Assembly: GCF_039830145.1 (NCBI RefSeq)
Contig: NZ_CP156082.1
Coordinates: 948,001-1,012,000 of the forward strand
Reading direction: 5' to 3'
From: Croceibacterium sp. TMG7-5b_MA50
Lineage (GTDB): Bacteria > Pseudomonadota > Alphaproteobacteria > Sphingomonadales > Sphingomonadaceae
Length of the DNA: 64,000 bases
Shown here: positions 1-64,000 of the stretch, piece by piece
Position numbering within the stretch: the stretch's first letter is position 1
Layout: the number at the start of each line of letters is the position of its first letter
Program-made: the position numbers and the translations under genes
The notes under the pieces: model-generated
What the model was told of the DNA's origin: nothing
The model's input: the letters and a program-made list of their open reading frames with translations, nothing else
The model's database searches: none

Positions 1-390
1 GAGCAATGCGTTGGCACCCTGCGGCTCCAGATCGTCAGCTGCATCGATTATTATCGCCCGACGGGCCCCGAGCGTAGGCCGGGTGGTAAGCCGCGCCTGC
101 ATCTGCCGCAGTTGGTCCACGGTGATGTTCCGGCGGGTCTGGTAAGGCCGGCCCTCCTCCCGCTTCTTCTCCTCCTCCGCATTGGTAGGTTGCGGTTGCA
201 GCAGGAGGATGTCGGGATGGTCACCCGCAGCGGGCGCTCCAGGCTCGGCGACCAGTTCATGCGCGGCGGCAAGCGCGAAGTGCCGTTTACCGATGCCGCG
301 ACGACCCGCCAGGATCCAGCCATGATGCATACGCGCGCCGGCGATCGCGGCGCGCCATTCGGCCCATGGCTGATCATGGCCGGTCAGCAT
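1..390 (-). CDS. holB: DNA polymerase III delta' subunit (N-terminal part, cut by window edge)
   Basis: The frame is open from an ATG at 390 to the left edge, giving the first 130 residues. Near residue 25 there is a degenerate P-loop (GRRGIGKRHF) and later a stretch ending EPQGANALL, which is typical of the clamp-loader delta' subunit just before its sensor region. Delta' is a structural member of the clamp loader that places the sliding clamp on DNA. No zinc-binding cysteines are seen in the part present. The ATG overlaps the end of tmk by 7 bases, so the two are translationally coupled; tmk-holB adjacency is common in bacteria. The C-terminal part lies outside the window. Confidence 0.85.
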   Translation of the reverse strand, partial: MLTGHDQPWAEWRAAIAGARMHHGWILAGRRGIGKRHFALAAAHELVAEPGAPAAGDHPDILLLQPQPTNAEEEKKREEGRPYQTRRNITVDQLRQMQARLTTRPTLGARRAIIIDAADDLEPQGANALL

Positions 391-1022
391 TCCGACGCCA
401 GTCCGAGCGTTTGAAGGATCCGTCGGTGGACCTCGCTTTCCGCCCCACCTGCATCGATCCGGCAGAAGCGGTCCGGCTCGGCATCTGCCAGGTCGGCAAA
501 GGTAAGCGCGACGCGGCCGTGATAGCTGGCCCCACGCCCGCCGATGGCGTCGCTGGCACCGCCATCGCGACGGGCGAGCCGCTGTTCCGCCAGGATCGCG
601 GGCAGTTCCAGCAGCAAGGTCACGTCCGGCAGCAATCCGCCCGAGCCAATCCGATGCAATTGCAGCAGGTCCGCGTCCAGCATCCCGCCCGCGCCCCCCT
701 GGTAGGCGCGCGAGGAATCCAAGAATCGGTCGCATATGACCCAGGCGCCGCGAGCCAGTGCCGGTCGGATGGCTCGCTCTACATGATCGGCACGCGCCGC
801 GGCGAACAGCAATGCCTCCGCTGCGGCGTGCCAGCCTGGCGCCGGCGGGTCGAGCAGGAGACCGCGCACGGCCTCCGCCCCGGGTGTGCCGCCCGGTTCA
901 CGGGTGAGTACGACCTCGAATCCGCGAGCCTTCAGCGCGTCCGCGAGCAGGCGGGCCTGTGTCGATTTGCCGACACCTTCGCCGCCTTCCAGCGCAACGA
1001 ACCGTCCGACGACATCGTTCAC
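384..1022 (-). CDS. tmk: Thymidylate kinase
   Basis: Phosphorylates dTMP to dTDP in the cytoplasm for DNA synthesis. About 212 residues, normal for the family. Visible motifs are the P-loop GGEGVGKST near residues 11-19, the REPGGT substrate segment, and the DRF motif in VICDRFLDSS. I chose the GTG at 1022: it sits in a GTGA overlap with the stop of the upstream dacC-type gene, and homologous sequence begins there. An earlier GTG at 1061 is possible but would add 13 unlike residues inside the upstream gene. It lies between dacC and holB in a tight minus-strand chain. Confidence 0.92.
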   Translation of the reverse strand: MNDVVGRFVALEGGEGVGKSTQARLLADALKARGFEVVLTREPGGTPGAEAVRGLLLDPPAPGWHAAAEALLFAAARADHVERAIRPALARGAWVICDRFLDSSRAYQGGAGGMLDADLLQLHRIGSGGLLPDVTLLLELPAILAEQRLARRDGGASDAIGGRGASYHGRVALTFADLADAEPDRFCRIDAGGAESEVHRRILQTLGLASEC

Positions 1023-2236
1023 GAGAAGAACCCGCTGATGCCGTTGCCAAGCCGCTGCCACAAATCGGCCTCGGCGACATCCTGACCCGCCACCAGCGGC
1101 AGGTCGTGCGATGTCTGCCCGGGCGCGGACACCCGCAGGAAAGCGATGGTCTGCCCCGCCCTGATGGGCGCCCGCAACGGCCCGCGATAGTGGATGGTCA
1201 TCTCCGGACGGACGGCCGCGCCGCGCGCGGTGCTGGTCAGCACGGGCCCGGCGGTGCGCAGCGCCACGCTGCCTGCGGCCCCACCCTGCACCAGTGCCTG
1301 CCCGACCTCGGCACCGCCAGGCAGTAATTGCCGGCTGTCGAAGGCCGTGAAGCCCCAGTCGATAAGATCGCGCGCCACCTGGTTGCGCACCGGGATGCTG
1401 GGTACCGCCCCCAGCACCATGACCAGCCGGCGATCCCCGCGTTTGGCCGAGCCGACGAAGGTATAGCCTGCCTGCCGAGTGTAGCCGGTCTTGATCCCGT
1501 CCGCCCCATCAACCCGCCCGGTGATCGGATCATGATTGGCCTGGGTTATGCCGCGCCAAGTGAAGCCGTGGTTGCCGATGTAGCGGCTGTACAATTGCGG
1601 GTACCGGGTCACCATCGCCTCCGCCAGGCGGGCCAGATCACGCGCACTGCTGTAGGTGCGACCTTCGTCCGGGTAGCCGTTGGGTGAACCATAGTGCGTA
1701 TCGCGCATGCCGAGTTCGGCGGCATTGGCATTCATCTCGTCGAGCCAGGCCGGCAGGCTGCCCGCCGCTGTCAGCGCCAGCATCACCGCCGCATCGTTGC
1801 CCGACACGGTGGTGGTGCCCATCAGCAACTGATCGACCGTGACCTGCTCGCCTTCCTTCAGGAACATGGATGAGCCTTCGCCCGACCACAATTGTTCCAC
1901 AATGCGCGGCACGGTGACGACCTGCGTCGGCTTCAGCCGGCCATCGCCAAGCCGCTTGAAGGCGCTGTAGGCCGTCATGACCTTGGTCACCGAGGCTGGA
2001 ACGAAGCGTCGGCGGGCGTCGCGTTCGAACAGCACCTGTCCGCTCGAAAGATCGATCAGATAGGCGACTGGCACCTCCGGCGGGACAGGAGCGCCGGGTG
2101 ATTCCGCCGGGGGCAGCACGATAGCCGGCTGCTTCGTATTCGCGATGGCCGGCACAGGCTCTGCCGATGGCTGCACCTGCGCCAAGGCAACACCGCCCAT
2201 CAGGACCGCTGCCCCGATCGCCACAATCTTCTTCAC
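1019..2236 (-). CDS. dacC: D-alanyl-D-alanine carboxypeptidase (low-molecular-weight PBP)
   Basis: Secreted or membrane-tethered enzyme that removes the terminal D-Ala from peptidoglycan pentapeptides. The three serine-protease motifs of the PBP5/6 family are visible in order: S-V-T-K, then S-G-N, then K-T-G (in GIKTGYT). An N-terminal signal peptide ends near ALAQ. I chose the GTG at 2236 because it directly precedes the signal peptide and follows a purine-rich site (gaagggg); the longer TTG start at 2302 runs into mltB. It lies 34 bases after mltB, so both wall enzymes are probably co-transcribed. dacC is the closest symbol; dacA or dacF would also fit. Confidence 0.9.
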   Translation of the reverse strand: MKKIVAIGAAVLMGGVALAQVQPSAEPVPAIANTKQPAIVLPPAESPGAPVPPEVPVAYLIDLSSGQVLFERDARRRFVPASVTKVMTAYSAFKRLGDGRLKPTQVVTVPRIVEQLWSGEGSSMFLKEGEQVTVDQLLMGTTTVSGNDAAVMLALTAAGSLPAWLDEMNANAAELGMRDTHYGSPNGYPDEGRTYSSARDLARLAEAMVTRYPQLYSRYIGNHGFTWRGITQANHDPITGRVDGADGIKTGYTRQAGYTFVGSAKRGDRRLVMVLGAVPSIPVRNQVARDLIDWGFTAFDSRQLLPGGAEVGQALVQGGAAGSVALRTAGPVLTSTARGAAVRPEMTIHYRGPLRAPIRAGQTIAFLRVSAPGQTSHDLPLVAGQDVAEADLWQRLGNGISGFFS

Positions 2237-2270
2237 CGAAAACGCCCCTTCAAGCCGCCGCTTGCGATCC

Positions 2271-3293
2271 TCAGCGCGCGATCTCGTCCGCCAGCAGCCC
2301 AACGCTCATGGCATAATAGTTGGAGCAATTGTATTCCAGAATGACGCGGTAGTTCTGGGTGATCAGGTAACCCGGCGCGGCTGGGCCATCGGGTTCGAAC
2401 AGGGCGGCCATGGCATCGTCCGCGATAGCTCCTTGCGGAGTGACGCCCAGGCTGCGCCATTCTGCGACCGTTCGCCACTGGCTATGCCGCACATGGACAC
2501 GGGGGCAGACGGGCGCGACCACCTGGGTGTCGAGCGCGCCGCGATCGACGCTGTTCGGCACATAGGCCCGCACGCCCCATGGCTGACCCGGTCGCCAGCC
2601 CGCATCGCGGAAGTAATTCGCGATGGAATGCAGCGTATCGGCCTCACTGGTCCAGATGTCGCGCACACCGTCGCGGTCGCCATCGACGGCTAGGCGCAGA
2701 TATACCGACGGCAGGAACTGCGGATTGCCAAAGGCGCCGGCCCAGCTGCCGACCATCGTGGAACGCGCGATGCCGGTGTCGAGAATGCGCAGCGTATCAA
2801 TCAGTTCGCCTTCGAACAGCGCCCGGCGACGACCTTCCCAGGCCAGCGTCGCCAGCGATCGCACCAGGTCGAAGTTTCCGCGGACCGCGCCGTAGGAAGT
2901 TTCGTGCCCCCAGATGGCGATCAGCACCGATGCCGGCACGCCATAACGCGCCTCCACCTCCGCGATCAGCGACGGCAGTCGGCGGTAAGCGCGCCTGCCG
3001 CCATCGATGCGCGCCTGCGTGTTGTGGCTGGCGAGGTACGGCGCCAGCGGCGGAAACCCGCTCGAGCTGCCGCCGGAAGACACGTTGTCGCCGTCCAGCG
3101 CGATTACCCGCTGATTGGGGGTGAGACCGGCGAAGGCACTGGCGATCGTCGCATCACTGACACCGGCCGCTCGGGCCCGCCCCGCCACCTGCTGCAGATA
3201 GGCGTCGAAGGAAGTGTCCTGCGCACAGGCGGGCGCACAGGCGAACAATGCGAGAGCGGCAGCGATCAGCGGCTTGAAGGTGATGCGTTGCAT
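2271..3293 (-). CDS. mltB: Lytic murein transglycosylase, MltB-like
   Basis: Cleaves glycan strands of peptidoglycan in the periplasm, forming 1,6-anhydro ends. About 340 residues. The start chosen gives a clear signal peptide (KPLIAAALALFACAPACAQ); an upstream start at 3365 would precede it with unlike sequence. The catalytic glutamate is in GHETSYG, and the downstream GSWAGAFGNPQFLPS segment is typical of the SLT_2/MltB fold. The signal peptide contains cysteines, but no clean lipobox is obvious, so whether it is a lipoprotein is uncertain. First gene of the mltB-dacC-tmk-holB run. Confidence 0.88.
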   Translation of the reverse strand: MQRITFKPLIAAALALFACAPACAQDTSFDAYLQQVAGRARAAGVSDATIASAFAGLTPNQRVIALDGDNVSSGGSSSGFPPLAPYLASHNTQARIDGGRRAYRRLPSLIAEVEARYGVPASVLIAIWGHETSYGAVRGNFDLVRSLATLAWEGRRRALFEGELIDTLRILDTGIARSTMVGSWAGAFGNPQFLPSVYLRLAVDGDRDGVRDIWTSEADTLHSIANYFRDAGWRPGQPWGVRAYVPNSVDRGALDTQVVAPVCPRVHVRHSQWRTVAEWRSLGVTPQGAIADDAMAALFEPDGPAAPGYLITQNYRVILEYNCSNYYAMSVGLLADEIAR

Positions 3294-3408
3294 GGCGGCC
3301 TTGTGGCAAAAGCAGGTGTCCGGTGCAAACTGCCTGAACGGCGATCCGCTCCCCATGCGCGCCATTTCGCTTGGCGAGCCGCATCGGGCAGGCTAGCGCC
3401 GATGGCGA

Positions 3409-3498
3409 GGACAGGTGGCCGAGTGGTTTAAGGCAGCGGTCTTGAAAACCGCCGTGGGTGCAAGCTCACCGTGGGTTCGAATCCCACCCTGTCCGCCG
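3409..3498 (+). tRNA. tRNA-Ser (anticodon UGA)
   Basis: A class II tRNA with a long variable arm. The acceptor stem GGACAGG (3409-3415) pairs with CCTGTCC (3488-3494). The anticodon arm GCGGT-CTTGAAA-ACCGC places TGA at 3443-3445. The T arm carries GGTTCGAATCC. The discriminator base is G at 3495, followed by CCG, so the CCA tail is not encoded and must be added after transcription. Confidence 0.97.
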
Positions 3499-3538
3499 TA
3501 CCTTCCGAAGCATTGCGACGCCCGTTTGCAATCAGACG

Positions 3539-3557
3539 TTAACCATGGCGCGTTAAC
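3539..3557. promoter_or_regulatory. Candidate CtrA-type binding site upstream of glgP
   Basis: TTAACCAT at 3539-3546 followed by TTAAC at 3553-3557. TTAACCAT is the known CtrA half-site of alphaproteobacteria, and the second TTAAC is on the same face. The spacing differs by a few bases from the classical TTAA-N7-TTAA, so this is a suggestion. It lies 36 bases before the glgP start and after the tRNA. Confidence 0.35.
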
Positions 3558-3592
3558 ATACGTTTGCATGGCGATGCTGCAGAAGGACAAGT

Positions 3593-6037
3593 ATGCACTA
3601 CCCCGATCCGGATGAGACGATGGCGACCCGTCACCCTGGGCCGCTGGCCGGCGCCATCGCCCGCACATTGCTGCACCGCATGGGCAAGCAACCGGCGGAA
3701 GCGCTGCCACGCGATTGGCTGGATGCCACCATCCTGACCGTGCGCGACGAGATCGTGGAACGTTGGGTCGAGACGACGCTGGCAACGCAGCGCCGTGCAC
3801 TGAAGCAGGTCAATTATCTCAGCCTGGAATTCCTGGTGGGGCGCCTGCTGTCCGATGCGCTGCGCAATCTGGGACGTGATGGCGAAGTGGCGAGCGCCCT
3901 GGCGGAACTTGGCGTCAACCTAGCGGAGATCGAGGAGCTAGAACCCGATGCGGCGCTGGGCAATGGCGGCCTTGGCCGGCTGGCAGCCTGCTTCATGGAC
4001 AGCCTCGCCAGTCTGGGTCTGCCTGCCTTCGGCTACGGCATCCGCTACGTAAACGGTATGTTCCGCCAGCGGATTGATGGCTCCGGCCAACAGGTCGAGC
4101 TGCCGGAGACGTGGCTGGCACAAGGCAATCCGTGGGAGTTCGAGCGTCGTGACAGCGTGCATCGCGTCGGCTTCGGCGGCGCATGGCACGTGGTGGAGGA
4201 TGGCCGGGTGCGCTGGTCCCCGGCGGAGTATGTCGAGGCGATCGCGGTCGACATGCCGGTGGTCGGCTGGCGCGGGCGGCACGTCAACACGCTGCGCTTG
4301 TGGACCGCGCGAGCAATCGAACCCCTGCGGCTCGATACCTTCAACCAAGGCGATTTCGCCGGGGCGCTGGCGGATCAGACGCGCGCCGAAACGCTGGTGC
4401 GTGTGCTCTACCCCAATGACAGCACACCCGCCGGGCAGGAGCTCCGCCTGCGGCAGGAATATTTCTTTGCGTCCGCTTCCATCCAGGACATCGTTCAGCG
4501 GCATCTGCGGGCGCACGGCACGCTGGCAACCCTGCCGGACAAGGCAGCGATCCAGCTGAACGACACGCACCCGGCGATCGGCGTGGCAGAATTGCTGCGC
4601 CTGCTGATCGACGAGCATCGCCTGCCCTATGACGAGGCGTGGGATATCACCCGACGCACCTTCGCCTATACCAATCACACACTGCTGCCGGAGGCGTTGG
4701 AAAGCTGGCCCTTGCCGCTGCTCGGCCGGTTGCTGCCGCGGCACTTGGAACTGATCTTCCGCATCAATGCCGACGTGCTGGCGGAGGCGCAGGCTGGAAC
4801 CGGGTCGGACACTGCCGCAGTGGAGGCGGTCAGCCTGATCGACGAGCGCGGCGAACGGCGGGTGCGGATGGCGAACCTGGCTTTTGCCGGATCGCACAGC
4901 GTGAACGGCGTTGCCGGTCTGCATACCCAGTTGATGCAGCAGACCGTCTTCGCCGACCTTCACCGGCTCTACCCGGACCGGATCAACAACAAGACCAACG
5001 GCATCACTCCCCGTCGGTGGCTGCTAGGCAGCAATCCCGGACTGGCGACCTTGCTGTCGGAGGCAATCGGCCCCGCCTTTGTCGATGATCTTGCCCAGGT
5101 CGCCGACATCCGCCCGCTGGCGGAGGATGCAGCGTTTCGCGACAGGTTCGCCGTAGTGAAGCAGGCCAACAAGGCTGCGCTTGCCGCGCATGTGGCCTCC
5201 CTCACCGGCCTCAACCTCGATCCCGCCGCGATGTTCGACGTGCAGGTAAAGCGCATTCACGAATACAAGCGGCAATTGCTGAACATCCTGCACACGATGG
5301 TGCTGTATGAACGCATGCGCGCCGCGCCGCAGTTGGATTGGGTGCCGCGGGTCAAGCTTTTCGCGGGCAAGGCGGCGTCTGGCTATGCCACCGCGAAACA
5401 GATTGTCCGTCTGGCCAATGACGTGGCGCGCAGGGTCAATGCCGATCCGTTGATTGCCGGGCGGCTGCAGGTAGCGTTCCTGCCCGATTACAACGTCAGC
5501 CTTGCCGAGCGGATCATGCCCGCCGCCGATCTGTCGGAACAGATCAGCACGGCCGGGATGGAGGCATCGGGCACCGGGAACATGAAGCTGGCACTGAACG
5601 GCGCACTTACCATCGGCACACTGGATGGCGCCAACGTCGAGATGCGTGAGCACATCGGCGCCGACGACATGCAGATCTTCGGCCTGACGGCGCCAGAGGT
5701 CACACGTTTGCGTGAGCGCGGGTATGATCCGCGCGAGAGCCTCGAGCTCTTGCCGGAATTGAAGGCGGTCCTTGCCGATCTGGCCGCCGGGAGGTGGTCC
5801 GATGGCGATCAGCAGGTCTATGCGTCTATCATCGAAAGCTTGCTGACCGAGGACAGGTATCTGCTGATCGCTGATTTTGCGACCTATGACGCGGCGCAAG
5901 CAGCACTCGATCGCCGCTGGAGCAACAGGCAGGAGTGGACCGCCAGTGCGATCCGCAACGTTGCCGCAATGGGCTGGTGTTCGTCTGACCGGACCATCGC
6001 GCAGTATGCCCGCGAAATCTGGCGTATCGCTGCCTGA
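3593..6037 (+). CDS. glgP: Glycogen/alpha-glucan phosphorylase
   Basis: Releases glucose-1-phosphate from the non-reducing ends of glycogen, using pyridoxal phosphate. At 814 residues it matches the bacterial GlgP/MalP length. The PLP lysine is K665 in GTGNMKLALNG, followed by TIGTLDGANVE; other family signatures include NGGLGRLAACF and VQVKRIHEYKRQ. The start at 3593 follows a good ribosome site (agaagga). No other glycogen gene is nearby, so it stands apart from any glg operon inside this window. A CtrA-like site lies just upstream. Confidence 0.96.
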   Translation: MHYPDPDETMATRHPGPLAGAIARTLLHRMGKQPAEALPRDWLDATILTVRDEIVERWVETTLATQRRALKQVNYLSLEFLVGRLLSDALRNLGRDGEVASALAELGVNLAEIEELEPDAALGNGGLGRLAACFMDSLASLGLPAFGYGIRYVNGMFRQRIDGSGQQVELPETWLAQGNPWEFERRDSVHRVGFGGAWHVVEDGRVRWSPAEYVEAIAVDMPVVGWRGRHVNTLRLWTARAIEPLRLDTFNQGDFAGALADQTRAETLVRVLYPNDSTPAGQELRLRQEYFFASASIQDIVQRHLRAHGTLATLPDKAAIQLNDTHPAIGVAELLRLLIDEHRLPYDEAWDITRRTFAYTNHTLLPEALESWPLPLLGRLLPRHLELIFRINADVLAEAQAGTGSDTAAVEAVSLIDERGERRVRMANLAFAGSHSVNGVAGLHTQLMQQTVFADLHRLYPDRINNKTNGITPRRWLLGSNPGLATLLSEAIGPAFVDDLAQVADIRPLAEDAAFRDRFAVVKQANKAALAAHVASLTGLNLDPAAMFDVQVKRIHEYKRQLLNILHTMVLYERMRAAPQLDWVPRVKLFAGKAASGYATAKQIVRLANDVARRVNADPLIAGRLQVAFLPDYNVSLAERIMPAADLSEQISTAGMEASGTGNMKLALNGALTIGTLDGANVEMREHIGADDMQIFGLTAPEVTRLRERGYDPRESLELLPELKAVLADLAAGRWSDGDQQVYASIIESLLTEDRYLLIADFATYDAAQAALDRRWSNRQEWTASAIRNVAAMGWCSSDRTIAQYAREIWRIAA

Positions 6038-6192
6038 CGGAACAAACGCGCTACATTTCAGCCGGATGAACGGCTTGCCACTCGACGGGCGACGAATGTG
6101 CGGCTAACAAATGCACCAATTAGGAGCTTTTCGCCAATCGGTAAACATTTGTTTAGCCGTGCATTGGCGACGCTTGTGGGTGTGGAAACCAA

Positions 6193-6537
6193 ATGCGCGT
6201 TTTGCTTGTCGAAGACGAACCGATGATCTCCATGCTGCTGTGCGACATGGTGGAATCCGCCGGGCATGAAGTGGCCGGGGAAGCCAGCAGTGTCGACCGC
6301 GCGCTGGAGATGGTTGCGGAAGTGCAGGCCGACGCAGCGATCGTCGATCTTCGCCTGCATAACCATGACAGCTACGGCGTCATGCAGCGTCTTCGGGAGA
6401 AAGGCATTCCATTCGCGGTTGCCAGCGGCTTTGGTGCTGACATCGATCGCGAACTCGCGGGAACGGATGTACCTATCGTGTCGAAGCCGTACTCGGCTGG
6501 AGAGGTGGCAAACGTCCTGACCCGCCTCGCCGGTTAG
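6193..6537 (+). CDS. Stand-alone response regulator (receiver domain only)
   Basis: 114 residues forming a single CheY-like receiver. Acidic pocket residues are in VEDEPM, the phospho-acceptor aspartate is in AIVDLRL near residue 53, and the conserved lysine is in VSKPYS. There is no output domain and no neighbouring kinase, so it must act by protein-protein contact or in a phosphorelay encoded elsewhere. It begins 155 bases after glgP; that gap is AT-richer and could hold its own promoter. Its partner cannot be named from sequence. Confidence 0.88.
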   Translation: MRVLLVEDEPMISMLLCDMVESAGHEVAGEASSVDRALEMVAEVQADAAIVDLRLHNHDSYGVMQRLREKGIPFAVASGFGADIDRELAGTDVPIVSKPYSAGEVANVLTRLAG

Positions 6538-6545
6538 CCGAGCTG

Positions 6546-6710
6546 TCAGTCCCCTTCTTCGGGGATGTGCAACGCGCAGTCTGCCTTGTCGAAGTAGTCC
6601 TCAGGCGAGAGATAGACCGGCTTGCGGGGTGCGATATGCCCCTTGATCAGCTCGCCGTCGCTCTCGTCATCCGCAATGTTATCCGGCCTGTCGCTGATCT
6701 CGTATTCCAT
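6546..6710 (-). CDS. Small acidic hypothetical protein
   Basis: 54 residues, starting MEYEISDRPDN after a good ribosome site (ggaggcaccg). It is rich in Asp and Glu, with a PRKPVYLSPEDYF core and no signal peptide or membrane segment. I do not recognise the family. The ribosome site and the protein-like composition make it a likely real gene. It lies between convergent response-regulator and lpdA neighbours, 63 bases upstream of the lpdA stop side. A longer start at 6758 exists but is less well supported. Confidence 0.6.
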   Translation of the reverse strand: MEYEISDRPDNIADDESDGELIKGHIAPRKPVYLSPEDYFDKADCALHIPEEGD

Positions 6711-6773
6711 CGGTGCCTCCAGGCGTGCGTGCAAGTAGAACACGCATGGAAGCACCAATGTTCCCGTTCATAA

Positions 6774-8189
6774 TCAGATATGTAGCGCCTTGCCGTAGGC
6801 GGACAGAACGCTCTCGTGCATCATTTCCGACAAGGTAGGATGCGGGAAGATCGTGCCCATCAGCTCGGCCTCCGTCGTTTCCAGCACCTTTCCGACCGTG
6901 TAGCCCTGGATCAGTTCGGTGACTTCGGCGCCGATCATGTGCGCGCCCAACAGCTCGCCGGTCTTGGCATCGAACACTGTCTTGATGAAGCCCTCGGGCT
7001 CGCCCAGAGCGATAGCCTTGCCGTTGCCGATGAAGGGGAAGTTGCCGACCTTCACGGAGTAGCCGGCTTCCTTCGCCTTTGCCTCGGTCAGGCCCACGCT
7101 GGCGACCTGCGGGTGGCAGTAGGTGCAACCTGGAATGGCGCTGCGGTCCAAGGGATGCGGGTGCAGCCCTTCCCCCTTGCCGAGCTCGATGGCGATGCTC
7201 TCTGCCGCGGTCACGCCTTCATGGCTGGCCTTGTGCGCCAGCCACGGACCAGGGACGCAATCGCCGATGGCCCACAGGCCCTTGCTCTTCGTGCGGCCGT
7301 ACGGATCGATCTGGATGAAGCCGCGATCCATGTCGGCCAGCTTCTCGACCCCGATATTCTCGGTGTTCGCGACGATACCGATCGCGACGATGACATGGCT
7401 GTATTCACCGCTCTCGATCTTGCCGTCCTTGCCCTTCAGCTTGGCGGAGATGCCTTGGTCGCTGACCTTCAGCTCCTCCAGCGCGGTGCCCGCCTTGATA
7501 GTGATGCCTTGCTTGGTCAGCGACTTGGCGAGGAAGGTCGATACGTCCGCGTCTTCCACCGGCACGATCCGGTCGAGCATCTCGACCACCGTGACATCCG
7601 CGCCCATGTCGTTGTAGAAGCTGGCGAACTCGATGCCGATCGCACCGCTGCCGATCACCAGCAGCTTGGTCGGCATTTCGGTCGGGGTCATCGCGTGGCG
7701 GTAGGTCCACACGCGCTTGCCGTCTGCCGGGGCGAACGGCAGGTCGCGCGCACGAGCGCCGGTGGCGACGATGATGTGCTTGGCGGAGAGCTGTTCCTCG
7801 CCCTTGTCGCTCTTGACGGTGAGCGAAGTCGGGCCAGTCAGCGTGCCGGTGCCCATGTGCACGGCAATCTTGTTCTTCTTCATCAGGTGCGTCACGCCCT
7901 GATTAAGCTGCTTGGCAACGCCGCGGCTGCGCTTCACCACTGCCTCAAGATCCGCCTCGATCTGGCCGGCGATCTTGAGGCCGTAATCCTTCGCATGCTG
8001 CGCGTAATGCAGGATCTCCGCCGAACGCAGCAGCGCCTTGGTCGGGATGCAGCCCCAGTTCAGGCAGATCCCACCCAGCAGTTCCCGCTCCACGATGGCG
8101 GTCTTCAGGCCCAGTTGCGCGCAGCGGATCGCCGCGACATAGCCGCCGGGGCCGCTGCCAAGAACGATGACGTCGTATTGTTCAGCCAC
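6774..8189 (-). CDS. lpdA: Dihydrolipoyl dehydrogenase (E3)
   Basis: FAD enzyme that reoxidises dihydrolipoyl groups of pyruvate or 2-oxoglutarate dehydrogenase with NAD+. About 471 residues. The N-terminal FAD motif GSGPGGY is followed by the redox disulfide in GGICLNWGCIPTK, and the C-terminal HPTLSE segment carries the catalytic histidine. I chose the GTG at 8189 because an SD-like caggag precedes it and the FAD fold starts at once; a GTG at 8234 adds unlike residues. It overlaps the upstream membrane-protein gene by 8 bases and closes a run with the E2 gene. Confidence 0.95.
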   Translation of the reverse strand: MAEQYDVIVLGSGPGGYVAAIRCAQLGLKTAIVERELLGGICLNWGCIPTKALLRSAEILHYAQHAKDYGLKIAGQIEADLEAVVKRSRGVAKQLNQGVTHLMKKNKIAVHMGTGTLTGPTSLTVKSDKGEEQLSAKHIIVATGARARDLPFAPADGKRVWTYRHAMTPTEMPTKLLVIGSGAIGIEFASFYNDMGADVTVVEMLDRIVPVEDADVSTFLAKSLTKQGITIKAGTALEELKVSDQGISAKLKGKDGKIESGEYSHVIVAIGIVANTENIGVEKLADMDRGFIQIDPYGRTKSKGLWAIGDCVPGPWLAHKASHEGVTAAESIAIELGKGEGLHPHPLDRSAIPGCTYCHPQVASVGLTEAKAKEAGYSVKVGNFPFIGNGKAIALGEPEGFIKTVFDAKTGELLGAHMIGAEVTELIQGYTVGKVLETTEAELMGTIFPHPTLSEMMHESVLSAYGKALHI

Positions 8190-8592
8190 GTGAATAGCTC
8201 CTGATTGAATAATGTCGGGCGAGCGCGCCTGCACCCGCGTGATAGCTTGAAAGCCAAATGAGCATTGTGCCGAGGCCGGCCAGACCGGCCTTCCATGGAA
8301 GCTCGCCTGCCACGGGCAGCAACAGCACCATCGGCGCGATAGCGCTGATGATGGCGGCCAGCGCGAACCGCGGGGTGCCAGCCTGGCGTCGCTGCAGCCA
8401 CGCCCATGTGGGCCAGACGATCAATAGCGCTGTCAGCAAAGCAAAGGGTGCAGAGATGGCGACGCCAAACTCCAGGTCATCCATACCGATGCCGTCCCGC
8501 TGTGCCGCTGCCTCCGCCACCATGAACAGCACGGGCATGATCACCGCAGCAATCAGGCACGCGGCCAGGGGCAGGAGGATGCGGCGCACCAT
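8182..8592 (-). CDS. Small hypothetical integral membrane protein
   Basis: 136 residues with about four hydrophobic segments (around residues 5-25, 47-65, 77-97 and 103-120). I do not recognise a named family. The gene is fixed in place by its neighbours: its ATG shares a TGATG junction with the thioesterase stop, and its end overlaps the lpdA start by 8 bases. This implies a co-translated unit of E2, thioesterase, membrane protein and E3. Its function is unknown; it could as well be a passenger in the operon. Confidence 0.75.
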   Translation of the reverse strand: MVRRILLPLAACLIAAVIMPVLFMVAEAAAQRDGIGMDDLEFGVAISAPFALLTALLIVWPTWAWLQRRQAGTPRFALAAIISAIAPMVLLLPVAGELPWKAGLAGLGTMLIWLSSYHAGAGALARHYSIRSYSRG

Positions 8593-8963
8593 CAGCCATC
8601 GACCGCGCGCGGCTGACCAGCGTCGTCGATAGCGACGAAGGTGAACTTCGCCTCAGTCACCTTGAACGCGTCTTCGGTGTGCCGATGGCGGCACCAGGCC
8701 TCCACGTCGATCGTCATGCTGGTGCGCCCGACCCGGACTACCTCGCAGTAGACCGACACTTCGTCACCCATCTTGACCGGACGGTGAAACACCATGCCGT
8801 CCATTGCCACCGTCACGGCCCGGCCCTTGGCACGGCGCGCGGCGGCGAGGCCGGCGGCATTGTCCATCGTGGACAGCAACCAGCCACCAAAGATGTCGCC
8901 GTAGGAATTGGTGTCCGCCGGCATGGCGACCACCCGCACCGCAGGCTTCCGATCGTCTTTCAT
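8592..8963 (-). CDS. Acyl-CoA thioesterase, hotdog fold (YciA-like)
   Basis: About 123 residues. The pattern NSYGDIFGGWLLSTMDNAAG matches the YciA/BFIT hotdog acyl-CoA thioesterases, with the active-site aspartate within it. Such enzymes hydrolyse acyl-CoA esters; the chain preference cannot be read from sequence. I chose the ATG at 8963; the other start at 8981 would overlap the E2 gene. It begins 10 bases after the E2 stop and ends in a TGATG overlap with the next gene, so it is translated with the PDH genes. Confidence 0.85.
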   Translation of the reverse strand: MKDDRKPAVRVVAMPADTNSYGDIFGGWLLSTMDNAAGLAAARRAKGRAVTVAMDGMVFHRPVKMGDEVSVYCEVVRVGRTSMTIDVEAWCRHRHTEDAFKVTEAKFTFVAIDDAGQPRAVDG

Positions 8964-8973
8964 GCCAGGCCGC

Positions 8974-10317
8974 TTACGCAACCAGGCTGAGCGGCGCTTC
9001 GCAGAGTTCCTTGAACGCCTTCATCAGCGCCGCGCCGTCTGCGCCGTCGATCGCGCGGTGGTCGAAGCTGCCCGTGGCGCTCATCACAGTGGCGATCTGC
9101 AGCGCGTCCTCGACCACATAGGGCCGCTTCTCGCCCGCGCCGATTGCCATGATCATGCCCTGAGGCGGGTTGATGATCGCCTCGAACTGCTTGATGCCGT
9201 ACATGCCCATATTGCTGAGCGATGCGGTGCCGCCCTGGTACTCGTCCGGCGCCAGCTTGCCTTCGCGCGCGCGGCCGGCCAGATCCTTCATCTCGGTGCT
9301 GATGGCGCTGATCGCCTTGCTGCCGGCATCCTTGACGATCGGGGTGATGAGGCCACTGGGAATGCTCACCGCCACCGACACGTCGGCGCGGGTGAAGCTC
9401 AGCAGCTTGTCGCCGGCGAACTGCACGTTGCACTTCGGCTCCGCCAGCAGCGCCTTGGCCAGCGCCTTGATCAGCATGTCGTTGACGGACAGCTTTACAC
9501 CTTGAGTGGCGAGCGCGCCATTCAGCTCCCCACGCAGCTTCAGCAGCGCGTCGAGGCGGATGTCCACCGTCAGATAGATGTGCGGGACCTGCTGCTTGCT
9601 CTCCGACAGGCGACGGGCGATGGTCTTGCGCATACCGGACAGCTTGTCCTCCGTATGCGGGATGCCGAAATCCTGCGCCTGGATGGCAGGGGTCGAGGCG
9701 GCAGGAGCCTGGCTCGGCGCCGGGGCGGACGCGGGTGCCGGCGTCGCTGCCGCAGGGGCGGATGCGCTCGCCTTCGCACCGGCGAGGTCCGCCTTCACGA
9801 TCCGGCCACCCGGGCCGGACCCCTTCACACCAGCCAGATCGATCCCCTCAGCCGCGGCGAGCCGCTTGGCCAGCGGAGAAGCGATCACGCGGCTGCCGCC
9901 GCTGCTGGACGGAGCCGGCGCAGGGGCCGCGGCCGTATCGGGCGACAGCGCCTTGGCATCGGTGCCGGCGAGCGCCTGCGACTGGCCGGAAGATGCACCC
10001 TTGTCGGTCTCGTCGGAAGCCGAGGCAGGCGCAGCGGTGTCTCCGGACGCCGGCTTCACGCTTGCGATATCCTCGCCCTCTTCGGCCAGGGTCGCGATGA
10101 CCGTGCCGACCTTCACGCCTTCCGAACCTTCGCTGACCGCGATGTCGGCGATCACGCCTTCGTCGACGGCTTCGAACTCCATGGTGGCCTTATCGGTCTC
10201 GATCTCGGCCATGATGTCGCCACTCGACACCTTGTCGCCGACCTTCACGAGCCAGCGGGCCAGCGTGCCCTCTTCCATGGTGGGCGACAGAGCGGGCATC
10301 CGGATGGCAATGGGCAT
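8974..10317 (-). CDS. pdhC: Pyruvate dehydrogenase E2 (dihydrolipoamide acetyltransferase)
   Basis: Core of the pyruvate dehydrogenase complex; transfers acetyl from lipoamide to CoA. 447 residues. It has a single lipoyl domain (1-80, lipoyl-lysine K43 in ETDKATME), an Ala/Pro-rich linker, a subunit-binding domain ([12 protein letters not shown] to RIVKADL), another Ala/Pro linker, and the catalytic domain with the active-site histidine in FDHRAIDG. The N-terminus [17 protein letters not shown] is typical of alphaproteobacterial PDH E2 rather than OGDH E2. E1 genes are not in the window. Known alternative symbol: aceF. Confidence 0.94.
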
Positions 10318-10457
10318 GGCGGTACGGTAAATCCCTTCAGCAAACCTTGGCCAACCCTCTGGCCAATTTGCGCGCCGCGTTCAAGCGCCGCTTGCACCTC
10401 CATGCGCTTTGGCTGAATACCGGCCTAACGAAGCAGGGAGGGGGCAGGCAGCGGACC

Positions 10458-10910
10458 ATGCGGGTCTATCTGGTAATCATCGATGACAGCGAGGAGGCGC
10501 GCGGCGCCCTGCGCTTCGCCGCAAGGCGCGCCGCGGACACGAGTGGCGCGGTGCATCTGCTAGCGGTCGTGCCGAAGCAGGCGTTCAATGCCTTCGGCGG
10601 CGTTCAGGCGACCATCGAGGAGGAAGCCCGCGACCGGGCGGAAGTGCTCGCCTCAAGTGCGGCGGGCGAGCTGATCAGCGAGGTCGGCAAGGTCCCGCAG
10701 ATCACGGTTCGGGTCGGCGATGCCAAGAGCGTGATCAACGAATATCTGGCAGACCACACGGAGGTGGCGGCGCTGGTGCTGGGTGCGGCGCGTGACGGCG
10801 GGCCGGGCCCACTCGTCACGCACTTCGCTGCGGCTGCGGGGACGCTGCCCTGCCCGATCATCATCGTACCGGGCGGCCTGTCTGATGCGGAGATCGACCG
10901 GCTGAGCTGA
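10458..10910 (+). CDS. Universal stress protein family protein
   Basis: 150 residues starting MRVYLVIIDDSEEARGAL after a purine-rich agggaggggg stretch. The UspA fold is suggested by the first strand with its Asp, the RFAARRA helix, and the C-terminal LVLGAARDGG/CPIIIVPGG pattern. The usual G-x2-G-x9-G-S/T nucleotide motif is not intact here, so ATP binding is doubtful. It diverges from pdhC with a 140-base gap that contains the short symmetric repeat TTGGCCA...TGGCCAA near 10346-10365. Confidence 0.8.
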   Translation: MRVYLVIIDDSEEARGALRFAARRAADTSGAVHLLAVVPKQAFNAFGGVQATIEEEARDRAEVLASSAAGELISEVGKVPQITVRVGDAKSVINEYLADHTEVAALVLGAARDGGPGPLVTHFAAAAGTLPCPIIIVPGGLSDAEIDRLS

Positions 10911-10929
10911 ACAGCGCTCCTACCGGGGA

Positions 10930-11301
10930 TCAATGATCCTCGGCTTCTTCCGCTTCTTCCTTGGTCTTGAAGCTGACGCCTTCGGGTTCCGCCGGGGGCG
11001 AGTAGATGCTGAACAGCTTCAGCGGCTCATCACCCTTGTTGATGATGTTGTGCGTGGCACCCTTGGGAATGACGATCAGGTGGTTTTCGCCCACCTTGGT
11101 TTTGCTGCCATCGATGACCGCCTGCCCTTCACCAGACACGAAGAAGGTGGTCTGGTCCGCATCGTGCGATTCCTCGCCAATATCCTCACCCGGCGGGATG
11201 TGCATCATCACGATCTGGCACTGCTCGTCCAGGTAGAGCTCCTTCTGCCAATGCGTGTTCTTGGTGACCTGAGCAATGATATCCTTGTTGAACACGGCCA
11301 T
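10930..11301 (-). CDS. Cupin-domain protein
   Basis: 123 residues. A single cupin beta-barrel is indicated by motif 1 (PPGEDIGEESHDADQ) and motif 2 (VIPKGATHNIINKG). The possible metal ligands are a histidine and glutamates in motif 1 and the histidine in motif 2. It ends in an acidic tail (TKEEAEEAEDH). The substrate is not predictable. It converges on the universal stress gene with a 19-base gap. Confidence 0.85.
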   Translation of the reverse strand: MAVFNKDIIAQVTKNTHWQKELYLDEQCQIVMMHIPPGEDIGEESHDADQTTFFVSGEGQAVIDGSKTKVGENHLIVIPKGATHNIINKGDEPLKLFSIYSPPAEPEGVSFKTKEEAEEAEDH

Positions 11302-11425
11302 GTGGCGCGCCTCCTGTTTTGGTTGAACAGGCAGGCAACCGTCAGGCGATCATCGAGGTTCCACGCTTGCACCATGTCGAAGCCGAGGCCAAACTGACGC
11401 CGATCGCTGACAAGGTGACAAGCGC

Positions 11426-11641
11426 ATGGCAGATGCACCCGTCAAGGGACCCGCTTCCTACTTCCCGTCCATTGAGCAGAAGTACGGCCAGCCGATCAGC
11501 CACTGGCAGGATCTGGTTCGAAGCCGTTTGCCGGCAAGGCACATGGAACTGGTGACGATGCTGAAGCAAGATCATGGAATGGGCCACGGCCACGCGAATG
11601 CCGTGGTTGCCCATGTGCTTGGCTCCGCAAAAGGCCTGTAG
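11426..11641 (+). CDS. DUF4287 domain protein
   Basis: 71 residues matching the small DUF4287 family: YFPSIEQKYGQPISHW at the start, HMELVTMLKQDHGMGHGHANAVV at the end. The function is unknown. Its stop codon (TAG, ending 11641) abuts the rnr stop (starting 11642) with no gap, so the two convergent genes have no room for a separate terminator. The 124 bases between the cupin start and this gene hold no gene that I can see. Confidence 0.85.
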   Translation: MADAPVKGPASYFPSIEQKYGQPISHWQDLVRSRLPARHMELVTMLKQDHGMGHGHANAVVAHVLGSAKGL

Positions 11642-13912
11642 CTACTTCCGCTTGCGACCCTGATGCCGAATGTTGGCCGGCCGCCCGCGCTTGCCCGCCG
11701 AGTGACGCCCCGCAGGGGCCTTGCGCTTCGCTTCGGGTCGACTGCCGCGCGGCTCCACAGATTGACCTTCGCTGTCGGGCAACTCGAACTTCAGCGCACC
11801 CGTCAGCGGATTAGCTTCGGCGAGCCGCAGATCCAGCAGGTCGCCGACGGCAAAGCGCGTTCCGCTGTCCTCCCCCACCAGCGCGCGTCCCGCCTCGTCA
11901 TGGTGGAAGTACTCGCGCCCCAACGTGGACACCGGCACCAGGCCATCGCCGCCAAAGCCGGCAATCGTGGCGAAGAAGCCGAACTTGGCGACACCGGTGA
12001 TCCGCGTGGGGAACACCTCCCCTACCCTGCCGGCCAGCCACGCGGCAACGTACCGGTCGATCGTATCGCGCTCTGCCTCCATCGCCCGCCGCTCCGTCTG
12101 GCTGATGGCATCGGTGATCCGCGTCAGGTCATCGCGGTCGCGTTCTGACAATCCGGTAGTCGGCGGCAACCCGTTGCCGGGTTTGGGCTGCTCGAACCCG
12201 AAGGCATCCACCAGCCCACGATGCACCAGCAGATCGGCGTAGCGGCGGATTGGGCTGGTGAAATGGGCGTAGGAGCCCAGCGCCAAGCCGAAGTGCCCGG
12301 CATTCGCGGGCCCGTAATAGGCCTGCGTCTGGCTACGTAGCACCGCCTCCATGACCAGCGCCTTCTCGCCCGGATCGGCGATGTCGCGGATCATGCGGTT
12401 GAACAGGCCCGGCGTGATGACCTGCCCCAAAGCCAGCTTCTGCCCGATGGTGGCGAAATAGTCCTTCAGCGCAATCAGCTTCTCGCGCGTGGGCGGCTCG
12501 TGAATGCGATAGACGACCGGGGCGACCTTGCTTTCCAGCGCCTTGGCGGCGGCCACATTGGCGGCGATCATGAATTCTTCCACCACCCGGTGCGCATCCA
12601 GCCGCTCCCGCAAGGCAACCTCGGCGATCCGCCCCTGCTCGTCCAGCATGACCCGGCGTTCGGGCAGTTCCAGCTCCAACGGATCGCGCGCGTCACGCGC
12701 AGTATTAAGCGCCCGCCACGCGTCCCACAGATGCCGCAGATGTTCGGCGGCGCTGCCGTCGTCGATGCGGGCCTGCGCATCCTCGTAAGCGATGACTTCG
12801 TGGATGCGGACCAGCCCGCGGGCGAAAAACCAATCGGAGACGCGGCCCTCGGGCGTGATGGTCAGGTGACAGACCATGGCGGCGCGCCGCTCACCCTCTT
12901 TAAGGGAGCAGACGTCGGCGCTCAGCACTTCGGGCAGCATGGGGACGACCCGGTCCGGGAAGTAGACCGAATTGCCACGCCGCCGCGCCTCCCTGTCCAA
13001 CTCGCCGCCGGGCCGCACGTAGAAGGACACATCGGCAATCGCGACCACCGCCCGCCAGCCGCCGCCCTGCTCGTCCGGCAGCGGCTCGGCCCAGATCGCG
13101 TCGTCGTGGTCGCGCGCGTCCGCAGGGTCGATCGCGACGATCGGCAGGTGCGTCAAATCCTGGCGGTGCGCCTCGCTCAGCGGCAAACGCGCCGCCTGTT
13201 CGGCCTCGGCGATCGCCTCTTCGGGGAAGATGTGAGGGATGCCATGCTTGTGGATGGCAATGAGGCTGTAGGCGCGCGGCGCCAGCGGATCGCCCAGCAC
13301 CTCCGTCACCTTGACGCCAGCGCGTGGCGAGCGCCCCGCAGGCTCGGCCAGCACCAGCTGCCCCTCCTCCGCGTCGCCAAGATCGGCGATCGGCGAGGAA
13401 TTGCGAATGCGCTTGTCGACGGGAGCCAGCCATGGCTTGCCGCCGCCATCCAATTCCACGACGCCCAGCACCGCCTCGTGCCGGTTTGGCAGCACCTTCA
13501 TGGGGTGAGCGATCCAGCCCTTGCCCGTCTCTTCCGTCCGGGCGAGCACGCGATCGCCAACACCTAGAGCGGAGCCCTTCTTTTTCTCCTGCAGGCGCAG
13601 GCGGGGAGGCGGGGTGGCATCGTCCGGCTGCCAGCTGTCGGGAATGGCGATGGCTTCCCCGTCCTCTATCGTAACCACACGCAGTACGGTCACCTTCGGC
13701 ACGCCGCCCATGCGATGGTAAGCGGTCTTGCCACCGTCGATCAGACCCTCCTCCGCCATGTCGCGCAACAGGTGCTTCAGCGCGATCCGCTCCTGCCCCT
13801 TCAGGCCAAAGGCACGGGCAATGTCACGCTTGCCGGCGGTGGTATCGCTGCTGGCGATGAAATCGAGGATTTGCTGACGCGAGGGCAGCGCCGTGTTCTT
13901 GTATGGGGGCAT
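11642..13912 (-). CDS. rnr: Ribonuclease R
   Basis: 3'-5' exoribonuclease that degrades structured RNA. 756 residues from the ATG at 13912. The RNB catalytic centre is visible as AIDPADARDHDDAIW, with its Asp cluster, in the middle of the protein. A C-terminal S1 domain (FPTRITGVAKFGFFATI) is followed by a basic tail rich in Lys, Arg and His, as in other RNase R. A start at 13969 is possible but would add sequence that lacks family similarity. It diverges from an MFS gene with a 105-base gap. Confidence 0.96.
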   Translation of the reverse strand: MPPYKNTALPSRQQILDFIASSDTTAGKRDIARAFGLKGQERIALKHLLRDMAEEGLIDGGKTAYHRMGGVPKVTVLRVVTIEDGEAIAIPDSWQPDDATPPPRLRLQEKKKGSALGVGDRVLARTEETGKGWIAHPMKVLPNRHEAVLGVVELDGGGKPWLAPVDKRIRNSSPIADLGDAEEGQLVLAEPAGRSPRAGVKVTEVLGDPLAPRAYSLIAIHKHGIPHIFPEEAIAEAEQAARLPLSEAHRQDLTHLPIVAIDPADARDHDDAIWAEPLPDEQGGGWRAVVAIADVSFYVRPGGELDREARRRGNSVYFPDRVVPMLPEVLSADVCSLKEGERRAAMVCHLTITPEGRVSDWFFARGLVRIHEVIAYEDAQARIDDGSAAEHLRHLWDAWRALNTARDARDPLELELPERRVMLDEQGRIAEVALRERLDAHRVVEEFMIAANVAAAKALESKVAPVVYRIHEPPTREKLIALKDYFATIGQKLALGQVITPGLFNRMIRDIADPGEKALVMEAVLRSQTQAYYGPANAGHFGLALGSYAHFTSPIRRYADLLVHRGLVDAFGFEQPKPGNGLPPTTGLSERDRDDLTRITDAISQTERRAMEAERDTIDRYVAAWLAGRVGEVFPTRITGVAKFGFFATIAGFGGDGLVPVSTLGREYFHHDEAGRALVGEDSGTRFAVGDLLDLRLAEANPLTGALKFELPDSEGQSVEPRGSRPEAKRKAPAGRHSAGKRGRPANIRHQGRKRK

Positions 13913-14017
13913 GGTCGACACCAGTATGGCCCCTCCGCCAACGCCCCGCAAGCAAGGTACAGCTTGCATTGCTGCTGGCCATAACTATTTGCTGCACTGC
14001 ACAATAGAGCGTGTCCG

Positions 14018-15208
14018 ATGATCCATTCCAATCCATCCACCCGGCCCATGCTGGTCATACTGGCACTGGCAACCGGCGCTTTCGCCATCGGCACGGCGGA
14101 GTTTGCCGCCATGAGCCTGGTGCCGTTCTTCGCCCGCGATCTGGGCCTGACCGAGCCTCAGGCTGGTCATGCGATCAGCGCCTATGCTCTGGGCGTTGTG
14201 GTGGGTGCGCCGATCATTGCCGCCCTAGCGGCGCGGATCGGCCGGCGGCAGCTGCTGATGGGGCTGATGGCGCTGTTCGCGGTCGGCAACGGCCTGTCTG
14301 CCCTTGCCGGCAGTTATGGTCTCCTGCTGCTTACGCGCTTCATAGCCGGCCTGCCGCATGGCGCCTATTTCGGGATCGCCGCTCTGGTCGCGGCGTCACA
14401 GGTCGCGCCGGAGCGGCGGGCACAGTCGATCGCCTGGGTCATGACCGGGCTGACCGTCGCCACGGTGATCGGTGTCCCGGTGGCCAATGCGCTAGGTCAG
14501 GCGCTCGGCTGGCGCAGCGGTTTCGCAATCGTAGCAGCGCTGGCGATCCTGACAGTCGTGCTGGTCGCGCTTTATGCGCCGGAACAGCCGGCCGATCGTA
14601 ACGCCAGCCCGATGCGGGAGCTTGGCGCATTCCGCCGACCCCAGGTGGTGCTGACGCTGCTGGTCGGCGCGGTCGGCTTCGGCGGCCTGTTCTGCGTCTA
14701 CACCTACGTCGCTTCCACCCTGATCGAGGTGACGCGCGTTCCGGAAGCGACCGTGCCGCTGGTGTTGGCGATCTTCGGTGCCGGCATGACGGCCGGCAAC
14801 TTGTTCTGGGCATGGCTGGCAGACAGGATCGGAACCCGGTCTGCATTGATTGCACTGGTGGTCAGTGCCGGCGCCTGCGCGCTCTTTCCAATCGCGGCCG
14901 GTAATCTGTGGGCGCTGCTTCCGGTCGTCACGCTGATCGGCTTTACCGGTGGCTGGGGCACCGTGCTGCAGGCCAGGTTGATGAGCGTTGCGGGCGAGGC
15001 GCAGGCACTGGCCGCGGCGGCGCATCACAGCGCCTTCAACTTCGCCAATGCGCTGGGCCCGTGGCTGGGCGGGCTGGCGATCGCTGCCGGCTGGGGCCTG
15101 CCGTCGATCGGCTGGATCGGCACGGTCCTGTCGTTGGCCGGGCTCGCATTGCTGCTGTTGACGCTGTCCCTCCACCGCCAGCAACGGATGTTGACGAGAC
15201 CCGCCTGA
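14018..15208 (+). CDS. MFS transporter, DHA1/AraJ-like exporter
   Basis: 396 residues with about 12 transmembrane segments, the usual MFS length. It starts TRPMLVILALATGAFAIGTAEF, typical of the AraJ/PbuE/YdhP group of proton-driven drug, sugar or purine exporters. The loop 2-3 motif is seen as AARIGRRQLL and its second-half counterpart as LADRIGTRSA. The substrate is unknown. It is transcribed away from rnr and is followed 47 bases later by the Nramp gene on the same strand. Confidence 0.88.
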   Translation: MIHSNPSTRPMLVILALATGAFAIGTAEFAAMSLVPFFARDLGLTEPQAGHAISAYALGVVVGAPIIAALAARIGRRQLLMGLMALFAVGNGLSALAGSYGLLLLTRFIAGLPHGAYFGIAALVAASQVAPERRAQSIAWVMTGLTVATVIGVPVANALGQALGWRSGFAIVAALAILTVVLVALYAPEQPADRNASPMRELGAFRRPQVVLTLLVGAVGFGGLFCVYTYVASTLIEVTRVPEATVPLVLAIFGAGMTAGNLFWAWLADRIGTRSALIALVVSAGACALFPIAAGNLWALLPVVTLIGFTGGWGTVLQARLMSVAGEAQALAAAAHHSAFNFANALGPWLGGLAIAAGWGLPSIGWIGTVLSLAGLALLLLTLSLHRQQRMLTRPA

Positions 15209-15255
15209 CCATCACCAAGCTTGCCCCGGATGAAATTCTTAGCCATGGCTAAGAC

Positions 15256-16584
15256 ATGGATTTCAACGTAACGTCCGGCTGGCGCAAGCAGGGCAGCGTA
15301 TCGCTGCCTGAAGTCTTCCGGACCGTCGCCGTCCCTGCGGGCGCAAGCCCACTACGCAAGATGCTGGCTTTTGCGGGACCGGGTTTCCTCGTTTCCGTGG
15401 GCTACATGGATCCGGGGAATTGGGCGACCGACCTCGCCGGCGGTTCGGCATTCGGCTACACGCTGCTGTCGGTCATCCTGCTGTCCAACATCATGGCGAT
15501 CATCCTGCAGGCCCTTGCCGCACGGTTGGGCATCGCGACGGGGCGCGATCTCGCTTCCGCCTGCCGTGACGCCTATTCCAAGCCAGTCGCGCTATCCCTG
15601 TGGGTGCTGTGCGAGATCGCCATCGTCGCCTGCGACCTTGCGGAGGTGATCGGGACCGCCATCGCGCTGAACCTGCTGTTCGGCCTGCCGCTGGTGGCAG
15701 GCGTGTGCATTACCGCGCTGGATGTGCTGGTCATCCTGGCCTTGCAGAAACGCGGCTTTCGCCGGCTGGAGGCGTTTGTCGTCAGCCTGCTGGTGGTGAT
15801 CGCCGCATGCTTCGCGTTCGAGCTGCTGGTCAGCCGTCCCGAGCCTACCGCAGTGCTGGCCGGCTTCGTACCGCGATCAGAGGTGCTGACCAACCCGGCG
15901 ATGTTGTACATCGCCATCGGCATCCTCGGCGCGACCGTCATGCCGCACAATCTGTATCTTCATTCCGCGGCCGTGCAGACGCGCGCCTTTGAGCAGACGC
16001 CGGATGGGCGGCGCGATGCGGCGAAATGGGCAACCATCGACAGCACGGTAGCTCTGATGCTGGCACTGTTCGTGAACGCCGCGATCCTGATCTTGGCAGC
16101 GGCGGCCTTCCACACCACGGGGCAGACGGAGGTGGCGGAGATCCAGGACGCGTACCGACTGCTTGCCCCGACCTTGGGGATCGGCCTTGCCTCCACCCTG
16201 TTCGCCGTCGCCCTGCTGGCGAGCGGGCAGAACTCCACCGTGACGGCCACGCTGGCTGGGCAGGTGGTAATGGAAGGTTTCCTGAACCTGCGCCTGCCCG
16301 CCTGGGCGCGCCGCCTGATCACGCGCGGGCTGGCGATCATACCGGCGGGCATCGTGGCCGCGCTTTATGGCGAGAGCGGCACTGCGCAATTGCTGGTGCT
16401 GAGCCAGGTCATCCTGTCCATGCAGCTGCCATTCGCGGTGGTGCCGCTGGTCGCCTTCACCTCCGACAAGGTGAAGATGCGGGAACTGACCAGTCCCGTC
16501 TGGCTGCGGATCGCCGCCTGGACGATCGCGGCCATCATCATCGCACTGAACGGCAAGCTGCTGCTGGATACGCTGGCCGGCTGA
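15256..16584 (+). CDS. mntH: Nramp-family divalent metal transporter (Mn2+/Fe2+)
   Basis: Proton-coupled importer of Mn2+ or Fe2+ in the inner membrane. 442 residues, about 11 transmembrane segments. The metal-binding motif DPGN is in [11 protein letters not shown] (TM1), and the partner motif MPHNLYLHS (TM6) is also intact. It is probably constitutive or metal-regulated; no clear MntR or Fur box was seen in the 47 bases upstream. It converges on proS, and its stop lies in the loop of a strong hairpin. Confidence 0.94.
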
Positions 16585-16598
16585 GCCGCCGGCCAGCG
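16571..16598. terminator. Hairpin between convergent mntH and proS
   Basis: Perfect 11-base arms CGCTGGCCGGC (16571-16581) and GCCGGCCAGCG (16588-16598) around a 6-base loop that holds the mntH stop codon. There is no strong T run, so it may act as a bidirectional pause, an RNA-stabilising end or a terminator. Confidence 0.55.
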
Positions 16599-16603
16599 CA
16601 CGC

Positions 16604-18145
16604 TCAATAAGCGCGCGCCACCAGTATCCGCTCCACCGCCGGTTCGCCGGTGAACAGGCAGGCGCCATCAGCCGGCGCCGCATCGCGTGGCACGTTGCGG
16701 AAGGTCAGCTTCAGCGCCTTCAGCCGCTCCACCACCGCGTCCAGCGCGGCGCCGGTCGGCCTGGACCATTGCACTTCCGCCCAGCCGGGATTGCGCCGCC
16801 CGTCAGCGAAGAAGGCGGCGAGCCCATCGAAGTTCACGATCGTTCGGTCGATCTCGGCATCACGGCGAGCGGTCGCCTCGTCCAGCAGGGTGCGCTGGAT
16901 GTCGAGCAGGATGTCGGGCAGCGATCCCGTCGCATCTTCCCGCATCGGACTGGCGAAGTCGGGTTTGCCGGCGGCGTTCCATAGGCGGTCTCGCCGCAAT
17001 AGGCTGACCCGACCGTTCTCCATGTCGCGCGGACCGACCTCAATGATGATAGGAGCGCCGCGGCGTACCCAGTCCCACCGCTTCGTCGCGGCCTTGCCAG
17101 GGCGGCTGTCGAGCAGCACGCGCACCTTCTCGTGCCAGGCCCATTCCAGCGCGGCAGTGTTCTTCAGCAGATCGCAATATTCCAGCAGAGCGCCATCCCC
17201 CTCGTCACCGCGCAGCATGGGCAGGATCACCACCTGCCATGGCGCGATCTGCGGCGGCACCCGCAGGCCATCATCGTCACCATGGGTCATGATCAGCCCG
17301 CCGATCATGCGCGTCGACATGCCCCAGCTGACCGTATGCGCCAGCTGCTGCGCTCCTTCGCGATCCTGGTAGCGAATGCCCGCAGCCTCCGCGAAGCTGG
17401 TGCCGAGGTAATGCGAGGTGCCGGCCTGCAGCGCCTTGCCATCCTGCATCATCGCCTCGATCGACCAGGTCTCCACGGCGCCGGGAAAGCGCTCGTTCTC
17501 CGGCTTCTCGCCCGCAATCACCGGGATGGCGCACTGGTCTTCCGCGAAGGCGCGATACATTTCCAGCGCGCGCATCGTCTCCACCCGGGCGTCATCCGGA
17601 GTGTCGTGGGCGGTATGCCCCTCCTGCCAGAGGAACTCGCTGGTGCGCAGGAACATGCGGGTCCGCATTTCCCACCGGACCACGTTCGCCCATTGATTGA
17701 TCTTGAGCGGCAGGTCGCGCCAGCTCTGCACCCAGCGGGCCATGGCGTCGCCGATGATCGTCTCGCTGGTCGGCCGCACGATCAGCGGCTCCTCCAGCTT
17801 GGCCTCCGGGTCGGGGACCAGCCCGCCTTTGCCGTCGGCGATCAGACGGTGGTGCGTGACGACCGCCATCTCCTTGGCGAAACCTTCCACATGCTCTGCT
17901 TCCCGCGTGAAGTTGGCCAGCGGGATGAACAGGGGGAAGTAGGCATTGTCGACTCCCGCATCCTTGATCCGGGCGTCCAGCAGTCGCTGCATCCGTTCCC
18001 AGATGCCGTAACCCCAAGGCTTAATGACCATGCAACCGCGCACACCGGATTCCTCCGCGAGGTCGGCGGCGGACACAACCTCCTGGTACCAGGCGGCGAA
18101 ATCGTCGGCCCGGCGGGTGGACAGGGCGTGGCGGATGGCGGACAT
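16604..18145 (-). CDS. proS: Prolyl-tRNA synthetase, archaeal/eukaryal type
   Basis: Charges tRNA-Pro. 513 residues. The layout is that of the archaeal/eukaryal (type 3) ProRS: class II core starting MVIKPWGYGIWERMQ, motif 2 around LIVRPTSETIIGDAMARW, and the QEGHTAHDTPDDA segment. There is an anticodon-binding domain, and the protein ends LVARAY. The approximately 180-residue editing insertion of the long bacterial enzyme is absent. Many alphaproteobacteria carry a different short bacterial type of about 440 residues, so this form is of note. It lies downstream of phaR on the same strand, with a 74-base gap. Confidence 0.93.
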   Translation of the reverse strand: MSAIRHALSTRRADDFAAWYQEVVSAADLAEESGVRGCMVIKPWGYGIWERMQRLLDARIKDAGVDNAYFPLFIPLANFTREAEHVEGFAKEMAVVTHHRLIADGKGGLVPDPEAKLEEPLIVRPTSETIIGDAMARWVQSWRDLPLKINQWANVVRWEMRTRMFLRTSEFLWQEGHTAHDTPDDARVETMRALEMYRAFAEDQCAIPVIAGEKPENERFPGAVETWSIEAMMQDGKALQAGTSHYLGTSFAEAAGIRYQDREGAQQLAHTVSWGMSTRMIGGLIMTHGDDDGLRVPPQIAPWQVVILPMLRGDEGDGALLEYCDLLKNTAALEWAWHEKVRVLLDSRPGKAATKRWDWVRRGAPIIIEVGPRDMENGRVSLLRRDRLWNAAGKPDFASPMREDATGSLPDILLDIQRTLLDEATARRDAEIDRTIVNFDGLAAFFADGRRNPGWAEVQWSRPTGAALDAVVERLKALKLTFRNVPRDAAPADGACLFTGEPAVERILVARAY

Positions 18146-18219
18146 GGCGGACCTTCGCGGCTTGACGTGTATGTGGGCGGGCGCCTTGCCCGCCCCTGGC
18201 CGCGCTGTCGAGGGGGCTC

Positions 18220-18804
18220 TTACTTCCCCAGTTCGTCCAGCTTCTTCTGCATGGCTTCCATCTGCGCCTTCAGCACATCAAGCTCGGTCTTCTCGGCCGG
18301 GGTCGCTGTAGGAACAGGTGCGCCCGCGTCACGCCCGGTGCGCGCGGCCGGCATGAACGCCTCCGCCGCGGCCTGGAACATCGCCATGTTGGTCTCTGCC
18401 AGCTTGCTGAACGCGTCCGAGCCCGGCGCCGCGCTCCACGTGTCCTGCAACTTGCGCTGGTTCTGACGGAAATTGTCCATCGCCGCCTCAAGGTAAGGAG
18501 GCATCAGTGACTGCATCGAGTTGCCGTACATGGAGATCAGCTGGCGCAGAAAGCTGATCGGCAGCATCTGCTCGCCCTGGGACTCTTCCTCCATGATGAT
18601 CTGGGTCAGGATCGAATGGGTGATGTCACCGCCGGTCTTGGCGTCGAGTACCCGAAAATCCAGGCCCTCCCGCGTCATGCGCGAAAGATCGTCCAGCGTT
18701 ATGTAGCTGGATGTGCTGGTATTATAGAGCCGCCGGTTGGCGTACTTCTTGATGACGATCGGATCGGCCTTCGCACCTGCTCCGCCCGCGTCTTCTGCTG
18801 CCAT
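18220..18804 (-). CDS. phaR: Polyhydroxyalkanoate synthesis repressor PhaR
   Basis: 194 residues. The N-terminal DNA-binding domain is recognisable by IKKYANRRLYNTSTSSYITLDDL; the following part (ILTQIIMEEE, FLRQLISMYG) is the PHB-accumulation regulatory domain, and the C-terminal tail is Ala-rich with a short helix. It represses phasin and PHA genes and binds polymer granules. The start at 18804 has a ribosome site (gagagga); a longer start at 18831 lacks one. No other pha gene is in the window. A 9-base inverted repeat 24-52 bases upstream suggests autoregulation. Confidence 0.93.
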   Translation of the reverse strand: MAAEDAGGAGAKADPIVIKKYANRRLYNTSTSSYITLDDLSRMTREGLDFRVLDAKTGGDITHSILTQIIMEEESQGEQMLPISFLRQLISMYGNSMQSLMPPYLEAAMDNFRQNQRKLQDTWSAAPGSDAFSKLAETNMAMFQAAAEAFMPAARTGRDAGAPVPTATPAEKTELDVLKAQMEAMQKKLDELGK

Positions 18805-18827
18805 GCGGCAATCCTCTCTGAAACCGA

Positions 18828-18856
18828 CCATGTTGCACTTAGCACCTGCAACATGG
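18828..18856. promoter_or_regulatory. Inverted repeat upstream of phaR (candidate operator)
   Basis: CCATGTTGC (18828-18836) and GCAACATGG (18848-18856) form a perfect 9-base inverted repeat around an 11-base centre; a further half-site GCAACAT starts at 18861. PhaR family members are known to bind TGC/GCA-rich sequence, so autorepression is a reasonable guess. Confidence 0.5.
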
Positions 18857-18873
18857 CAGGCGCAACATCTTGC

Positions 18874-19950
18874 TCACACGCCGGTGGTCGTGCGTGCCAG
18901 TCTGGGACCTAGCAAGGTGAGGAGTTCATATTGGCTGAGCCCCGTCGTCGCGGCGGCCGTCGGCAGGTCGTACGGTACGTCGAGCCAGTCTCCCGGACCG
19001 CAATCGGGCGCGGCGGACAGGTCAACGATGACCATGTCCATCGACACTCTTCCTAGGAGTGGCAGGACAACCCCCTCGCATTCCAGCGCCCCCTTGCCGC
19101 CCCAAGCGCGCAGGAAGCCGTCCGCATAGCCCAGCGCCACCGTGCCGACCCGCATCGGCGCGACCGCCGTGAATATTCCGTTATACCCAACCCGGTCACC
19201 GGCATCGATCTGTCGCACCTGCAATATCCGGCACTGCGGAAAAGCGGTCTGCCTGATCGTTCCCGCCAACTCCGGCCGTGGAATGCCACCGTAAAGCGCC
19301 AAGCCGGGCCGGGTCACGTCGAACGCGAACTCGCGGCCCAATGCTATGCCGGCGCTGTTCGCCAACGCCCGGCGTGCCGTCGAAAATTGCGAGCCGATGG
19401 ACCTGAAAGACGCCAACTGCTGACGATTCTGGAGATCGTCCTCATCTGCGGACGCCAGATGCGAATGCAGCACCTGCACATTCAACCTGACGATGTCCTG
19501 TTCGGAGAGTTGCGGCAGCGGCAGCCCCAGCCGGTTCATGCCGGTATCAACCATCAGGTCGCAGGGACCCCCACCTGCGGCATGCCACAACCCAGCCTGC
19601 TCCACACTGTTGATCACCGGTCTGACGCCGACCGCGCGGGCGAAGGTCGCATCCTCCGCTGTCACCGGGCCATGCAGCACGGCCACCTGTTCGGGGGGCA
19701 CATGCGCGAGCACTGCCGGCACCTCCAGCCAGTGGGCGACGAAGAAATCGCGCACGCCGGCATCGCGCAGCACCGGCACAACCTGCGCCACACCCAGGCC
19801 ATAGGCATCCGCCTTGACCGCCGCACCAGCGGACGCACCGCCGGATAATGCATCAAGTGCCCGCCAATTCGCGGCGAGCGCGCCAGCGTCGATGCGCAGG
19901 CGCAAGGGTGGCGGGGGCGGCTGCACGATGCTGTCAGTCAACCTCGACAA
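18874..19950 (-). CDS. alr: Alanine racemase
   Basis: PLP enzyme making D-alanine for peptidoglycan. 358 residues. The PLP lysine is K46 in AVKADAYGLG, and the catalytic tyrosine of the partner subunit is in DRVGYNGIF. The protein starts inside the end of the upstream MFS gene (17-base overlap), so translation is probably coupled. The 69-base gap to phaR carries the inverted repeat described separately. The length is at the short end for Alr, but both catalytic regions are complete. Confidence 0.93.
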   Translation of the reverse strand: MSRLTDSIVQPPPPPLRLRIDAGALAANWRALDALSGGASAGAAVKADAYGLGVAQVVPVLRDAGVRDFFVAHWLEVPAVLAHVPPEQVAVLHGPVTAEDATFARAVGVRPVINSVEQAGLWHAAGGGPCDLMVDTGMNRLGLPLPQLSEQDIVRLNVQVLHSHLASADEDDLQNRQQLASFRSIGSQFSTARRALANSAGIALGREFAFDVTRPGLALYGGIPRPELAGTIRQTAFPQCRILQVRQIDAGDRVGYNGIFTAVAPMRVGTVALGYADGFLRAWGGKGALECEGVVLPLLGRVSMDMVIVDLSAAPDCGPGDWLDVPYDLPTAAATTGLSQYELLTLLGPRLARTTTGV

Positions 19951-21535
19951 AGTCCCGGGGCGGCCCTTTGGGCAGGCCAGACCATGCGACGACGAAGGCC
20001 ACTACCAGGAGGATAAAGGTGTACCATAATCCCGCCAGCAGATCGCCGGTCCGCGCCACGATGTAGGCGGAGATGAGCGGCAGGAAGCCACCGAAATAGC
20101 CGGCGCCAATGTGATAGGGAATCGACATGGAAGAATAGCGGATCCGCGCCGGGAACATCTCTGTAAGCAGGGCGGCGACCGGGCCGAAGGTCGCCCCGGT
20201 CAGCGCGCCGAGGACGAACACGATCAACACAATTCCAACCATGTTCGCCGGCGGCGGCACCTGATCCGGCCCGATGAAGCCGCGCGCCGTCAGTTCACGC
20301 TCCACCAGCGGCAGGTTGCCGGTGGCGGCGAGTGATATGCTCTCATCGCCGAAGCGGATGGCGAGCGCACCCGCAGGCTCGGCATCGTAGGGGATGCCCC
20401 GGTCCGTCAGGCTGGCCATCAGTCTGGCGCATTCGGCAGCCTGCTGGCTGGCCAGCGGGTCGTACTCGCAGCCCGGCCCGGCCAGCGTTACCGGATGATC
20501 TCGCTGCGCCCTCGCCAGCTCCGGATTGGCGAGCGCGGCCAATCCCCAGAACAATGGGAACAGCAGCACGATCGCCGCGACATAGCCCCACAGGATCGGC
20601 TTACGCCGGCCTATCCGGTCGGACAGGCGCCCAAACCAGACCAGCGTGCCAACGGACGCCAGCGCACCGATGCCGACCAGCACCTCCGCCACATTATCGG
20701 TCACGCGCATCGGCCCTTTCAGGAATGACAGGGACGCGAACACGGCGGTGTAGAAGGTGATGGTCAGCCCACAGGTGACGCCGAACAGCGCGACCAGGAT
20801 GCGCCGCTTGTTGCCAGGATAGGTGAAGCTTTCGACAAACGGGTTAGCGCTGGTGCGTCCCTCCGCCTTCATTGCGCGAAACACCGGGCTCTCGTTCAGC
20901 TTCAGGCGCATCCACAGCGAGATCGCGAGCAGCGCGATCGATAGCCAGAACGGCACGCGCCAGCCCCATGAGGCGAAGGCATCGGCGGGGATCAGCGCAC
21001 GACAGGCGAGCACCACTGCGACGCTCAGCACGAAGCCGGCGACCACGCTGGCCTGGATGAATCCCGTATAGAAGCCGCGCTTTTCCGGCGGGGAATGTTC
21101 CGCCACGTAGGTCGCCGCTCCACCATACTCGCCGCCGAGCGCCAAGCCCTGCGCAATCCGCAGCAGGATGATGATCACCGGCGCGGCAAGGCCGATCGTC
21201 TCCTCCGACGGGATCAGACCGACGCCCGCCGTGGCGATGCCCATCAGCACCACCGTCACCAGGAAGGTGTACTTGCGACCAAGCCGATCGCCCCAATACC
21301 CGAACAGCACTGCGCCCAGGGGCCGGAACCCGAAGCCGATGGCAAAGCCAGCCCAGGTCAGGAGAAGGGACAGGGTGGCATTGTCACTGGGAAAGAATGC
21401 CGCCGCGATGAAAGGCGCCAGCGTACCGTAGATAAAGAAGTCGTACCATTCGAACAGCGTACCGGCGGAGGACGCAGCAATGACCAGCCGGATTTCACCG
21501 GCATCGGGCTCCTGCGTGCCGACTTCCCTGTCCAT
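19934..21535 (-). CDS. MFS transporter, metabolite:H+ symporter type (ProP/ShiA-like)
   Basis: 533 residues starting MDREVGTQEPDAGEIRLV; the long upstream extension to 21751 has no membrane-protein character. Motifs: AGTLFEWYDFFIYG in TM1, GYWGDRLGRKY in loop 2-3, and GGEYGGAATYVAEHSP in TM4-5, all typical of the ProP/KgtP/ShiA symporters. An extra segment of about 95 residues lies between TM9 and TM10, probably periplasmic, with two cysteines (GPGCEYD, AAECARL). The substrate is unknown; an organic acid or osmolyte is likely. The end overlaps alr. Confidence 0.88.
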   Translation of the reverse strand: MDREVGTQEPDAGEIRLVIAASSAGTLFEWYDFFIYGTLAPFIAAAFFPSDNATLSLLLTWAGFAIGFGFRPLGAVLFGYWGDRLGRKYTFLVTVVLMGIATAGVGLIPSEETIGLAAPVIIILLRIAQGLALGGEYGGAATYVAEHSPPEKRGFYTGFIQASVVAGFVLSVAVVLACRALIPADAFASWGWRVPFWLSIALLAISLWMRLKLNESPVFRAMKAEGRTSANPFVESFTYPGNKRRILVALFGVTCGLTITFYTAVFASLSFLKGPMRVTDNVAEVLVGIGALASVGTLVWFGRLSDRIGRRKPILWGYVAAIVLLFPLFWGLAALANPELARAQRDHPVTLAGPGCEYDPLASQQAAECARLMASLTDRGIPYDAEPAGALAIRFGDESISLAATGNLPLVERELTARGFIGPDQVPPPANMVGIVLIVFVLGALTGATFGPVAALLTEMFPARIRYSSMSIPYHIGAGYFGGFLPLISAYIVARTGDLLAGLWYTFILLVVAFVVAWSGLPKGPPRDFVEVD

Positions 21536-21563
21536 GCTGCCGATCGCTCCTGTCCGCGGGTGG

Positions 21564-21995
21564 TTAGGCCGGGAACGGCGCGGGGAAAAGAGCAGCCATG
21601 GCCGCTTGCCACGGCAGCAGGATGGCGCCGTGGCGAGCCGGATAGTCGCGCGCAGGCTCCAGCAATTCGAGCCCGGGCCAGTCAGGCAGCGTACGCTCTC
21701 CAGCCAGCCAGGCGGCAATCGCGTCCAGTGCAGACCCGATCTCCGCCGCATCGCGCCCGACGATACTGCGTCCGAACAACGCTGCCGCCGCCTGCCCGAT
21801 GGCGCAGGCCCGGACCTGCATGCCGAAGTCGGTTACCCGACCAGCTCCGTCCTGACGGAGGCCGAGCGCGATGGTGCTGCCGCAGGTGGGCGAGCGTGCC
21901 TCGCCTACCGCAACCGCGTCCGGCAGAAGCGGCCATCTGGCGAGTTCCATAGCCAGCCCAAGCACCTGCGGCGTGTACAATTTCGCCGTGCTCAT
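21564..21995 (-). CDS. IscU/NifU-N-like iron-sulfur scaffold-related protein
   Basis: 143 residues with the SufU/IscU fold pattern. Two of the three cluster cysteines are visible: C38 in RSPTCGS and C64 in VRACAIGQ. The third, normally in a HCS-type segment near the end, is absent; the equivalent stretch reads YPARHGAILLPW, with a histidine in its place. A cluster could still use this His, or the protein may have another job. It overlaps cvpA by an ATGA junction and precedes the MFS gene by 28 bases. Confidence 0.8.
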   Translation of the reverse strand: MSTAKLYTPQVLGLAMELARWPLLPDAVAVGEARSPTCGSTIALGLRQDGAGRVTDFGMQVRACAIGQAAAALFGRSIVGRDAAEIGSALDAIAAWLAGERTLPDWPGLELLEPARDYPARHGAILLPWQAAMAALFPAPFPA

Positions 21996-22513
21996 CGTGC
22001 GGGCTCTTCCACGGTATCCAGCAGGGCGCGCTGCTCACAGATCAGGTTCACCATCCAGTCGGCGCTGGCGTTGACAAGAGGATAGGTCCGGGCCTCCGTC
22101 AACCAGAGCGGGCGCCCGCCCGCGCCCCAGATCGTGTCGTATCCAAGCACCAGCATGGAAAAGGCCATGATGACGATCACGAACCCCTTCAGCGCGCCGA
22201 ACCCAAGGCCGAGCACGCGATCGAACGGTCCCAGAATGGACTTGCGGGAGGTCTGCCCTGCTTGCGTCGCAATGACGCGCAGGCTCAGATACGGGATCAG
22301 CAGCAGCAGCGCGAACGCCAGAACGGCTGCGCCGGAGGCGCTGCCGACAGGTTCCACCAGCCATTGGGTCAGGTCCGTATGGAACCAGCGAATGGCGACG
22401 ATCGCCACCACCCACGCGGCCAGCGACAACGCCTCCTGCACGAAGCCGCGCGTGAGACCGCCGATCGCGGCAAGGCCGACCACCAGCAGCGCGAAGATGT
22501 CGAAACCGGTCAT
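21992..22513 (-). CDS. cvpA: CvpA-family inner-membrane protein
   Basis: 173 residues, about four transmembrane segments; it starts MTGFDIFALLVVGLAAIGGLTRGF, typical of CvpA. Homologues are needed for colicin V production in Escherichia coli and for envelope stress resistance in others; the molecular role is not settled. It begins 9 bases after radA and overlaps the next gene by four bases, so it is part of the dnaJ-radA-cvpA run. Confidence 0.9.
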   Translation of the reverse strand: MTGFDIFALLVVGLAAIGGLTRGFVQEALSLAAWVVAIVAIRWFHTDLTQWLVEPVGSASGAAVLAFALLLLIPYLSLRVIATQAGQTSRKSILGPFDRVLGLGFGALKGFVIVIMAFSMLVLGYDTIWGAGGRPLWLTEARTYPLVNASADWMVNLICEQRALLDTVEEPAR

Positions 22514-22522
22514 TCGCCGTGA

Positions 22523-23890
22523 CTATTGCCCGCCCATGATCCGGTCAACGAGGTTGGGCAGGCTGGCGAGATGGCGGTTATGCAGGCCGATGCCGCTCTT
22601 CGCCGTGTCGATGGGGCCATTCCCTTGATCGAAGCCCAGCTTGGCCGCCTCGCGCAGGCGCAGGGCTGCATGCGCGACCGGGCGGACCTCTCCCGATAGC
22701 GAGACCTCGCCGAACCAGATCGCGCGCAAGGGCAGCGGCTTGTCGGCAAGTGCGCTTACCAGAGCAGCGGCGACCGCCAGATCGGCTGCGGGGTCGGACA
22801 GGCGATACCCGCCCGCTACGTTGAGGTAGACCTCCGCGCTGGAGAAGTTCAGCCCGCAGCGCGCCTCCAGCACGGCGAGCAGCATGGCAAGCCGTCCGCT
22901 GTCCCAGCCGACCACGGCACGGCGCGGGGTGGCACCCGATTGCAGGCGGACGATCAACGCCTGTACCTCCACCAGCACGGGCCGGGTGCCCTCCATCGCC
23001 GGGAAGACAGAAGTGCCGGCGACCGGATCCTCGCGACCGGACAGGAACAGGGTGGAAGGATTGGCGACCTCCTCCAGGCCTTCGCTCTCCATGGCGAAGA
23101 CGCCAATCTCATCCACGGCGCCGAAACGGTTCTTGAGGCTGCGCAGGATGCGGTACTGGTGACTGCGCTCCCCCTCGAAGCTCATCACCACGTCCACCAT
23201 GTGCTCCAGCACGCGTGGTCCGGCGATGGTGCCGTCCTTGGTCACATGACCGACCAGTACCAGCGCCACGCCGTTTTCCTTGGCATAACGGATCAGCTCG
23301 AAAGCGGAGGCGCGCACTTGGCTGACGGTACCCGGCGCGCCCTCGATGGTGTCGGAATGCATCGTCTGAATGGAATCGACGATCAGCAAGGCTGGGGCCT
23401 CCCCGCCGCCCAGCGTTGTCAGTATGTCACGAACATTGGTAGCCGCAGCCAGCCGCAACGGCGCATCCGCAAGCCCCAGGCGTGCGGCGCGCAGGCGCAC
23501 CTGCCCGGTCGCTTCCTCGCCGCTGATATACACGGCGGACGCACCCGACTTCGCTACGCTGGCGGCGGCCTGCAGCAGAAGCGTGGATTTGCCGATCCCC
23601 GGCTCGCCACCCATCAGGATGGCGGAGCCCGGCACGATGCCGCCGCCCAGTGCCCGATCGAACTCCGCAAGGCCCGTGGTCCGGCGGGCGAGCGGGACCG
23701 TAGGCGCATCTAGCGTCTCGAAAGTGATCGCCCGGCCGCCGGCCGACAGGTCATGCTTGACGGAAAAGACGGTGGCCGGCGCATCCTCCACCAGCGTGTT
23801 CCACTGCGAACAATCCACGCACTGGCCCTGCCAACGCGAATGCACGCTGCCACATTCCGTGCAGATGTAGCGCCGCTTTGCCTTTACCAT
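22523..23890 (-). CDS. radA: DNA repair protein RadA
   Basis: RecA-related ATPase that aids branch migration in recombinational repair. 455 residues. N-terminal C4 zinc finger (CTECGSVHSRWQGQCVDC), Walker A GGEPGIGKST, the RadA-specific KNRFG motif, and a C-terminal Lon-protease-like domain (GWDSGRLAMLLAVLEA, then LSGEVRPVAHAALRL). The start ATG at 23890 leads directly into the zinc finger. It lies 37 bases after dnaJ and 9 before cvpA on the same strand. Confidence 0.96.
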   Translation of the reverse strand: MVKAKRRYICTECGSVHSRWQGQCVDCSQWNTLVEDAPATVFSVKHDLSAGGRAITFETLDAPTVPLARRTTGLAEFDRALGGGIVPGSAILMGGEPGIGKSTLLLQAAASVAKSGASAVYISGEEATGQVRLRAARLGLADAPLRLAAATNVRDILTTLGGGEAPALLIVDSIQTMHSDTIEGAPGTVSQVRASAFELIRYAKENGVALVLVGHVTKDGTIAGPRVLEHMVDVVMSFEGERSHQYRILRSLKNRFGAVDEIGVFAMESEGLEEVANPSTLFLSGREDPVAGTSVFPAMEGTRPVLVEVQALIVRLQSGATPRRAVVGWDSGRLAMLLAVLEARCGLNFSSAEVYLNVAGGYRLSDPAADLAVAAALVSALADKPLPLRAIWFGEVSLSGEVRPVAHAALRLREAAKLGFDQGNGPIDTAKSGIGLHNRHLASLPNLVDRIMGGQ

Positions 23891-23927
23891 GGCCCGGCGC
23901 TAATCGGAACGGACACGGAACACAAGC

Positions 23928-25052
23928 TCACCCGGTGAAGGCGTCCTTCAGCCGGTCGAAGAAGCCGCGGCTTTCCGGACATTCCTCGCCCGTCTCCGTC
24001 TCCTGGAACTCGCGCAGCAACTCTCTCTGCCGTGCAGAAAGTCGGGTCGGTGTCTCCACCATGATCTCCGTCACCAGATCGCCGCGGCCACGACCCTGCA
24101 GCACCGGCATCCCGGCGCCACGTTTGCGCAGCTGCTTGCCCGACTGGATGCCGGCCGGAATGGTAATGACGTGGGTCTCGCCATCCAGTCCGGGAATCTC
24201 GATCTCTCCACCAAGTGCGGCCGTGGTGAAGCTGACAGGAACTCGGCTGAACAGCGCAGTCCCTTCGCGCTGGAACACCGGGTGCGCCTTCACGTGGATG
24301 AAAATGTAGAGGTCGCCTGGCGGTGCGCCCATCGGCCCGGCCTCCCCCTTCCCGGTCAGGCGGATGCGGGTACCGCTGTCCACACCCGGCGGGATGTCGA
24401 CCTGCAACTCCTGCACCTTGTCGATCCGCCCCTCGCCACGGCAGGCGCGGCACGGCTTCTCGATGACCTCACCCCGACCATGGCAGGTGGGGCACGGCCG
24501 TTCGATCACGAACAGGCCCTGCTGCGCGCGAACCTTGCCGTGGCCGTGGCAGGTGGGGCAGCCCCGGCGCGAGGTTCCGGGTTCCGCCCCGGTGCCGTCG
24601 CATATGTCGCAGCCGACCGACACCTCCACCTTGATCTCGGTGGACTTGCCGTGAAACGCGTCTTCCAGCCCGATCTCCAGATCGTACCGCAGGTCCGCGC
24701 CACGCCGTGCACGCGTACCTCGCCCGCCGCCACCGCCAAAGGCGCTGCCGAAGATCGTTTCGAAGATGTCGCCGATATCGCCAAAATCCTGCCCGCCACG
24801 ACCCTGTCCGCCCCCGCTTTGCGTGAAGGCGGCATGGCCGTACCGGTCGTAGGCAGCCCGCTTCTGCGGGTCCTTCAGGCAATCATAGGCGACGCTGATC
24901 GCCTTGAACCGCGCCTCGCACTCCTGATCCCCCGGATTGCGGTCCGGGTGATACTTCATGGCGAGCTTGCGATAGGCCGACTTGATCGTCGCCCCATCCG
25001 CGTCGCGGCTCACCTCGAGTAGCTGGTAAAAATCAATTTCCATGGTGGACAT
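23928..25052 (-). CDS. dnaJ: Chaperone DnaJ
   Basis: Hsp40 co-chaperone that stimulates DnaK ATPase. About 374 residues. J domain with the HPD triplet in KYHPDRNPGD, a Gly-rich region, and four zinc repeats (CDICDGTG, CPTCHGHG, CPTCHGRG, CRACRGEG), then the C-terminal substrate domain. Of three nearby in-frame ATGs I favour 25052 (MSTMEIDFYQLLE); 25043 is also possible. It follows dnaK by 75 bases and is presumably transcribed from the dnaK heat-shock promoter. Confidence 0.96.
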   Translation of the reverse strand: MSTMEIDFYQLLEVSRDADGATIKSAYRKLAMKYHPDRNPGDQECEARFKAISVAYDCLKDPQKRAAYDRYGHAAFTQSGGGQGRGGQDFGDIGDIFETIFGSAFGGGGGRGTRARRGADLRYDLEIGLEDAFHGKSTEIKVEVSVGCDICDGTGAEPGTSRRGCPTCHGHGKVRAQQGLFVIERPCPTCHGRGEVIEKPCRACRGEGRIDKVQELQVDIPPGVDSGTRIRLTGKGEAGPMGAPPGDLYIFIHVKAHPVFQREGTALFSRVPVSFTTAALGGEIEIPGLDGETHVITIPAGIQSGKQLRKRGAGMPVLQGRGRGDLVTEIMVETPTRLSARQRELLREFQETETGEECPESRGFFDRLKDAFTG

Positions 25053-25127
25053 GTCCAAACCCCCAACCTTCGCCGCCGCCGGTCCTTGTCGTCCCGGCAG
25101 CGGCTGCGGTTTCCATCGTCAGGACAA

Positions 25128-27050
<1,923 letters not shown>

Positions 27051-27143
27051 GGTTTACCCCATTTCCCTTCTTTGGTTGGACGCCGCGCTGCTGGTTCCCC
27101 GATGGGGTGGCAGAACCGGTCGGCGGCTCGGATAGCGCGGGCG

Positions 27144-27171
27144 ATATAAGGCGCTGTCGCCTTGGCACAAG
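27144..27171 (-). promoter_or_regulatory. Sigma-32 (RpoH) promoter of dnaK
   Basis: On the minus strand CTTG (27171-27168), a 17-base spacer, then CTTATAT (27150-27144) followed by CG. This fits the alphaproteobacterial RpoH consensus CTTG-N17-CYTATNT. The start of transcription would be near 27136, giving an approximately 85-base leader before the dnaK ATG. Confidence 0.75.
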
Positions 27172-27217
27172 AGCGGCACGCCGCTATGCCGCGGGGCATC
27201 GAACCCGGAGAAATCGC

Positions 27218-27721
27218 GTGCCCACCCTTGCCTTGCGTCGCCTGTGCGTGTCCCTTCTCCTGGCCGGCGCGGCGATGTTGCCTGCGGCATGCAGCCAGCA
27301 GGAACCCGCTGCGGAGCCGACCGAGGCTGCCGCGCCCGAAGCACCCAGCGGTATCGCGGTCACTGAAGGCCGCCTCGTGCTGCCTCCGGTCGGCGGCAAT
27401 CCCGGCGCGATCTACTTCACGATCGTGAACGGCGGCGACGCCGACGTGCAGATCGCCGCCGCCAACGTCACCGGCGCCGGGATGGCCATGCTGCACACCA
27501 CCCGAACCGAAGGCGGCACCACCAGCATGGCGCACCTGACGCAGGTGCCGGTGGCGGCCGGCGAAACCGTCAGCTTCGCGCCCGGCGGCATGCATGTGAT
27601 GGTTAGCGATCTCGGCCCGGGGCTGACAGTGGGCAGCCAGGCGGAGGTAACACTCACCTTCGCCGACGGGGACAAGGTCAGCTTCCCGGCCGAGGTGCGC
27701 GCCGCCGGAGACGCAACCTGA
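27218..27721 (+). CDS. PCu(A)C copper chaperone lipoprotein
   Basis: 167 residues from the GTG at 27218, which follows ggag at good spacing; earlier starts lack a signal peptide. The lipoprotein signal ends LPAACS. The copper-binding pattern H-M-x10-M-x21-H-x-M is recognisable: MLHTT, then SMAHL, then GGMHVMV. Family members hold Cu(I) in the periplasm and deliver it to the CuA centre of cytochrome c oxidase. It diverges from dnaK, and its stop overlaps the next gene in a CTGA junction. Confidence 0.88.
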   Translation: MPTLALRRLCVSLLLAGAAMLPAACSQQEPAAEPTEAAAPEAPSGIAVTEGRLVLPPVGGNPGAIYFTIVNGGDADVQIAAANVTGAGMAMLHTTRTEGGTTSMAHLTQVPVAAGETVSFAPGGMHVMVSDLGPGLTVGSQAEVTLTFADGDKVSFPAEVRAAGDAT

Positions 27722-28212
27722 ACCCGGATGCCTGCGCCTGTCCGCCGGGCGGCGAGCGGCCGCTGACCCTAGGCGAGATCGCGCTGGCACGGTCGGTATT
27801 CGGATCGGCGATCGACTACGCGCCCGTCACGATCAGGCGGCGCAAGTTCTTCCCCTTCCAGCCTCGCAACGTTGCGATGGCGCCGTGCGGGCATATCCAC
27901 TTCCACCCCTCCGCTTCCGCCTATTGCGACGACTTCGCCGCTGCTTCCCTGACACGGCAGGGATTGTTCATCCACGAGATGACGCATGTCTGGCAGACTC
28001 AGCGATTGGGGCGGTATTACCTCCCGCTGCGCCGTCATCCGCTATGCCGTTATGATTACAGCTTGAAGCCGGGTTGGCAGCTTGGTCGCTATGGGATTGA
28101 GCAGCAGGCTGAGATCGTGCGGCACGCTTTCCTGTTGCGACAGGGCGTCGCGCTTCCCGGGGTGGCGGACGCCGCCGTCTATGACCGGCTGGTCTGCTTC
28201 ACCGCCAGATAG
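27718..28212 (+). CDS. vgr-related family protein, apparent CTG start
   Basis: Coding sequence is continuous from 27718: NPDACACPPGGERPLTLGEIA, then FFPFQPRNVAMAPCGHIHFHP, GLFIHEMTHVWQ and LKPGWQLGRYGIEQQAEIVRH. This matches the sphingomonad 'vgr related protein' family, whose function is unknown. HEMTHVWQ resembles a zinc-protease HExxH but has only HEMTH with a partner E further on. In frame there is no ATG, GTG or TTG before an internal ATG at 27877, which would remove the conserved N-terminus. A CTG at 27718, seven bases after ggag and overlapping the upstream stop as CTGA, is the best start. Confidence 0.75.
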   Translation: MNPDACACPPGGERPLTLGEIALARSVFGSAIDYAPVTIRRRKFFPFQPRNVAMAPCGHIHFHPSASAYCDDFAAASLTRQGLFIHEMTHVWQTQRLGRYYLPLRRHPLCRYDYSLKPGWQLGRYGIEQQAEIVRHAFLLRQGVALPGVADAAVYDRLVCFTAR

Positions 28213-28252
28213 CGAAACGGCCGCGCTCCGGGGTGAAACGCGGCCATTTCGC
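28212..28252. terminator. Long hairpin between convergent genes
   Basis: Arms GCGAAACGGCCGCG (28212-28225) and CGCGGCCATTTCGC (28239-28252) pair over 14 positions with one mismatch, around a 13-base loop. It sits directly between the stops of the vgr-related gene and the glycine-zipper lipoprotein gene, as expected of a bidirectional terminator. The TTTC in one arm gives a weak U tract. Confidence 0.65.
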
Positions 28253-28269
28253 CAGTCGGTACGTCCGTG

Positions 28270-28560
28270 TCAGCGCGGGCGAACGGGGTAGCCTTGCGTG
28301 CCATAGCAATCGTCGTCCAACCGGCCGCGGCTGTCATAGCCGTTGCAGCGGTCATCCTTGTCGACGAAATAGCCGGCGGCACCACCTGCCGCGGCGCCCA
28401 CCGCTGCACCCGTCAGCACGTCGCCACCCGTGACGGCGCCGATCGCCGCACCTGCCACGGCTCCCAGACCCGCGCCTTCGGCTGCATAATTCTCGGCACA
28501 TGCGCCGAGTGAGAGGGTGGAAAGGGCCAAGGCCGTCGCAAACAGCGGATTAGTTCTCAT
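28270..28560 (-). CDS. Glycine-zipper lipoprotein (copy 1)
   Basis: 96 residues. Signal peptide ending SLGACAEN, a lipobox. This is followed by a glycine-zipper stretch (GAGLGAVAGAAIGAVTGG, VLTGAAVGAAAG) that could insert in or line the envelope, and a cysteine-containing C-terminus (RCNGYDSRGR, DDCYG). The start at 28560 has an aggag ribosome site; an upstream start at 28683 gives an unlikely leader. It resembles its neighbour at 28699-28917, so the pair probably arose by duplication. Confidence 0.85.
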   Translation of the reverse strand: MRTNPLFATALALSTLSLGACAENYAAEGAGLGAVAGAAIGAVTGGDVLTGAAVGAAAGGAAGYFVDKDDRCNGYDSRGRLDDDCYGTQGYPVRPR

Positions 28561-28698
28561 TGTATCGCTCCTGTGTTCCCCGAAACACAGGAAATACACC
28601 TCGGCTGCGGCTAAGTTCCTGCCGGCAAGCGCCTGCCAAGGTCGCTTGATCGCGACCGGCGGCGCGCACCAGATGGTGCGCACCGCCGGCTGGACGCA

Positions 28699-28917
28699 TT
28701 ATTCCTCGTCGTTGCGATCGATCAGCGCCCCACCGACGGCACCGGCGGCACCGCCCACGGCAGCACCAGTTCCGACATCGCCACCGGTCACCGCACCGAT
28801 GCCGGCGCCGGCTGCCGCGCCAGCCAAGCCGCCTTCTGCCGCATAATTGTTGGCGCAGGCGCCCAGCGAAAGAGCCGCGGCGGAAACGACAGAGGCAAGC
28901 AGAACGCGATTAATCAT
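28699..28917 (-). CDS. Glycine-zipper lipoprotein (copy 2)
   Basis: 72 residues. Starts MINRVLLASVVSAAALSLGACANNYAAEG; the lipobox LGAC and the following NYAAEG are shared with copy 1, and the glycine zipper AGAGIGAVTGGDVGTGAAVGG is nearly the same. The cysteine-rich tail of copy 1 is missing; here the protein ends ALIDRNDEE. The ribosome site ggag precedes the ATG. The 138 bases to copy 1 contain no gene; they likely hold its promoter. Confidence 0.85.
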   Translation of the reverse strand: MINRVLLASVVSAAALSLGACANNYAAEGGLAGAAAGAGIGAVTGGDVGTGAAVGGAAGAVGGALIDRNDEE

Positions 28918-28985
28918 GATGATCTCCGAAGGGTTTGGTTTCGCCAACCCTACGAAGACACCGGTGACAGGTTCCCGCCAGCAAC

Positions 28986-29528
28986 TCAGTCGGGCTTGCG
29001 GGCGACACCCACCATGGCAGGCCGCAGCAAGCGATCACGGATCATGTAACCCGCCTGCATCTCCTGCACCACGGTCCCGGGTTCGACGTCCGCGCTCGGC
29101 ACTTCCAGCATCGCCTGGTGCTGGTTGGGATCAAGCGGCAGCCCCACCGCCGCGATGCGGGTGATGCCGTGCTGGGTGAACACCTTATCGAGTTCGCGCT
29201 GCGTCGCCTCGATGCCGGCTACCAGGCCCTTGAACTTGTCGTCGGCCCGCAGCTCGGCAGGCACTGCATCGATCGCCCGCGTCAGGTTATCGCCAACCGA
29301 CAGGATATCCCGTGCAAAGCCTGTGGCGGCATAGGCGCGCGCATCCGCCATGTCCTTCTCCAGCCGCCGGCGCACATTCTGCGTTTCCGCGCGGGCATAG
29401 AGCACGTCCTGCCGCGCAGCGGCCAGTTCTTCGCGCAGCGCCGCCAGCTCACCGGACGTATCCTGCCCCTCATCGGCGGCGGCGTCCAGCTCGGGGGCCT
29501 GATCCTGCGTCTCGTCCATGTTGTTCAT
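28986..29528 (-). CDS. grpE: Nucleotide exchange factor GrpE
   Basis: Releases ADP from DnaK. 180 residues: acidic N-terminal tail, a long coiled coil (ELAALREELAAARQDVLYARAETQNVRRR), then the C-terminal beta domain (LDPNQHQAMLEV and VVQEMQAGYMIRDRLLRPAMVGVA), which is the standard family signature. It starts 10 bases after hrcA, so both are one unit. It is separated from dnaK-dnaJ. Confidence 0.96.
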   Translation of the reverse strand: MNNMDETQDQAPELDAAADEGQDTSGELAALREELAAARQDVLYARAETQNVRRRLEKDMADARAYAATGFARDILSVGDNLTRAIDAVPAELRADDKFKGLVAGIEATQRELDKVFTQHGITRIAAVGLPLDPNQHQAMLEVPSADVEPGTVVQEMQAGYMIRDRLLRPAMVGVARKPD

Positions 29529-29538
29529 TGCAATCCCG

Positions 29539-30582
29539 TCAACCTATCCGTCTGCCCAGAGAGCGGGCGGTAAAATCCACCATGGGCACAACCCTGGCGT
29601 AATTCAACCGCGTGGGGCCGATCACGCCCAGCACGCCGACCACCCTTCCTTCCCGGTCGCGATAAGGCGCCGCGATTACGCTGGAGCCCGACAGCGCGAA
29701 CAGCCGGTTCTCGCTGCCGATGAAGATACGGGTCGATTCCGCCTCCCGCGCGCTGTCGAGAAGGTCGGCCACCGACTGCTTGCTCTCCAGATCGTCCAAT
29801 AGCGATCGCACCCGCTCAATATCGCCGAGCGCTGTTTCATCCAGCAGGTTAGCCTGCCCGCGCACGATCAGCACCGGCCTGCGCGCCGCATCCTGGCTCC
29901 ACACCGCCAGTCCCCGGCCGACCAGATCGGCCGCAGCACTGTCCAGCGCGGACCGGCCGCTCGCGATCTCCGCCTGCATGGCTCCGGATGCTTCGGCCAG
30001 CGTGCGGCCCGCCAGCCGGGCGGAGATGTAATTGGACGCCTGCTGCAGCGCCATGACGGACGCGCCATCCTCCAGCTCCATGATGCGGTTCTCGACCGTG
30101 CCGTCCAGGCCGACCAGCACAGCCAGCGCGCGCCCGGCGTCCAGCGGGACAAGACTCATCTGGGCAAGGCGCGGCTCCCGCCGGGGCACCAGCACCATGC
30201 CTGCAGCACCGGAGATGTCGGACAGGATCGCACTTGTGGCCTCGAGCGCCGCTTCGACCGGGCCCGCTCCCGACAGCCGCTGCTCGATCGCGGCGCGTTC
30301 CTCCCGCGTCGGTTCGGCGACCTGCATCATGCCGTCCACGAACAGGCGCAGACCCTGCTCCGTCGGCATGCGCCCGGCGCTGGTATGCGGCGCCGCCAGC
30401 AGCCCTGCCCGCTCCAGTTCTGCGAGCACGGATCGGATGGAGGCTGGTGACAGGTTTATACCCTGCCCCTGCGCCAGCGTCTTCGAGCCCATGGGAATGC
30501 CGCTGCTGAGATAGCCTTCCACGACAAGGCGGAAGATGTCGCGTGCGCGGTCGGTCAGTTCGCTGATCGGTGGGGAGGCCAT
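29539..30582 (-). CDS. hrcA: Heat-inducible transcription repressor HrcA
   Basis: 347 residues from the ATG at 30582, the usual length. N-terminal winged helix ([48 protein letters not shown]) and the [17 protein letters not shown] segment are typical. It normally binds CIRCE (TTAGCACTC-N9-GAGTGCTAA). I find no CIRCE before hrcA, grpE or dnaK in this window, so its targets, if any, such as groESL, lie elsewhere. It diverges from rph with a 64-base gap. Confidence 0.95.
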
Positions 30583-30646
30583 GACACCGCGCAATCTAGC
30601 CGCTAGGGCGCGGGGCGAAAAGACGCTCACAGACCAAGGATCATCC

Positions 30647-31363
30647 ATGCGACCTTCCGGCCGCGCGCCCGACGAGATGCGCGCTATCACCATCGAGACC
30701 GGCTTCACCAAGCATGCGGAAGGATCATGCCTGATCGGGTTCGGCGACACCCGCGTGCTGGTCACCGCCAGCGTTGAGGAACGGGTGCCCCCTTTCCTGC
30801 GCGGCAAAGGCCAGGGCTGGGTCACGGCGGAATATTCGATGCTGCCCCGCGCGACGCACACCCGCGGGAGCCGCGAAGCGGCCAAGGGCAAGCAGAGCGG
30901 CCGGACACAGGAGATTCAGCGGCTTATCGGCCGTTCCTTGCGCGCGGTCGTGGATCTGCAGAAGCTTGGGGAGCGGCAGATCACGCTCGACTGCGACGTT
31001 ATCCAGGCTGATGGCGGCACCCGCACCGCCAGCATTTCCGGCGCATGGGTGGCGCTGCGCATCGCCGTGGACAAGCTGATGGCCTCCGGCGCGATCCAGG
31101 CCGACCCGATCCTCTCCAAGGTGGCGGCGGTCAGCTGCGGCATCCACCAGGGCACTCCCGTGCTAGACCTCGACTACATCGAGGACAACGCAGCCGACGC
31201 CGATGCGAACTTCGTGTTGCTGGAAGGCGGCAAGATTGCCGAGGTCCAGGCGACGGCGGAAGGCGCCTGCTATGACGAGGAGGCCCTGCTGCGACTCCTG
31301 CGCCTGTCGCGCATGGGCTGCGACCGCATCTTCGCGGCCCAGCAGCAGGCCGTCCGCGGATGA
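30647..31363 (+). CDS. rph: Ribonuclease PH
   Basis: Phosphate-dependent 3' exonuclease that trims tRNA ends. 238 residues, starting [20 protein letters not shown], a typical RNase PH N-terminus; STR-like residues and [28 protein letters not shown] and [19 protein letters not shown] are intact. Its end overlaps rdgB by ATGA. Divergent from hrcA, an arrangement common in alphaproteobacteria. The longer frame from 30536 overlaps hrcA and is not supported. Confidence 0.96.
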
Positions 31364-31989
31364 GCCGTCGTCTTGGCCCCGGCAAGCTGGTGATCGCCAC
31401 CCACAATGCCGGCAAGCTGAAGGAAATGAATGCCTTGCTGGCGCCTTTTGGCACCGAATGCATCAGCGCCGGTGCCCTCGGCCTGCCTGAGCCGGCAGAA
31501 ACCGGCGCCAGCTTCACCGCCAACGCGCTGATCAAGGCACATGCCGCCGCCAAGGAATCGGGTCTCCCCGCACTGGCCGATGACAGTGGCCTTTCCGTTG
31601 CCGCGCTGGATGGCCGTCCCGGCGTCTACACGGCGGACTGGGCGGAACGGCAATGGTTCGAAGGGCCCGCCGGGCGTGACTGGTTCATGGCGATGGGCAA
31701 GGTCGAAGGCATGCTGTGCCAGCTTGGTCCCGATGCGCCGCGCGATGCGTGGTTCACCAGCGTGCTGGCACTCGCCTGGCCGGACGGCGAACAGGCCGTC
31801 TACGAAGGCCGGGTGGACGGCACCCTGACGTGGCCGCCACGCGGCACGATGGGGTTCGGCTATGACCCGGTCTTCGTGCCCGCCGGAGAGACCCGCACCT
31901 TCGCCGAGCTGGAGCCCGCGGCCAAGCAGGCGATCAGCCATCGCGCAGCCGCCTTCGCCAGGCTGGTGGCGGAGCAGTTCGACGCGTAA
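31360..31989 (+). CDS. rdgB: XTP/dITP pyrophosphatase (Ham1/RdgB)
   Basis: Hydrolyses non-canonical purine triphosphates to keep them out of DNA. 209 residues. [13 protein letters not shown] at the start, [24 protein letters not shown] in the middle and [13 protein letters not shown] near the end are the family motifs. It overlaps rph by four bases (ATGA) and is followed 9 bases later by hemW. Confidence 0.95.
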
Positions 31990-31998
31990 GGCAAACCG

Positions 31999-33150
31999 AT
32001 GGCCCGCGCCCTCTACATCCACTGGCCGTTCTGCCTGAAAAAGTGTCCTTACTGCGACTTCAACTCGCATGTCCGCGCATCCGTGGACGAGGCGGACTGG
32101 CGGGCCGCGCTGCTGGCCGACATGCGGCATGAGGCTGCCATAGGCGGCGGGGAGCGGCTGGCGTCGATCTTCTTCGGCGGCGGCACCCCGTCGCTTATGT
32201 CCCCGGCTCTGGTCGCGGACCTGCTGGCGGAGGCGGAGCGCCTGTGGAGCTTCGCCCCTGGCATCGAGATCACGCTGGAGGCCAACCCCTCAAGCGTGGA
32301 GGCCCGTCGGTTCTCCGGGCTGGCAGCGGTGGGCGTGAACCGCGCATCCATCGGCCTGCAGGCCCTTGACGACGAGGCGCTGCGCTTCCTTGGCCGCCTG
32401 CACAACGCGGCTGAGGCGCTCCGCGCCCTGGACGTGGCGCAAGCACATTTCGGCCGCGTCAGCTGCGACCTGATCTATGCGCGACCGGATCATACGCCCG
32501 ACAGTTGGGCGCAGGAACTCTCGCGTGCCCTGTCCCTCGGCACTGGCCACCTTTCGCTGTATCAGCTCACGATCGAGGAAGGCACGCGCTTCGCGACCGA
32601 CGTCAGGCAGGGCGCTTTCGCCCCACTCAACGATGATGCGGGGGGCGAGCTGTTCGCGCTCACGCGTACCATGACCTCTGCCGCCGGCCTGCCCGCCTAC
32701 GAGATTAGCAATCACGCGCGTCCGGGCGAGGAGAGCCGCCACAACCTGACCTACTGGCGGTACCAGGACCATTGCGCGATCGGTCCGGGCGCGCATGGCC
32801 GCCGGGCAGGTTGCGCCACGGAACGCCACCGCAAACCGGAGAACTGGCTCGCGGCGGTGGCGCGCAACGGTCATGGCATCAAGCACGAGCGGGTTTTGGC
32901 CATGCCCGAGCAGGCGGCAGAGGCATTGTTGATGGGCCTCCGACTTGCCGAAGGCGTGGACCTCGCCAACCTGGCCACCCGCTTAGGCCTGCCTCAGGAG
33001 ACGCTGGTGAACCAGCGCAAGCTCGGGTTCCACCGCGCAAACGGACTGGTGTGGGAAAGTGGGCAACGGATCGGCATCACCGAAGCAGGTATGCCGCTGC
33101 TGGACGCGCTATTGGGCGAGCTGGTGGCCGACAGCCTGGTTTCGGCATGA
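31999..33150 (+). CDS. hemW: Radical SAM protein HemW (heme chaperone)
   Basis: 383 residues. The 4Fe-4S site is in HWPFCLKKCPYCDFNSH (C-x3-C-x2-C); the SAM-binding GGGTP is in IFFGGGTPSLM; the C-terminal HemN-like region with QLTIEEGTRF is present. HemW is a heme-trafficking protein; older annotations call it coproporphyrinogen oxidase, but it lacks that activity. It overlaps xerC by ATGA and is the third gene of the rph-rdgB-hemW-xerC run. Confidence 0.95.
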   Translation: MARALYIHWPFCLKKCPYCDFNSHVRASVDEADWRAALLADMRHEAAIGGGERLASIFFGGGTPSLMSPALVADLLAEAERLWSFAPGIEITLEANPSSVEARRFSGLAAVGVNRASIGLQALDDEALRFLGRLHNAAEALRALDVAQAHFGRVSCDLIYARPDHTPDSWAQELSRALSLGTGHLSLYQLTIEEGTRFATDVRQGAFAPLNDDAGGELFALTRTMTSAAGLPAYEISNHARPGEESRHNLTYWRYQDHCAIGPGAHGRRAGCATERHRKPENWLAAVARNGHGIKHERVLAMPEQAAEALLMGLRLAEGVDLANLATRLGLPQETLVNQRKLGFHRANGLVWESGQRIGITEAGMPLLDALLGELVADSLVSA

Positions 33151-34052
33151 CAACCCCGCCGACCACGCGCGCGGATCTGCTGGAATCATGGCATGAGCAT
33201 CTGGCGCATGGGCGGCGTCTTTCGCCGCACACGGTCCGCGCCTATGGCACGACGGCCGCGCGGCTGCTGGACGCGACCGGAGCCGCCGATTGGGCAAGCA
33301 TAGCAGCCCTGGATGCGCGTAGCTTGCGGGAACATCTGGCAACGCGGCGCCTGGCGGGCATCGGCAACGTCTCCGCCGCGCGGGAGCTGTCGGCGATCCG
33401 CGGCTTTATCGCCTTTGCGAAAACGCAGGCGGGCGACACCGCCAACACCCTGCCCCGCATGCGGGGTCCGCGCATCAAGCGTGGCCTGCCCCGGCCCGTC
33501 ACGCCGGACGACGCCGTAAATCTCGCCGCGCTGGTCGCCGACGATGCGCAGCAGGCATGGATCGGCGCCCGCGACCGCGCCGTGCTGCTGCTGATGTATG
33601 GCGCGGGGCTGCGCATTGCCGAGGCGCTGTCGTTGACCGGCGCAGACCTGCCGCTGGGCGAAACGTTGCGCGTCACCGGCAAGGGATCGAAGCAGCGGGT
33701 GGTGCCGCTGCTGCCCATCGTGCGACAGGCGGTGGACGCCTATGCCGCCGCCTGCCCTTGGCCGCTCGCGCGCGATCAGGCGCTGTTCCGCGGTGCGAAA
33801 GGCGGCCCTCTGGCGCAAGGGATGGTGCAGAAGGCCGCAGCCCGCGCCCGCATCGTGCTGGGGCTGCCCGCGACTGCGACGCCGCACGCGCTACGCCACA
33901 GCTTCGCCACGCATCTGCTTGGGAATGGGGCGGACCTCAGGTCACTACAGGAACTGCTCGGCCATGCGAGCCTGGGTTCGACCCAGATCTACACGCAGGT
34001 GGATGCGGCAAGCTTGCTGGAGACCTACCGCAGGGCTCATCCCAGAAGCTAA
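33147..34052 (+). CDS. xerC: Tyrosine recombinase XerC-like
   Basis: 301 residues, normal for XerC/XerD. N-terminal SAM-like domain (LLESWHEHLAHGRRLSPHTVRAY); catalytic residues in order are Arg in GAGLRIAEAL, Lys in TGKGSKQR, His/Arg in HALRHSFATHLL, His in LLGHASLGSTQ and the nucleophile in IYTQVD. Resolves chromosome dimers at dif with its partner. Its start overlaps hemW by ATGA. It is core-genome-like and not next to any mobile element. Confidence 0.93.
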   Translation: MTTPPTTRADLLESWHEHLAHGRRLSPHTVRAYGTTAARLLDATGAADWASIAALDARSLREHLATRRLAGIGNVSAARELSAIRGFIAFAKTQAGDTANTLPRMRGPRIKRGLPRPVTPDDAVNLAALVADDAQQAWIGARDRAVLLLMYGAGLRIAEALSLTGADLPLGETLRVTGKGSKQRVVPLLPIVRQAVDAYAAACPWPLARDQALFRGAKGGPLAQGMVQKAAARARIVLGLPATATPHALRHSFATHLLGNGADLRSLQELLGHASLGSTQIYTQVDAASLLETYRRAHPRS

Positions 34053-34064
34053 CGGTGCGGCGGA

Positions 34065-34673
34065 TCAGCTCCGCTCCGCTCGCGGCTTCCAGGTTAGGAC
34101 CCGGTACAGGTACAACAGCACGCCAAAGGCCACCGACCCGACGATCACCCACGTCATCGCGCCCTCATACTGCTCGATGTACCGGGACAAATATCGCCCG
34201 CCCAGGATCAGGATCGCGTTCCAGATGGCCGACCCGGCGAAGGTGAACAGCAGGAACTTGCCCGCCGGCATCTGCAACAAGCCTGCCGGGAGAGAAATCA
34301 TCGTCCGCAGAAAGGGGGAGAAGCGCAGGGCAAAGACAACCCAGTGACCATGCTTGCGGAAAAATCGGCTGGTCCGCTCCACGTCCTCCCACTCCAGGGT
34401 CAACCAGCGCCCCCAGCGGGCGATCAGCGGCTGCAAGCGGGCATAGCCGAAGCGGTGGCCGATCCAGAACCAGACGTAATTGCCCGCCGTGGTACCCAGC
34501 GTGCCGACCAGCAGCAACGGCCAGAACTCCATGACACCGCGAGCGACCAGAATGCCGCCCAGCCCCATGATCAGCTCCGACGGGATCGGCGGAATGATGT
34601 TCTCCAGCGCCATCAGCAGCGCGATGCCGAGGTACCCGCCGCGCCCGACGATCTCGATGATCCACTGGTCCAT
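34065..34673 (-). CDS. DedA-family membrane protein
   Basis: 202 residues starting MDQWIIEIVGRGGYLGIALLMALENIIPPIPSE, a typical DedA opening. The family signature is in FALRFSPFLRTMISLPAGLLQMP. DedA proteins are half-transporter-like; some flip undecaprenyl phosphate or phospholipid. The extension to 34838 overlaps non-homologous sequence and is unlikely. It converges on xerC with a 12-base gap and is followed upstream by gshB. Confidence 0.9.
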   Translation of the reverse strand: MDQWIIEIVGRGGYLGIALLMALENIIPPIPSELIMGLGGILVARGVMEFWPLLLVGTLGTTAGNYVWFWIGHRFGYARLQPLIARWGRWLTLEWEDVERTSRFFRKHGHWVVFALRFSPFLRTMISLPAGLLQMPAGKFLLFTFAGSAIWNAILILGGRYLSRYIEQYEGAMTWVIVGSVAFGVLLYLYRVLTWKPRAERS

Positions 34674-34717
34674 GGGCAGGCAAACGGGTGAGTGGGGGCA
34701 TGGTGCCCCCGCTGCCG

Positions 34718-35674
34718 TCACATCGCGGCGAGCCGCGCCTCGATCGCGTCCCAGATCAGCGCGCCGGTGTCGGTTCCGTTGAACCGGTCGATCGCCACGA
34801 TGCCGGTCGGGCTGGTGACGTTGATCTCCGTCAACCACTTGCCGCCGATCACGTCGATGCCGACGAACACCAGGCCGCGACGCTTAAGCTCCGGCTTCAG
34901 CGCCGCGCAGATCTCCTCCTCGCGCGGGGTGAGCCCGGCCGCTTCGGCATAGCCGCCCTGCGCCAGGTTGGACCGGAACTCGCCCTTGCCGGGTTTGCGG
35001 TTGATCGCGCCGGCAAACTCCCCGTCCACCAGTACGATGCGCTTGTCGCCCTCGCTGACCTCGGGAAGGAAGGGCTGCACCATGAAGGGTTCCGGCCACA
35101 TCTGGCCGAACAGCTCGGTCAGGGCGGACAGGTTGGTTCCGTCCGCCTCCACCCGGAAGATCGCCTTGCCGCCATTGCCATGCAGCGGCTTCACCACCAC
35201 CGCGCCATGGCGCTGCTGGAAGGCGCGGACATCGGCGACATGGCGGGCGACCAGCGTCGGCGGCATGAAGCGGGCGTAATCCAGCACCCACATCTTCTCG
35301 GGCGCGTTGATCACCTCACGCGGATCGTTCACGACCAGCGTGGTGCCTTTCAACCGGTCGAGCAGCAGGGCCGCGCTGATATAGCCGAGATCGAACGGCG
35401 GGTCCTGCCGCATCAGCACGACATCGACATCATCGGCAAGGTCGATCCGCTCGGGCTCGCCCAGCTCCTCGATATGGTCGCCGGCCACGGCGCGAACGCG
35501 TGCCGGGCGGGCCCAGGCGCGGATGCGACCATCTTCCCACGACAGGCTGCGCACATCGTAATGCCACAGCCGGGCACCACGCGCCTGTGCCGCCAGCATC
35601 AGGGCGAAGGTCGAATCCCCGGCGATATTGATCGTCTCCAGCGGGTCCATCTGGACTGCGACGCGCAGGCTCAT
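34718..35674 (-). CDS. gshB: Glutathione synthase
   Basis: ATP-grasp enzyme joining gamma-Glu-Cys to glycine. 318 residues starting MSLRVAVQMDPLETINIAGDST, the family N-terminus. ATP-grasp residues are in VVVKPLHGNGGKAIF and the C-terminal glycine-rich loop is in INRKPGKGEFRSNLAQGG. It follows yraN by 17 bases and precedes dedA by 44, all on the minus strand. Confidence 0.96.
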   Translation of the reverse strand: MSLRVAVQMDPLETINIAGDSTFALMLAAQARGARLWHYDVRSLSWEDGRIRAWARPARVRAVAGDHIEELGEPERIDLADDVDVVLMRQDPPFDLGYISAALLLDRLKGTTLVVNDPREVINAPEKMWVLDYARFMPPTLVARHVADVRAFQQRHGAVVVKPLHGNGGKAIFRVEADGTNLSALTELFGQMWPEPFMVQPFLPEVSEGDKRIVLVDGEFAGAINRKPGKGEFRSNLAQGGYAEAAGLTPREEEICAALKPELKRRGLVFVGIDVIGGKWLTEINVTSPTGIVAIDRFNGTDTGALIWDAIEARLAAM

Positions 35675-35691
35675 GGGTATGTGCGACCTTT

Positions 35692-36042
35692 CTATGGCTG
35701 CCAGGCGTTGGTGATGTGGTCGGGCGTGCACCCAGGTGCAAGCAGGATCACGTCGATCCGCATGTCCTCCCCACAGGTGGCATATTCATGCCCTATGGCG
35801 GCCACCGCCGCAGCGACGCGGGAGAGCCGCCGCTCGTCGATCGCCAGGCCTAGGTCCTGCACCCGGGCACGCCATTTCACCTCGATGAAGGCGATCAGGC
35901 CGGGCCGGCGGGCGATCAGGTCGATCTCTCCCGCTTTGGTCTTGCGGCGGCGGTCTAGGATCGACCAGCCTTGCTCGACCAGCCAATCCTCCGCCTGCTG
36001 CTCGCCCGCCCGTCCGCGCTCCTCCGCTTGCCGGCGCCTCAT
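35692..36042 (-). CDS. yraN: YraN/UPF0102 family nuclease-like protein
   Basis: 116 residues. The PD-(D/E)XK-like core is visible as TKAGEIDLIARRPGLIAFIEVKWRA, with D and E-x-K ligands. The biochemical role of YraN proteins is unknown; they usually follow rsmI, as here. The ATG at 36042 overlaps the rsmI stop by four bases. The longer frame to 36282 lies wholly inside rsmI and is rejected. Confidence 0.9.
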   Translation of the reverse strand: MRRRQAEERGRAGEQQAEDWLVEQGWSILDRRRKTKAGEIDLIARRPGLIAFIEVKWRARVQDLGLAIDERRLSRVAAAVAAIGHEYATCGEDMRIDVILLAPGCTPDHITNAWQP

Positions 36043-36887
36043 CGGCCGCGCAGTTCCAGCGCCCGGGCATAGAGCGTTCGGCGGTCCTGCCCCGTCATCC
36101 GAGCAGCCTCGGCCGCGGCGTGGGATGGCTTGTGGTCGGTCAGCAGGGTGGCGAGCAGCACGTCCACGTCGATCCCCGCGCCGGTCTGCTCCACCGGCGG
36201 GCCAACCAGCAGCACGATCTCGCCGCGCGGGGGGTGCGCCTGGTAATGCGCGATCAGTTCGGCGGCGGTACCTGTCCGGCATTCCTCGTAAAGCTTGGTC
36301 AGTTCGCGCGCGACCGCGACTTCCCGCCCGGGCAAATGCTCGGCAATAGCGTACAGGCTGCGTTCCAGCCGGGGCGCGGTCTCGAAGAACACCAGCGTGG
36401 TCCGGACCGGCGCCAGTTCGGTCAGCACCTCGCCCCGCGCCTTGTCCTTCGCGGGCAGGAAGCCAGCGAACAGGAACCGGTCGCTCGGCAATCCGGACAA
36501 TGCCAGCGCGGTCACGGGTGCGGAGGGGCCGGGAATGACGGTGACGGCTACGCCGTTTTCCCTTGCATCGCGGACCAGCCGATAGCCGGGATCCGACACC
36601 AGCGGCATGCCCGCATCGCTGACCAGTGCCACCGGCTCTTCCGCCATCGTCGCCAGCAGCCGGGCACGGTCATCGGCCGATGCATGATCGTCATGCCGCA
36701 CCAGTGGGCGCGAAATCTGGAGATGGCGCAGCAGCTTGGCGGTGACGCGGGTGTCCTCGCACGCGATCACCGCGCATGCCGCCAGCACGCGGGCTGCGCG
36801 GACGGAGATATCGCCAAGATTGCCAATCGGGGTCGCGACTATATACAGGCCGGCAGGCAGGGTCTGGGGTTCGCTGGCGTCACTCAC
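36039..36887 (-). CDS. rsmI: 16S rRNA (cytidine-1402-2'-O)-methyltransferase
   Basis: SAM enzyme that 2'-O-methylates C1402 in the ribosomal decoding centre. About 282 residues. Start LPAGLYIVATPIGNLGDIS and EDTRVTAKLLRHL are the tetrapyrrole-methylase-fold signatures. I chose the GTG at 36887, just before conserved sequence; starts up to 36992 would run into the divergent lipoprotein start at 36946. It overlaps yraN by four bases, then gshB and dedA follow. Confidence 0.92.
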   Translation of the reverse strand: MSDASEPQTLPAGLYIVATPIGNLGDISVRAARVLAACAVIACEDTRVTAKLLRHLQISRPLVRHDDHASADDRARLLATMAEEPVALVSDAGMPLVSDPGYRLVRDARENGVAVTVIPGPSAPVTALALSGLPSDRFLFAGFLPAKDKARGEVLTELAPVRTTLVFFETAPRLERSLYAIAEHLPGREVAVARELTKLYEECRTGTAAELIAHYQAHPPRGEIVLLVGPPVEQTGAGIDVDVLLATLLTDHKPSHAAAEAARMTGQDRRTLYARALELRGR

Positions 36888-36945
36888 GGGCGCGCTTGTG
36901 GCCGCTGGACCGCGCAAGCACAAGATTTCAGGGAGCGGCAGGCAA

Positions 36946-38103
36946 ATGCTGGCACTCATCAGGCGCGGTCTTGCCGCGTTCCTCCTCACCATGTTCCTGG
37001 CGGCTTGTCAGGTGATCCCCGACACGGGCCAGGGCCCGGCCACGACGGCTCCGCCGCCTGAACCACAGGGGCCGAGTGCCGGCGTGTTGCCGACGGACGA
37101 GACGCGCCACCGCGTCGCCATCCTGGTGCCACTGTCCGGCAGCAACGGCACGGTCGGGCGGGCGATCGCCAACGCCGCGACCATGGCGCTGATCGATACC
37201 AACGCGGACACGATGCGCATCACGTCCTATGACACGGCGGATGGTGCCCCGGCGGCGGCTCAGCGCGCGCTGGACGACGGAAACCGCCTGATCCTTGGGC
37301 CGCTGCTGGCGGAGGACGTGGCGCAGGTCGCTGCCGCCGCCCGGCCCGCTGGCGTTCCGTTGATCGCATTTTCCAACGACAGCGCGGTCGCCGGGCCGGC
37401 GGTCTTCGTACTGGGTCAGGTGCCTGAACAATCGGTCACCCGCACTGTGGCCTACGCCACGCAGCAGGGTGCCCGTCGCTTTGCCACGCTGCTCCCGCAG
37501 GGCGAATATGGCGACCGCACCGCCGCCGCCATGGCCAGCGCCGTCGCAGCAGGCGGCGGGACGCTGGTGGCGAGCGAGCGTTATGATCGCGGCAACACCT
37601 CCATTGTCAGTGCCGCGGGTCGGCTGCGTGCGGCCGGCGGCTACGATGCGGTGCTGATCGCCGACGGTGCGCGCCTGTCAGCGCTAGCCGCCGGAGCGCT
37701 GGTGCGTGGCGGCGGGGACCGGCCGAACCTTCTGGGAACTGAATTGTGGAGCGGTGAGGAGGCTGTCGCCAATGCTACCGCGATGAACGGCGCCTGGTTC
37801 TCCGCGGTGTCTGACGATCGCTTCCGGCAGTTCGTCACCTCCTACCGCGCCCGCTTCGGCGACGCGCCGCCGCGTATCGCCACGCTGGGCTATGACGCGG
37901 TGCTGTTGACCCTGCGGGTCGCCCGTGATTGGCAGGTGGGCCAGCCCTTCCCCGTGGCATCGCTGCGCGCGCCCGATGGCTTCCTGGGCCTCGACGGTCC
38001 GTTCCGCTTCGGCCAGGACGGCGTCGGCGAACGCGCGATGGAGGTTCGCCAGGTGGGCAACGGCACCATCACCGTGGTTTCCCCCGCCCCGGCGAAGTTC
38101 TGA
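36946..38103 (+). CDS. Penicillin-binding-protein activator, LpoA-like lipoprotein
   Basis: 385 residues. Lipoprotein signal peptide ending FLAAC, then a Pro-rich linker (TTAPPPEPQGP) and a periplasmic-binding-protein-like domain (VAILVPLSGSNGTVGRAIANAATMA). This matches the alphaproteobacterial ABC-binding-protein-like 'penicillin-binding protein activator' family related to LpoA, which stimulates outer-membrane-facing PBP1A. It diverges from rsmI, the usual neighbour of LpoA genes, and is followed by parE 60 bases later. Confidence 0.85.
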   Translation: MLALIRRGLAAFLLTMFLAACQVIPDTGQGPATTAPPPEPQGPSAGVLPTDETRHRVAILVPLSGSNGTVGRAIANAATMALIDTNADTMRITSYDTADGAPAAAQRALDDGNRLILGPLLAEDVAQVAAAARPAGVPLIAFSNDSAVAGPAVFVLGQVPEQSVTRTVAYATQQGARRFATLLPQGEYGDRTAAAMASAVAAGGGTLVASERYDRGNTSIVSAAGRLRAAGGYDAVLIADGARLSALAAGALVRGGGDRPNLLGTELWSGEEAVANATAMNGAWFSAVSDDRFRQFVTSYRARFGDAPPRIATLGYDAVLLTLRVARDWQVGQPFPVASLRAPDGFLGLDGPFRFGQDGVGERAMEVRQVGNGTITVVSPAPAKF

Positions 38104-38163
38104 CCGCGGATAAGCGAAGTCGCGGGGCTTGCCACGGCAGGCTCCGCCGCTTCTAAGGAATAC

Positions 38164-40155
38164 ATGGCCGACGATCTGTTTGACGCATTGCCGCAGGGCG
38201 GCGGTGACTACGATTCCTCCGCGATCGAGGTGCTGGAAGGGTTGGAGCCGGTCCGCCGGCGCCCCGGCATGTATATCGGTGGCACCGATGATCGCGCCCT
38301 CCACCACCTCGCCGCCGAGGTGCTGGACAATGCGATGGACGAGGCGGTGGCAGGCCATGCCAACCGCATCGAGATGGAGCTGGAGAACGGGCCGGAAGGC
38401 AGCGCCGGCCGCCTGTCGGTCAGCGACAATGGCCGCGGCATCCCGGTGGACGAGCACCCGAAATTCCCCGGCAAGTCCACGCTGGAGGTGATCCTCACCA
38501 CCTTGCACTCCGGCGGCAAGTTCTCCGGCAAGGCCTACGCCACCAGCGGCGGCCTGCACGGCGTGGGCGTCAGCGTCGTCAACGCCCTGTCCAGTCACAC
38601 CCGGGTGGAGGTCGCCCGCAACCGGGAGCTGTTCGCGCAGGACTTCGCCGCCGGCCACCCGCAGGGTCCGCTCCAACGTGTCGGCGCCGCACCCAACCGG
38701 CGCGGCACCACCGTCAGCTTCGTGCCCGACACCGCGATCTTCGGCGACCGCAAGTTCAAGGCCGCCCGCTTGTTCAAGCTCGCCAGGTCCAAGGCCTATC
38801 TCTACGCTGGAGTGGAGATCCGCTGGAAGTGCGCGCCTGCCCTCGCTGGAGACGGAGTGCCGGAGGAGGCGGTGTTCCAGTTCCCCGGCGGTCTTGCCGA
38901 CCACCTGGCCGAACAGGTGGGCACGCGCGAATGCGTCACGGCGGAATTCTTCGCCGGGCGGCAGGACTTCCCGGAGGACCAGGGCCGCGTGGAATGGGCG
39001 GTTGCCTGGCCACTGTGGTCCGACGGTTCGACCAGCTGGTACTGCAACACCGTGCCCACGCCCGATGGCGGAACGCACGAACAGGGGCTGCGCGCCGCCC
39101 TCACCCGCGGCATCCGCGCCTTTGGCGAGCTGACCGGCCAGAAGAAGGCCAAGGATATCATTCCCGAAGACGTGATGACCGGCGCGGAGATCATGCTCAG
39201 CGTCTTCATCCGTGACCCCCAGTTTCAGAGTCAGACCAAGGACCGCCTGACCAGCCCCGAGGCTGCGCGCCTGGTGGAAAACGCCGTTCGCGACCACTTC
39301 GACCACTTCCTCGCCAACAACATGGAACGCGGCCGCGCCTTGCTGGGCGCGGTGATGGAACGGATGGACGAACGCCTGCGTCGCAAGGCGGAGCGAGAGG
39401 TCAAGCGCAAGACCGCCACCAATGCCAAGAAGCTGCGCCTGCCCGGCAAGCTGACCGACTGTTCGGGCGACGGCAGCGGAGAGACCGAGCTGTTCATCGT
39501 CGAAGGCGACAGCGCTGGCGGCAGCGCCAAGCAGGCGCGGGACCGCAAGACGCAGGCGATCCTGCCGATCCGCGGCAAGATCCTGAACGTCGCCTCCGCC
39601 AGTGCGGACAAGATCAGGGCCAACAGCGAGATTGCCGACCTGACGCTGGCGCTCGGCTGCGGCACCCGCAAGGATTGCGACGCCAGCCAGCTCAGATACG
39701 ACCGCATCGTCATCATGACCGACGCGGACGTCGACGGCGCGCACATCGCCACCCTGCTGATGACCTTCTTCTTCCAGGAGATGCCGGATCTCGTCCGCAA
39801 CGGGCACCTCTACCTCGCGCAGCCTCCACTCTACCGCCTGACTGCCGGCAAGGAGAGCCGCTACGCCGCGGACGAGACGCACCGGGCGGAGCTGGAACGG
39901 ACCGTATTCAAGAACAAGCGGGTCGAGGTCAGCCGCTTCAAGGGCCTTGGTGAAATGAACCCGCAGCAATTGCGCGAGACGACCATGGACCCGCGCACCC
40001 GCAGCCTGATCCGCATCACCCTGCCCGACCAGAACGAACAGCGACACGCCGTGAAGGAGCTGGTGGACCAGCTCATGGGCCGCAACCCCGAACACCGCTT
40101 CAACTTCATCCAGAACCGCGCGGGCGAACTGGACCGCGATCTGATCGACGCCTGA
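38164..40155 (+). CDS. parE: DNA topoisomerase IV subunit B
   Basis: GHKL ATPase subunit that decatenates daughter chromosomes with ParC. 663 residues; it lacks the extra insert of gyrase B and starts MADDLFDALPQGGGDYDSSAIEVLEG, typical of alphaproteobacterial ParE. N-motif DNAMDEAVAGHA, G1 DNGRGIP, G2 TSGGLHGVG, Toprim FIVEGDSAGG and DADVDGAHIATLL. It is read in the same direction as the preceding lipoprotein gene. parC is not in the window. Confidence 0.96.
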   Translation: MADDLFDALPQGGGDYDSSAIEVLEGLEPVRRRPGMYIGGTDDRALHHLAAEVLDNAMDEAVAGHANRIEMELENGPEGSAGRLSVSDNGRGIPVDEHPKFPGKSTLEVILTTLHSGGKFSGKAYATSGGLHGVGVSVVNALSSHTRVEVARNRELFAQDFAAGHPQGPLQRVGAAPNRRGTTVSFVPDTAIFGDRKFKAARLFKLARSKAYLYAGVEIRWKCAPALAGDGVPEEAVFQFPGGLADHLAEQVGTRECVTAEFFAGRQDFPEDQGRVEWAVAWPLWSDGSTSWYCNTVPTPDGGTHEQGLRAALTRGIRAFGELTGQKKAKDIIPEDVMTGAEIMLSVFIRDPQFQSQTKDRLTSPEAARLVENAVRDHFDHFLANNMERGRALLGAVMERMDERLRRKAEREVKRKTATNAKKLRLPGKLTDCSGDGSGETELFIVEGDSAGGSAKQARDRKTQAILPIRGKILNVASASADKIRANSEIADLTLALGCGTRKDCDASQLRYDRIVIMTDADVDGAHIATLLMTFFFQEMPDLVRNGHLYLAQPPLYRLTAGKESRYAADETHRAELERTVFKNKRVEVSRFKGLGEMNPQQLRETTMDPRTRSLIRITLPDQNEQRHAVKELVDQLMGRNPEHRFNFIQNRAGELDRDLIDA

Positions 40156-40162
40156 CGCCGGC

Positions 40163-40190
40163 TTGCCTTTCGCGCGAACGCTGCTAAAGG
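40163..40190 (+). promoter_or_regulatory. Candidate sigma-70 promoter for rpsD
   Basis: TTGCCT at 40163-40168, 16-base spacer, TAAAGG at 40185-40190, directly before the structured leader. The -35 is close to the alphaproteobacterial TTGAC-type sequence; the -10 is weak, as is common in GC-rich genomes. The transcript would start near 40197. Confidence 0.4.
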
Positions 40191-40192
40191 CC

Positions 40193-40257
40193 CCGCTTCA
40201 CTTCGGCCCCGCGCTGCACGCAGCGCGCCCGATTGGCCCCGCATCCCGGTGAAGCGG
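40193..40257 (+). promoter_or_regulatory. Structured leader upstream of rpsD
   Basis: Outer 9-base arms CCGCTTCAC (40193-40201) and GTGAAGCGG (40249-40257) enclose an inner hairpin CGCGCTG-CACG-CAGCGCG region (40210-40227). The rest of the 195-base gap to rpsD at 40351 has no gene. Ribosomal protein S4 represses its own synthesis through leader RNA in other bacteria, but with unrelated structures, so this is a candidate only. Confidence 0.35.
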
Positions 40258-40350
40258 CGGCCGCGCATGGCGATGAGCATGGCCATGCGGTGCGATGCCG
40301 GGTTGAATGGCAGGCATCGGGCCTGTCCAGCAGATTGAGAAGGACGACAC

Positions 40351-40965
40351 ATGTCGAAGCGCAACAGCGCCAAGCACAAGCTTGACCGCCGCATGGGCGA
40401 GAACATCTGGGGCCGGCCGAACAGCCCGGTGAACAAGCGCTCCTACGGTCCGGGCCAGCACGGCCAGCGCCGCAAGGGCAAGATGAGCGATTTCGGCCTG
40501 CAGCTCCGCGCGAAGCAGAAGCTGAAGGGCTATTACGGCGACGTCACCGAAAAGCAGTTCCGCAAGACCTATGACGAGGCCGCGCGGCTGAAGGGTGACA
40601 CCAGCCAGAACCTGATCGGCCTGCTGGAACAGCGCCTGGACATGATCGTGTACCGCGCCAAGTTCGCCCCCACGATCTTCGCCGCGCGCCAGATCGTGTC
40701 GCACGGCCACATCCGCGTGAACGGCGTGAAGTGCAACATCGCCAGCCGCCGCGTGCGCGTGGGCGACGTCATCAGCTTGGGCGCCAAGGCCAAGGAAATG
40801 GCCTTGGTGGCAGAGGCGCAGAGCCTGCCGGAACGCGACGTGCCCGATTACGTGGCGCAGGACGGCACGGACAAGGTGACCTTCGTCCGCGTGCCGAAGC
40901 TGGACGAGGTGCCCTACCCCGTCACGATGGAACCGAACTTGGTGGTCGAATTCTACTCGCGCTGA
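40351..40965 (+). CDS. rpsD: 30S ribosomal protein S4
   Basis: 204 residues starting [32 protein letters not shown]; the S4 RNA-binding domain with [31 protein letters not shown] is complete, ending VEFYSR. Primary 16S rRNA binder that starts small-subunit assembly; the short zinc-free form typical of alphaproteobacteria, with no Cys cluster at the N-terminus. It stands alone after parE with a structured leader before it and a clean terminator behind it. Confidence 0.97.
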
Positions 40966-40988
40966 TCGGCGGACATCACCGGAACGAT

Positions 40989-41015
40989 GGGGCGGTCCTG
41001 CGGGGCCGCCCTTTT
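40989..41015 (+). terminator. Rho-independent terminator of rpsD
   Basis: GGGGCGGTCC at 40989 pairs with GGGGCCGCCC (through a short TGC loop) and is followed by TTTT at 41012-41015. It lies 24 bases after the rpsD stop. The stem is GC-rich with a good U tract. Confidence 0.8.
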
Positions 41016-41053
41016 CGTATCAGCCCCACTCTCGCATCAGCCCAGCTTGCCTG

Positions 41054-41365
41054 TCAGGCGCGCGTCTCGTCCCACTCCGCCAGTTCGTAGGCGATGGACC
41101 CTTCCACCAGCGTCTCCCACATCGCGGCGACGATATGCGCCGGCAGGTCGTGCCGGCGCGCTTCCGCCACGGCGTTGGCGATCACCTCCGCCTTGCGACC
41201 TTCGTCCCGCACCGCCTCGCGCGCGGGCTTGATGCGGGCGGCGGCGCGCATGTAACCGAACCGGCGGGCGAGCAGCGAGACCAGATCCCGGTCCAGCGCG
41301 TCCACGCCGGCGCGCACCTCCGTCATGGTGGTGCAATCGTCGGGCGGGGTCATGTTGTCGGTCAT
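41054..41365 (-). CDS. Chorismate mutase (AroQ type)
   Basis: 103 residues. Converts chorismate to prephenate for Phe and Tyr. The AroQ helix signature is visible: VRAGVDALDRDLVSLLARRFGYMRAAARIK with Arg, Asp and Lys at expected positions and a C-terminal WETLVEGSIAYELAEWDE. The ATG at 41365 follows the MTDNMTPPDDC opening; a longer start at 41614 would overlap the next genes. It is free-standing, not fused to prephenate dehydratase. Confidence 0.9.
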   Translation of the reverse strand: MTDNMTPPDDCTTMTEVRAGVDALDRDLVSLLARRFGYMRAAARIKPAREAVRDEGRKAEVIANAVAEARRHDLPAHIVAAMWETLVEGSIAYELAEWDETRA

Positions 41366-41497
41366 GACGGGCGCTTTGCCGGGCGGGTCCGCGCTTGTCG
41401 AGGGCCGGGAAGATGTCCCTGAAAGGGACTGGCGATTACCCGCGATTGCGGGAACAGAGGCGGTACGGGATTGTTGAAGGCGCAAGGTCGCCACAGA

Positions 41498-41662
41498 ATG
41501 ATCCTCTACCGCTTCATCACCCGACATCGCACCGGAAAATGGTACGCTGACCTGCGGACCGCGCAGCTTCGCGCCAACGCGATCGGGGCCGGGTTCCTCG
41601 ACCCCGCCGGCCACTTCGTCCCCTATCGCGGCACCGTGCTGGAGATGCGCCGGGCGGACTAG
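41498..41662 (+). CDS. Small basic hypothetical protein
   Basis: 54 residues, MILYRFITRHRTGKWYADLRTAQLRANAIGA..., no known family. Codon use is strongly GC-ending at third positions, as in genuine genes here, which supports coding. The ribosome site is weak; a start at 41471 (9 residues earlier) is possible. Its stop shares a CTAG with the stop of the S9 peptidase (overlap 4 bases), so the genes converge tightly. Confidence 0.6.
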   Translation: MILYRFITRHRTGKWYADLRTAQLRANAIGAGFLDPAGHFVPYRGTVLEMRRAD

Positions 41663-43643
41663 GTCCCCGGCGCCATTGCGGACAGGAAGCTGTCGATCCG
41701 TTGCAGCATGTCGGTGCGTTTGGCCGGCTGATCGATGAAGTGGTCAAGTCCGGCATATTCGACATAGTCGACCGGCTTACCCGCCTGCCGCAGCGCCCCC
41801 GCCATCGACCGGGAATGGCCGACATCGACATTCTCGTCCACCGTGCCGTGGAACAGCAGCACCGGTGCGCGGAAGCCGTCGGCATGCCGCGCGGGCGACC
41901 CGGCGGCGACATGCGGGCCGGTGCCGATGAAGTCGCGCACGATGCGGAAAGAGGTATAGGTGCGCGCATCTTCCTGCAGCCGCGCCAGATCGGTCACGGG
42001 TGCGATCGCCACGATCGCGCGGAACAGGTCCGGTTCCAGCGCGGGCGATTGCAGGGCGGCATACCCGCCATATGACCAGCCCACGATCGCAAGCCGGTCA
42101 GCCCGCGCGACACCCGTCTCCACCAACCAGCGTCCCGCGGCGTTCACATCGCCAACGGCCGTCTGCCACGACTGGAAGCCGTTCTGCTGGAACCATGCGC
42201 TGCCATATCCGGACGATCCGCGGAAGTTCGGCTGCAACACGGCATAGCCGCGATGCACCAGGTACTGCACCAGCCAGTCGAAGCCCCATTCGTCACGCGC
42301 GCTCGGCCCGCCATGGGGCAGTACGACGGCCGGCAGCCCGGTGCCATCACTGCCGGGTGGCAACGTTAGATACGCCGGGATCATCGTGCCGTCCGCCGCC
42401 GGATAGCTGACCGGCTTCATCGTGCCCATCGCCAGGCCCGCCAGTTCTTCCCGCATGGGCATCACCTCGGAAAGCTGGCGGGTCGCCTTGTTGAACAGGT
42501 AGACCTTGCCCGGATCGACATCGCTGCTGGCGATCAGCAGCAGACGGCTCTCATCCTCGCTCGCATCGACCACCTCGATCAGCGGCGTGCCCGGCAAGGC
42601 CGCGCGCAGCGCATCCATCAACCGTCGCAGTTCGGGATCGAACAATTCAAGCTGGCGCTTCTCCGTCGCGTAGCCGGCACCCACCACACGGCCACCATCG
42701 CCCAGGCGGATCAGCTGATCGACGTCGCTTCCAGGCTGCGCCAGAAGCATCTTGCCCGCGCCGGTCCCATCCAACGCGACCGAAAACAGTGCATCGTTCC
42801 CCTCATGCTCGCCGAAGCCGTAGGCTATGTCCGCCGCGCCATCCACCGCGATCGGCACGAAGTCGGCCGGCGCCCCGGCACCCAGTTCAAGCGGGCGCCA
42901 GCGATCCTCTCCCTTGAGACGGAACTGGTAGCGGCGGATGCCTTCCCGCACAAGCCGGTTCCGGTCATCTCCCGGTCCCTGACCAGCCTCACGGCGCCGT
43001 TCTCGTCGGCCAGGTACCACTGGGCCGTACCGCGCGACGGCTCCGTACGGCGGCGGCGCATGTTCGACAGCTGGATCGTCTCCGCCCCCAGACCTTCCCC
43101 CGGCCCGCGGATATTGCTGCCGGTGGTGCTTTCTTCCAGATTGTAACGGGTAAGCAGCACGGTGTCGGGGCTTTCACCGGCGACCTTCCATGACAGCACC
43201 TCCCCACCATCCTGGTGCAGGCCGATCGCGCGCGAGGATTGGCGCGCGGTCAGGCTTTGCATGCTCCCGCTTTCGACATCGACGGACACCAGCCGGGTGA
43301 AGCCGATCAGCAACCCGGCATCGGCGCTCGTACCACGCAGGGTGCAGATCAGGTGCCGTTCGCCTGCCCAGTCGCACTGGCGCAGATCGGTAAGCGGCCG
43401 ATCGTTGCGCATCGCGGCGGACCAGCCGGGCTCCGCCGCAGAAAGGTCGCTGACCAGCACCACTTCGCCATCTTCGCCTTCCGGCGCCACCAGCACGATA
43501 CGGTTGCCGGATGGCGACAGCTTGGCATCGATCACGCCGGCACGCGCGCCGAAGCGTTGCTCCAGCGATGGCGCGGCATCTTGCGCCATCGCCGGCTGCA
43601 CCACCGCGGTTGCCGCCAACAGCGCGGCCATGATCCTGTTCAT
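41659..43643 (-). pseudogene. S9-family prolyl oligopeptidase, frameshifted
   Basis: Two overlapping frames together make one S9 peptidase of about 660 residues. The first part (from the ATG at 43643, signal peptide LLAATAVVQPAMAQ, beta-propeller domain) is in one frame; near 42,950-42,955 the similarity moves to the other frame, which carries the catalytic domain: Ser in GWSYGGYAAL, Asp in HGTVDENVDV, His in GLDHFIDQ. Restoring one G in the minus-strand cttgtg would join them. No slippery heptamer is seen, so it is either a recent mutation or a sequencing error. The catalytic half lacks its own ribosome site. Confidence 0.85.
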
Positions 43644-43860
43644 GTGTATGAATTCCCGTCCCTGAGAGCTCAATCTATCCGCCGTCACGGACAGTGCAAG
43701 CCCGTCAGGCGCGCAGGTCCGGTAGCGATCACAGTGCGCCGGCGCTGTCCTACATCGCGCACGTCTGCCATGCGCAGGTCATGGCCCATCCACTGCTCAC
43801 CGCCGGCTCCGCTGCTCGCCTGACCGGCACCAGCCCGATGCCTCACCTTCTGCGTTTAAG

Positions 43861-43881
43861 GTGTCAACTTAGTGTCAACTT
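43861..43881. repeat. Tandem 11-base direct repeat (GTGTCAACTT)
   Basis: GTGTCAACTT at 43861-43870 and again at 43872-43881, an 11-base period, one helical turn. On the minus strand this reads AGTTGACAC twice, two TTGACA-like hexamers. It lies in the otherwise empty 251-base gap between tgt and the S9 peptidase start. It may be a tandem operator or -35 region for the downstream minus-strand gene. Confidence 0.35.
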
Positions 43882-43894
43882 CCAGCGCCGCGGA

Positions 43895-45016
43895 TCACCC
43901 GCGCAGGTAATTTCGGCGGAACTCCGCCGCGAACTCCGCGAAGCGGCCGGCGGCGATCGCCTCCCGCATCGCGGCCATCAATTGCTGGTAGAAGGCCAGG
44001 TTATGCTCGGTCAGCAGCATGGCCCCCAGGATTTCGCCCGACCGGTGCAGGTGATGCAGATAGGCGCGGCTGAAGCGTGATGCATCGGATACGACCCGCT
44101 CGTCCACCGGCCGCTCATCCTCCGCATGGATCGCATTGCGCAGGTTGATCGGCCCGTTCCAGGTGAAGGCCTGCCCATTTCGCCCCGATCGCGTCGGCAG
44201 CACGCAGTCGAACATGTCGACCCCGCGCTCTACCGCGCCCACTAGATCGTCGGGCTTACCGACGCCCATCAGGTAACGGGGTCGATCCGCCGGCAATTGC
44301 TCCGGTGCGAAGTCCAGCGTGGCGAACATCGCCTCCTGCCCCTCGCCCACGGCCAGCCCGCCGATGGCATAGCCATCGAACCCGATCTCCCGCAGCGCCG
44401 CTGCCGACCTGGCCCGGAGCCTCTCGTCCAGCGCACCCTGCTGGATGCCGAACAAAGCCGCCCCCGCCGCATGCTCACCCCCGGCATCGAAGGCATCCCG
44501 GCTGCGCCTGGCCCAGCGCATCGACAGTTCCATGCTCGCCTCGATCTCCGCCAGCGGGCGATCGGCGCGGGGACATTCGTCGAAGCACATCACGATATCG
44601 CTGCCGAGCAGGCGCTGAATCTCCATCGACCGTTCCGGGCTGATGAGATGCTTCGACCCGTCGAGATGGCTGCGGAAGGTGACGCCTTCCTCCGTCAGCT
44701 TGCGCAGGGCGGCAAGGCTCATCACCTGGTACCCGCCGCTGTCTGTCAGGATCGGGCGGTCCCATCGCATGAACCGGTGCAGCCCGCCCAGTCGGGCGAC
44801 CCGCTCCGCGCCGGGGCGCAGCATCAGGTGGTATGTATTGCCCAGGATGATGTCCGCGCCCGTCGCGCGGACGCTGTCCGGCTTCATCGCCTTCACCGTG
44901 GCGGCGGTGCCGACAGGCATGAAAGCCGGAGTGCGGATCTCCCCCCGGCGCATGGTGATCGTGCCGGTGCGGGCACGCCCGTCCGTGGCATGGACGGCAA
45001 AATCGAAGCGGGTCAT
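43895..45016 (-). CDS. tgt: tRNA-guanine transglycosylase (Tgt) lacking zinc cysteines
   Basis: Exchanges G34 for preQ1 in GUN-anticodon tRNAs; works before QueA, whose gene is in this window. 373 residues, normal length. The general-base aspartate D92 ([11 protein letters not shown]) and nucleophile D270 ([14 protein letters not shown]) are present. The structural zinc site, C-x-C-x2-C plus a later His, is altered: the Cys positions read R307, V309 and A312 (ERVVSDAS), and only the His (H338, TEHN) remains. The surrounding SRAYLHHL segment is intact, so the loss is specific. The start ATG at 45016 has no alternative of note. Confidence 0.93.
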
Positions 45017-45022
45017 GGCGCG

Positions 45023-45967
45023 CTAGAAACCGTAGACGAGAGTGAACCGGGTCTGCGTGTCGGTCGTGACCGCATTCCCTGGCGGATTGCTGTTGTAATC
45101 CACCGTATAGCTCAGCCGCGTGGTGAAGCCGTCGCGAATGGTCGCCTCAAGCCCGGTGACCAAGAGCAGGCTGGTGTTGTTGCCATCGGCAATCAACTGC
45201 GCCCGCCCGCCGGTTTCCGTGACGTAGTCGGTGTCCTGCGTCAGCCGCAGACCCTCCATGATGCGCCAGCTGAAATCGAGACCTGCCAGCGCACCCAGGT
45301 TGGTGTCCGTCGTGCCGTCGATGGACTCGGTGCGCCGGTAAGCCGGGCCTGCCTGCACCGACAGGCTCGGCTGTCCCTGCAGCACCTGGTAACCAAGCCC
45401 GCCCGACACGGAATAGCGCCCGTCGAAGCCGGAGAAGCGATCCTTCTCGAACTGGGCGAGGCCATAGGCGAACAGGCGCGGGCTGATGACGTAACGCGGC
45501 TCGTACGCGGCCAGGTACTGCTCGCGCGAGGTGCGGCCGCGGCTACGCTGGTAATCCACCGATCCCCGCAGCAGGTGCGTCCAGTCGATCCCCGTGCGAC
45601 GCAGCTCCAGCGAGGCGCTCACACCCACGTCGCTGCTGTTGCCGGTGGACTGGAAGGCGCCGATCTGGCCGCGGCCACCCCAGTTGGCCAGCAGACCGGC
45701 ATCACGCAGCGCCTCCTGCCGGACCTCCGTGCGAGCCTCGGCTAACTGGCGTTGTCGCTGGCGGAAGCCGGCCTGCAGCGCGTCGATCTCATCGACATCA
45801 TCAGGGTTGGTCTGCTTGGCGATGTCGGCGACGACCTTCACCTTGTCGGCATCATTGGTCGCCATCGCCGCATCGATCATGGCGCGCACGGGCGCGGCCA
45901 GTTGCGCATGGGCGGGCACGGCAGGAAACAGGACAAGCGAGAGCAAGAGGATGACGCGCTGCAGCAT
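45023..45967 (-). CDS. DUF481 outer-membrane protein
   Basis: 314 residues. Signal peptide to about residue 22 (PAVPAHAQL), a short helical region rich in Asp and Glu, then a barrel made of alternating aromatic strands, ending RFTLVYGF with the C-terminal phenylalanine expected for BamA-dependent assembly. This matches DUF481 (YdiY-like) salt-stress-induced outer membrane proteins. It begins 6 bases from the tgt start region (tgt follows downstream on the same strand), so they may be co-transcribed. Confidence 0.85.
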   Translation of the reverse strand: MLQRVILLLSLVLFPAVPAHAQLAAPVRAMIDAAMATNDADKVKVVADIAKQTNPDDVDEIDALQAGFRQRQRQLAEARTEVRQEALRDAGLLANWGGRGQIGAFQSTGNSSDVGVSASLELRRTGIDWTHLLRGSVDYQRSRGRTSREQYLAAYEPRYVISPRLFAYGLAQFEKDRFSGFDGRYSVSGGLGYQVLQGQPSLSVQAGPAYRRTESIDGTTDTNLGALAGLDFSWRIMEGLRLTQDTDYVTETGGRAQLIADGNNTSLLLVTGLEATIRDGFTTRLSYTVDYNSNPPGNAVTTDTQTRFTLVYGF

Positions 45968-45984
45968 GGTGGCTTGCTAGCGCG

Positions 45985-46742
45985 TCAATCGCGTAGCCGC
46001 CAGCCGGTGCGGAAGATCACCGCGATGATCGCGACACACAGTGCCAGGAACGCGAGCGTTGCCGTCAGCGACAGCCCGATCGGGAAGTCCGAAGTCCCGG
46101 TGAAGGTCCAACGCAGGCCGTTCACCAGATATACGATCGGGTTCAGCATCGCGACCGTCCGCCATGGGTCCCCAAGCATGTCGATCGAGTAGAAGGTCCC
46201 ACCCAGGAAAGTGAGCGGGGTCAGCACCAGCAGCGGCACGACCTGCAGCTTCTCGAACCCGTCGGCCCAGATGCCGAGGATGAACCCGAACAGGGAGAAA
46301 GCGGCCGAAACCAGCAGGATGAACCCGAAAGCATAGAGTGGATGGACAATCGTGTAGTCCACGAACAGCGTCGCCGTTGCCAGGATGATCGCGGCGAGGA
46401 TCAGCGACTTGGCCGCCGCTGCACCCACGAAGCCGATCAGTGTCTCCGCCACGCCGACAGGTGCCGACAGCAGTTCGTAGATCGCGCCCGTGAAGCGGGG
46501 CATGTAGATCCCGAAGCTGGCATTGCTGGTGCTTTCGGACAGCAGCGTCAGCATGAGCAGCCCGGGCACGATGAAGGCGCCATACGACACCCCGTGGATC
46601 GACTGGATCGCGCCCCCGATGGCAGAGCCGAACACAATGAAATAAAGCGACGTCGTCAACACGGGCGACAGAATGGAGCCGAAGGCGGTACGGAACGCAC
46701 GCATCAGCTCGTTCCTGAAGATGGCGTAAGCGCCGCGCAGGT

Positions 46743-46746
<4 letters not shown>
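45985..46746 (-). CDS. ABC-2 transporter permease, YadH-like
   Basis: 253 residues with six transmembrane segments. Close pattern match to Escherichia coli Yad[58 protein letters not shown] and [13 protein letters not shown]. Partner of the ATPase encoded just upstream, with which it overlaps by ATGA. The exported substrate is unknown. The longer frame to 47181 lies inside the ATPase and is rejected. Confidence 0.9.
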
Positions 46747-47723
<977 letters not shown>

Positions 47724-47827
47724 CATCACTATTGCAACCGCGAAAGCGCCGGTCTGGCCCATCCCGACCTTGCCCTGCCCGGCGGAAGGATTATGGGCGC
47801 GAGACCCAGCGGGAAGCACCAGTTTTT

Positions 47828-48967
47828 ATGCACGCCGACACTGCCCGATTGCCTCCCACCGCCCCGCCATTGCGGCAAGGTGCAGCCCTGGCCGTGGTGA
47901 TCCCGACCTTCAACGAACGGGACAATGTCGCCCGTATGGTCGAAGTGCTCGACGCTGCTCTCGCCGGCATCCCGTTCGAGATGGTGTTCGTGGACGATGA
48001 CAGCCGGGATGGCACCCGCGACAAGCTGGCGGAGATCGCGGCGGCCGATCCGCGCGTGCGCATGGTGCACCGCATTGGGCGGCGGGGCCTGTCCACGGCC
48101 GTGGTCGAGGGTATCCTGTCGACCACCACGCCGTACGTGGCTGTGATCGACGCGGACCTGCAGCATGACGAGCGCGTGCTGCCGCAAATGCTGGAGATCC
48201 TGCAGGCGGGCGAGGCGGACGTTGTTGTCGGCTCCCGCTACACCGCAGGGGGCAGCACCGGCGATTGGGAGCAATCGCGCGTCCGCGTCAGCGCGGTCGC
48301 GACGAAGCTTGCCCGGATGGTCGCGCGCGTGCCGCTAACTGACCCGATGAGCGGTTTCTTCGCGCTGACCAGGGCGGCGTTCGACAGCGCGGTGCGCGAC
48401 CTTTCAGGCCAGGGGTACAAGGTGCTGCTGGATATTTGCGCCAGCAGCGCGGCGCCGTTGCGCATGGCGGAGGTGCCGTACCAGTTCCGCCGGCGGGAAG
48501 CGGGCGACAGCAAGCTCGATGCGATGATCGTGTGGGAATACCTGCTGCTGCTGGTCGACAAGCTGATCGGCCATGTGGTGCCCGCCCGCTTCGTCTCCTT
48601 TATGGCGATCGGCGGGATCGGGGTGTTCGTCCACATGGCGGTGCTGTCATTGCTGATGGCGACCGGCGGCCTGCCGTTCATGTGGGCGCAGGCCAGCGCC
48701 ACCGGCGTCGCGATGGTGTTCAACTTCTTCGTCAACAACCTGCTGACCTACCGCGATCGCCGGCTGAAGGGCTTTGTCGCCGTGACGCGCGGATTGTTGA
48801 GCTTCGTGACGGTATGCTCGGTCGGAGCGATCGCCAATGTCGGCATCGCGGAGGTGCTGTTCGCCGGGTATCGTTACGCCTGGTGGTTGGCCGGGTTGGC
48901 GGGCATCGTGGTTGGCGCGTTCTGGAATTATGCCGCCACGGCGCTGTTCACCTGGAAGGCAAAGTAG
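47828..48967 (+). CDS. Polyprenol-P glycosyltransferase fused to GtrA-like membrane domain
   Basis: 379 residues. The N-terminal GT2 domain of the dolichol-phosphate-mannose synthase type has LAVVIPTFNERDNV, VDDDSRDGT and DADLQHDE; the C-terminal part, from about residue 245, carries four transmembrane segments of the GtrA type (ARFVSFMAIGGIGVFVH, MVFNFFVNNLLTY). Such fusions make and flip polyprenyl-phosphate sugars for surface glycans. It diverges from the ABC transporter genes with a gap of about 100 bases, and the longer frame from 47594 is not supported. Confidence 0.88.
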   Translation: MHADTARLPPTAPPLRQGAALAVVIPTFNERDNVARMVEVLDAALAGIPFEMVFVDDDSRDGTRDKLAEIAAADPRVRMVHRIGRRGLSTAVVEGILSTTTPYVAVIDADLQHDERVLPQMLEILQAGEADVVVGSRYTAGGSTGDWEQSRVRVSAVATKLARMVARVPLTDPMSGFFALTRAAFDSAVRDLSGQGYKVLLDICASSAAPLRMAEVPYQFRRREAGDSKLDAMIVWEYLLLLVDKLIGHVVPARFVSFMAIGGIGVFVHMAVLSLLMATGGLPFMWAQASATGVAMVFNFFVNNLLTYRDRRLKGFVAVTRGLLSFVTVCSVGAIANVGIAEVLFAGYRYAWWLAGLAGIVVGAFWNYAATALFTWKAK

Positions 48968-49004
48968 CGGCGGAACCGGCGTTTGACTGGGCGGTTCGCC
49001 ATTC

Positions 49005-49382
49005 ATGCTGCACCACGTCTCTGTCGGCACCAGCGATCTTGCCCGTGCGCGGGCGTTCTATGACCCCGTGATGCACGAGCTCGGGTTGCGGCGGACGCTC
49101 GATGTGGCGGAAGCGGTAGGCTATGGTGCAGGGATCACGGCCTTCAGCCTGAACCTGCCGGTGGACGGCCAGGCGCCTTCGCCAGGTAACGGCGTGCATA
49201 TCGCGTTCGAGGTGGAGAAGCGGGCGGCAGTGGATGCGTTCTGGCGCGTGGCGTTGCTGCATGGCGCAGAGCCGGACGGCGAGCCGGGGCTACGACCCGA
49301 GTACGACGGCCATTACTACGCCGCCTTCGTGCGCGACCTCGACGGCAACAAGATCGAAGCGCTGACCTTCGCCGCGGAGTGA
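49005..49382 (+). CDS. VOC-family (glyoxalase-like) protein
   Basis: 125 residues. Paired beta-alpha-beta-beta-beta modules: LHHVSVGTSDLARARAFYDPV at the start, NGVHIAFEVEKRAAVDAFW in the middle and GHYYAAFVRDLDGNKIEAL at the end. The possible metal ligands are His and Glu residues in these segments. The function cannot be assigned; many are antibiotic-resistance or lyase enzymes. It follows the glycosyltransferase on the same strand by 37 bases. Confidence 0.86.
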   Translation: MLHHVSVGTSDLARARAFYDPVMHELGLRRTLDVAEAVGYGAGITAFSLNLPVDGQAPSPGNGVHIAFEVEKRAAVDAFWRVALLHGAEPDGEPGLRPEYDGHYYAAFVRDLDGNKIEALTFAAE

Positions 49383-49389
49383 CTCGATT

Positions 49390-50418
49390 CTACGGCAGCA
49401 GCAGCGAGGCATCACCGTAGGAATAGAACCGGTACCCCTCCGCAACCGCATGCGCATAGGTCTGCTGCATGCGCTCCAAGCCCATCAGCGCGCTGACCAG
49501 CATGAACAAGGTGGAACGCGGCAGGTGGAAGTTGGTCATCAGGCCATCGACCGCCCGGAACGTATAGCCCGGCGTGATGAAGATCGACGTGTCTCCGGCG
49601 AAGGGCTGGATCGTGCCGTCGGACCCGCACGCGCTCTCCAGCAGGCGAAGAACGGTAGTGCCGACCGCGATCAGCCTTCCCCCGGCTGCGCGGACGGTGT
49701 TCAACCGATCCGCCGTGGCGGCATCAATCCGGCCCCATTCGGCGTGCATGGTGTGGTCGGCGGTGTCGTCCGCCTTGACCGGCAGGAAGGTGCCGGCGCC
49801 AACATGCAAGGTCAGGGTCTCCCGGCTCACGCCTGCCTCGTCCAGCGCGGCCAGCAGTTCGGGGGTAAAGTGCAATGCCGCGGTCGGCGCGGCGACGGCG
49901 CCGTCTTCCCGTGCGAACATCGTCTGGTAATCGGTTCGATCAGCCTCGTCAGTGGCGCGCTTGCCGGCGATGTAGGGCGGCAGCGGCATGCGGCCGGCAC
50001 GTTCCAGCAACACTTCCACCGGCTCCTCACCCGCAAAGTGCAGCGTCCAGCTACCATCGGGATGGCGCTGCTCCGCGCTGGCGGAGACGTCTGCCGGGAA
50101 CGCGACCACGTCACCTTCGCGCAGCCGCTTGCCATTGCGGATGAAAGCTTGCCAGCGGCGCAGGTCCAGTCGCTTGTGCAACGTGGCCCCGATGCGCGCG
50201 TCGCCTCGCGTCCCTTCCAGCTGCGCGGGAATGACGCGGGTATCGTTGAAGACCAGCACGTCGCTCTTGCGCAGGGTACTTGGCAGGTCCCGCACGCTCC
50301 GGTCTTGGAAAGGCTTGTCGCCCTCCACCACCAGCATCCGCGCAGCATCACGCGGGCGGGCCGGTCGCAGCGCGATCAGTTCTGGCGGAAGCGCGAAGTC
50401 GAACAGGTCGACACGCAT
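49390..50418 (-). CDS. queA: tRNA preQ1-34 S-adenosylmethionine ribosyltransferase-isomerase
   Basis: Transfers the ribosyl group of SAM to preQ1 at the wobble base, giving epoxyqueuosine. 342 residues. Start [29 protein letters not shown] and later [20 protein letters not shown] and [16 protein letters not shown] are the family signatures. It acts after Tgt, whose gene lies about 4.4 kb away on the same strand. Followed upstream by a cyclophilin gene. Confidence 0.96.
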
Positions 50419-50428
50419 GACATGCGAC

Positions 50429-51118
50429 CTAGTTGCTGGCGGAGTTGCTAAGCTCGGCCGCTGTCAGATTGGCACCGGCGGCAGGCGCGGCGGGCGGCAT
50501 CTTCTGCGGCTTGTTGTCGGCGGCAATGGACGCCTGCACTATATAGGTCGGGTCCTGCGGCGGCTCGCCCCGCTTGATCGCATCCACCGCATCCATTCCG
50601 CCGATCACACGGCCGAAATTCGTATAATTCCGGTCGAGCGAGAAGCGCGGATAGAACACGATGAAGAACTGACTGTTGGCGCTGTCCTCCGATTGGGCGC
50701 GAGCCATCGATACCGTGCCGCGGACGTGCGGGAACTGGTTGAACTCTTCCTTCAAGTCGGGGAGCTCCGACCCGCCGGTCCCGGTGCCGGTCGGGTCACC
50801 CGTCTGCGCCATGAACCCTTCGATCACCCGGTGAAAGATGATCCCGTCATAGAAGCCCTGCCGGGCCAGCGTCTTGACCCGCTCCACATGCTCGGGCGCC
50901 CATTGCGGCATCAGGCGGATGGCGACCCGGCGGCCGTTCGACAGGTCGAGGTAGAGGATGTTCTCCAGATCCTGCGTCGCATCGAAGTTGACGACCAGCG
51001 GCATGGCCGCAGATGCCGCCTCCGCAATTGCAGGCTCGGCAGTGGCGTCCTGCGCGGCGGCTGGCGGCGCAAAGAGGATCGGCAGGGAGAGCGCGAGGGC
51101 AAGGAAGCGGTGCGTCAT
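50429..51118 (-). CDS. Periplasmic cyclophilin (peptidyl-prolyl cis-trans isomerase)
   Basis: 229 residues after the ATG at 51118, which gives a signal peptide ([19 protein letters not shown]); an ATG at 51127 is also possible. The cyclophilin core is complete: [29 protein letters not shown] with the catalytic Arg, Phe and Gln, and [15 protein letters not shown]. It assists folding of exported proteins. Located between queA and coaD; the alphaproteobacterial coaD-ppi-queA-tgt cluster often carries one or two such genes. Confidence 0.92.
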
Positions 51119-51187
51119 CGGTACCATACGAAGATCGGGTGGGAAGCGCCGGGCCTTAGGCGCAGGCGGCTGTCGGCGCAATGAATG

Positions 51188-51697
51188 TCACGCCCTGCCC
51201 CGCTGGCCGATCTGCGCGACGCGGCCGACGACGGCGTCCCGGACCGGCTCGCTGACGAAGCGGGAGATGTCGCCGCCGAACAGGGCGATCTCCTTCACCA
51301 GCTTGGATGCGATCGGCTGGAGGGAGACATCCGCCATCAGGAAGACGGTTTCGATACGGCTGTTCAGCTGCTGGTTCATGCCGGCCATCTGGTACTCGTA
51401 TTCGAAATCCGCGACGGCCCGCAGGCCGCGCACGATCAGGCTGGCCCCGCACTCCTCCGCGAAGTGCATCAGCAAGGCGTCGAACCCACGCACCTCCACA
51501 TTCTCGATGCCGAGCCGCGCGACCTCGTCCAGCACCATGGCCATGCGCTCGTCCGGTGTGAACATCGGGTTCTTGGACGGATTGGTGGTCACGCCGACCA
51601 CCAGCCGATCCACCAGCTTCGCCCCGCGCCGGATAATGTCGGAATGACCCAGCGTCAGCGGGTCGAAGGTTCCGGGATAGAGGCCGATGCGCCCCAT
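51188..51697 (-). CDS. coaD: Phosphopantetheine adenylyltransferase
   Basis: Fourth step of coenzyme A synthesis. 169 residues. The nucleotidyltransferase motif is in GTFDPLTLGHSDII, and the second motif in the VVGVTTNPSKNPMFTPDERMAMV region is standard. The ATG lies 3 bases after the ispA stop, so the genes are translated together. Complete and with no unusual features. Confidence 0.96.
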   Translation of the reverse strand: MGRIGLYPGTFDPLTLGHSDIIRRGAKLVDRLVVGVTTNPSKNPMFTPDERMAMVLDEVARLGIENVEVRGFDALLMHFAEECGASLIVRGLRAVADFEYEYQMAGMNQQLNSRIETVFLMADVSLQPIASKLVKEIALFGGDISRFVSEPVRDAVVGRVAQIGQRGRA

Positions 51698-51700
51698 GAG

Positions 51701-52624
51701 CTAGCGGTCCCGCTCCACCACGTAGCGGGCGAGCGCACGCAACAGGTCCGCCTCCGGCCCGTGCTGGGCCAGATGGCCGATCGCCTGCTCACTGAGAGCA
51801 CGAGCCTGGGTGCGGGCAGCCTCCGCCCCCATCAGCGAGACGAAGGTGGCCTTGCCCGCATCGGCATCCTTGCGCAGGGCCTTGCCTGCCAACGCCTCGT
51901 CCCCTTCGTGGTCGAGCAGGTCGTCGGCGATCTGGAACGCGAGGCCGATGTCGCGGGCATAGGCCCGCAGCAATCCCCTGCCCTCCTCCGGCACATGACC
52001 GAGGATGGCGCCCATCTCCACCGCCGCGCCCAGCAGGGCGCCGGTCTTCAGCTCCTGCAGCCGGATCACGGTATGGAGGTCGAACTCCGCCTCCTCCGCC
52101 GCGATGTCCATCATCTGCCCGCCGGCCATGCCGTCATGCCCGCTGGCTGTGGCCAGGCAGCGGACGAGATCGACCCGCACGAACGGATCGCCGCTGGTGG
52201 CGGGATCGGCCAGGATCTCGAACGCCAGTGCGTGCAGCGAATCACCCGCGAGCACGGCCACAGCCTCGCCAAAGGCCACATGGGTGCTTGGCTTGCCATG
52301 GCGCATGGCGTCGTCGTCCATGCACGGCAGATCGTCATGCACCAGAGAATACGCATGGATCGCCTCGATTGCGCAGGCGGCGCGGACCGCGGCCGCGCGA
52401 TCCACGTTGTGCATCTCGGCCACGGTCACCAGCAACAGCGGACGCACCCGCTTGCCACCGCCGATCACCGCATGACGCATCGCCTGCACCAGCCGCGCAC
52501 GCGGATCGTCGGGCACGGGCAGGAAGCTGTCGAACGCTTCATCGACCTCCGCCTGGATGCGGGCGAGGCCGCGCGGCAGGACATCGGTATCGAGCAGGGG
52601 CAAGCCCATCGCGGCCAGGCTCAC
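51701..52624 (-). CDS. ispA: Farnesyl diphosphate synthase (polyprenyl synthetase)
   Basis: Condenses IPP with DMAPP and GPP. 307 residues. First Asp-rich motif HDDLPCMDDDAMRHG (DDxxxxD) and second QIADDLLDHEGDE. I chose the GTG at 52624, which overlaps the xseB stop as GTGA; an ATG at 52609 is the alternative. It sits in the xseB-ispA-coaD run; the usual dxs neighbour is not next to it in this window. Confidence 0.94.
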   Translation of the reverse strand: MSLAAMGLPLLDTDVLPRGLARIQAEVDEAFDSFLPVPDDPRARLVQAMRHAVIGGGKRVRPLLLVTVAEMHNVDRAAAVRAACAIEAIHAYSLVHDDLPCMDDDAMRHGKPSTHVAFGEAVAVLAGDSLHALAFEILADPATSGDPFVRVDLVRCLATASGHDGMAGGQMMDIAAEEAEFDLHTVIRLQELKTGALLGAAVEMGAILGHVPEEGRGLLRAYARDIGLAFQIADDLLDHEGDEALAGKALRKDADAGKATFVSLMGAEAARTQARALSEQAIGHLAQHGPEADLLRALARYVVERDR

Positions 52625-52875
52625 TCGCCGGGGAACGGCTGGGTGCCGGCGACACGGCCGTCCGGACCCGCGACGATGCTTTCAATCCGGGCCTGCGCCT
52701 GGTCCAGCCGGGCCTGGCAATGCAGCCGCAGCTTTTCACCCTGCTCGTACAGAGAGATCGACTCTTCCAGCGGCACGTCCCCTCCCTCCAGCCGACGCAC
52801 CACGTCTTCCAGCGCGCGCAGCGCGTCCTCGAAGCTCAGTTCGGCCAGCGGCGGGGTATCAGTAGCGGCATCCAT
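52621..52875 (-). CDS. xseB: Exodeoxyribonuclease VII small subunit
   Basis: 84 residues. ELSFEDALRALEDVVRRLEGGDVPLEESISLYEQGEKLRLHC is the family core; small subunits stack on XseA to form the exonuclease. I chose the ATG at 52875; an upstream start at 52899 adds eight residues. It overlaps ispA by GTGA. xseA is not nearby, which is normal in alphaproteobacteria. Confidence 0.93.
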   Translation of the reverse strand: MDAATDTPPLAELSFEDALRALEDVVRRLEGGDVPLEESISLYEQGEKLRLHCQARLDQAQARIESIVAGPDGRVAGTQPFPGE

Positions 52876-52954
52876 CACAACGCAGCTTTGACGGAGCACC
52901 TATGGGCGGTCAACCTCTAGCACTCCGGCATCAGCAAAGCTAAGGCGCGGCCCC

Positions 52955-55176
<2,222 letters not shown>

Positions 55177-55189
<13 letters not shown>

Positions 55190-55219
55190 CCCTGCCCGGC
55201 GCAGGCGTAGTCCTCCATC
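55177..55219. terminator. Hairpin between convergent purL and adhesin gene
   Basis: Perfect 11-base arms GATGGAGGACT (55177-55187) and AGTCCTCCATC (55209-55219) around a 21-base loop that has its own CCTGC/GCAGG stem. The left arm encodes the last purL residues. There is no T run, so this may be a shared bidirectional or processing element. Confidence 0.55.
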
Positions 55220-55228
55220 ATCGTGTCA

Positions 55229-58200
55229 TCAGCGCAGCGCGAAGCCGACACCGACCGCTGCGCCGGCCTGTCCCCGGCTTGTATAGGTCGCGGCCATGTT
55301 GATCCGGCGGCGTTCGGTACGGTGTGACAGGCCCAGAGCCATGGCGCTCTCACCCTGCCACAGACCTGCCCCGCCACCGATCGTCAGCTCGCCCTCGATC
55401 GACGGGATCTGTGCCATCGCCATGGCAGCCGCCGTACCCGCCTCCGCATCGCGGCGCAGATCATCCAGGTCGAAGGCGAATTCCTGCAGGCGCATGTCGG
55501 TGTAGGCGGCGGAGGTCGCCACCGACAGGTTCATGGCATTGCCGAGTTGCCCCACATTGACCGCATCGGTCAGCTCCACCCCGGCAGCGACGTTGCGCAA
55601 CGTCACGGGGGCAGACGGCGGGAAATCGCCGGGATGGGTGAAGGTGACGACGTTGGCAGCGCTGTCATACTGGACCGCATTGCGCACGGCGCCGGCAGCA
55701 CTCTGCGCGCTCGCTGCCGCAGCCGCGACAGCAACGTTGGTCGCGGCTAGCTGGCGGCCATTCACCGCCTGGGTCGAACCCGCGTCCACCGCGCCGTCCG
55801 CGACATTGGCCAGCGTCACGGGCGCACCAGCCGTTCCCCCGGCGAGTGTCACCGTGTCGCTTCGGTCGCCGGCTTCGGTCCGATCGTACTGCAACGAGTT
55901 GCCGGCGGTAGCGGCGACCGCCGCAAGCTGTCCGCCGTTCACCGCGTCAGTGGATCCGGCGGCCACCGATCCCGCGGCGACATTGTGCAACCCGACCGGC
56001 GTGCCGGCGCTCGCCCCCACCAGGGTCACATCGCTGCTCGGCACTCCCCCGTTGGAGACCGTCGGCGTGGCCGCATCGGCGTAGCGGACCGGCCCTGCGT
56101 TGGCATTGCCAGCCCCCGCCGCCAGCGCAGCGATGGCGACGGTGTTCGCCGCGACCTGCGCGTTAGTGGCGGCAAGCTGGCTGCCGTTCACGGCGTCGGT
56201 CGACCCCGCCGTCACGCTACCGGCGGCCAGGTTGCTGACCACGGTACCTGCGGCGCCCGCAAGAGTGGCCCGTTCGCGCAGCGCGCCGTCGTAAGTGATG
56301 CCTGTCGACGTCGCAGAGCCGACCTGCGCCGACAAGGCAGACAGCGCCTGACCCACATCCGTGAAGGTGGCGCCATTCAGGCTGTAGGACGGGCCGGTCA
56401 GTTCACCGGTGGTGCTGTTGTGGCTCGCGCCACCGCCCAGCGACATCGCCATTGCGGTACCCAGGTTCGCCGTCGCGCCGCGCAGCTGGGCAAGGTTCAC
56501 GGCATCGGTTGCAACACTCCCCGCGGCGACACCGGTGATCTGCCGCTCGCCCAAGGGGAAGCTGCCGGGATTACCCGGATCGTCCAGCGTACGGGCGACC
56601 GCGATCTCCCCGGCGGAGGTCTGCGCGCCCGCCAATCCGAAAGCGGTGTAGCCGACCTGCGCACCTCGCGCCGCCAGCGCGCTCGCCCCCAGCGCAACGC
56701 TGCCGTCCACCAACACCTGCGATCCAATGCCCAGGGCCACGGCGCCGAAGCTGTTCGCCTGCGCGGCGGCGCCCAGCGCCACGGCGGCGATACCCGCGCT
56801 GGCACGTTCGCCCACTGCGGTGGCGAAAGCGGCAGCCTCGGCCGCAGTGCCAAGTGCCGTCGCCTTCTCTCCATCCGCGCTGGAGCCATTGCCGACGGCA
56901 AGTGTGTTGAGGCCGATCGCACGCGCCTCGTTGCCCACCGCCATGGCATACACCCCGTCGGTCCAGACATTGCTGCCGATGGCCATCGCCTCGTCACCAT
57001 ACGCATTGTTGTTGTAGCCCAGCGCGAGGGCGTGCAGCCCGCTGACCGTGTGCCTGTCGCCGATGGCGATCGCGTTCTGTCCGCCGACCGTGTTGAAGCT
57101 GCCGATCGCGATGGTTCCGATCCCGCTCGCCCGATTACGCTGTCCGATGCCGACCGAGCCGTCGCCTGCCACGATGTTCGTGTCGCCCAGGGCCAGCGCA
57201 CCCGTCCCGGTCGCTTCATTGTCCCGGCCCATGGCAACTGCGCCATCGCCCATGGCGATGTTCGGGTCGCCGATCGCGACGGCACCGTCGCCCGCTGCAC
57301 GGTTGAGATAGCCGATCACCACCGCCTTGCCGCTCTCCGCGACCGAGCCATCGCCGATCGCCACCGAGCCGTGGCTCCACGCCTCGGCCCCGCGGCCGAC
57401 TGCCAGCGCACCCTCGGCCGCGGCGATCGCATGGGGGCCGATCGCCGTCGAATCACTCGCCAGAGCCTGTGAGTCGGCACCGACCGAGTTCGTGTTGAAG
57501 TAAGGATTGTCCTTGGCGACACCGCCCACCGTCAGGTTGCTCATGGACGTTTCGATCGCATTCACGACCGCCTGCACGTCGTCGAAGGATCGCCCATTGT
57601 ACAGCAGTCCCCCGGCGAAGCTGCCACTGGTGGGATCGAAGGTACTCAGGGGGCTGAACAGCCCGGCGACCTGCCCTGCCAGGTTGAACATCTGTCCGCC
57701 ATTCACCGCCTCGGTCGACCCGCCAAGCACGGCACCGGGTCTGATGTTGGCGATAACCGTGCCGGTGGCTCCGGCCAGGATCAGTCGATCGTGCGAACCG
57801 GCGTCATACTGAACGGCGACATTCGACAACGCGACCAGAGCGTCGCCTATGCTCGTGATCCGGTCGGCATGGATGGTCAGAGCCGCAGTGTTCCCGGCAA
57901 CCCGGGGGTCGAGCGTAGCCAGCGCAGCCTGATGGGCGCTGACACGACCATCCAGCAAGGTGATGCTCGCGCTGTTGGCGGCAAGGCCAGCGTTGGTGAC
58001 GAACAATTGCGCGCCCGTCACCGCACCGGTCGAATTGTCAGCTATCTCGGCGGCAGCCAGATTGTGCAGCGCCACTGGCCCACTGCCAGCACCTACCAGC
58101 GCCAGGTGCTGGGTCCGCGCACCGCCATTCGGCACAATCGGCGATCCTGGATCAGCGTAGCGTACGGGTCCCACTCCGCCGTTGGAGACCCGCAATGTCA

Positions 58201-59521
58201 ATTCGTCGACCGCGTTGTTGGTGGCAAACAGCTGGCCGCCGTTCACTGCGTCGGTAGAGCCGGCGGCAAGAGCGCCAGCGGCAAGATTTGTGATCTGCGT
58301 GCCCTGCGCCCCCGCCAGCGTCGCCGTGTTCCGAGCCACACCATCATAGCGTAGCGCGACCGCATCGAGCGTCGCGAGTGCCGCGTTGCCGCCGGCGATC
58401 GCATCGGTGTTGTCGGCGACCTGCGCGTCGAGTGCATCGATGTCATGCGCCTGCGCGACCACGCGCACATCCAGGTCCGACAATGCCAGGCTGGTTGCGG
58501 TCATCCGCGTATCGAGCCCGTCGACGGCGGCAGCGTTCGCAGCAATAGCCTGATCCGTCGCAAACAATTGCGAGCCGTTGACCGCGTCACTCGAACCGGC
58601 TGCGACACTGCCGCTGGCGAGATTGGTGATCCGCGTCCCGCCGGTGCCGTACAGCGCGATCAGGTCCCGCTCGGCTCCGGCGTACCGAACGGCAACAGCA
58701 TCTAGCGCCACGACCTGATCGCGAACACCTGCCACCTGTCCCACCGTCGCGGCGTCGCTGGCAGCGCTGCCAGCGGCCACGTTCGTGATCTGGCGCAACG
58801 CACCGGCAGCACCGACGGAGACCTCGCCAATGGAGAGCTGCGGCCCTGCCAGGCCTAGCGCTGCATAGCTGCCGGTCGCGCCACGGAGTGCCTGCGATCC
58901 GGCGCCAAGCGCGATGCTGTTGGCGGCCGTGGCCTGAGCATTCGCCCCGAGCGCGATGCTGGCAATCGCGCCGTTCGTTGCCTGCGCATTGTTGCCCAGG
59001 GCGATCGCATCAAGATGGTGCGCTCGCGACGGTGTCATTCCCGTGGCGCCAAGGCCACTGATGCGGTTGCCGCCGATGGCAATGCCCGCCGCCTCATCCA
59101 GCGTGATGCTGTCCGATGTTGCGACGCATTGGTCCGACGGCCCGACGATAGTGCCGTCACTGCCCAACACCTGCAGCGTGACTGGCTGTCCCGCCGCTGC
59201 GCTGGTCAGCAGGCCAGTGACGTTGAGGTTCGGCCGCAGGCCCAGCAAAGGACCGACCAGCGGCAAGGCGCCAACCACATTCAGAAGGCTGTTTACCGAT
59301 GCTTCAAGTGGATTGGCGACGCCAGTGATCACGGGCGCGACGATGTTGGTCACGGCCGACGCAGGCAGGCTTACGCCGGCACAGGCGCTTACCAGACGAT
59401 CGCCTGATTGCGCCCCGGATTGCGCCATTGCCGCCGGCGAGCCCAGCAGGGCAAGGCACGCTACTCCACTGCACGGGAACCCTATTGCACGGAAAGCGTT
59501 ACGACGCAGGCTGTTGGTCAA
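55229..59521 (-). CDS. Trimeric autotransporter adhesin (YadA-like)
   Basis: About 1,430 residues. A signal peptide ends PAAMAQ; the passenger starts with a short head (IALGNNAQATNGAIASIALG), then a long stalk with roughly ten neck-type motifs (NLAAGALAAGSTDAVNGGQL and variants), a second larger head in the middle (about 15 repeats such as DGAVAIG, ASGIGTIAIG, ATGTGALALG), a further stalk, and a YadA anchor (LTIGGGAGLWQGESAMALGL ... VGVGFALR). I chose the TTG at 59521: it follows GGAGGGG at optimal spacing and begins the signal peptide. ATG starts at 59554 and 59620 are less well supported by ribosome sites. Confidence 0.9.
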   Translation of the reverse strand: MTNSLRRNAFRAIGFPCSGVACLALLGSPAAMAQSGAQSGDRLVSACAGVSLPASAVTNIVAPVITGVANPLEASVNSLLNVVGALPLVGPLLGLRPNLNVTGLLTSAAAGQPVTLQVLGSDGTIVGPSDQCVATSDSITLDEAAGIAIGGNRISGLGATGMTPSRAHHLDAIALGNNAQATNGAIASIALGANAQATAANSIALGAGSQALRGATGSYAALGLAGPQLSIGEVSVGAAGALRQITNVAAGSAASDAATVGQVAGVRDQVVALDAVAVRYAGAERDLIALYGTGGTRITNLASGSVAAGSSDAVNGSQLFATDQAIAANAAAVDGLDTRMTATSLALSDLDVRVVAQAHDIDALDAQVADNTDAIAGGNAALATLDAVALRYDGVARNTATLAGAQGTQITNLAAGALAAGSTDAVNGGQLFATNNAVDELTLRVSNGGVGPVRYADPGSPIVPNGGARTQHLALVGAGSGPVALHNLAAAEIADNSTGAVTGAQLFVTNAGLAANSASITLLDGRVSAHQAALATLDPRVAGNTAALTIHADRITSIGDALVALSNVAVQYDAGSHDRLILAGATGTVIANIRPGAVLGGSTEAVNGGQMFNLAGQVAGLFSPLSTFDPTSGSFAGGLLYNGRSFDDVQAVVNAIETSMSNLTVGGVAKDNPYFNTNSVGADSQALASDSTAIGPHAIAAAEGALAVGRGAEAWSHGSVAIGDGSVAESGKAVVIGYLNRAAGDGAVAIGDPNIAMGDGAVAMGRDNEATGTGALALGDTNIVAGDGSVGIGQRNRASGIGTIAIGSFNTVGGQNAIAIGDRHTVSGLHALALGYNNNAYGDEAMAIGSNVWTDGVYAMAVGNEARAIGLNTLAVGNGSSADGEKATALGTAAEAAAFATAVGERASAGIAAVALGAAAQANSFGAVALGIGSQVLVDGSVALGASALAARGAQVGYTAFGLAGAQTSAGEIAVARTLDDPGNPGSFPLGERQITGVAAGSVATDAVNLAQLRGATANLGTAMAMSLGGGASHNSTTGELTGPSYSLNGATFTDVGQALSALSAQVGSATSTGITYDGALRERATLAGAAGTVVSNLAAGSVTAGSTDAVNGSQLAATNAQVAANTVAIAALAAGAGNANAGPVRYADAATPTVSNGGVPSSDVTLVGASAGTPVGLHNVAAGSVAAGSTDAVNGGQLAAVAATAGNSLQYDRTEAGDRSDTVTLAGGTAGAPVTLANVADGAVDAGSTQAVNGRQLAATNVAVAAAAASAQSAAGAVRNAVQYDSAANVVTFTHPGDFPPSAPVTLRNVAAGVELTDAVNVGQLGNAMNLSVATSAAYTDMRLQEFAFDLDDLRRDAEAGTAAAMAMAQIPSIEGELTIGGGAGLWQGESAMALGLSHRTERRRINMAATYTSRGQAGAAVGVGFALR
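56620..57490 (-). repeat. YadA head-repeat tract inside the adhesin
   Basis: Consecutive units of about 14 residues with the pattern [A/S]-x-A-[I/L/V]-G-x-x-x-x-[A/S]-x-G, each about 42 bases. They form left-handed beta-roll head segments in known YadA-like proteins. The DNA repeats are diverged, with no exact long repeat, so slippage-driven variation is less likely. Confidence 0.7.
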
Positions 59522-59716
59522 ATTCCCCTCCGATGACCATGAATGTTGGTTCATCACGGGTATAAGACGGCGATGAAGGCGTTCTTGCGCCGCACCACCC
59601 GTGAAAATTACAGATTTCATGGACTTTTTGCGTCCAAACCGGTTGGTCGGATGGCCTCAACCCCAGCGTCGGACTAATTCAGCGTTAACCCAAGCGATAA
59701 ACTCCATAATTAACGT

Positions 59717-59766
59717 GATTGTTCGCGCCATGGTATGCGATCGCACATTGTCCATCTGGAACAATC
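59717..59766. promoter_or_regulatory. Candidate operator between adhesin and PAS regulator
   Basis: GATTGTTC (59717-59724) and GAACAATC (59759-59766) form an inverted repeat with a 34-base centre, and a third, imperfect copy ATTGTCC starts at 59748. The rest of the 281-base gap (59522-59802) is AT-richer than the genes, as expected of two divergent promoters, and holds no gene that I see. Confidence 0.35.
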
Positions 59767-59802
59767 TGTTAGGCCGGCGTCTTGAGGCCAACGGGGAATG
59801 AA

Positions 59803-60708
59803 GTGGCGGTAACAGTTCAGGGTGCGGTGCATGTGAGTTCCGCTGAATTCGTTCGCCATTTCGGCGGCTGGCAGGATCGGGTAAGCAGAAGTCCCATCGT
59901 CGTGACCCATCATGGGCGAGAGCGGCTGGTGGTGCTTTCGCCTGAACACTTCGCGCAGCTTGCGTTTGACGACGCGTCGCCGGAGCGGACGCCTTCAGGG
60001 TTCGTGGCACCTGCCGAACGCGGCGCCATGGAGATCGTGGCGGACAATCTCGAAGAATGCTTCTTGGCATTCGATCACGATCTGCGGGTCGTGCACGTCA
60101 ATGCCATGGCCTGTTCTTACCTCAGGATGGGTCGTCATCAGCTGGAAGGGCGGGCGCTGGAGGAAACCGTGCCGCAATCCAGCGGATCGCTGGCGTGCAT
60201 CAGCGTCGCCCGGGCGTTGGAAACCGGTCAGCCAGCGCAGTTGGAGGTTGAATCCCTGCTGTATCGCGGTCGGTGGCTGCGGGTGAAGACCTTCCCCTTC
60301 CCGACCGGGTCCGCCTGCCTGTTCCGTGACGTCACGGACGAGGTGGAGAGGCGCGATGCCATCGATGTTCAGCAAGCGACGCGGCAAGCGCTGCTGGCGC
60401 ACGGCCTGGTCGGGCGATGCGTGCTGAGTGCGAGAGCGACCTTCCGGGAGGTCGATGCCGCTTTTGCCGCTCTGGTCGGCCTGGAACCGGCGGGTCTGCT
60501 GCGTGCGCCCTTCCGCGACATCTTCCCGATGGATTGCCGCGCCGTCGTACGGGAAAATGTGGAAGCCGTGCTGGAGGAAGGGGAGCCGTGCACGTTCGAA
60601 ACCCGCATGCTGCATCGCGGACATGCGGGCCCCGAAGTCAGGCTCAGCCTGGCGCCGCTTGCAGGCATCGGGGACCGCGGCGTAGTGGTGATTGCCACCC
60701 GCCGGTAA
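59803..60708 (+). CDS. Phd/YefM-like domain fused to tandem PAS domains
   Basis: 301 residues from the GTG at 59803. Residues 1-50 (VHVSSAEFVRHFGGWQDRV, then IVVTHHGRERLVVLS) match the antitoxin Phd/YefM DNA-binding fold. Residues of about 70-190 form a PAS domain (ADNLEECFLAFDHDLRVVHVNAMACSYL), and 200-300 look like a second PAS. No kinase, cyclase or HTH follows, so DNA binding by the N-terminal domain is the likely output. No toxin gene is adjacent. It diverges from the adhesin, with a repeat in the shared gap, so it may regulate it or itself. Function is inferred. Confidence 0.75.
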   Translation: MAVTVQGAVHVSSAEFVRHFGGWQDRVSRSPIVVTHHGRERLVVLSPEHFAQLAFDDASPERTPSGFVAPAERGAMEIVADNLEECFLAFDHDLRVVHVNAMACSYLRMGRHQLEGRALEETVPQSSGSLACISVARALETGQPAQLEVESLLYRGRWLRVKTFPFPTGSACLFRDVTDEVERRDAIDVQQATRQALLAHGLVGRCVLSARATFREVDAAFAALVGLEPAGLLRAPFRDIFPMDCRAVVRENVEAVLEEGEPCTFETRMLHRGHAGPEVRLSLAPLAGIGDRGVVVIATRR

Positions 60709-60722
60709 ACGAAGCCCGCGGC

Positions 60723-62036
60723 ATGCCAGCAGCGCGCTTCACACGCGATGCCGCCCGTGGCACCCACCGCGGCATGGCGGGCAACAACGTGACCACCTCT
60801 GCTTCGGAACGGCTCCTGCCGCTCGACATCATGCGCGGGCTGGCGGTGCTCGGGATCTTTTCGGTCAACATCGTCGGCATGGCGATGATCGAGGAGGCGT
60901 ATTTCTACCCCCCGGCCTTCGGCTTCGGCATGGTGGCCGATCGGGTCATGTGGGCCCTCAACTTCATCCTGGTGGATGGCAAGCTGCGGGCGCTGTTCTC
61001 CATCCTGTTCGGCGCATCGGTGGTGCTGGTGTGCGAACGGGCGGTGGCGGCCGGTCGGCAACCGTGGCGGGTGCACTATCCGCGCATGGCCGTGCTGCTA
61101 TGTTTCGGCCTCCTGCACTTCTACCTGCTCCTTTGGGGTGACATCCTCGCCAATTATGCCCTGGTCGGCAGCATCGCTTTCTTCTGCTGGCGCCTCTCCG
61201 CCGAACGGCTGCTGGTCATGGCGATCATCGCGCTGGCGCTGCACAACGCCCCGGCCGTGGCCTATGCCGAGCAATTGCGGGTAGCACAGGTCATGGAGGC
61301 GCCAAACGCACCTGCCGATGATCGCAATCGCATTGCCCGATGGCGCGCTTCGCTGATCCCGCAACCGGCGGATCTGGCCGCTGCGAAGGCCGCCCATCGA
61401 TCGGTCGCGGCGCATGCCCGCTACATGCTGCGGGAAGACCCATACCGCCCATTGCAGAGCGTCATCGGCTATGGCGTGGAAAGCCTCGGCCTGATGCTGC
61501 TGGGCATGGCGGCATATCGTTCGGGTTTCCTGACGGGCCGATGGACGCGCAGGCGCTACCTGCAGGTCGGTCTTGCCTGCGCTGGCGCCAGCCTGCTGTA
61601 TTTCGGCATGGCGGCCGCCGCTATCCTGCGCGCCGGCTTCGATCCGTTCACCTATATGCCGCTGGCGCAATACTGGGCGGGGCCGATGCGTCCGATCGGC
61701 GCCATCGGCTACGCGGCCCTGGTGATCCTGCTTGTTCCCGTCGGCGGGGCGGTCGCCCGCCGGCTTGCGGCTGCGGGCAGGATGGCGTTCAGCAATTACC
61801 TCGGCGCGACGCTGCTGGGCGTCCTGCTGTTCAACGGTTTCGGGTTGCAACTCTACGGCACATTGTCCCGGGCAGAGGTGTGGCTGTTCGTGCCGCCGGT
61901 CTGGGCATTGATGCTGTGGTGGTCATCCTGGTGGTTGGCGCGTTTCCGCCATGGTCCGCTGGAATGGGTCTGGCGCAGCCTGGCGCGGTGGCGTTTCGAG
62001 CCATTGCGGCAGGCGGAAAGGGCGAGCGATGGCTGA
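60723..62036 (+). CDS. DUF418 family membrane protein
   Basis: 437 residues with about ten transmembrane segments. RLLPLDIMRGLAVLGIFSVNI near the start, LFSILFGASVVL, and a C-terminal DUF418 domain ending SNYLGATLLGVLLF. Family members resemble YeiB; the role is unknown, possibly transport. The start is uncertain: ATG at 60723 or 60774, neither with a strong ribosome site. It follows the PAS gene by 14 bases and overlaps the next gene by 8. Confidence 0.85.
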   Translation: MPAARFTRDAARGTHRGMAGNNVTTSASERLLPLDIMRGLAVLGIFSVNIVGMAMIEEAYFYPPAFGFGMVADRVMWALNFILVDGKLRALFSILFGASVVLVCERAVAAGRQPWRVHYPRMAVLLCFGLLHFYLLLWGDILANYALVGSIAFFCWRLSAERLLVMAIIALALHNAPAVAYAEQLRVAQVMEAPNAPADDRNRIARWRASLIPQPADLAAAKAAHRSVAAHARYMLREDPYRPLQSVIGYGVESLGLMLLGMAAYRSGFLTGRWTRRRYLQVGLACAGASLLYFGMAAAAILRAGFDPFTYMPLAQYWAGPMRPIGAIGYAALVILLVPVGGAVARRLAAAGRMAFSNYLGATLLGVLLFNGFGLQLYGTLSRAEVWLFVPPVWALMLWWSSWWLARFRHGPLEWVWRSLARWRFEPLRQAERASDG

Positions 62037-62619
62037 CCGGATATTGATCTTCTACGGCTCCTACCGGCGTGATCGGCAGGGCATTCGGCTGGCGGAATGG
62101 CTGGTGCGCGCCTTTGCCGCACGTAGGGCCGCGGCCGAACTGATCGACGCGCAGGCTGTCGGGCTGCCCATGCTCGACCGTATGTACAAGGAATACCCTG
62201 CTGGGGAGGCGCCGCCCACGCTGGAAGCGCTGGCCGGCAAGATCAAGGGCGCCGATGCCTTCGTGTTCGTCGCGGGCGAATACAATTGGGGTGTGCAGCC
62301 CGGCCTCAAGAACCTGACCGACCATTTCCTTGAAGAATGGTTCTGGCGCCCGGCGGCGATCGCCAGCTATTCGGCCGGGCGCCTTGCCGGTGCGAGAGCA
62401 GGCCTGGCCTGGCATGGCACCTTGTCCGAAATGGGCATGGTGGTCGTTTCCAGCACGCTGGCCGTCGGCGGGATCGGTCAGGCGATCAATGCCGATGGCG
62501 AACCTGTTGGCGATGGCGGAGCGGCACTCACGCGCTCCTTTCCACGCTTCGCGGACGATCTGGCATGGTGGACGCAGGCTGCACGGTCGCAGCGGGAGAC
62601 AACACCCCCGCCCTACTGA
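62029..62619 (+). CDS. NADPH-dependent FMN reductase-like protein
   Basis: 196 residues. Flavodoxin-like fold with the FMN phosphate loop in FYGSYRRDRQGI and the family loop AGEYNWGVQPGLKNLTDHF. Probably a quinone, azo or chromate reductase using NAD(P)H; the substrate is not predictable. It overlaps DUF418 by 8 bases (ATG within), indicating translational coupling with it. It converges on serB. Confidence 0.88.
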   Translation: MADRILIFYGSYRRDRQGIRLAEWLVRAFAARRAAAELIDAQAVGLPMLDRMYKEYPAGEAPPTLEALAGKIKGADAFVFVAGEYNWGVQPGLKNLTDHFLEEWFWRPAAIASYSAGRLAGARAGLAWHGTLSEMGMVVVSSTLAVGGIGQAINADGEPVGDGGAALTRSFPRFADDLAWWTQAARSQRETTPPPY

Positions 62620-62622
62620 TCG

Positions 62623-63543
62623 CTACCCGGCGACCCATTCATGCTCGGGTATGCCCATCAGCTTCAGCAGGGCCGTGAGCTCGCCCCGTTCCACCCACCC
62701 GTTCGCCGCCTCACGGGCGGCCGGCTTTGCCCGATATGCGATGCCGTAGGTCGCGGTACGCAGCATGGGTATGTCGTTGGCGCCGTCGCCGGCCGCCATG
62801 GAAACGGCCTGCTCGCCCAGCAGCGACAGTTCCTCCCGCAATGTCCGCTCCTTGCTGGCGGCGTCGGCGATCGGGCCGGCCAGCTTTCCGTCCAGCCGGC
62901 CTTCGGCCACGGACAACCGGTTGCCGACGACCCGGTCGAAGCCGAGCTGTTCCGCCACATGGTCAGCGAAGTGGTGGAAACCGCCGGTCACCAGCACCGT
63001 ACGGCAGCCACGATGGCGAAGGGTGGCCACCAGCACACGGGCACCCGGGACGGGATGGATGCGGGTGTCGAGGCAGGTGCCGATCGCTGTCTCCTCGAGC
63101 CCGGCCAGCAGGCCGACCCGCTCGTGCAGCGCGGCGGCGAAGTCCAGTTCGCCCTGCATGGCACGTTCGGTGATTGCGGCGACCTGGTCCTTCAACCCGG
63201 CGAAGTCGGCCAGCTCGTCGATACACTCCTGACCGATCATGGTGCTGTCCATGTCGGACACGAACAGATCGGGGACGCGGATCTCCTCGCGCGCGATGAT
63301 GGCGTCACTCGGATCGAAATGGTCGCGGATCACCGTTTTTAACGTCGGCAGGTCATTGCCCGGCAGCATCAGCTCCAGCACGTCGCTCCAATGGTCCAGC
63401 AGGCTGGCGCCGGCGAGCGCCAGGCCCTTGTCGGCCAGCGCCGCCGCTGCGGCATCGAGGCGCCTGTCGAGTGTGGCAGGGTCTGCTATGAGCCGGGCAA
63501 TGAGCAAGAAAATGTCTCCGGGTGCGCGAAAGGTGGCGCTCAT
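62623..63543 (-). CDS. serB: Phosphoserine phosphatase
   Basis: Last step of serine synthesis. HAD enzyme with the nucleophile in [11 protein letters not shown], the Ser/Thr motif in [11 protein letters not shown] and the [10 protein letters not shown] motif. About 306 residues from the ATG at 63543; a TTG at 63507 follows ggag at good spacing and is a serious alternative start. An ACT-like N-terminal part precedes the HAD domain. The 5' end overlaps the divergent miaA gene whichever start is used. Confidence 0.93.
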
Positions 63544-64000
63544 CGCAGGGCCGACCGCCAGCGGCAAGAGCGATCTGGCCGTGCGACTGGCCCTGGCGGT
63601 GGAGCCGGCCGGGTGCCCTGCCCGCGTGATCAACGCTGACAGCGCGCAGGTCTACCGCGACCTTGCGGTGCTGAGCGCGCGGCCGACCACGGCGGAGATG
63701 CAGGGGGTCGATCATCGTCTGTTCGGCGCGTGGGATGGCGCGGACGCCTGCTCGGCGGCGGACTGGGCTGAGGCGGCCAAGCAGGAAATTGCCGCGGCGC
63801 ACGCCGATGGTGCGCTCCCGATCCTGGTGGGCGGCACAGGTCTGTACCTGCGCACCCTGCTTGACGGCATTGCCCCTGTTCCGGCGATTGACCCGGAAGT
63901 GCGGGCCGCGGTGCGGGCGATGCCCCCTGCCGGCGCTTACGCCGCCTTGCAGCAGGAGGATGCCGACCGCGCGGCGCTGCTCAATGCGGGTGACAGTCAA
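63488..64000 (+). CDS. miaA: tRNA dimethylallyltransferase (N-terminal part, cut by window edge)
   Basis: Transfers dimethylallyl to A37 of tRNAs reading UNN codons. The frame is open to the right edge. Visible motifs: P-loop [16 protein letters not shown], then [24 protein letters not shown] and [18 protein letters not shown] favour the ATG at 63488, preceded by aggg; in-frame ATGs at 63500 and 63512 are alternatives. Read divergently from, and overlapping, serB at the 5' end. Confidence 0.92.

Follow-up and report, generated by a model that had tools for sequence, protein, structure and literature searches.

The tgt locus

The window, i.e. the whole 64,000-nucleotide stretch of DNA that was analysed, comes from Croceibacterium sp. 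TMG7-5b_MA50. It carries an intact gene for the tRNA-guanosine(34) transglycosylase (Tgt). The features that matter here are the following, with positions counted along the window and the evidence in brackets.

43895..45016, minus strand: tgt, tRNA-guanosine(34) transglycosylase, 373 aa, intact (open reading frame, TIGR00430, PF01702)
44741..44743, minus strand: Asp92, counterpart of the catalytic Asp102 (alignment; kept in 134 of 134 tabulated rows)
44207..44209, minus strand: Asp270, counterpart of the nucleophile Asp280 (alignment; kept in 134 of 134 tabulated rows)
44072..44131, minus strand: rapidly changed loop, residues 296-315, the former zinc-Cys segment, one codon shorter than in same-genus species (dN, identity)
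44081..44098, minus strand: codons 307-312, R V V S D A, free of Cys, where relatives have R-C-x-C-x2-C (MAFFT and HMMER alignments)
44003..44005, minus strand: His338, retained, corresponding to His349 of Z. mobilis, the fourth zinc ligand (alignment)
49390..50418, minus strand: queA, retained (PF02547, 405 bits)

The protein matches the TIGR00430 equivalog model with 464.3 bits, above the curated cut-off of 306.75, and PF01702 with 500 bits. The catalytic Asp pair (Asp102 and Asp280 in Zymomonas mobilis) is present as D92 and D270. The idea that there is a paralogue, a second tgt copy, was ruled out, since the window tgt is the single PF01702 match in its own 3.24-Mb genome.

A nearby prolyl-oligopeptidase-family (S9) gene (41659-43688, minus strand) is seemingly split over two overlapping frames, through a frameshift or a sequencing error. 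The frame at 42825-43688 has no Pfam match and that at 41659-43020 matches Peptidase_S9; they overlap at about 42.83-43.02 kb. The tgt loci of the two genus mates closest to the window, about 3 kb each, gave no match to the S9 peptidase.

Loss of the zinc-binding cysteines

The first-pass annotation of this DNA had claimed that Tgt has lost its three zinc-binding cysteines, and had read the lost positions as R307, V309 and A312. The loss itself is borne out. The last cysteine of the protein is C271, in the catalytic stretch, with none further towards the C-terminus, therefore C-x-C-x2-C is absent under any gap placement; the alignments agree. Where a zinc-binding Tgt has C-x-C-x2-C and a His, the window Tgt keeps a sole ligand, His338. 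The alignment also confirms that H338 and the catalytic D92 and D270 are retained, as the annotation had said.

The placement of the lost residues is only partly right. It is what a fixed offset to the Zymomonas numbering gives, for which we, like the annotation, take the zinc ligands to be C318, C320, C323 and H349. We rejected this register, as V308 aligns with the first Cys in both MAFFT and HMMER. In the two nearest relatives the segment is D-P-R-C-x-C-D-x-C, which makes R307 the Arg preceding the first Cys; V308 stands in the place of that Cys, and the first position was off by one. With one residue fewer in the loop, the other two positions shift according to where the gap is set: the MAFFT register gives V308 for the first Cys (C1), S310 for the second (C2) and a gap between A312 and S313 for the third (C3), whereas HMMER alignment to the Z. 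mobilis chain gives V308, V309 and A312. Measured against the former pattern, D-x-R-C-x-C-x2-C-x2-[YF], the window loop lacks one residue and all three cysteines.

Comparison within the genus

Five genomes of the genus were available, including that of the window, and four of these have a readable tgt. The other three (G001, G002 and G004) keep CxCxxC and the His, which is the outcome of the alignment with close relatives that the annotation had proposed as a check. No tgt match was found in the fifth genome, G003, which is 77% complete.

The window Tgt shares 90-91% amino acid identity with its two nearest genus mates. Against its closest relative, L028, just 8 of 20 residues are identical in the block 301-320, while other blocks have 16-20 of 20 and the C-terminus 10 of 14; residues 321-340 are identical throughout (20 of 20). 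At the nucleotide level there are about 27 base differences in 20 codons between window and relative, plus one in-frame codon deletion. The dN against L028 is 0.54 in residues 296-315 and 0.045 in the remainder of the gene. That said, species with the cysteines also have a fast loop (L028-L033, dN 0.53), and the contrast between the loop and the rest is thus in part ordinary. In a test for a compensated frameshift, free nucleotide alignment of the loop scored 38 with L028 and 41 with L032; a single codon gap scored 33, and the codon-shuffle maxima were 31 and 30.

The annotation had also proposed that dN/dS be measured. Outside the loop the gene is under purifying selection, with ratios of 0.073 (window-L028) and 0.076 (window-L032), compared with 0.041 for L028-L032, both of which have the cysteines. 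The ratio on the window branch is thus somewhat raised (0.07 versus 0.04), which we count against the explanation that we favour below.

When the loop and the His column are left out, the tree groups the window with three cysteine-bearing rows in a starred four-row set (SH-aLRT 98); closest to it are the genus mates L028, L032 and L033. This nesting among cysteine-bearing species means that the window case is most simply a loss. The queA gene has the same strand as tgt and lies upstream of it; the gap between the two matches is 4.4 kb here and 4.8-4.9 kb in G001 and G002, and the similar spacing argues for vertical descent of the locus. On these comparisons the loss of the zinc ligands looks recent, and would have followed the split from the sampled genus mates.

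Triad-less Tgts in other bacteria

The window is not alone. Among the relatives, 54 of 59 genomes had a match and 53 were scored; eight of them, the window included, lack the C-x-C-x2-C triad. The one left out, family member L053 (G011), has tgt spread over three reading frames in a genome that is 86% complete and 7% contaminated. An order-wide sample gave matches in 285 of 296 genomes, from which counts were taken for the best 30 loci and are hence lower bounds. Within these 30, the 12 best scores to a profile of the Cys-less loop all belong to Tgts without the triad, again including the window, and seven of the 12 are all the f6 genomes drawn. The same 30 loci include L083 (G305, genus g54), with an SxCxxS zinc segment and full loop length; it adjoins a cysteine-bearing row (L076) on the smaller of our trees, as another, partial loss.

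A class-wide sample (Alphaproteobacteria, as we infer from Sphingomonas and Paracoccus as best named matches and from the roughly 70% identity to Z. mobilis) gave matches in 134 of 144 genomes, and 135 Tgt rows from the 133 genomes other than the window's. The triad is present in 107 of the 135 rows and absent from 28, which come from 27 of the 133 genomes. These 28 have one loop Cys (19 rows), none (six), two (two) or three in another spacing (one, L349); the last may have kept zinc binding. One genome of the class, G342, has two Tgt-family genes (L313 and L357), neither with C-x-C-x2-C, and L357 is a divergent paralogue. The Tgt of L338 (G359) has an in-frame TGA in a 1.0-Mb genome, through an alternative code, an error or a pseudogene.

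Further afield, a scan of the genome collection for loops shorter by one residue gave at least 115 stretches. The 111 Tgts among the matches listed comprise 73 with C-x-C-x2-C, 29 with no loop Cys, eight with one Cys and one with three in another spacing. Those without loop Cys, among the matches listed, come from Gordonia, Segniliparus, Acidimicrobiales, Chloroflexota, Verrucomicrobiota, Planctomycetota and Pseudomonadota, and triad-less Tgts are found beyond the window's class in Chloroflexota, Actinomycetota, Verrucomicrobiota and Planctomycetota.

On a tree of 223 rows (222 of them different) the triad changes state 28 times, and at least 16 of the changes are forced by starred branches; the direction of change is not given by the tree. 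This tree keeps only seven of the at least 115 stretches from the shorter-loop scan and omits L001, L062, L053, L054, L357, L175, L147, L153, L171, L159, L123, L193, L126, L194 and L142. The smaller tree omits L001, L062, L053, L054, L193, L126, L194 and L142, and keeps one in six of the cysteine-bearing scan rows. The best reading of these distributions would be that the window loss is one of many independent losses in bacteria. Triad-less Tgts of other groups are still under selection: median pairwise dN/dS is 0.16 for the f6 Tgts, and 0.19 for triad-less versus 0.12 for cysteine-bearing f1 Tgts, rough values, as dS is near saturation.

Many of the altered loops are alike. Among the rows read, the pattern D-x-x-[VIL]-x-[SN] before [FYW]-[ST]-R-A-Y occurs in f6, most Chloroflexota, Verrucomicrobiota and Gordonia rows. 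The recurrence of similar short loops, that of the window included, suggests that they converged on a single solution. There are Cys-free loops of other kinds, e.g. those of L138, L147, L152 and L171, with Thr or Ser at C1.

Conserved residues and predicted structure

Loss of the triad tends to go together with loss of the zinc His. In the class-wide sample the His is kept in 107 of 107 rows with C-x-C-x2-C and lost from eight of the other 28 (Fisher p 1.4e-6, relatedness ignored); the 223-row set has it in all 169 cysteine-bearing rows and in 37 of the 54 triad-less ones. When relatedness is allowed for, 16 independent pairs give on average 2.9 changes in the same direction versus none in the opposite one, which is non-significant (median p 0.25).

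Phe92, Trp326, Tyr330 and His333 form the TGT dimer hot spot, according to the accessible text of PMC5395182; the window counterparts are F82, F315, Y319 and H322. Both catalytic Asp residues and the equivalents of Phe92, Tyr330 and His333 are present in 27 of 27 triad-less rows, with the paralogue L357 left out. In many rumen and gut alphaproteobacterial MAGs (L088-L202) the C-x-C-x2-C is often kept, with one residue fewer after the third Cys; these Tgts have Leu or Arg at the Trp326 position, which is aromatic in most relatives.

Modelling of the structure was another check named in the annotation. AlphaFold2 predicts for the window Tgt a TIM barrel with the C-terminal subdomain, with a mean pLDDT of 89.6, about 95 over residues 291-330, and a pTM of 0.91. 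The ten best solved matches are all Z. mobilis TGT or its mutants (TM-score 0.95-0.97, rmsd 1.5-1.9). A cysteine-bearing control, L178, with the same sequences in the alignment, was modelled about equally confidently, and the lowest pLDDT of both models is in the block 91-100, near the catalytic loop. The fold is thus confidently predicted, but as the control looks alike the model indicates compatibility and is not proof of metal-free stability.

The queuosine pathway

QueA acts on preQ1-tRNA, the product of Tgt. QueA and QueC are present in all 16 genomes searched, 13 of which, the window's included, have a Tgt that lacks CxCxxC. The retained QueA and QueC, along with the purifying selection, suggest that the window Tgt carries out the exchange of G34 with preQ1.

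A further case is that of Sinorhizobium meliloti. In strain Ak57 (CP090106.1) the Tgt segment reads DEQSSCPATRDYSRAY, i.e. SxCxxT, with SWNN at the expected zinc His; three of the four ligands are gone, including the His, now Asn, and the middle Cys remains. The Tgt records of Methylobacterium bullatum, Sinorhizobium sp. K101 and Shinella have neither triad nor His (K101 has Ser there), while those of Paracoccus ferrooxidans and Sphingomonas parapaucimobilis keep the triad. Published genetics of S. meliloti 1021, as far as the accessible text goes, has Tgt needed for the use of preQ1 and a queA mutant with little or no symbiotic phenotype; the main text of that paper contains no occurrence of zinc. 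Taken together, the sequence of Ak57 and the genetics of 1021 indicate, by analogy between strains, a working Tgt without the standard zinc site. The Tgt of Bartonella henselae (UniProt A0A0R4J8M4) gives partial complementation of an E. coli tgt mutant with preQ1, according to the available part of PMC11570991.

Discussion

Several explanations of the window Tgt compete, among them an error of sequencing or assembly. The annotation had named relatives with the cysteines, together with a local sequencing error, as grounds for withdrawing its claim. The species is represented by one genome, and the apparent split of the S9 gene points to a single-base error or a real frameshift close by. The relatives do keep the cysteines, yet the many base changes and the in-frame deletion of a codon, with the frame kept, exceed any single error, and the same kind of loop occurs in other lineages; we regard an error as extremely improbable. 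The annotation had further suggested either a zinc-free, re-stabilised fold or a decayed but still open enzyme. Early decay, with Tgt activity no longer selected and the zinc site the first to go, would account for change concentrated at a site reported to be needed in E. coli (PMC9508795, citing Chong 1995), and for a dN/dS outside the loop that is somewhat higher than in the cysteine-bearing pair. However, that ratio is still 0.07, the frame is intact, the catalytic and interface residues are kept, and so are QueA and QueC. Moreover, triad-less groups keep a near full-length Tgt (seven of seven f6 genomes drawn, and the Hyphomicrobiales records), with a median dN/dS of 0.16 in f6. Decay is in our view very unlikely. 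The zinc-free fold has in its favour the frame, the selection, QueA and QueC, the dimer residues, the predicted fold, the recurrence and the S. meliloti genetics.

There are two further alternatives. Gene conversion, by which the loop was imported from an already Cys-less Tgt and not changed stepwise in place, fits the return to full identity in residues 321-340 and the likeness of the window loop to those of other Cys-less Tgts (C1 is V, C2 is S, and one residue is missing), as well as the RPVD that it has in common with L043. It has no donor, though: among 109 segments of equal length, DNA identity over residues 296-315 reaches 53% at most, which does not surpass the 56-60% that the two nearest cysteine-bearing genus mates show over 301-320. 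The loop also evolves fast where the cysteines are kept. We think an import of this kind unlikely, if conceivable. A metal might also be bound through other ligands, i.e. His338, acidic or Ser side chains, or across the dimer. His338 and acidic residues in the loop are indeed at hand, but no Cys is left in the loop, and eight of the 28 triad-less rows have lost the His too, as expected without metal; we give this proposal little chance.

In our preferred reading, which we consider quite probable, the window gene is a working bacterial Tgt without structural zinc, whose loss followed the split from its genus mates and was one of many. We infer that the enzyme would exchange G34 for preQ1 in tRNAs with GUN anticodons, while its C-terminal subdomain would do without a structural zinc ion. 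The segment that once supplied three of the four ligands has been rebuilt, with the loss of one residue and three cysteines, and the following helix with the aromatic dimer hot spot (F315, Y319 and H322) is kept. Packed without a metal, the loop probably still positions this helix to take part in dimerisation and in the binding of tRNA. A zinc requirement for TGT activity is described in the accessible text of PMC9508795, citing Chong 1995, and what could be seen of PMC6165067 calls the zinc domain a TGT hallmark; given the published requirement, loss of the site could lower activity.

We lean, with less assurance, towards a broader view, that zinc-free Tgts form a large and functional class that evolved repeatedly and is found in about a fifth of the class-wide genomes and in several other phyla. 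If this is true, the zinc of a textbook metalloenzyme is a replaceable scaffold. Many bacteria would have uncoupled this queuosine step from their zinc supply, often via the same short loop, in which C1 is hydrophobic, C2 is Ser or Asn and one residue is missing. Repeated natural loss of the site with the queuosine pathway kept makes the role of zinc (in stability, dimerisation or tRNA binding) directly testable, and the window species and its cysteine-bearing genus mates, at about 90% identity, are a closely matched pair for experiments. There is also a bearing on the design of inhibitors against the Tgt dimer interface. Annotation databases may already mark the Tgt zinc site as conditional. 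Among the papers listed in our searches we found no report of Tgts without the zinc site, which is weak evidence, as the search was of partial texts and subscription literature lay largely outside it.

Comparison with known systems

One of the closest known systems is Z. mobilis TGT (PDB 1PUD and others), which is like the window Tgt at 68-70% identity and a TM-score of about 0.96, and has the catalytic Asp pair and the dimer hot-spot helix in common with it. It differs in its three zinc cysteines, where the window Tgt has none and a loop one residue shorter. The S. meliloti Tgt has lost the zinc site as well; unlike the window Tgt it has a full-length loop, with the middle Cys kept and the His lost, and those of Methylobacterium, K101 and Shinella are similar. 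The Cys-free Tgts of f6 (from the same order), Gordonia, Chloroflexota and Verrucomicrobiota resemble the window in their shorter loop and mostly hydrophobic C1, but on the trees they are not its sisters, the nearest rows to the window having the cysteines.

For other enzymes, Zur-linked paralogues are known, some without zinc motifs (e.g. FolE2 and DksA paralogues), as the accessible text of PMC2770081 describes; Tgt does not occur in its main text. Such zinc-independent paralogues have lost their ligands with function thought to be kept, as we propose for the window Tgt. The difference is that Zur-regulated pairs include a second, zinc-binding copy, whereas the window genome has none. Evolution may here have spared zinc by changing the sole copy of the gene, as opposed to placing a second copy under Zur control.
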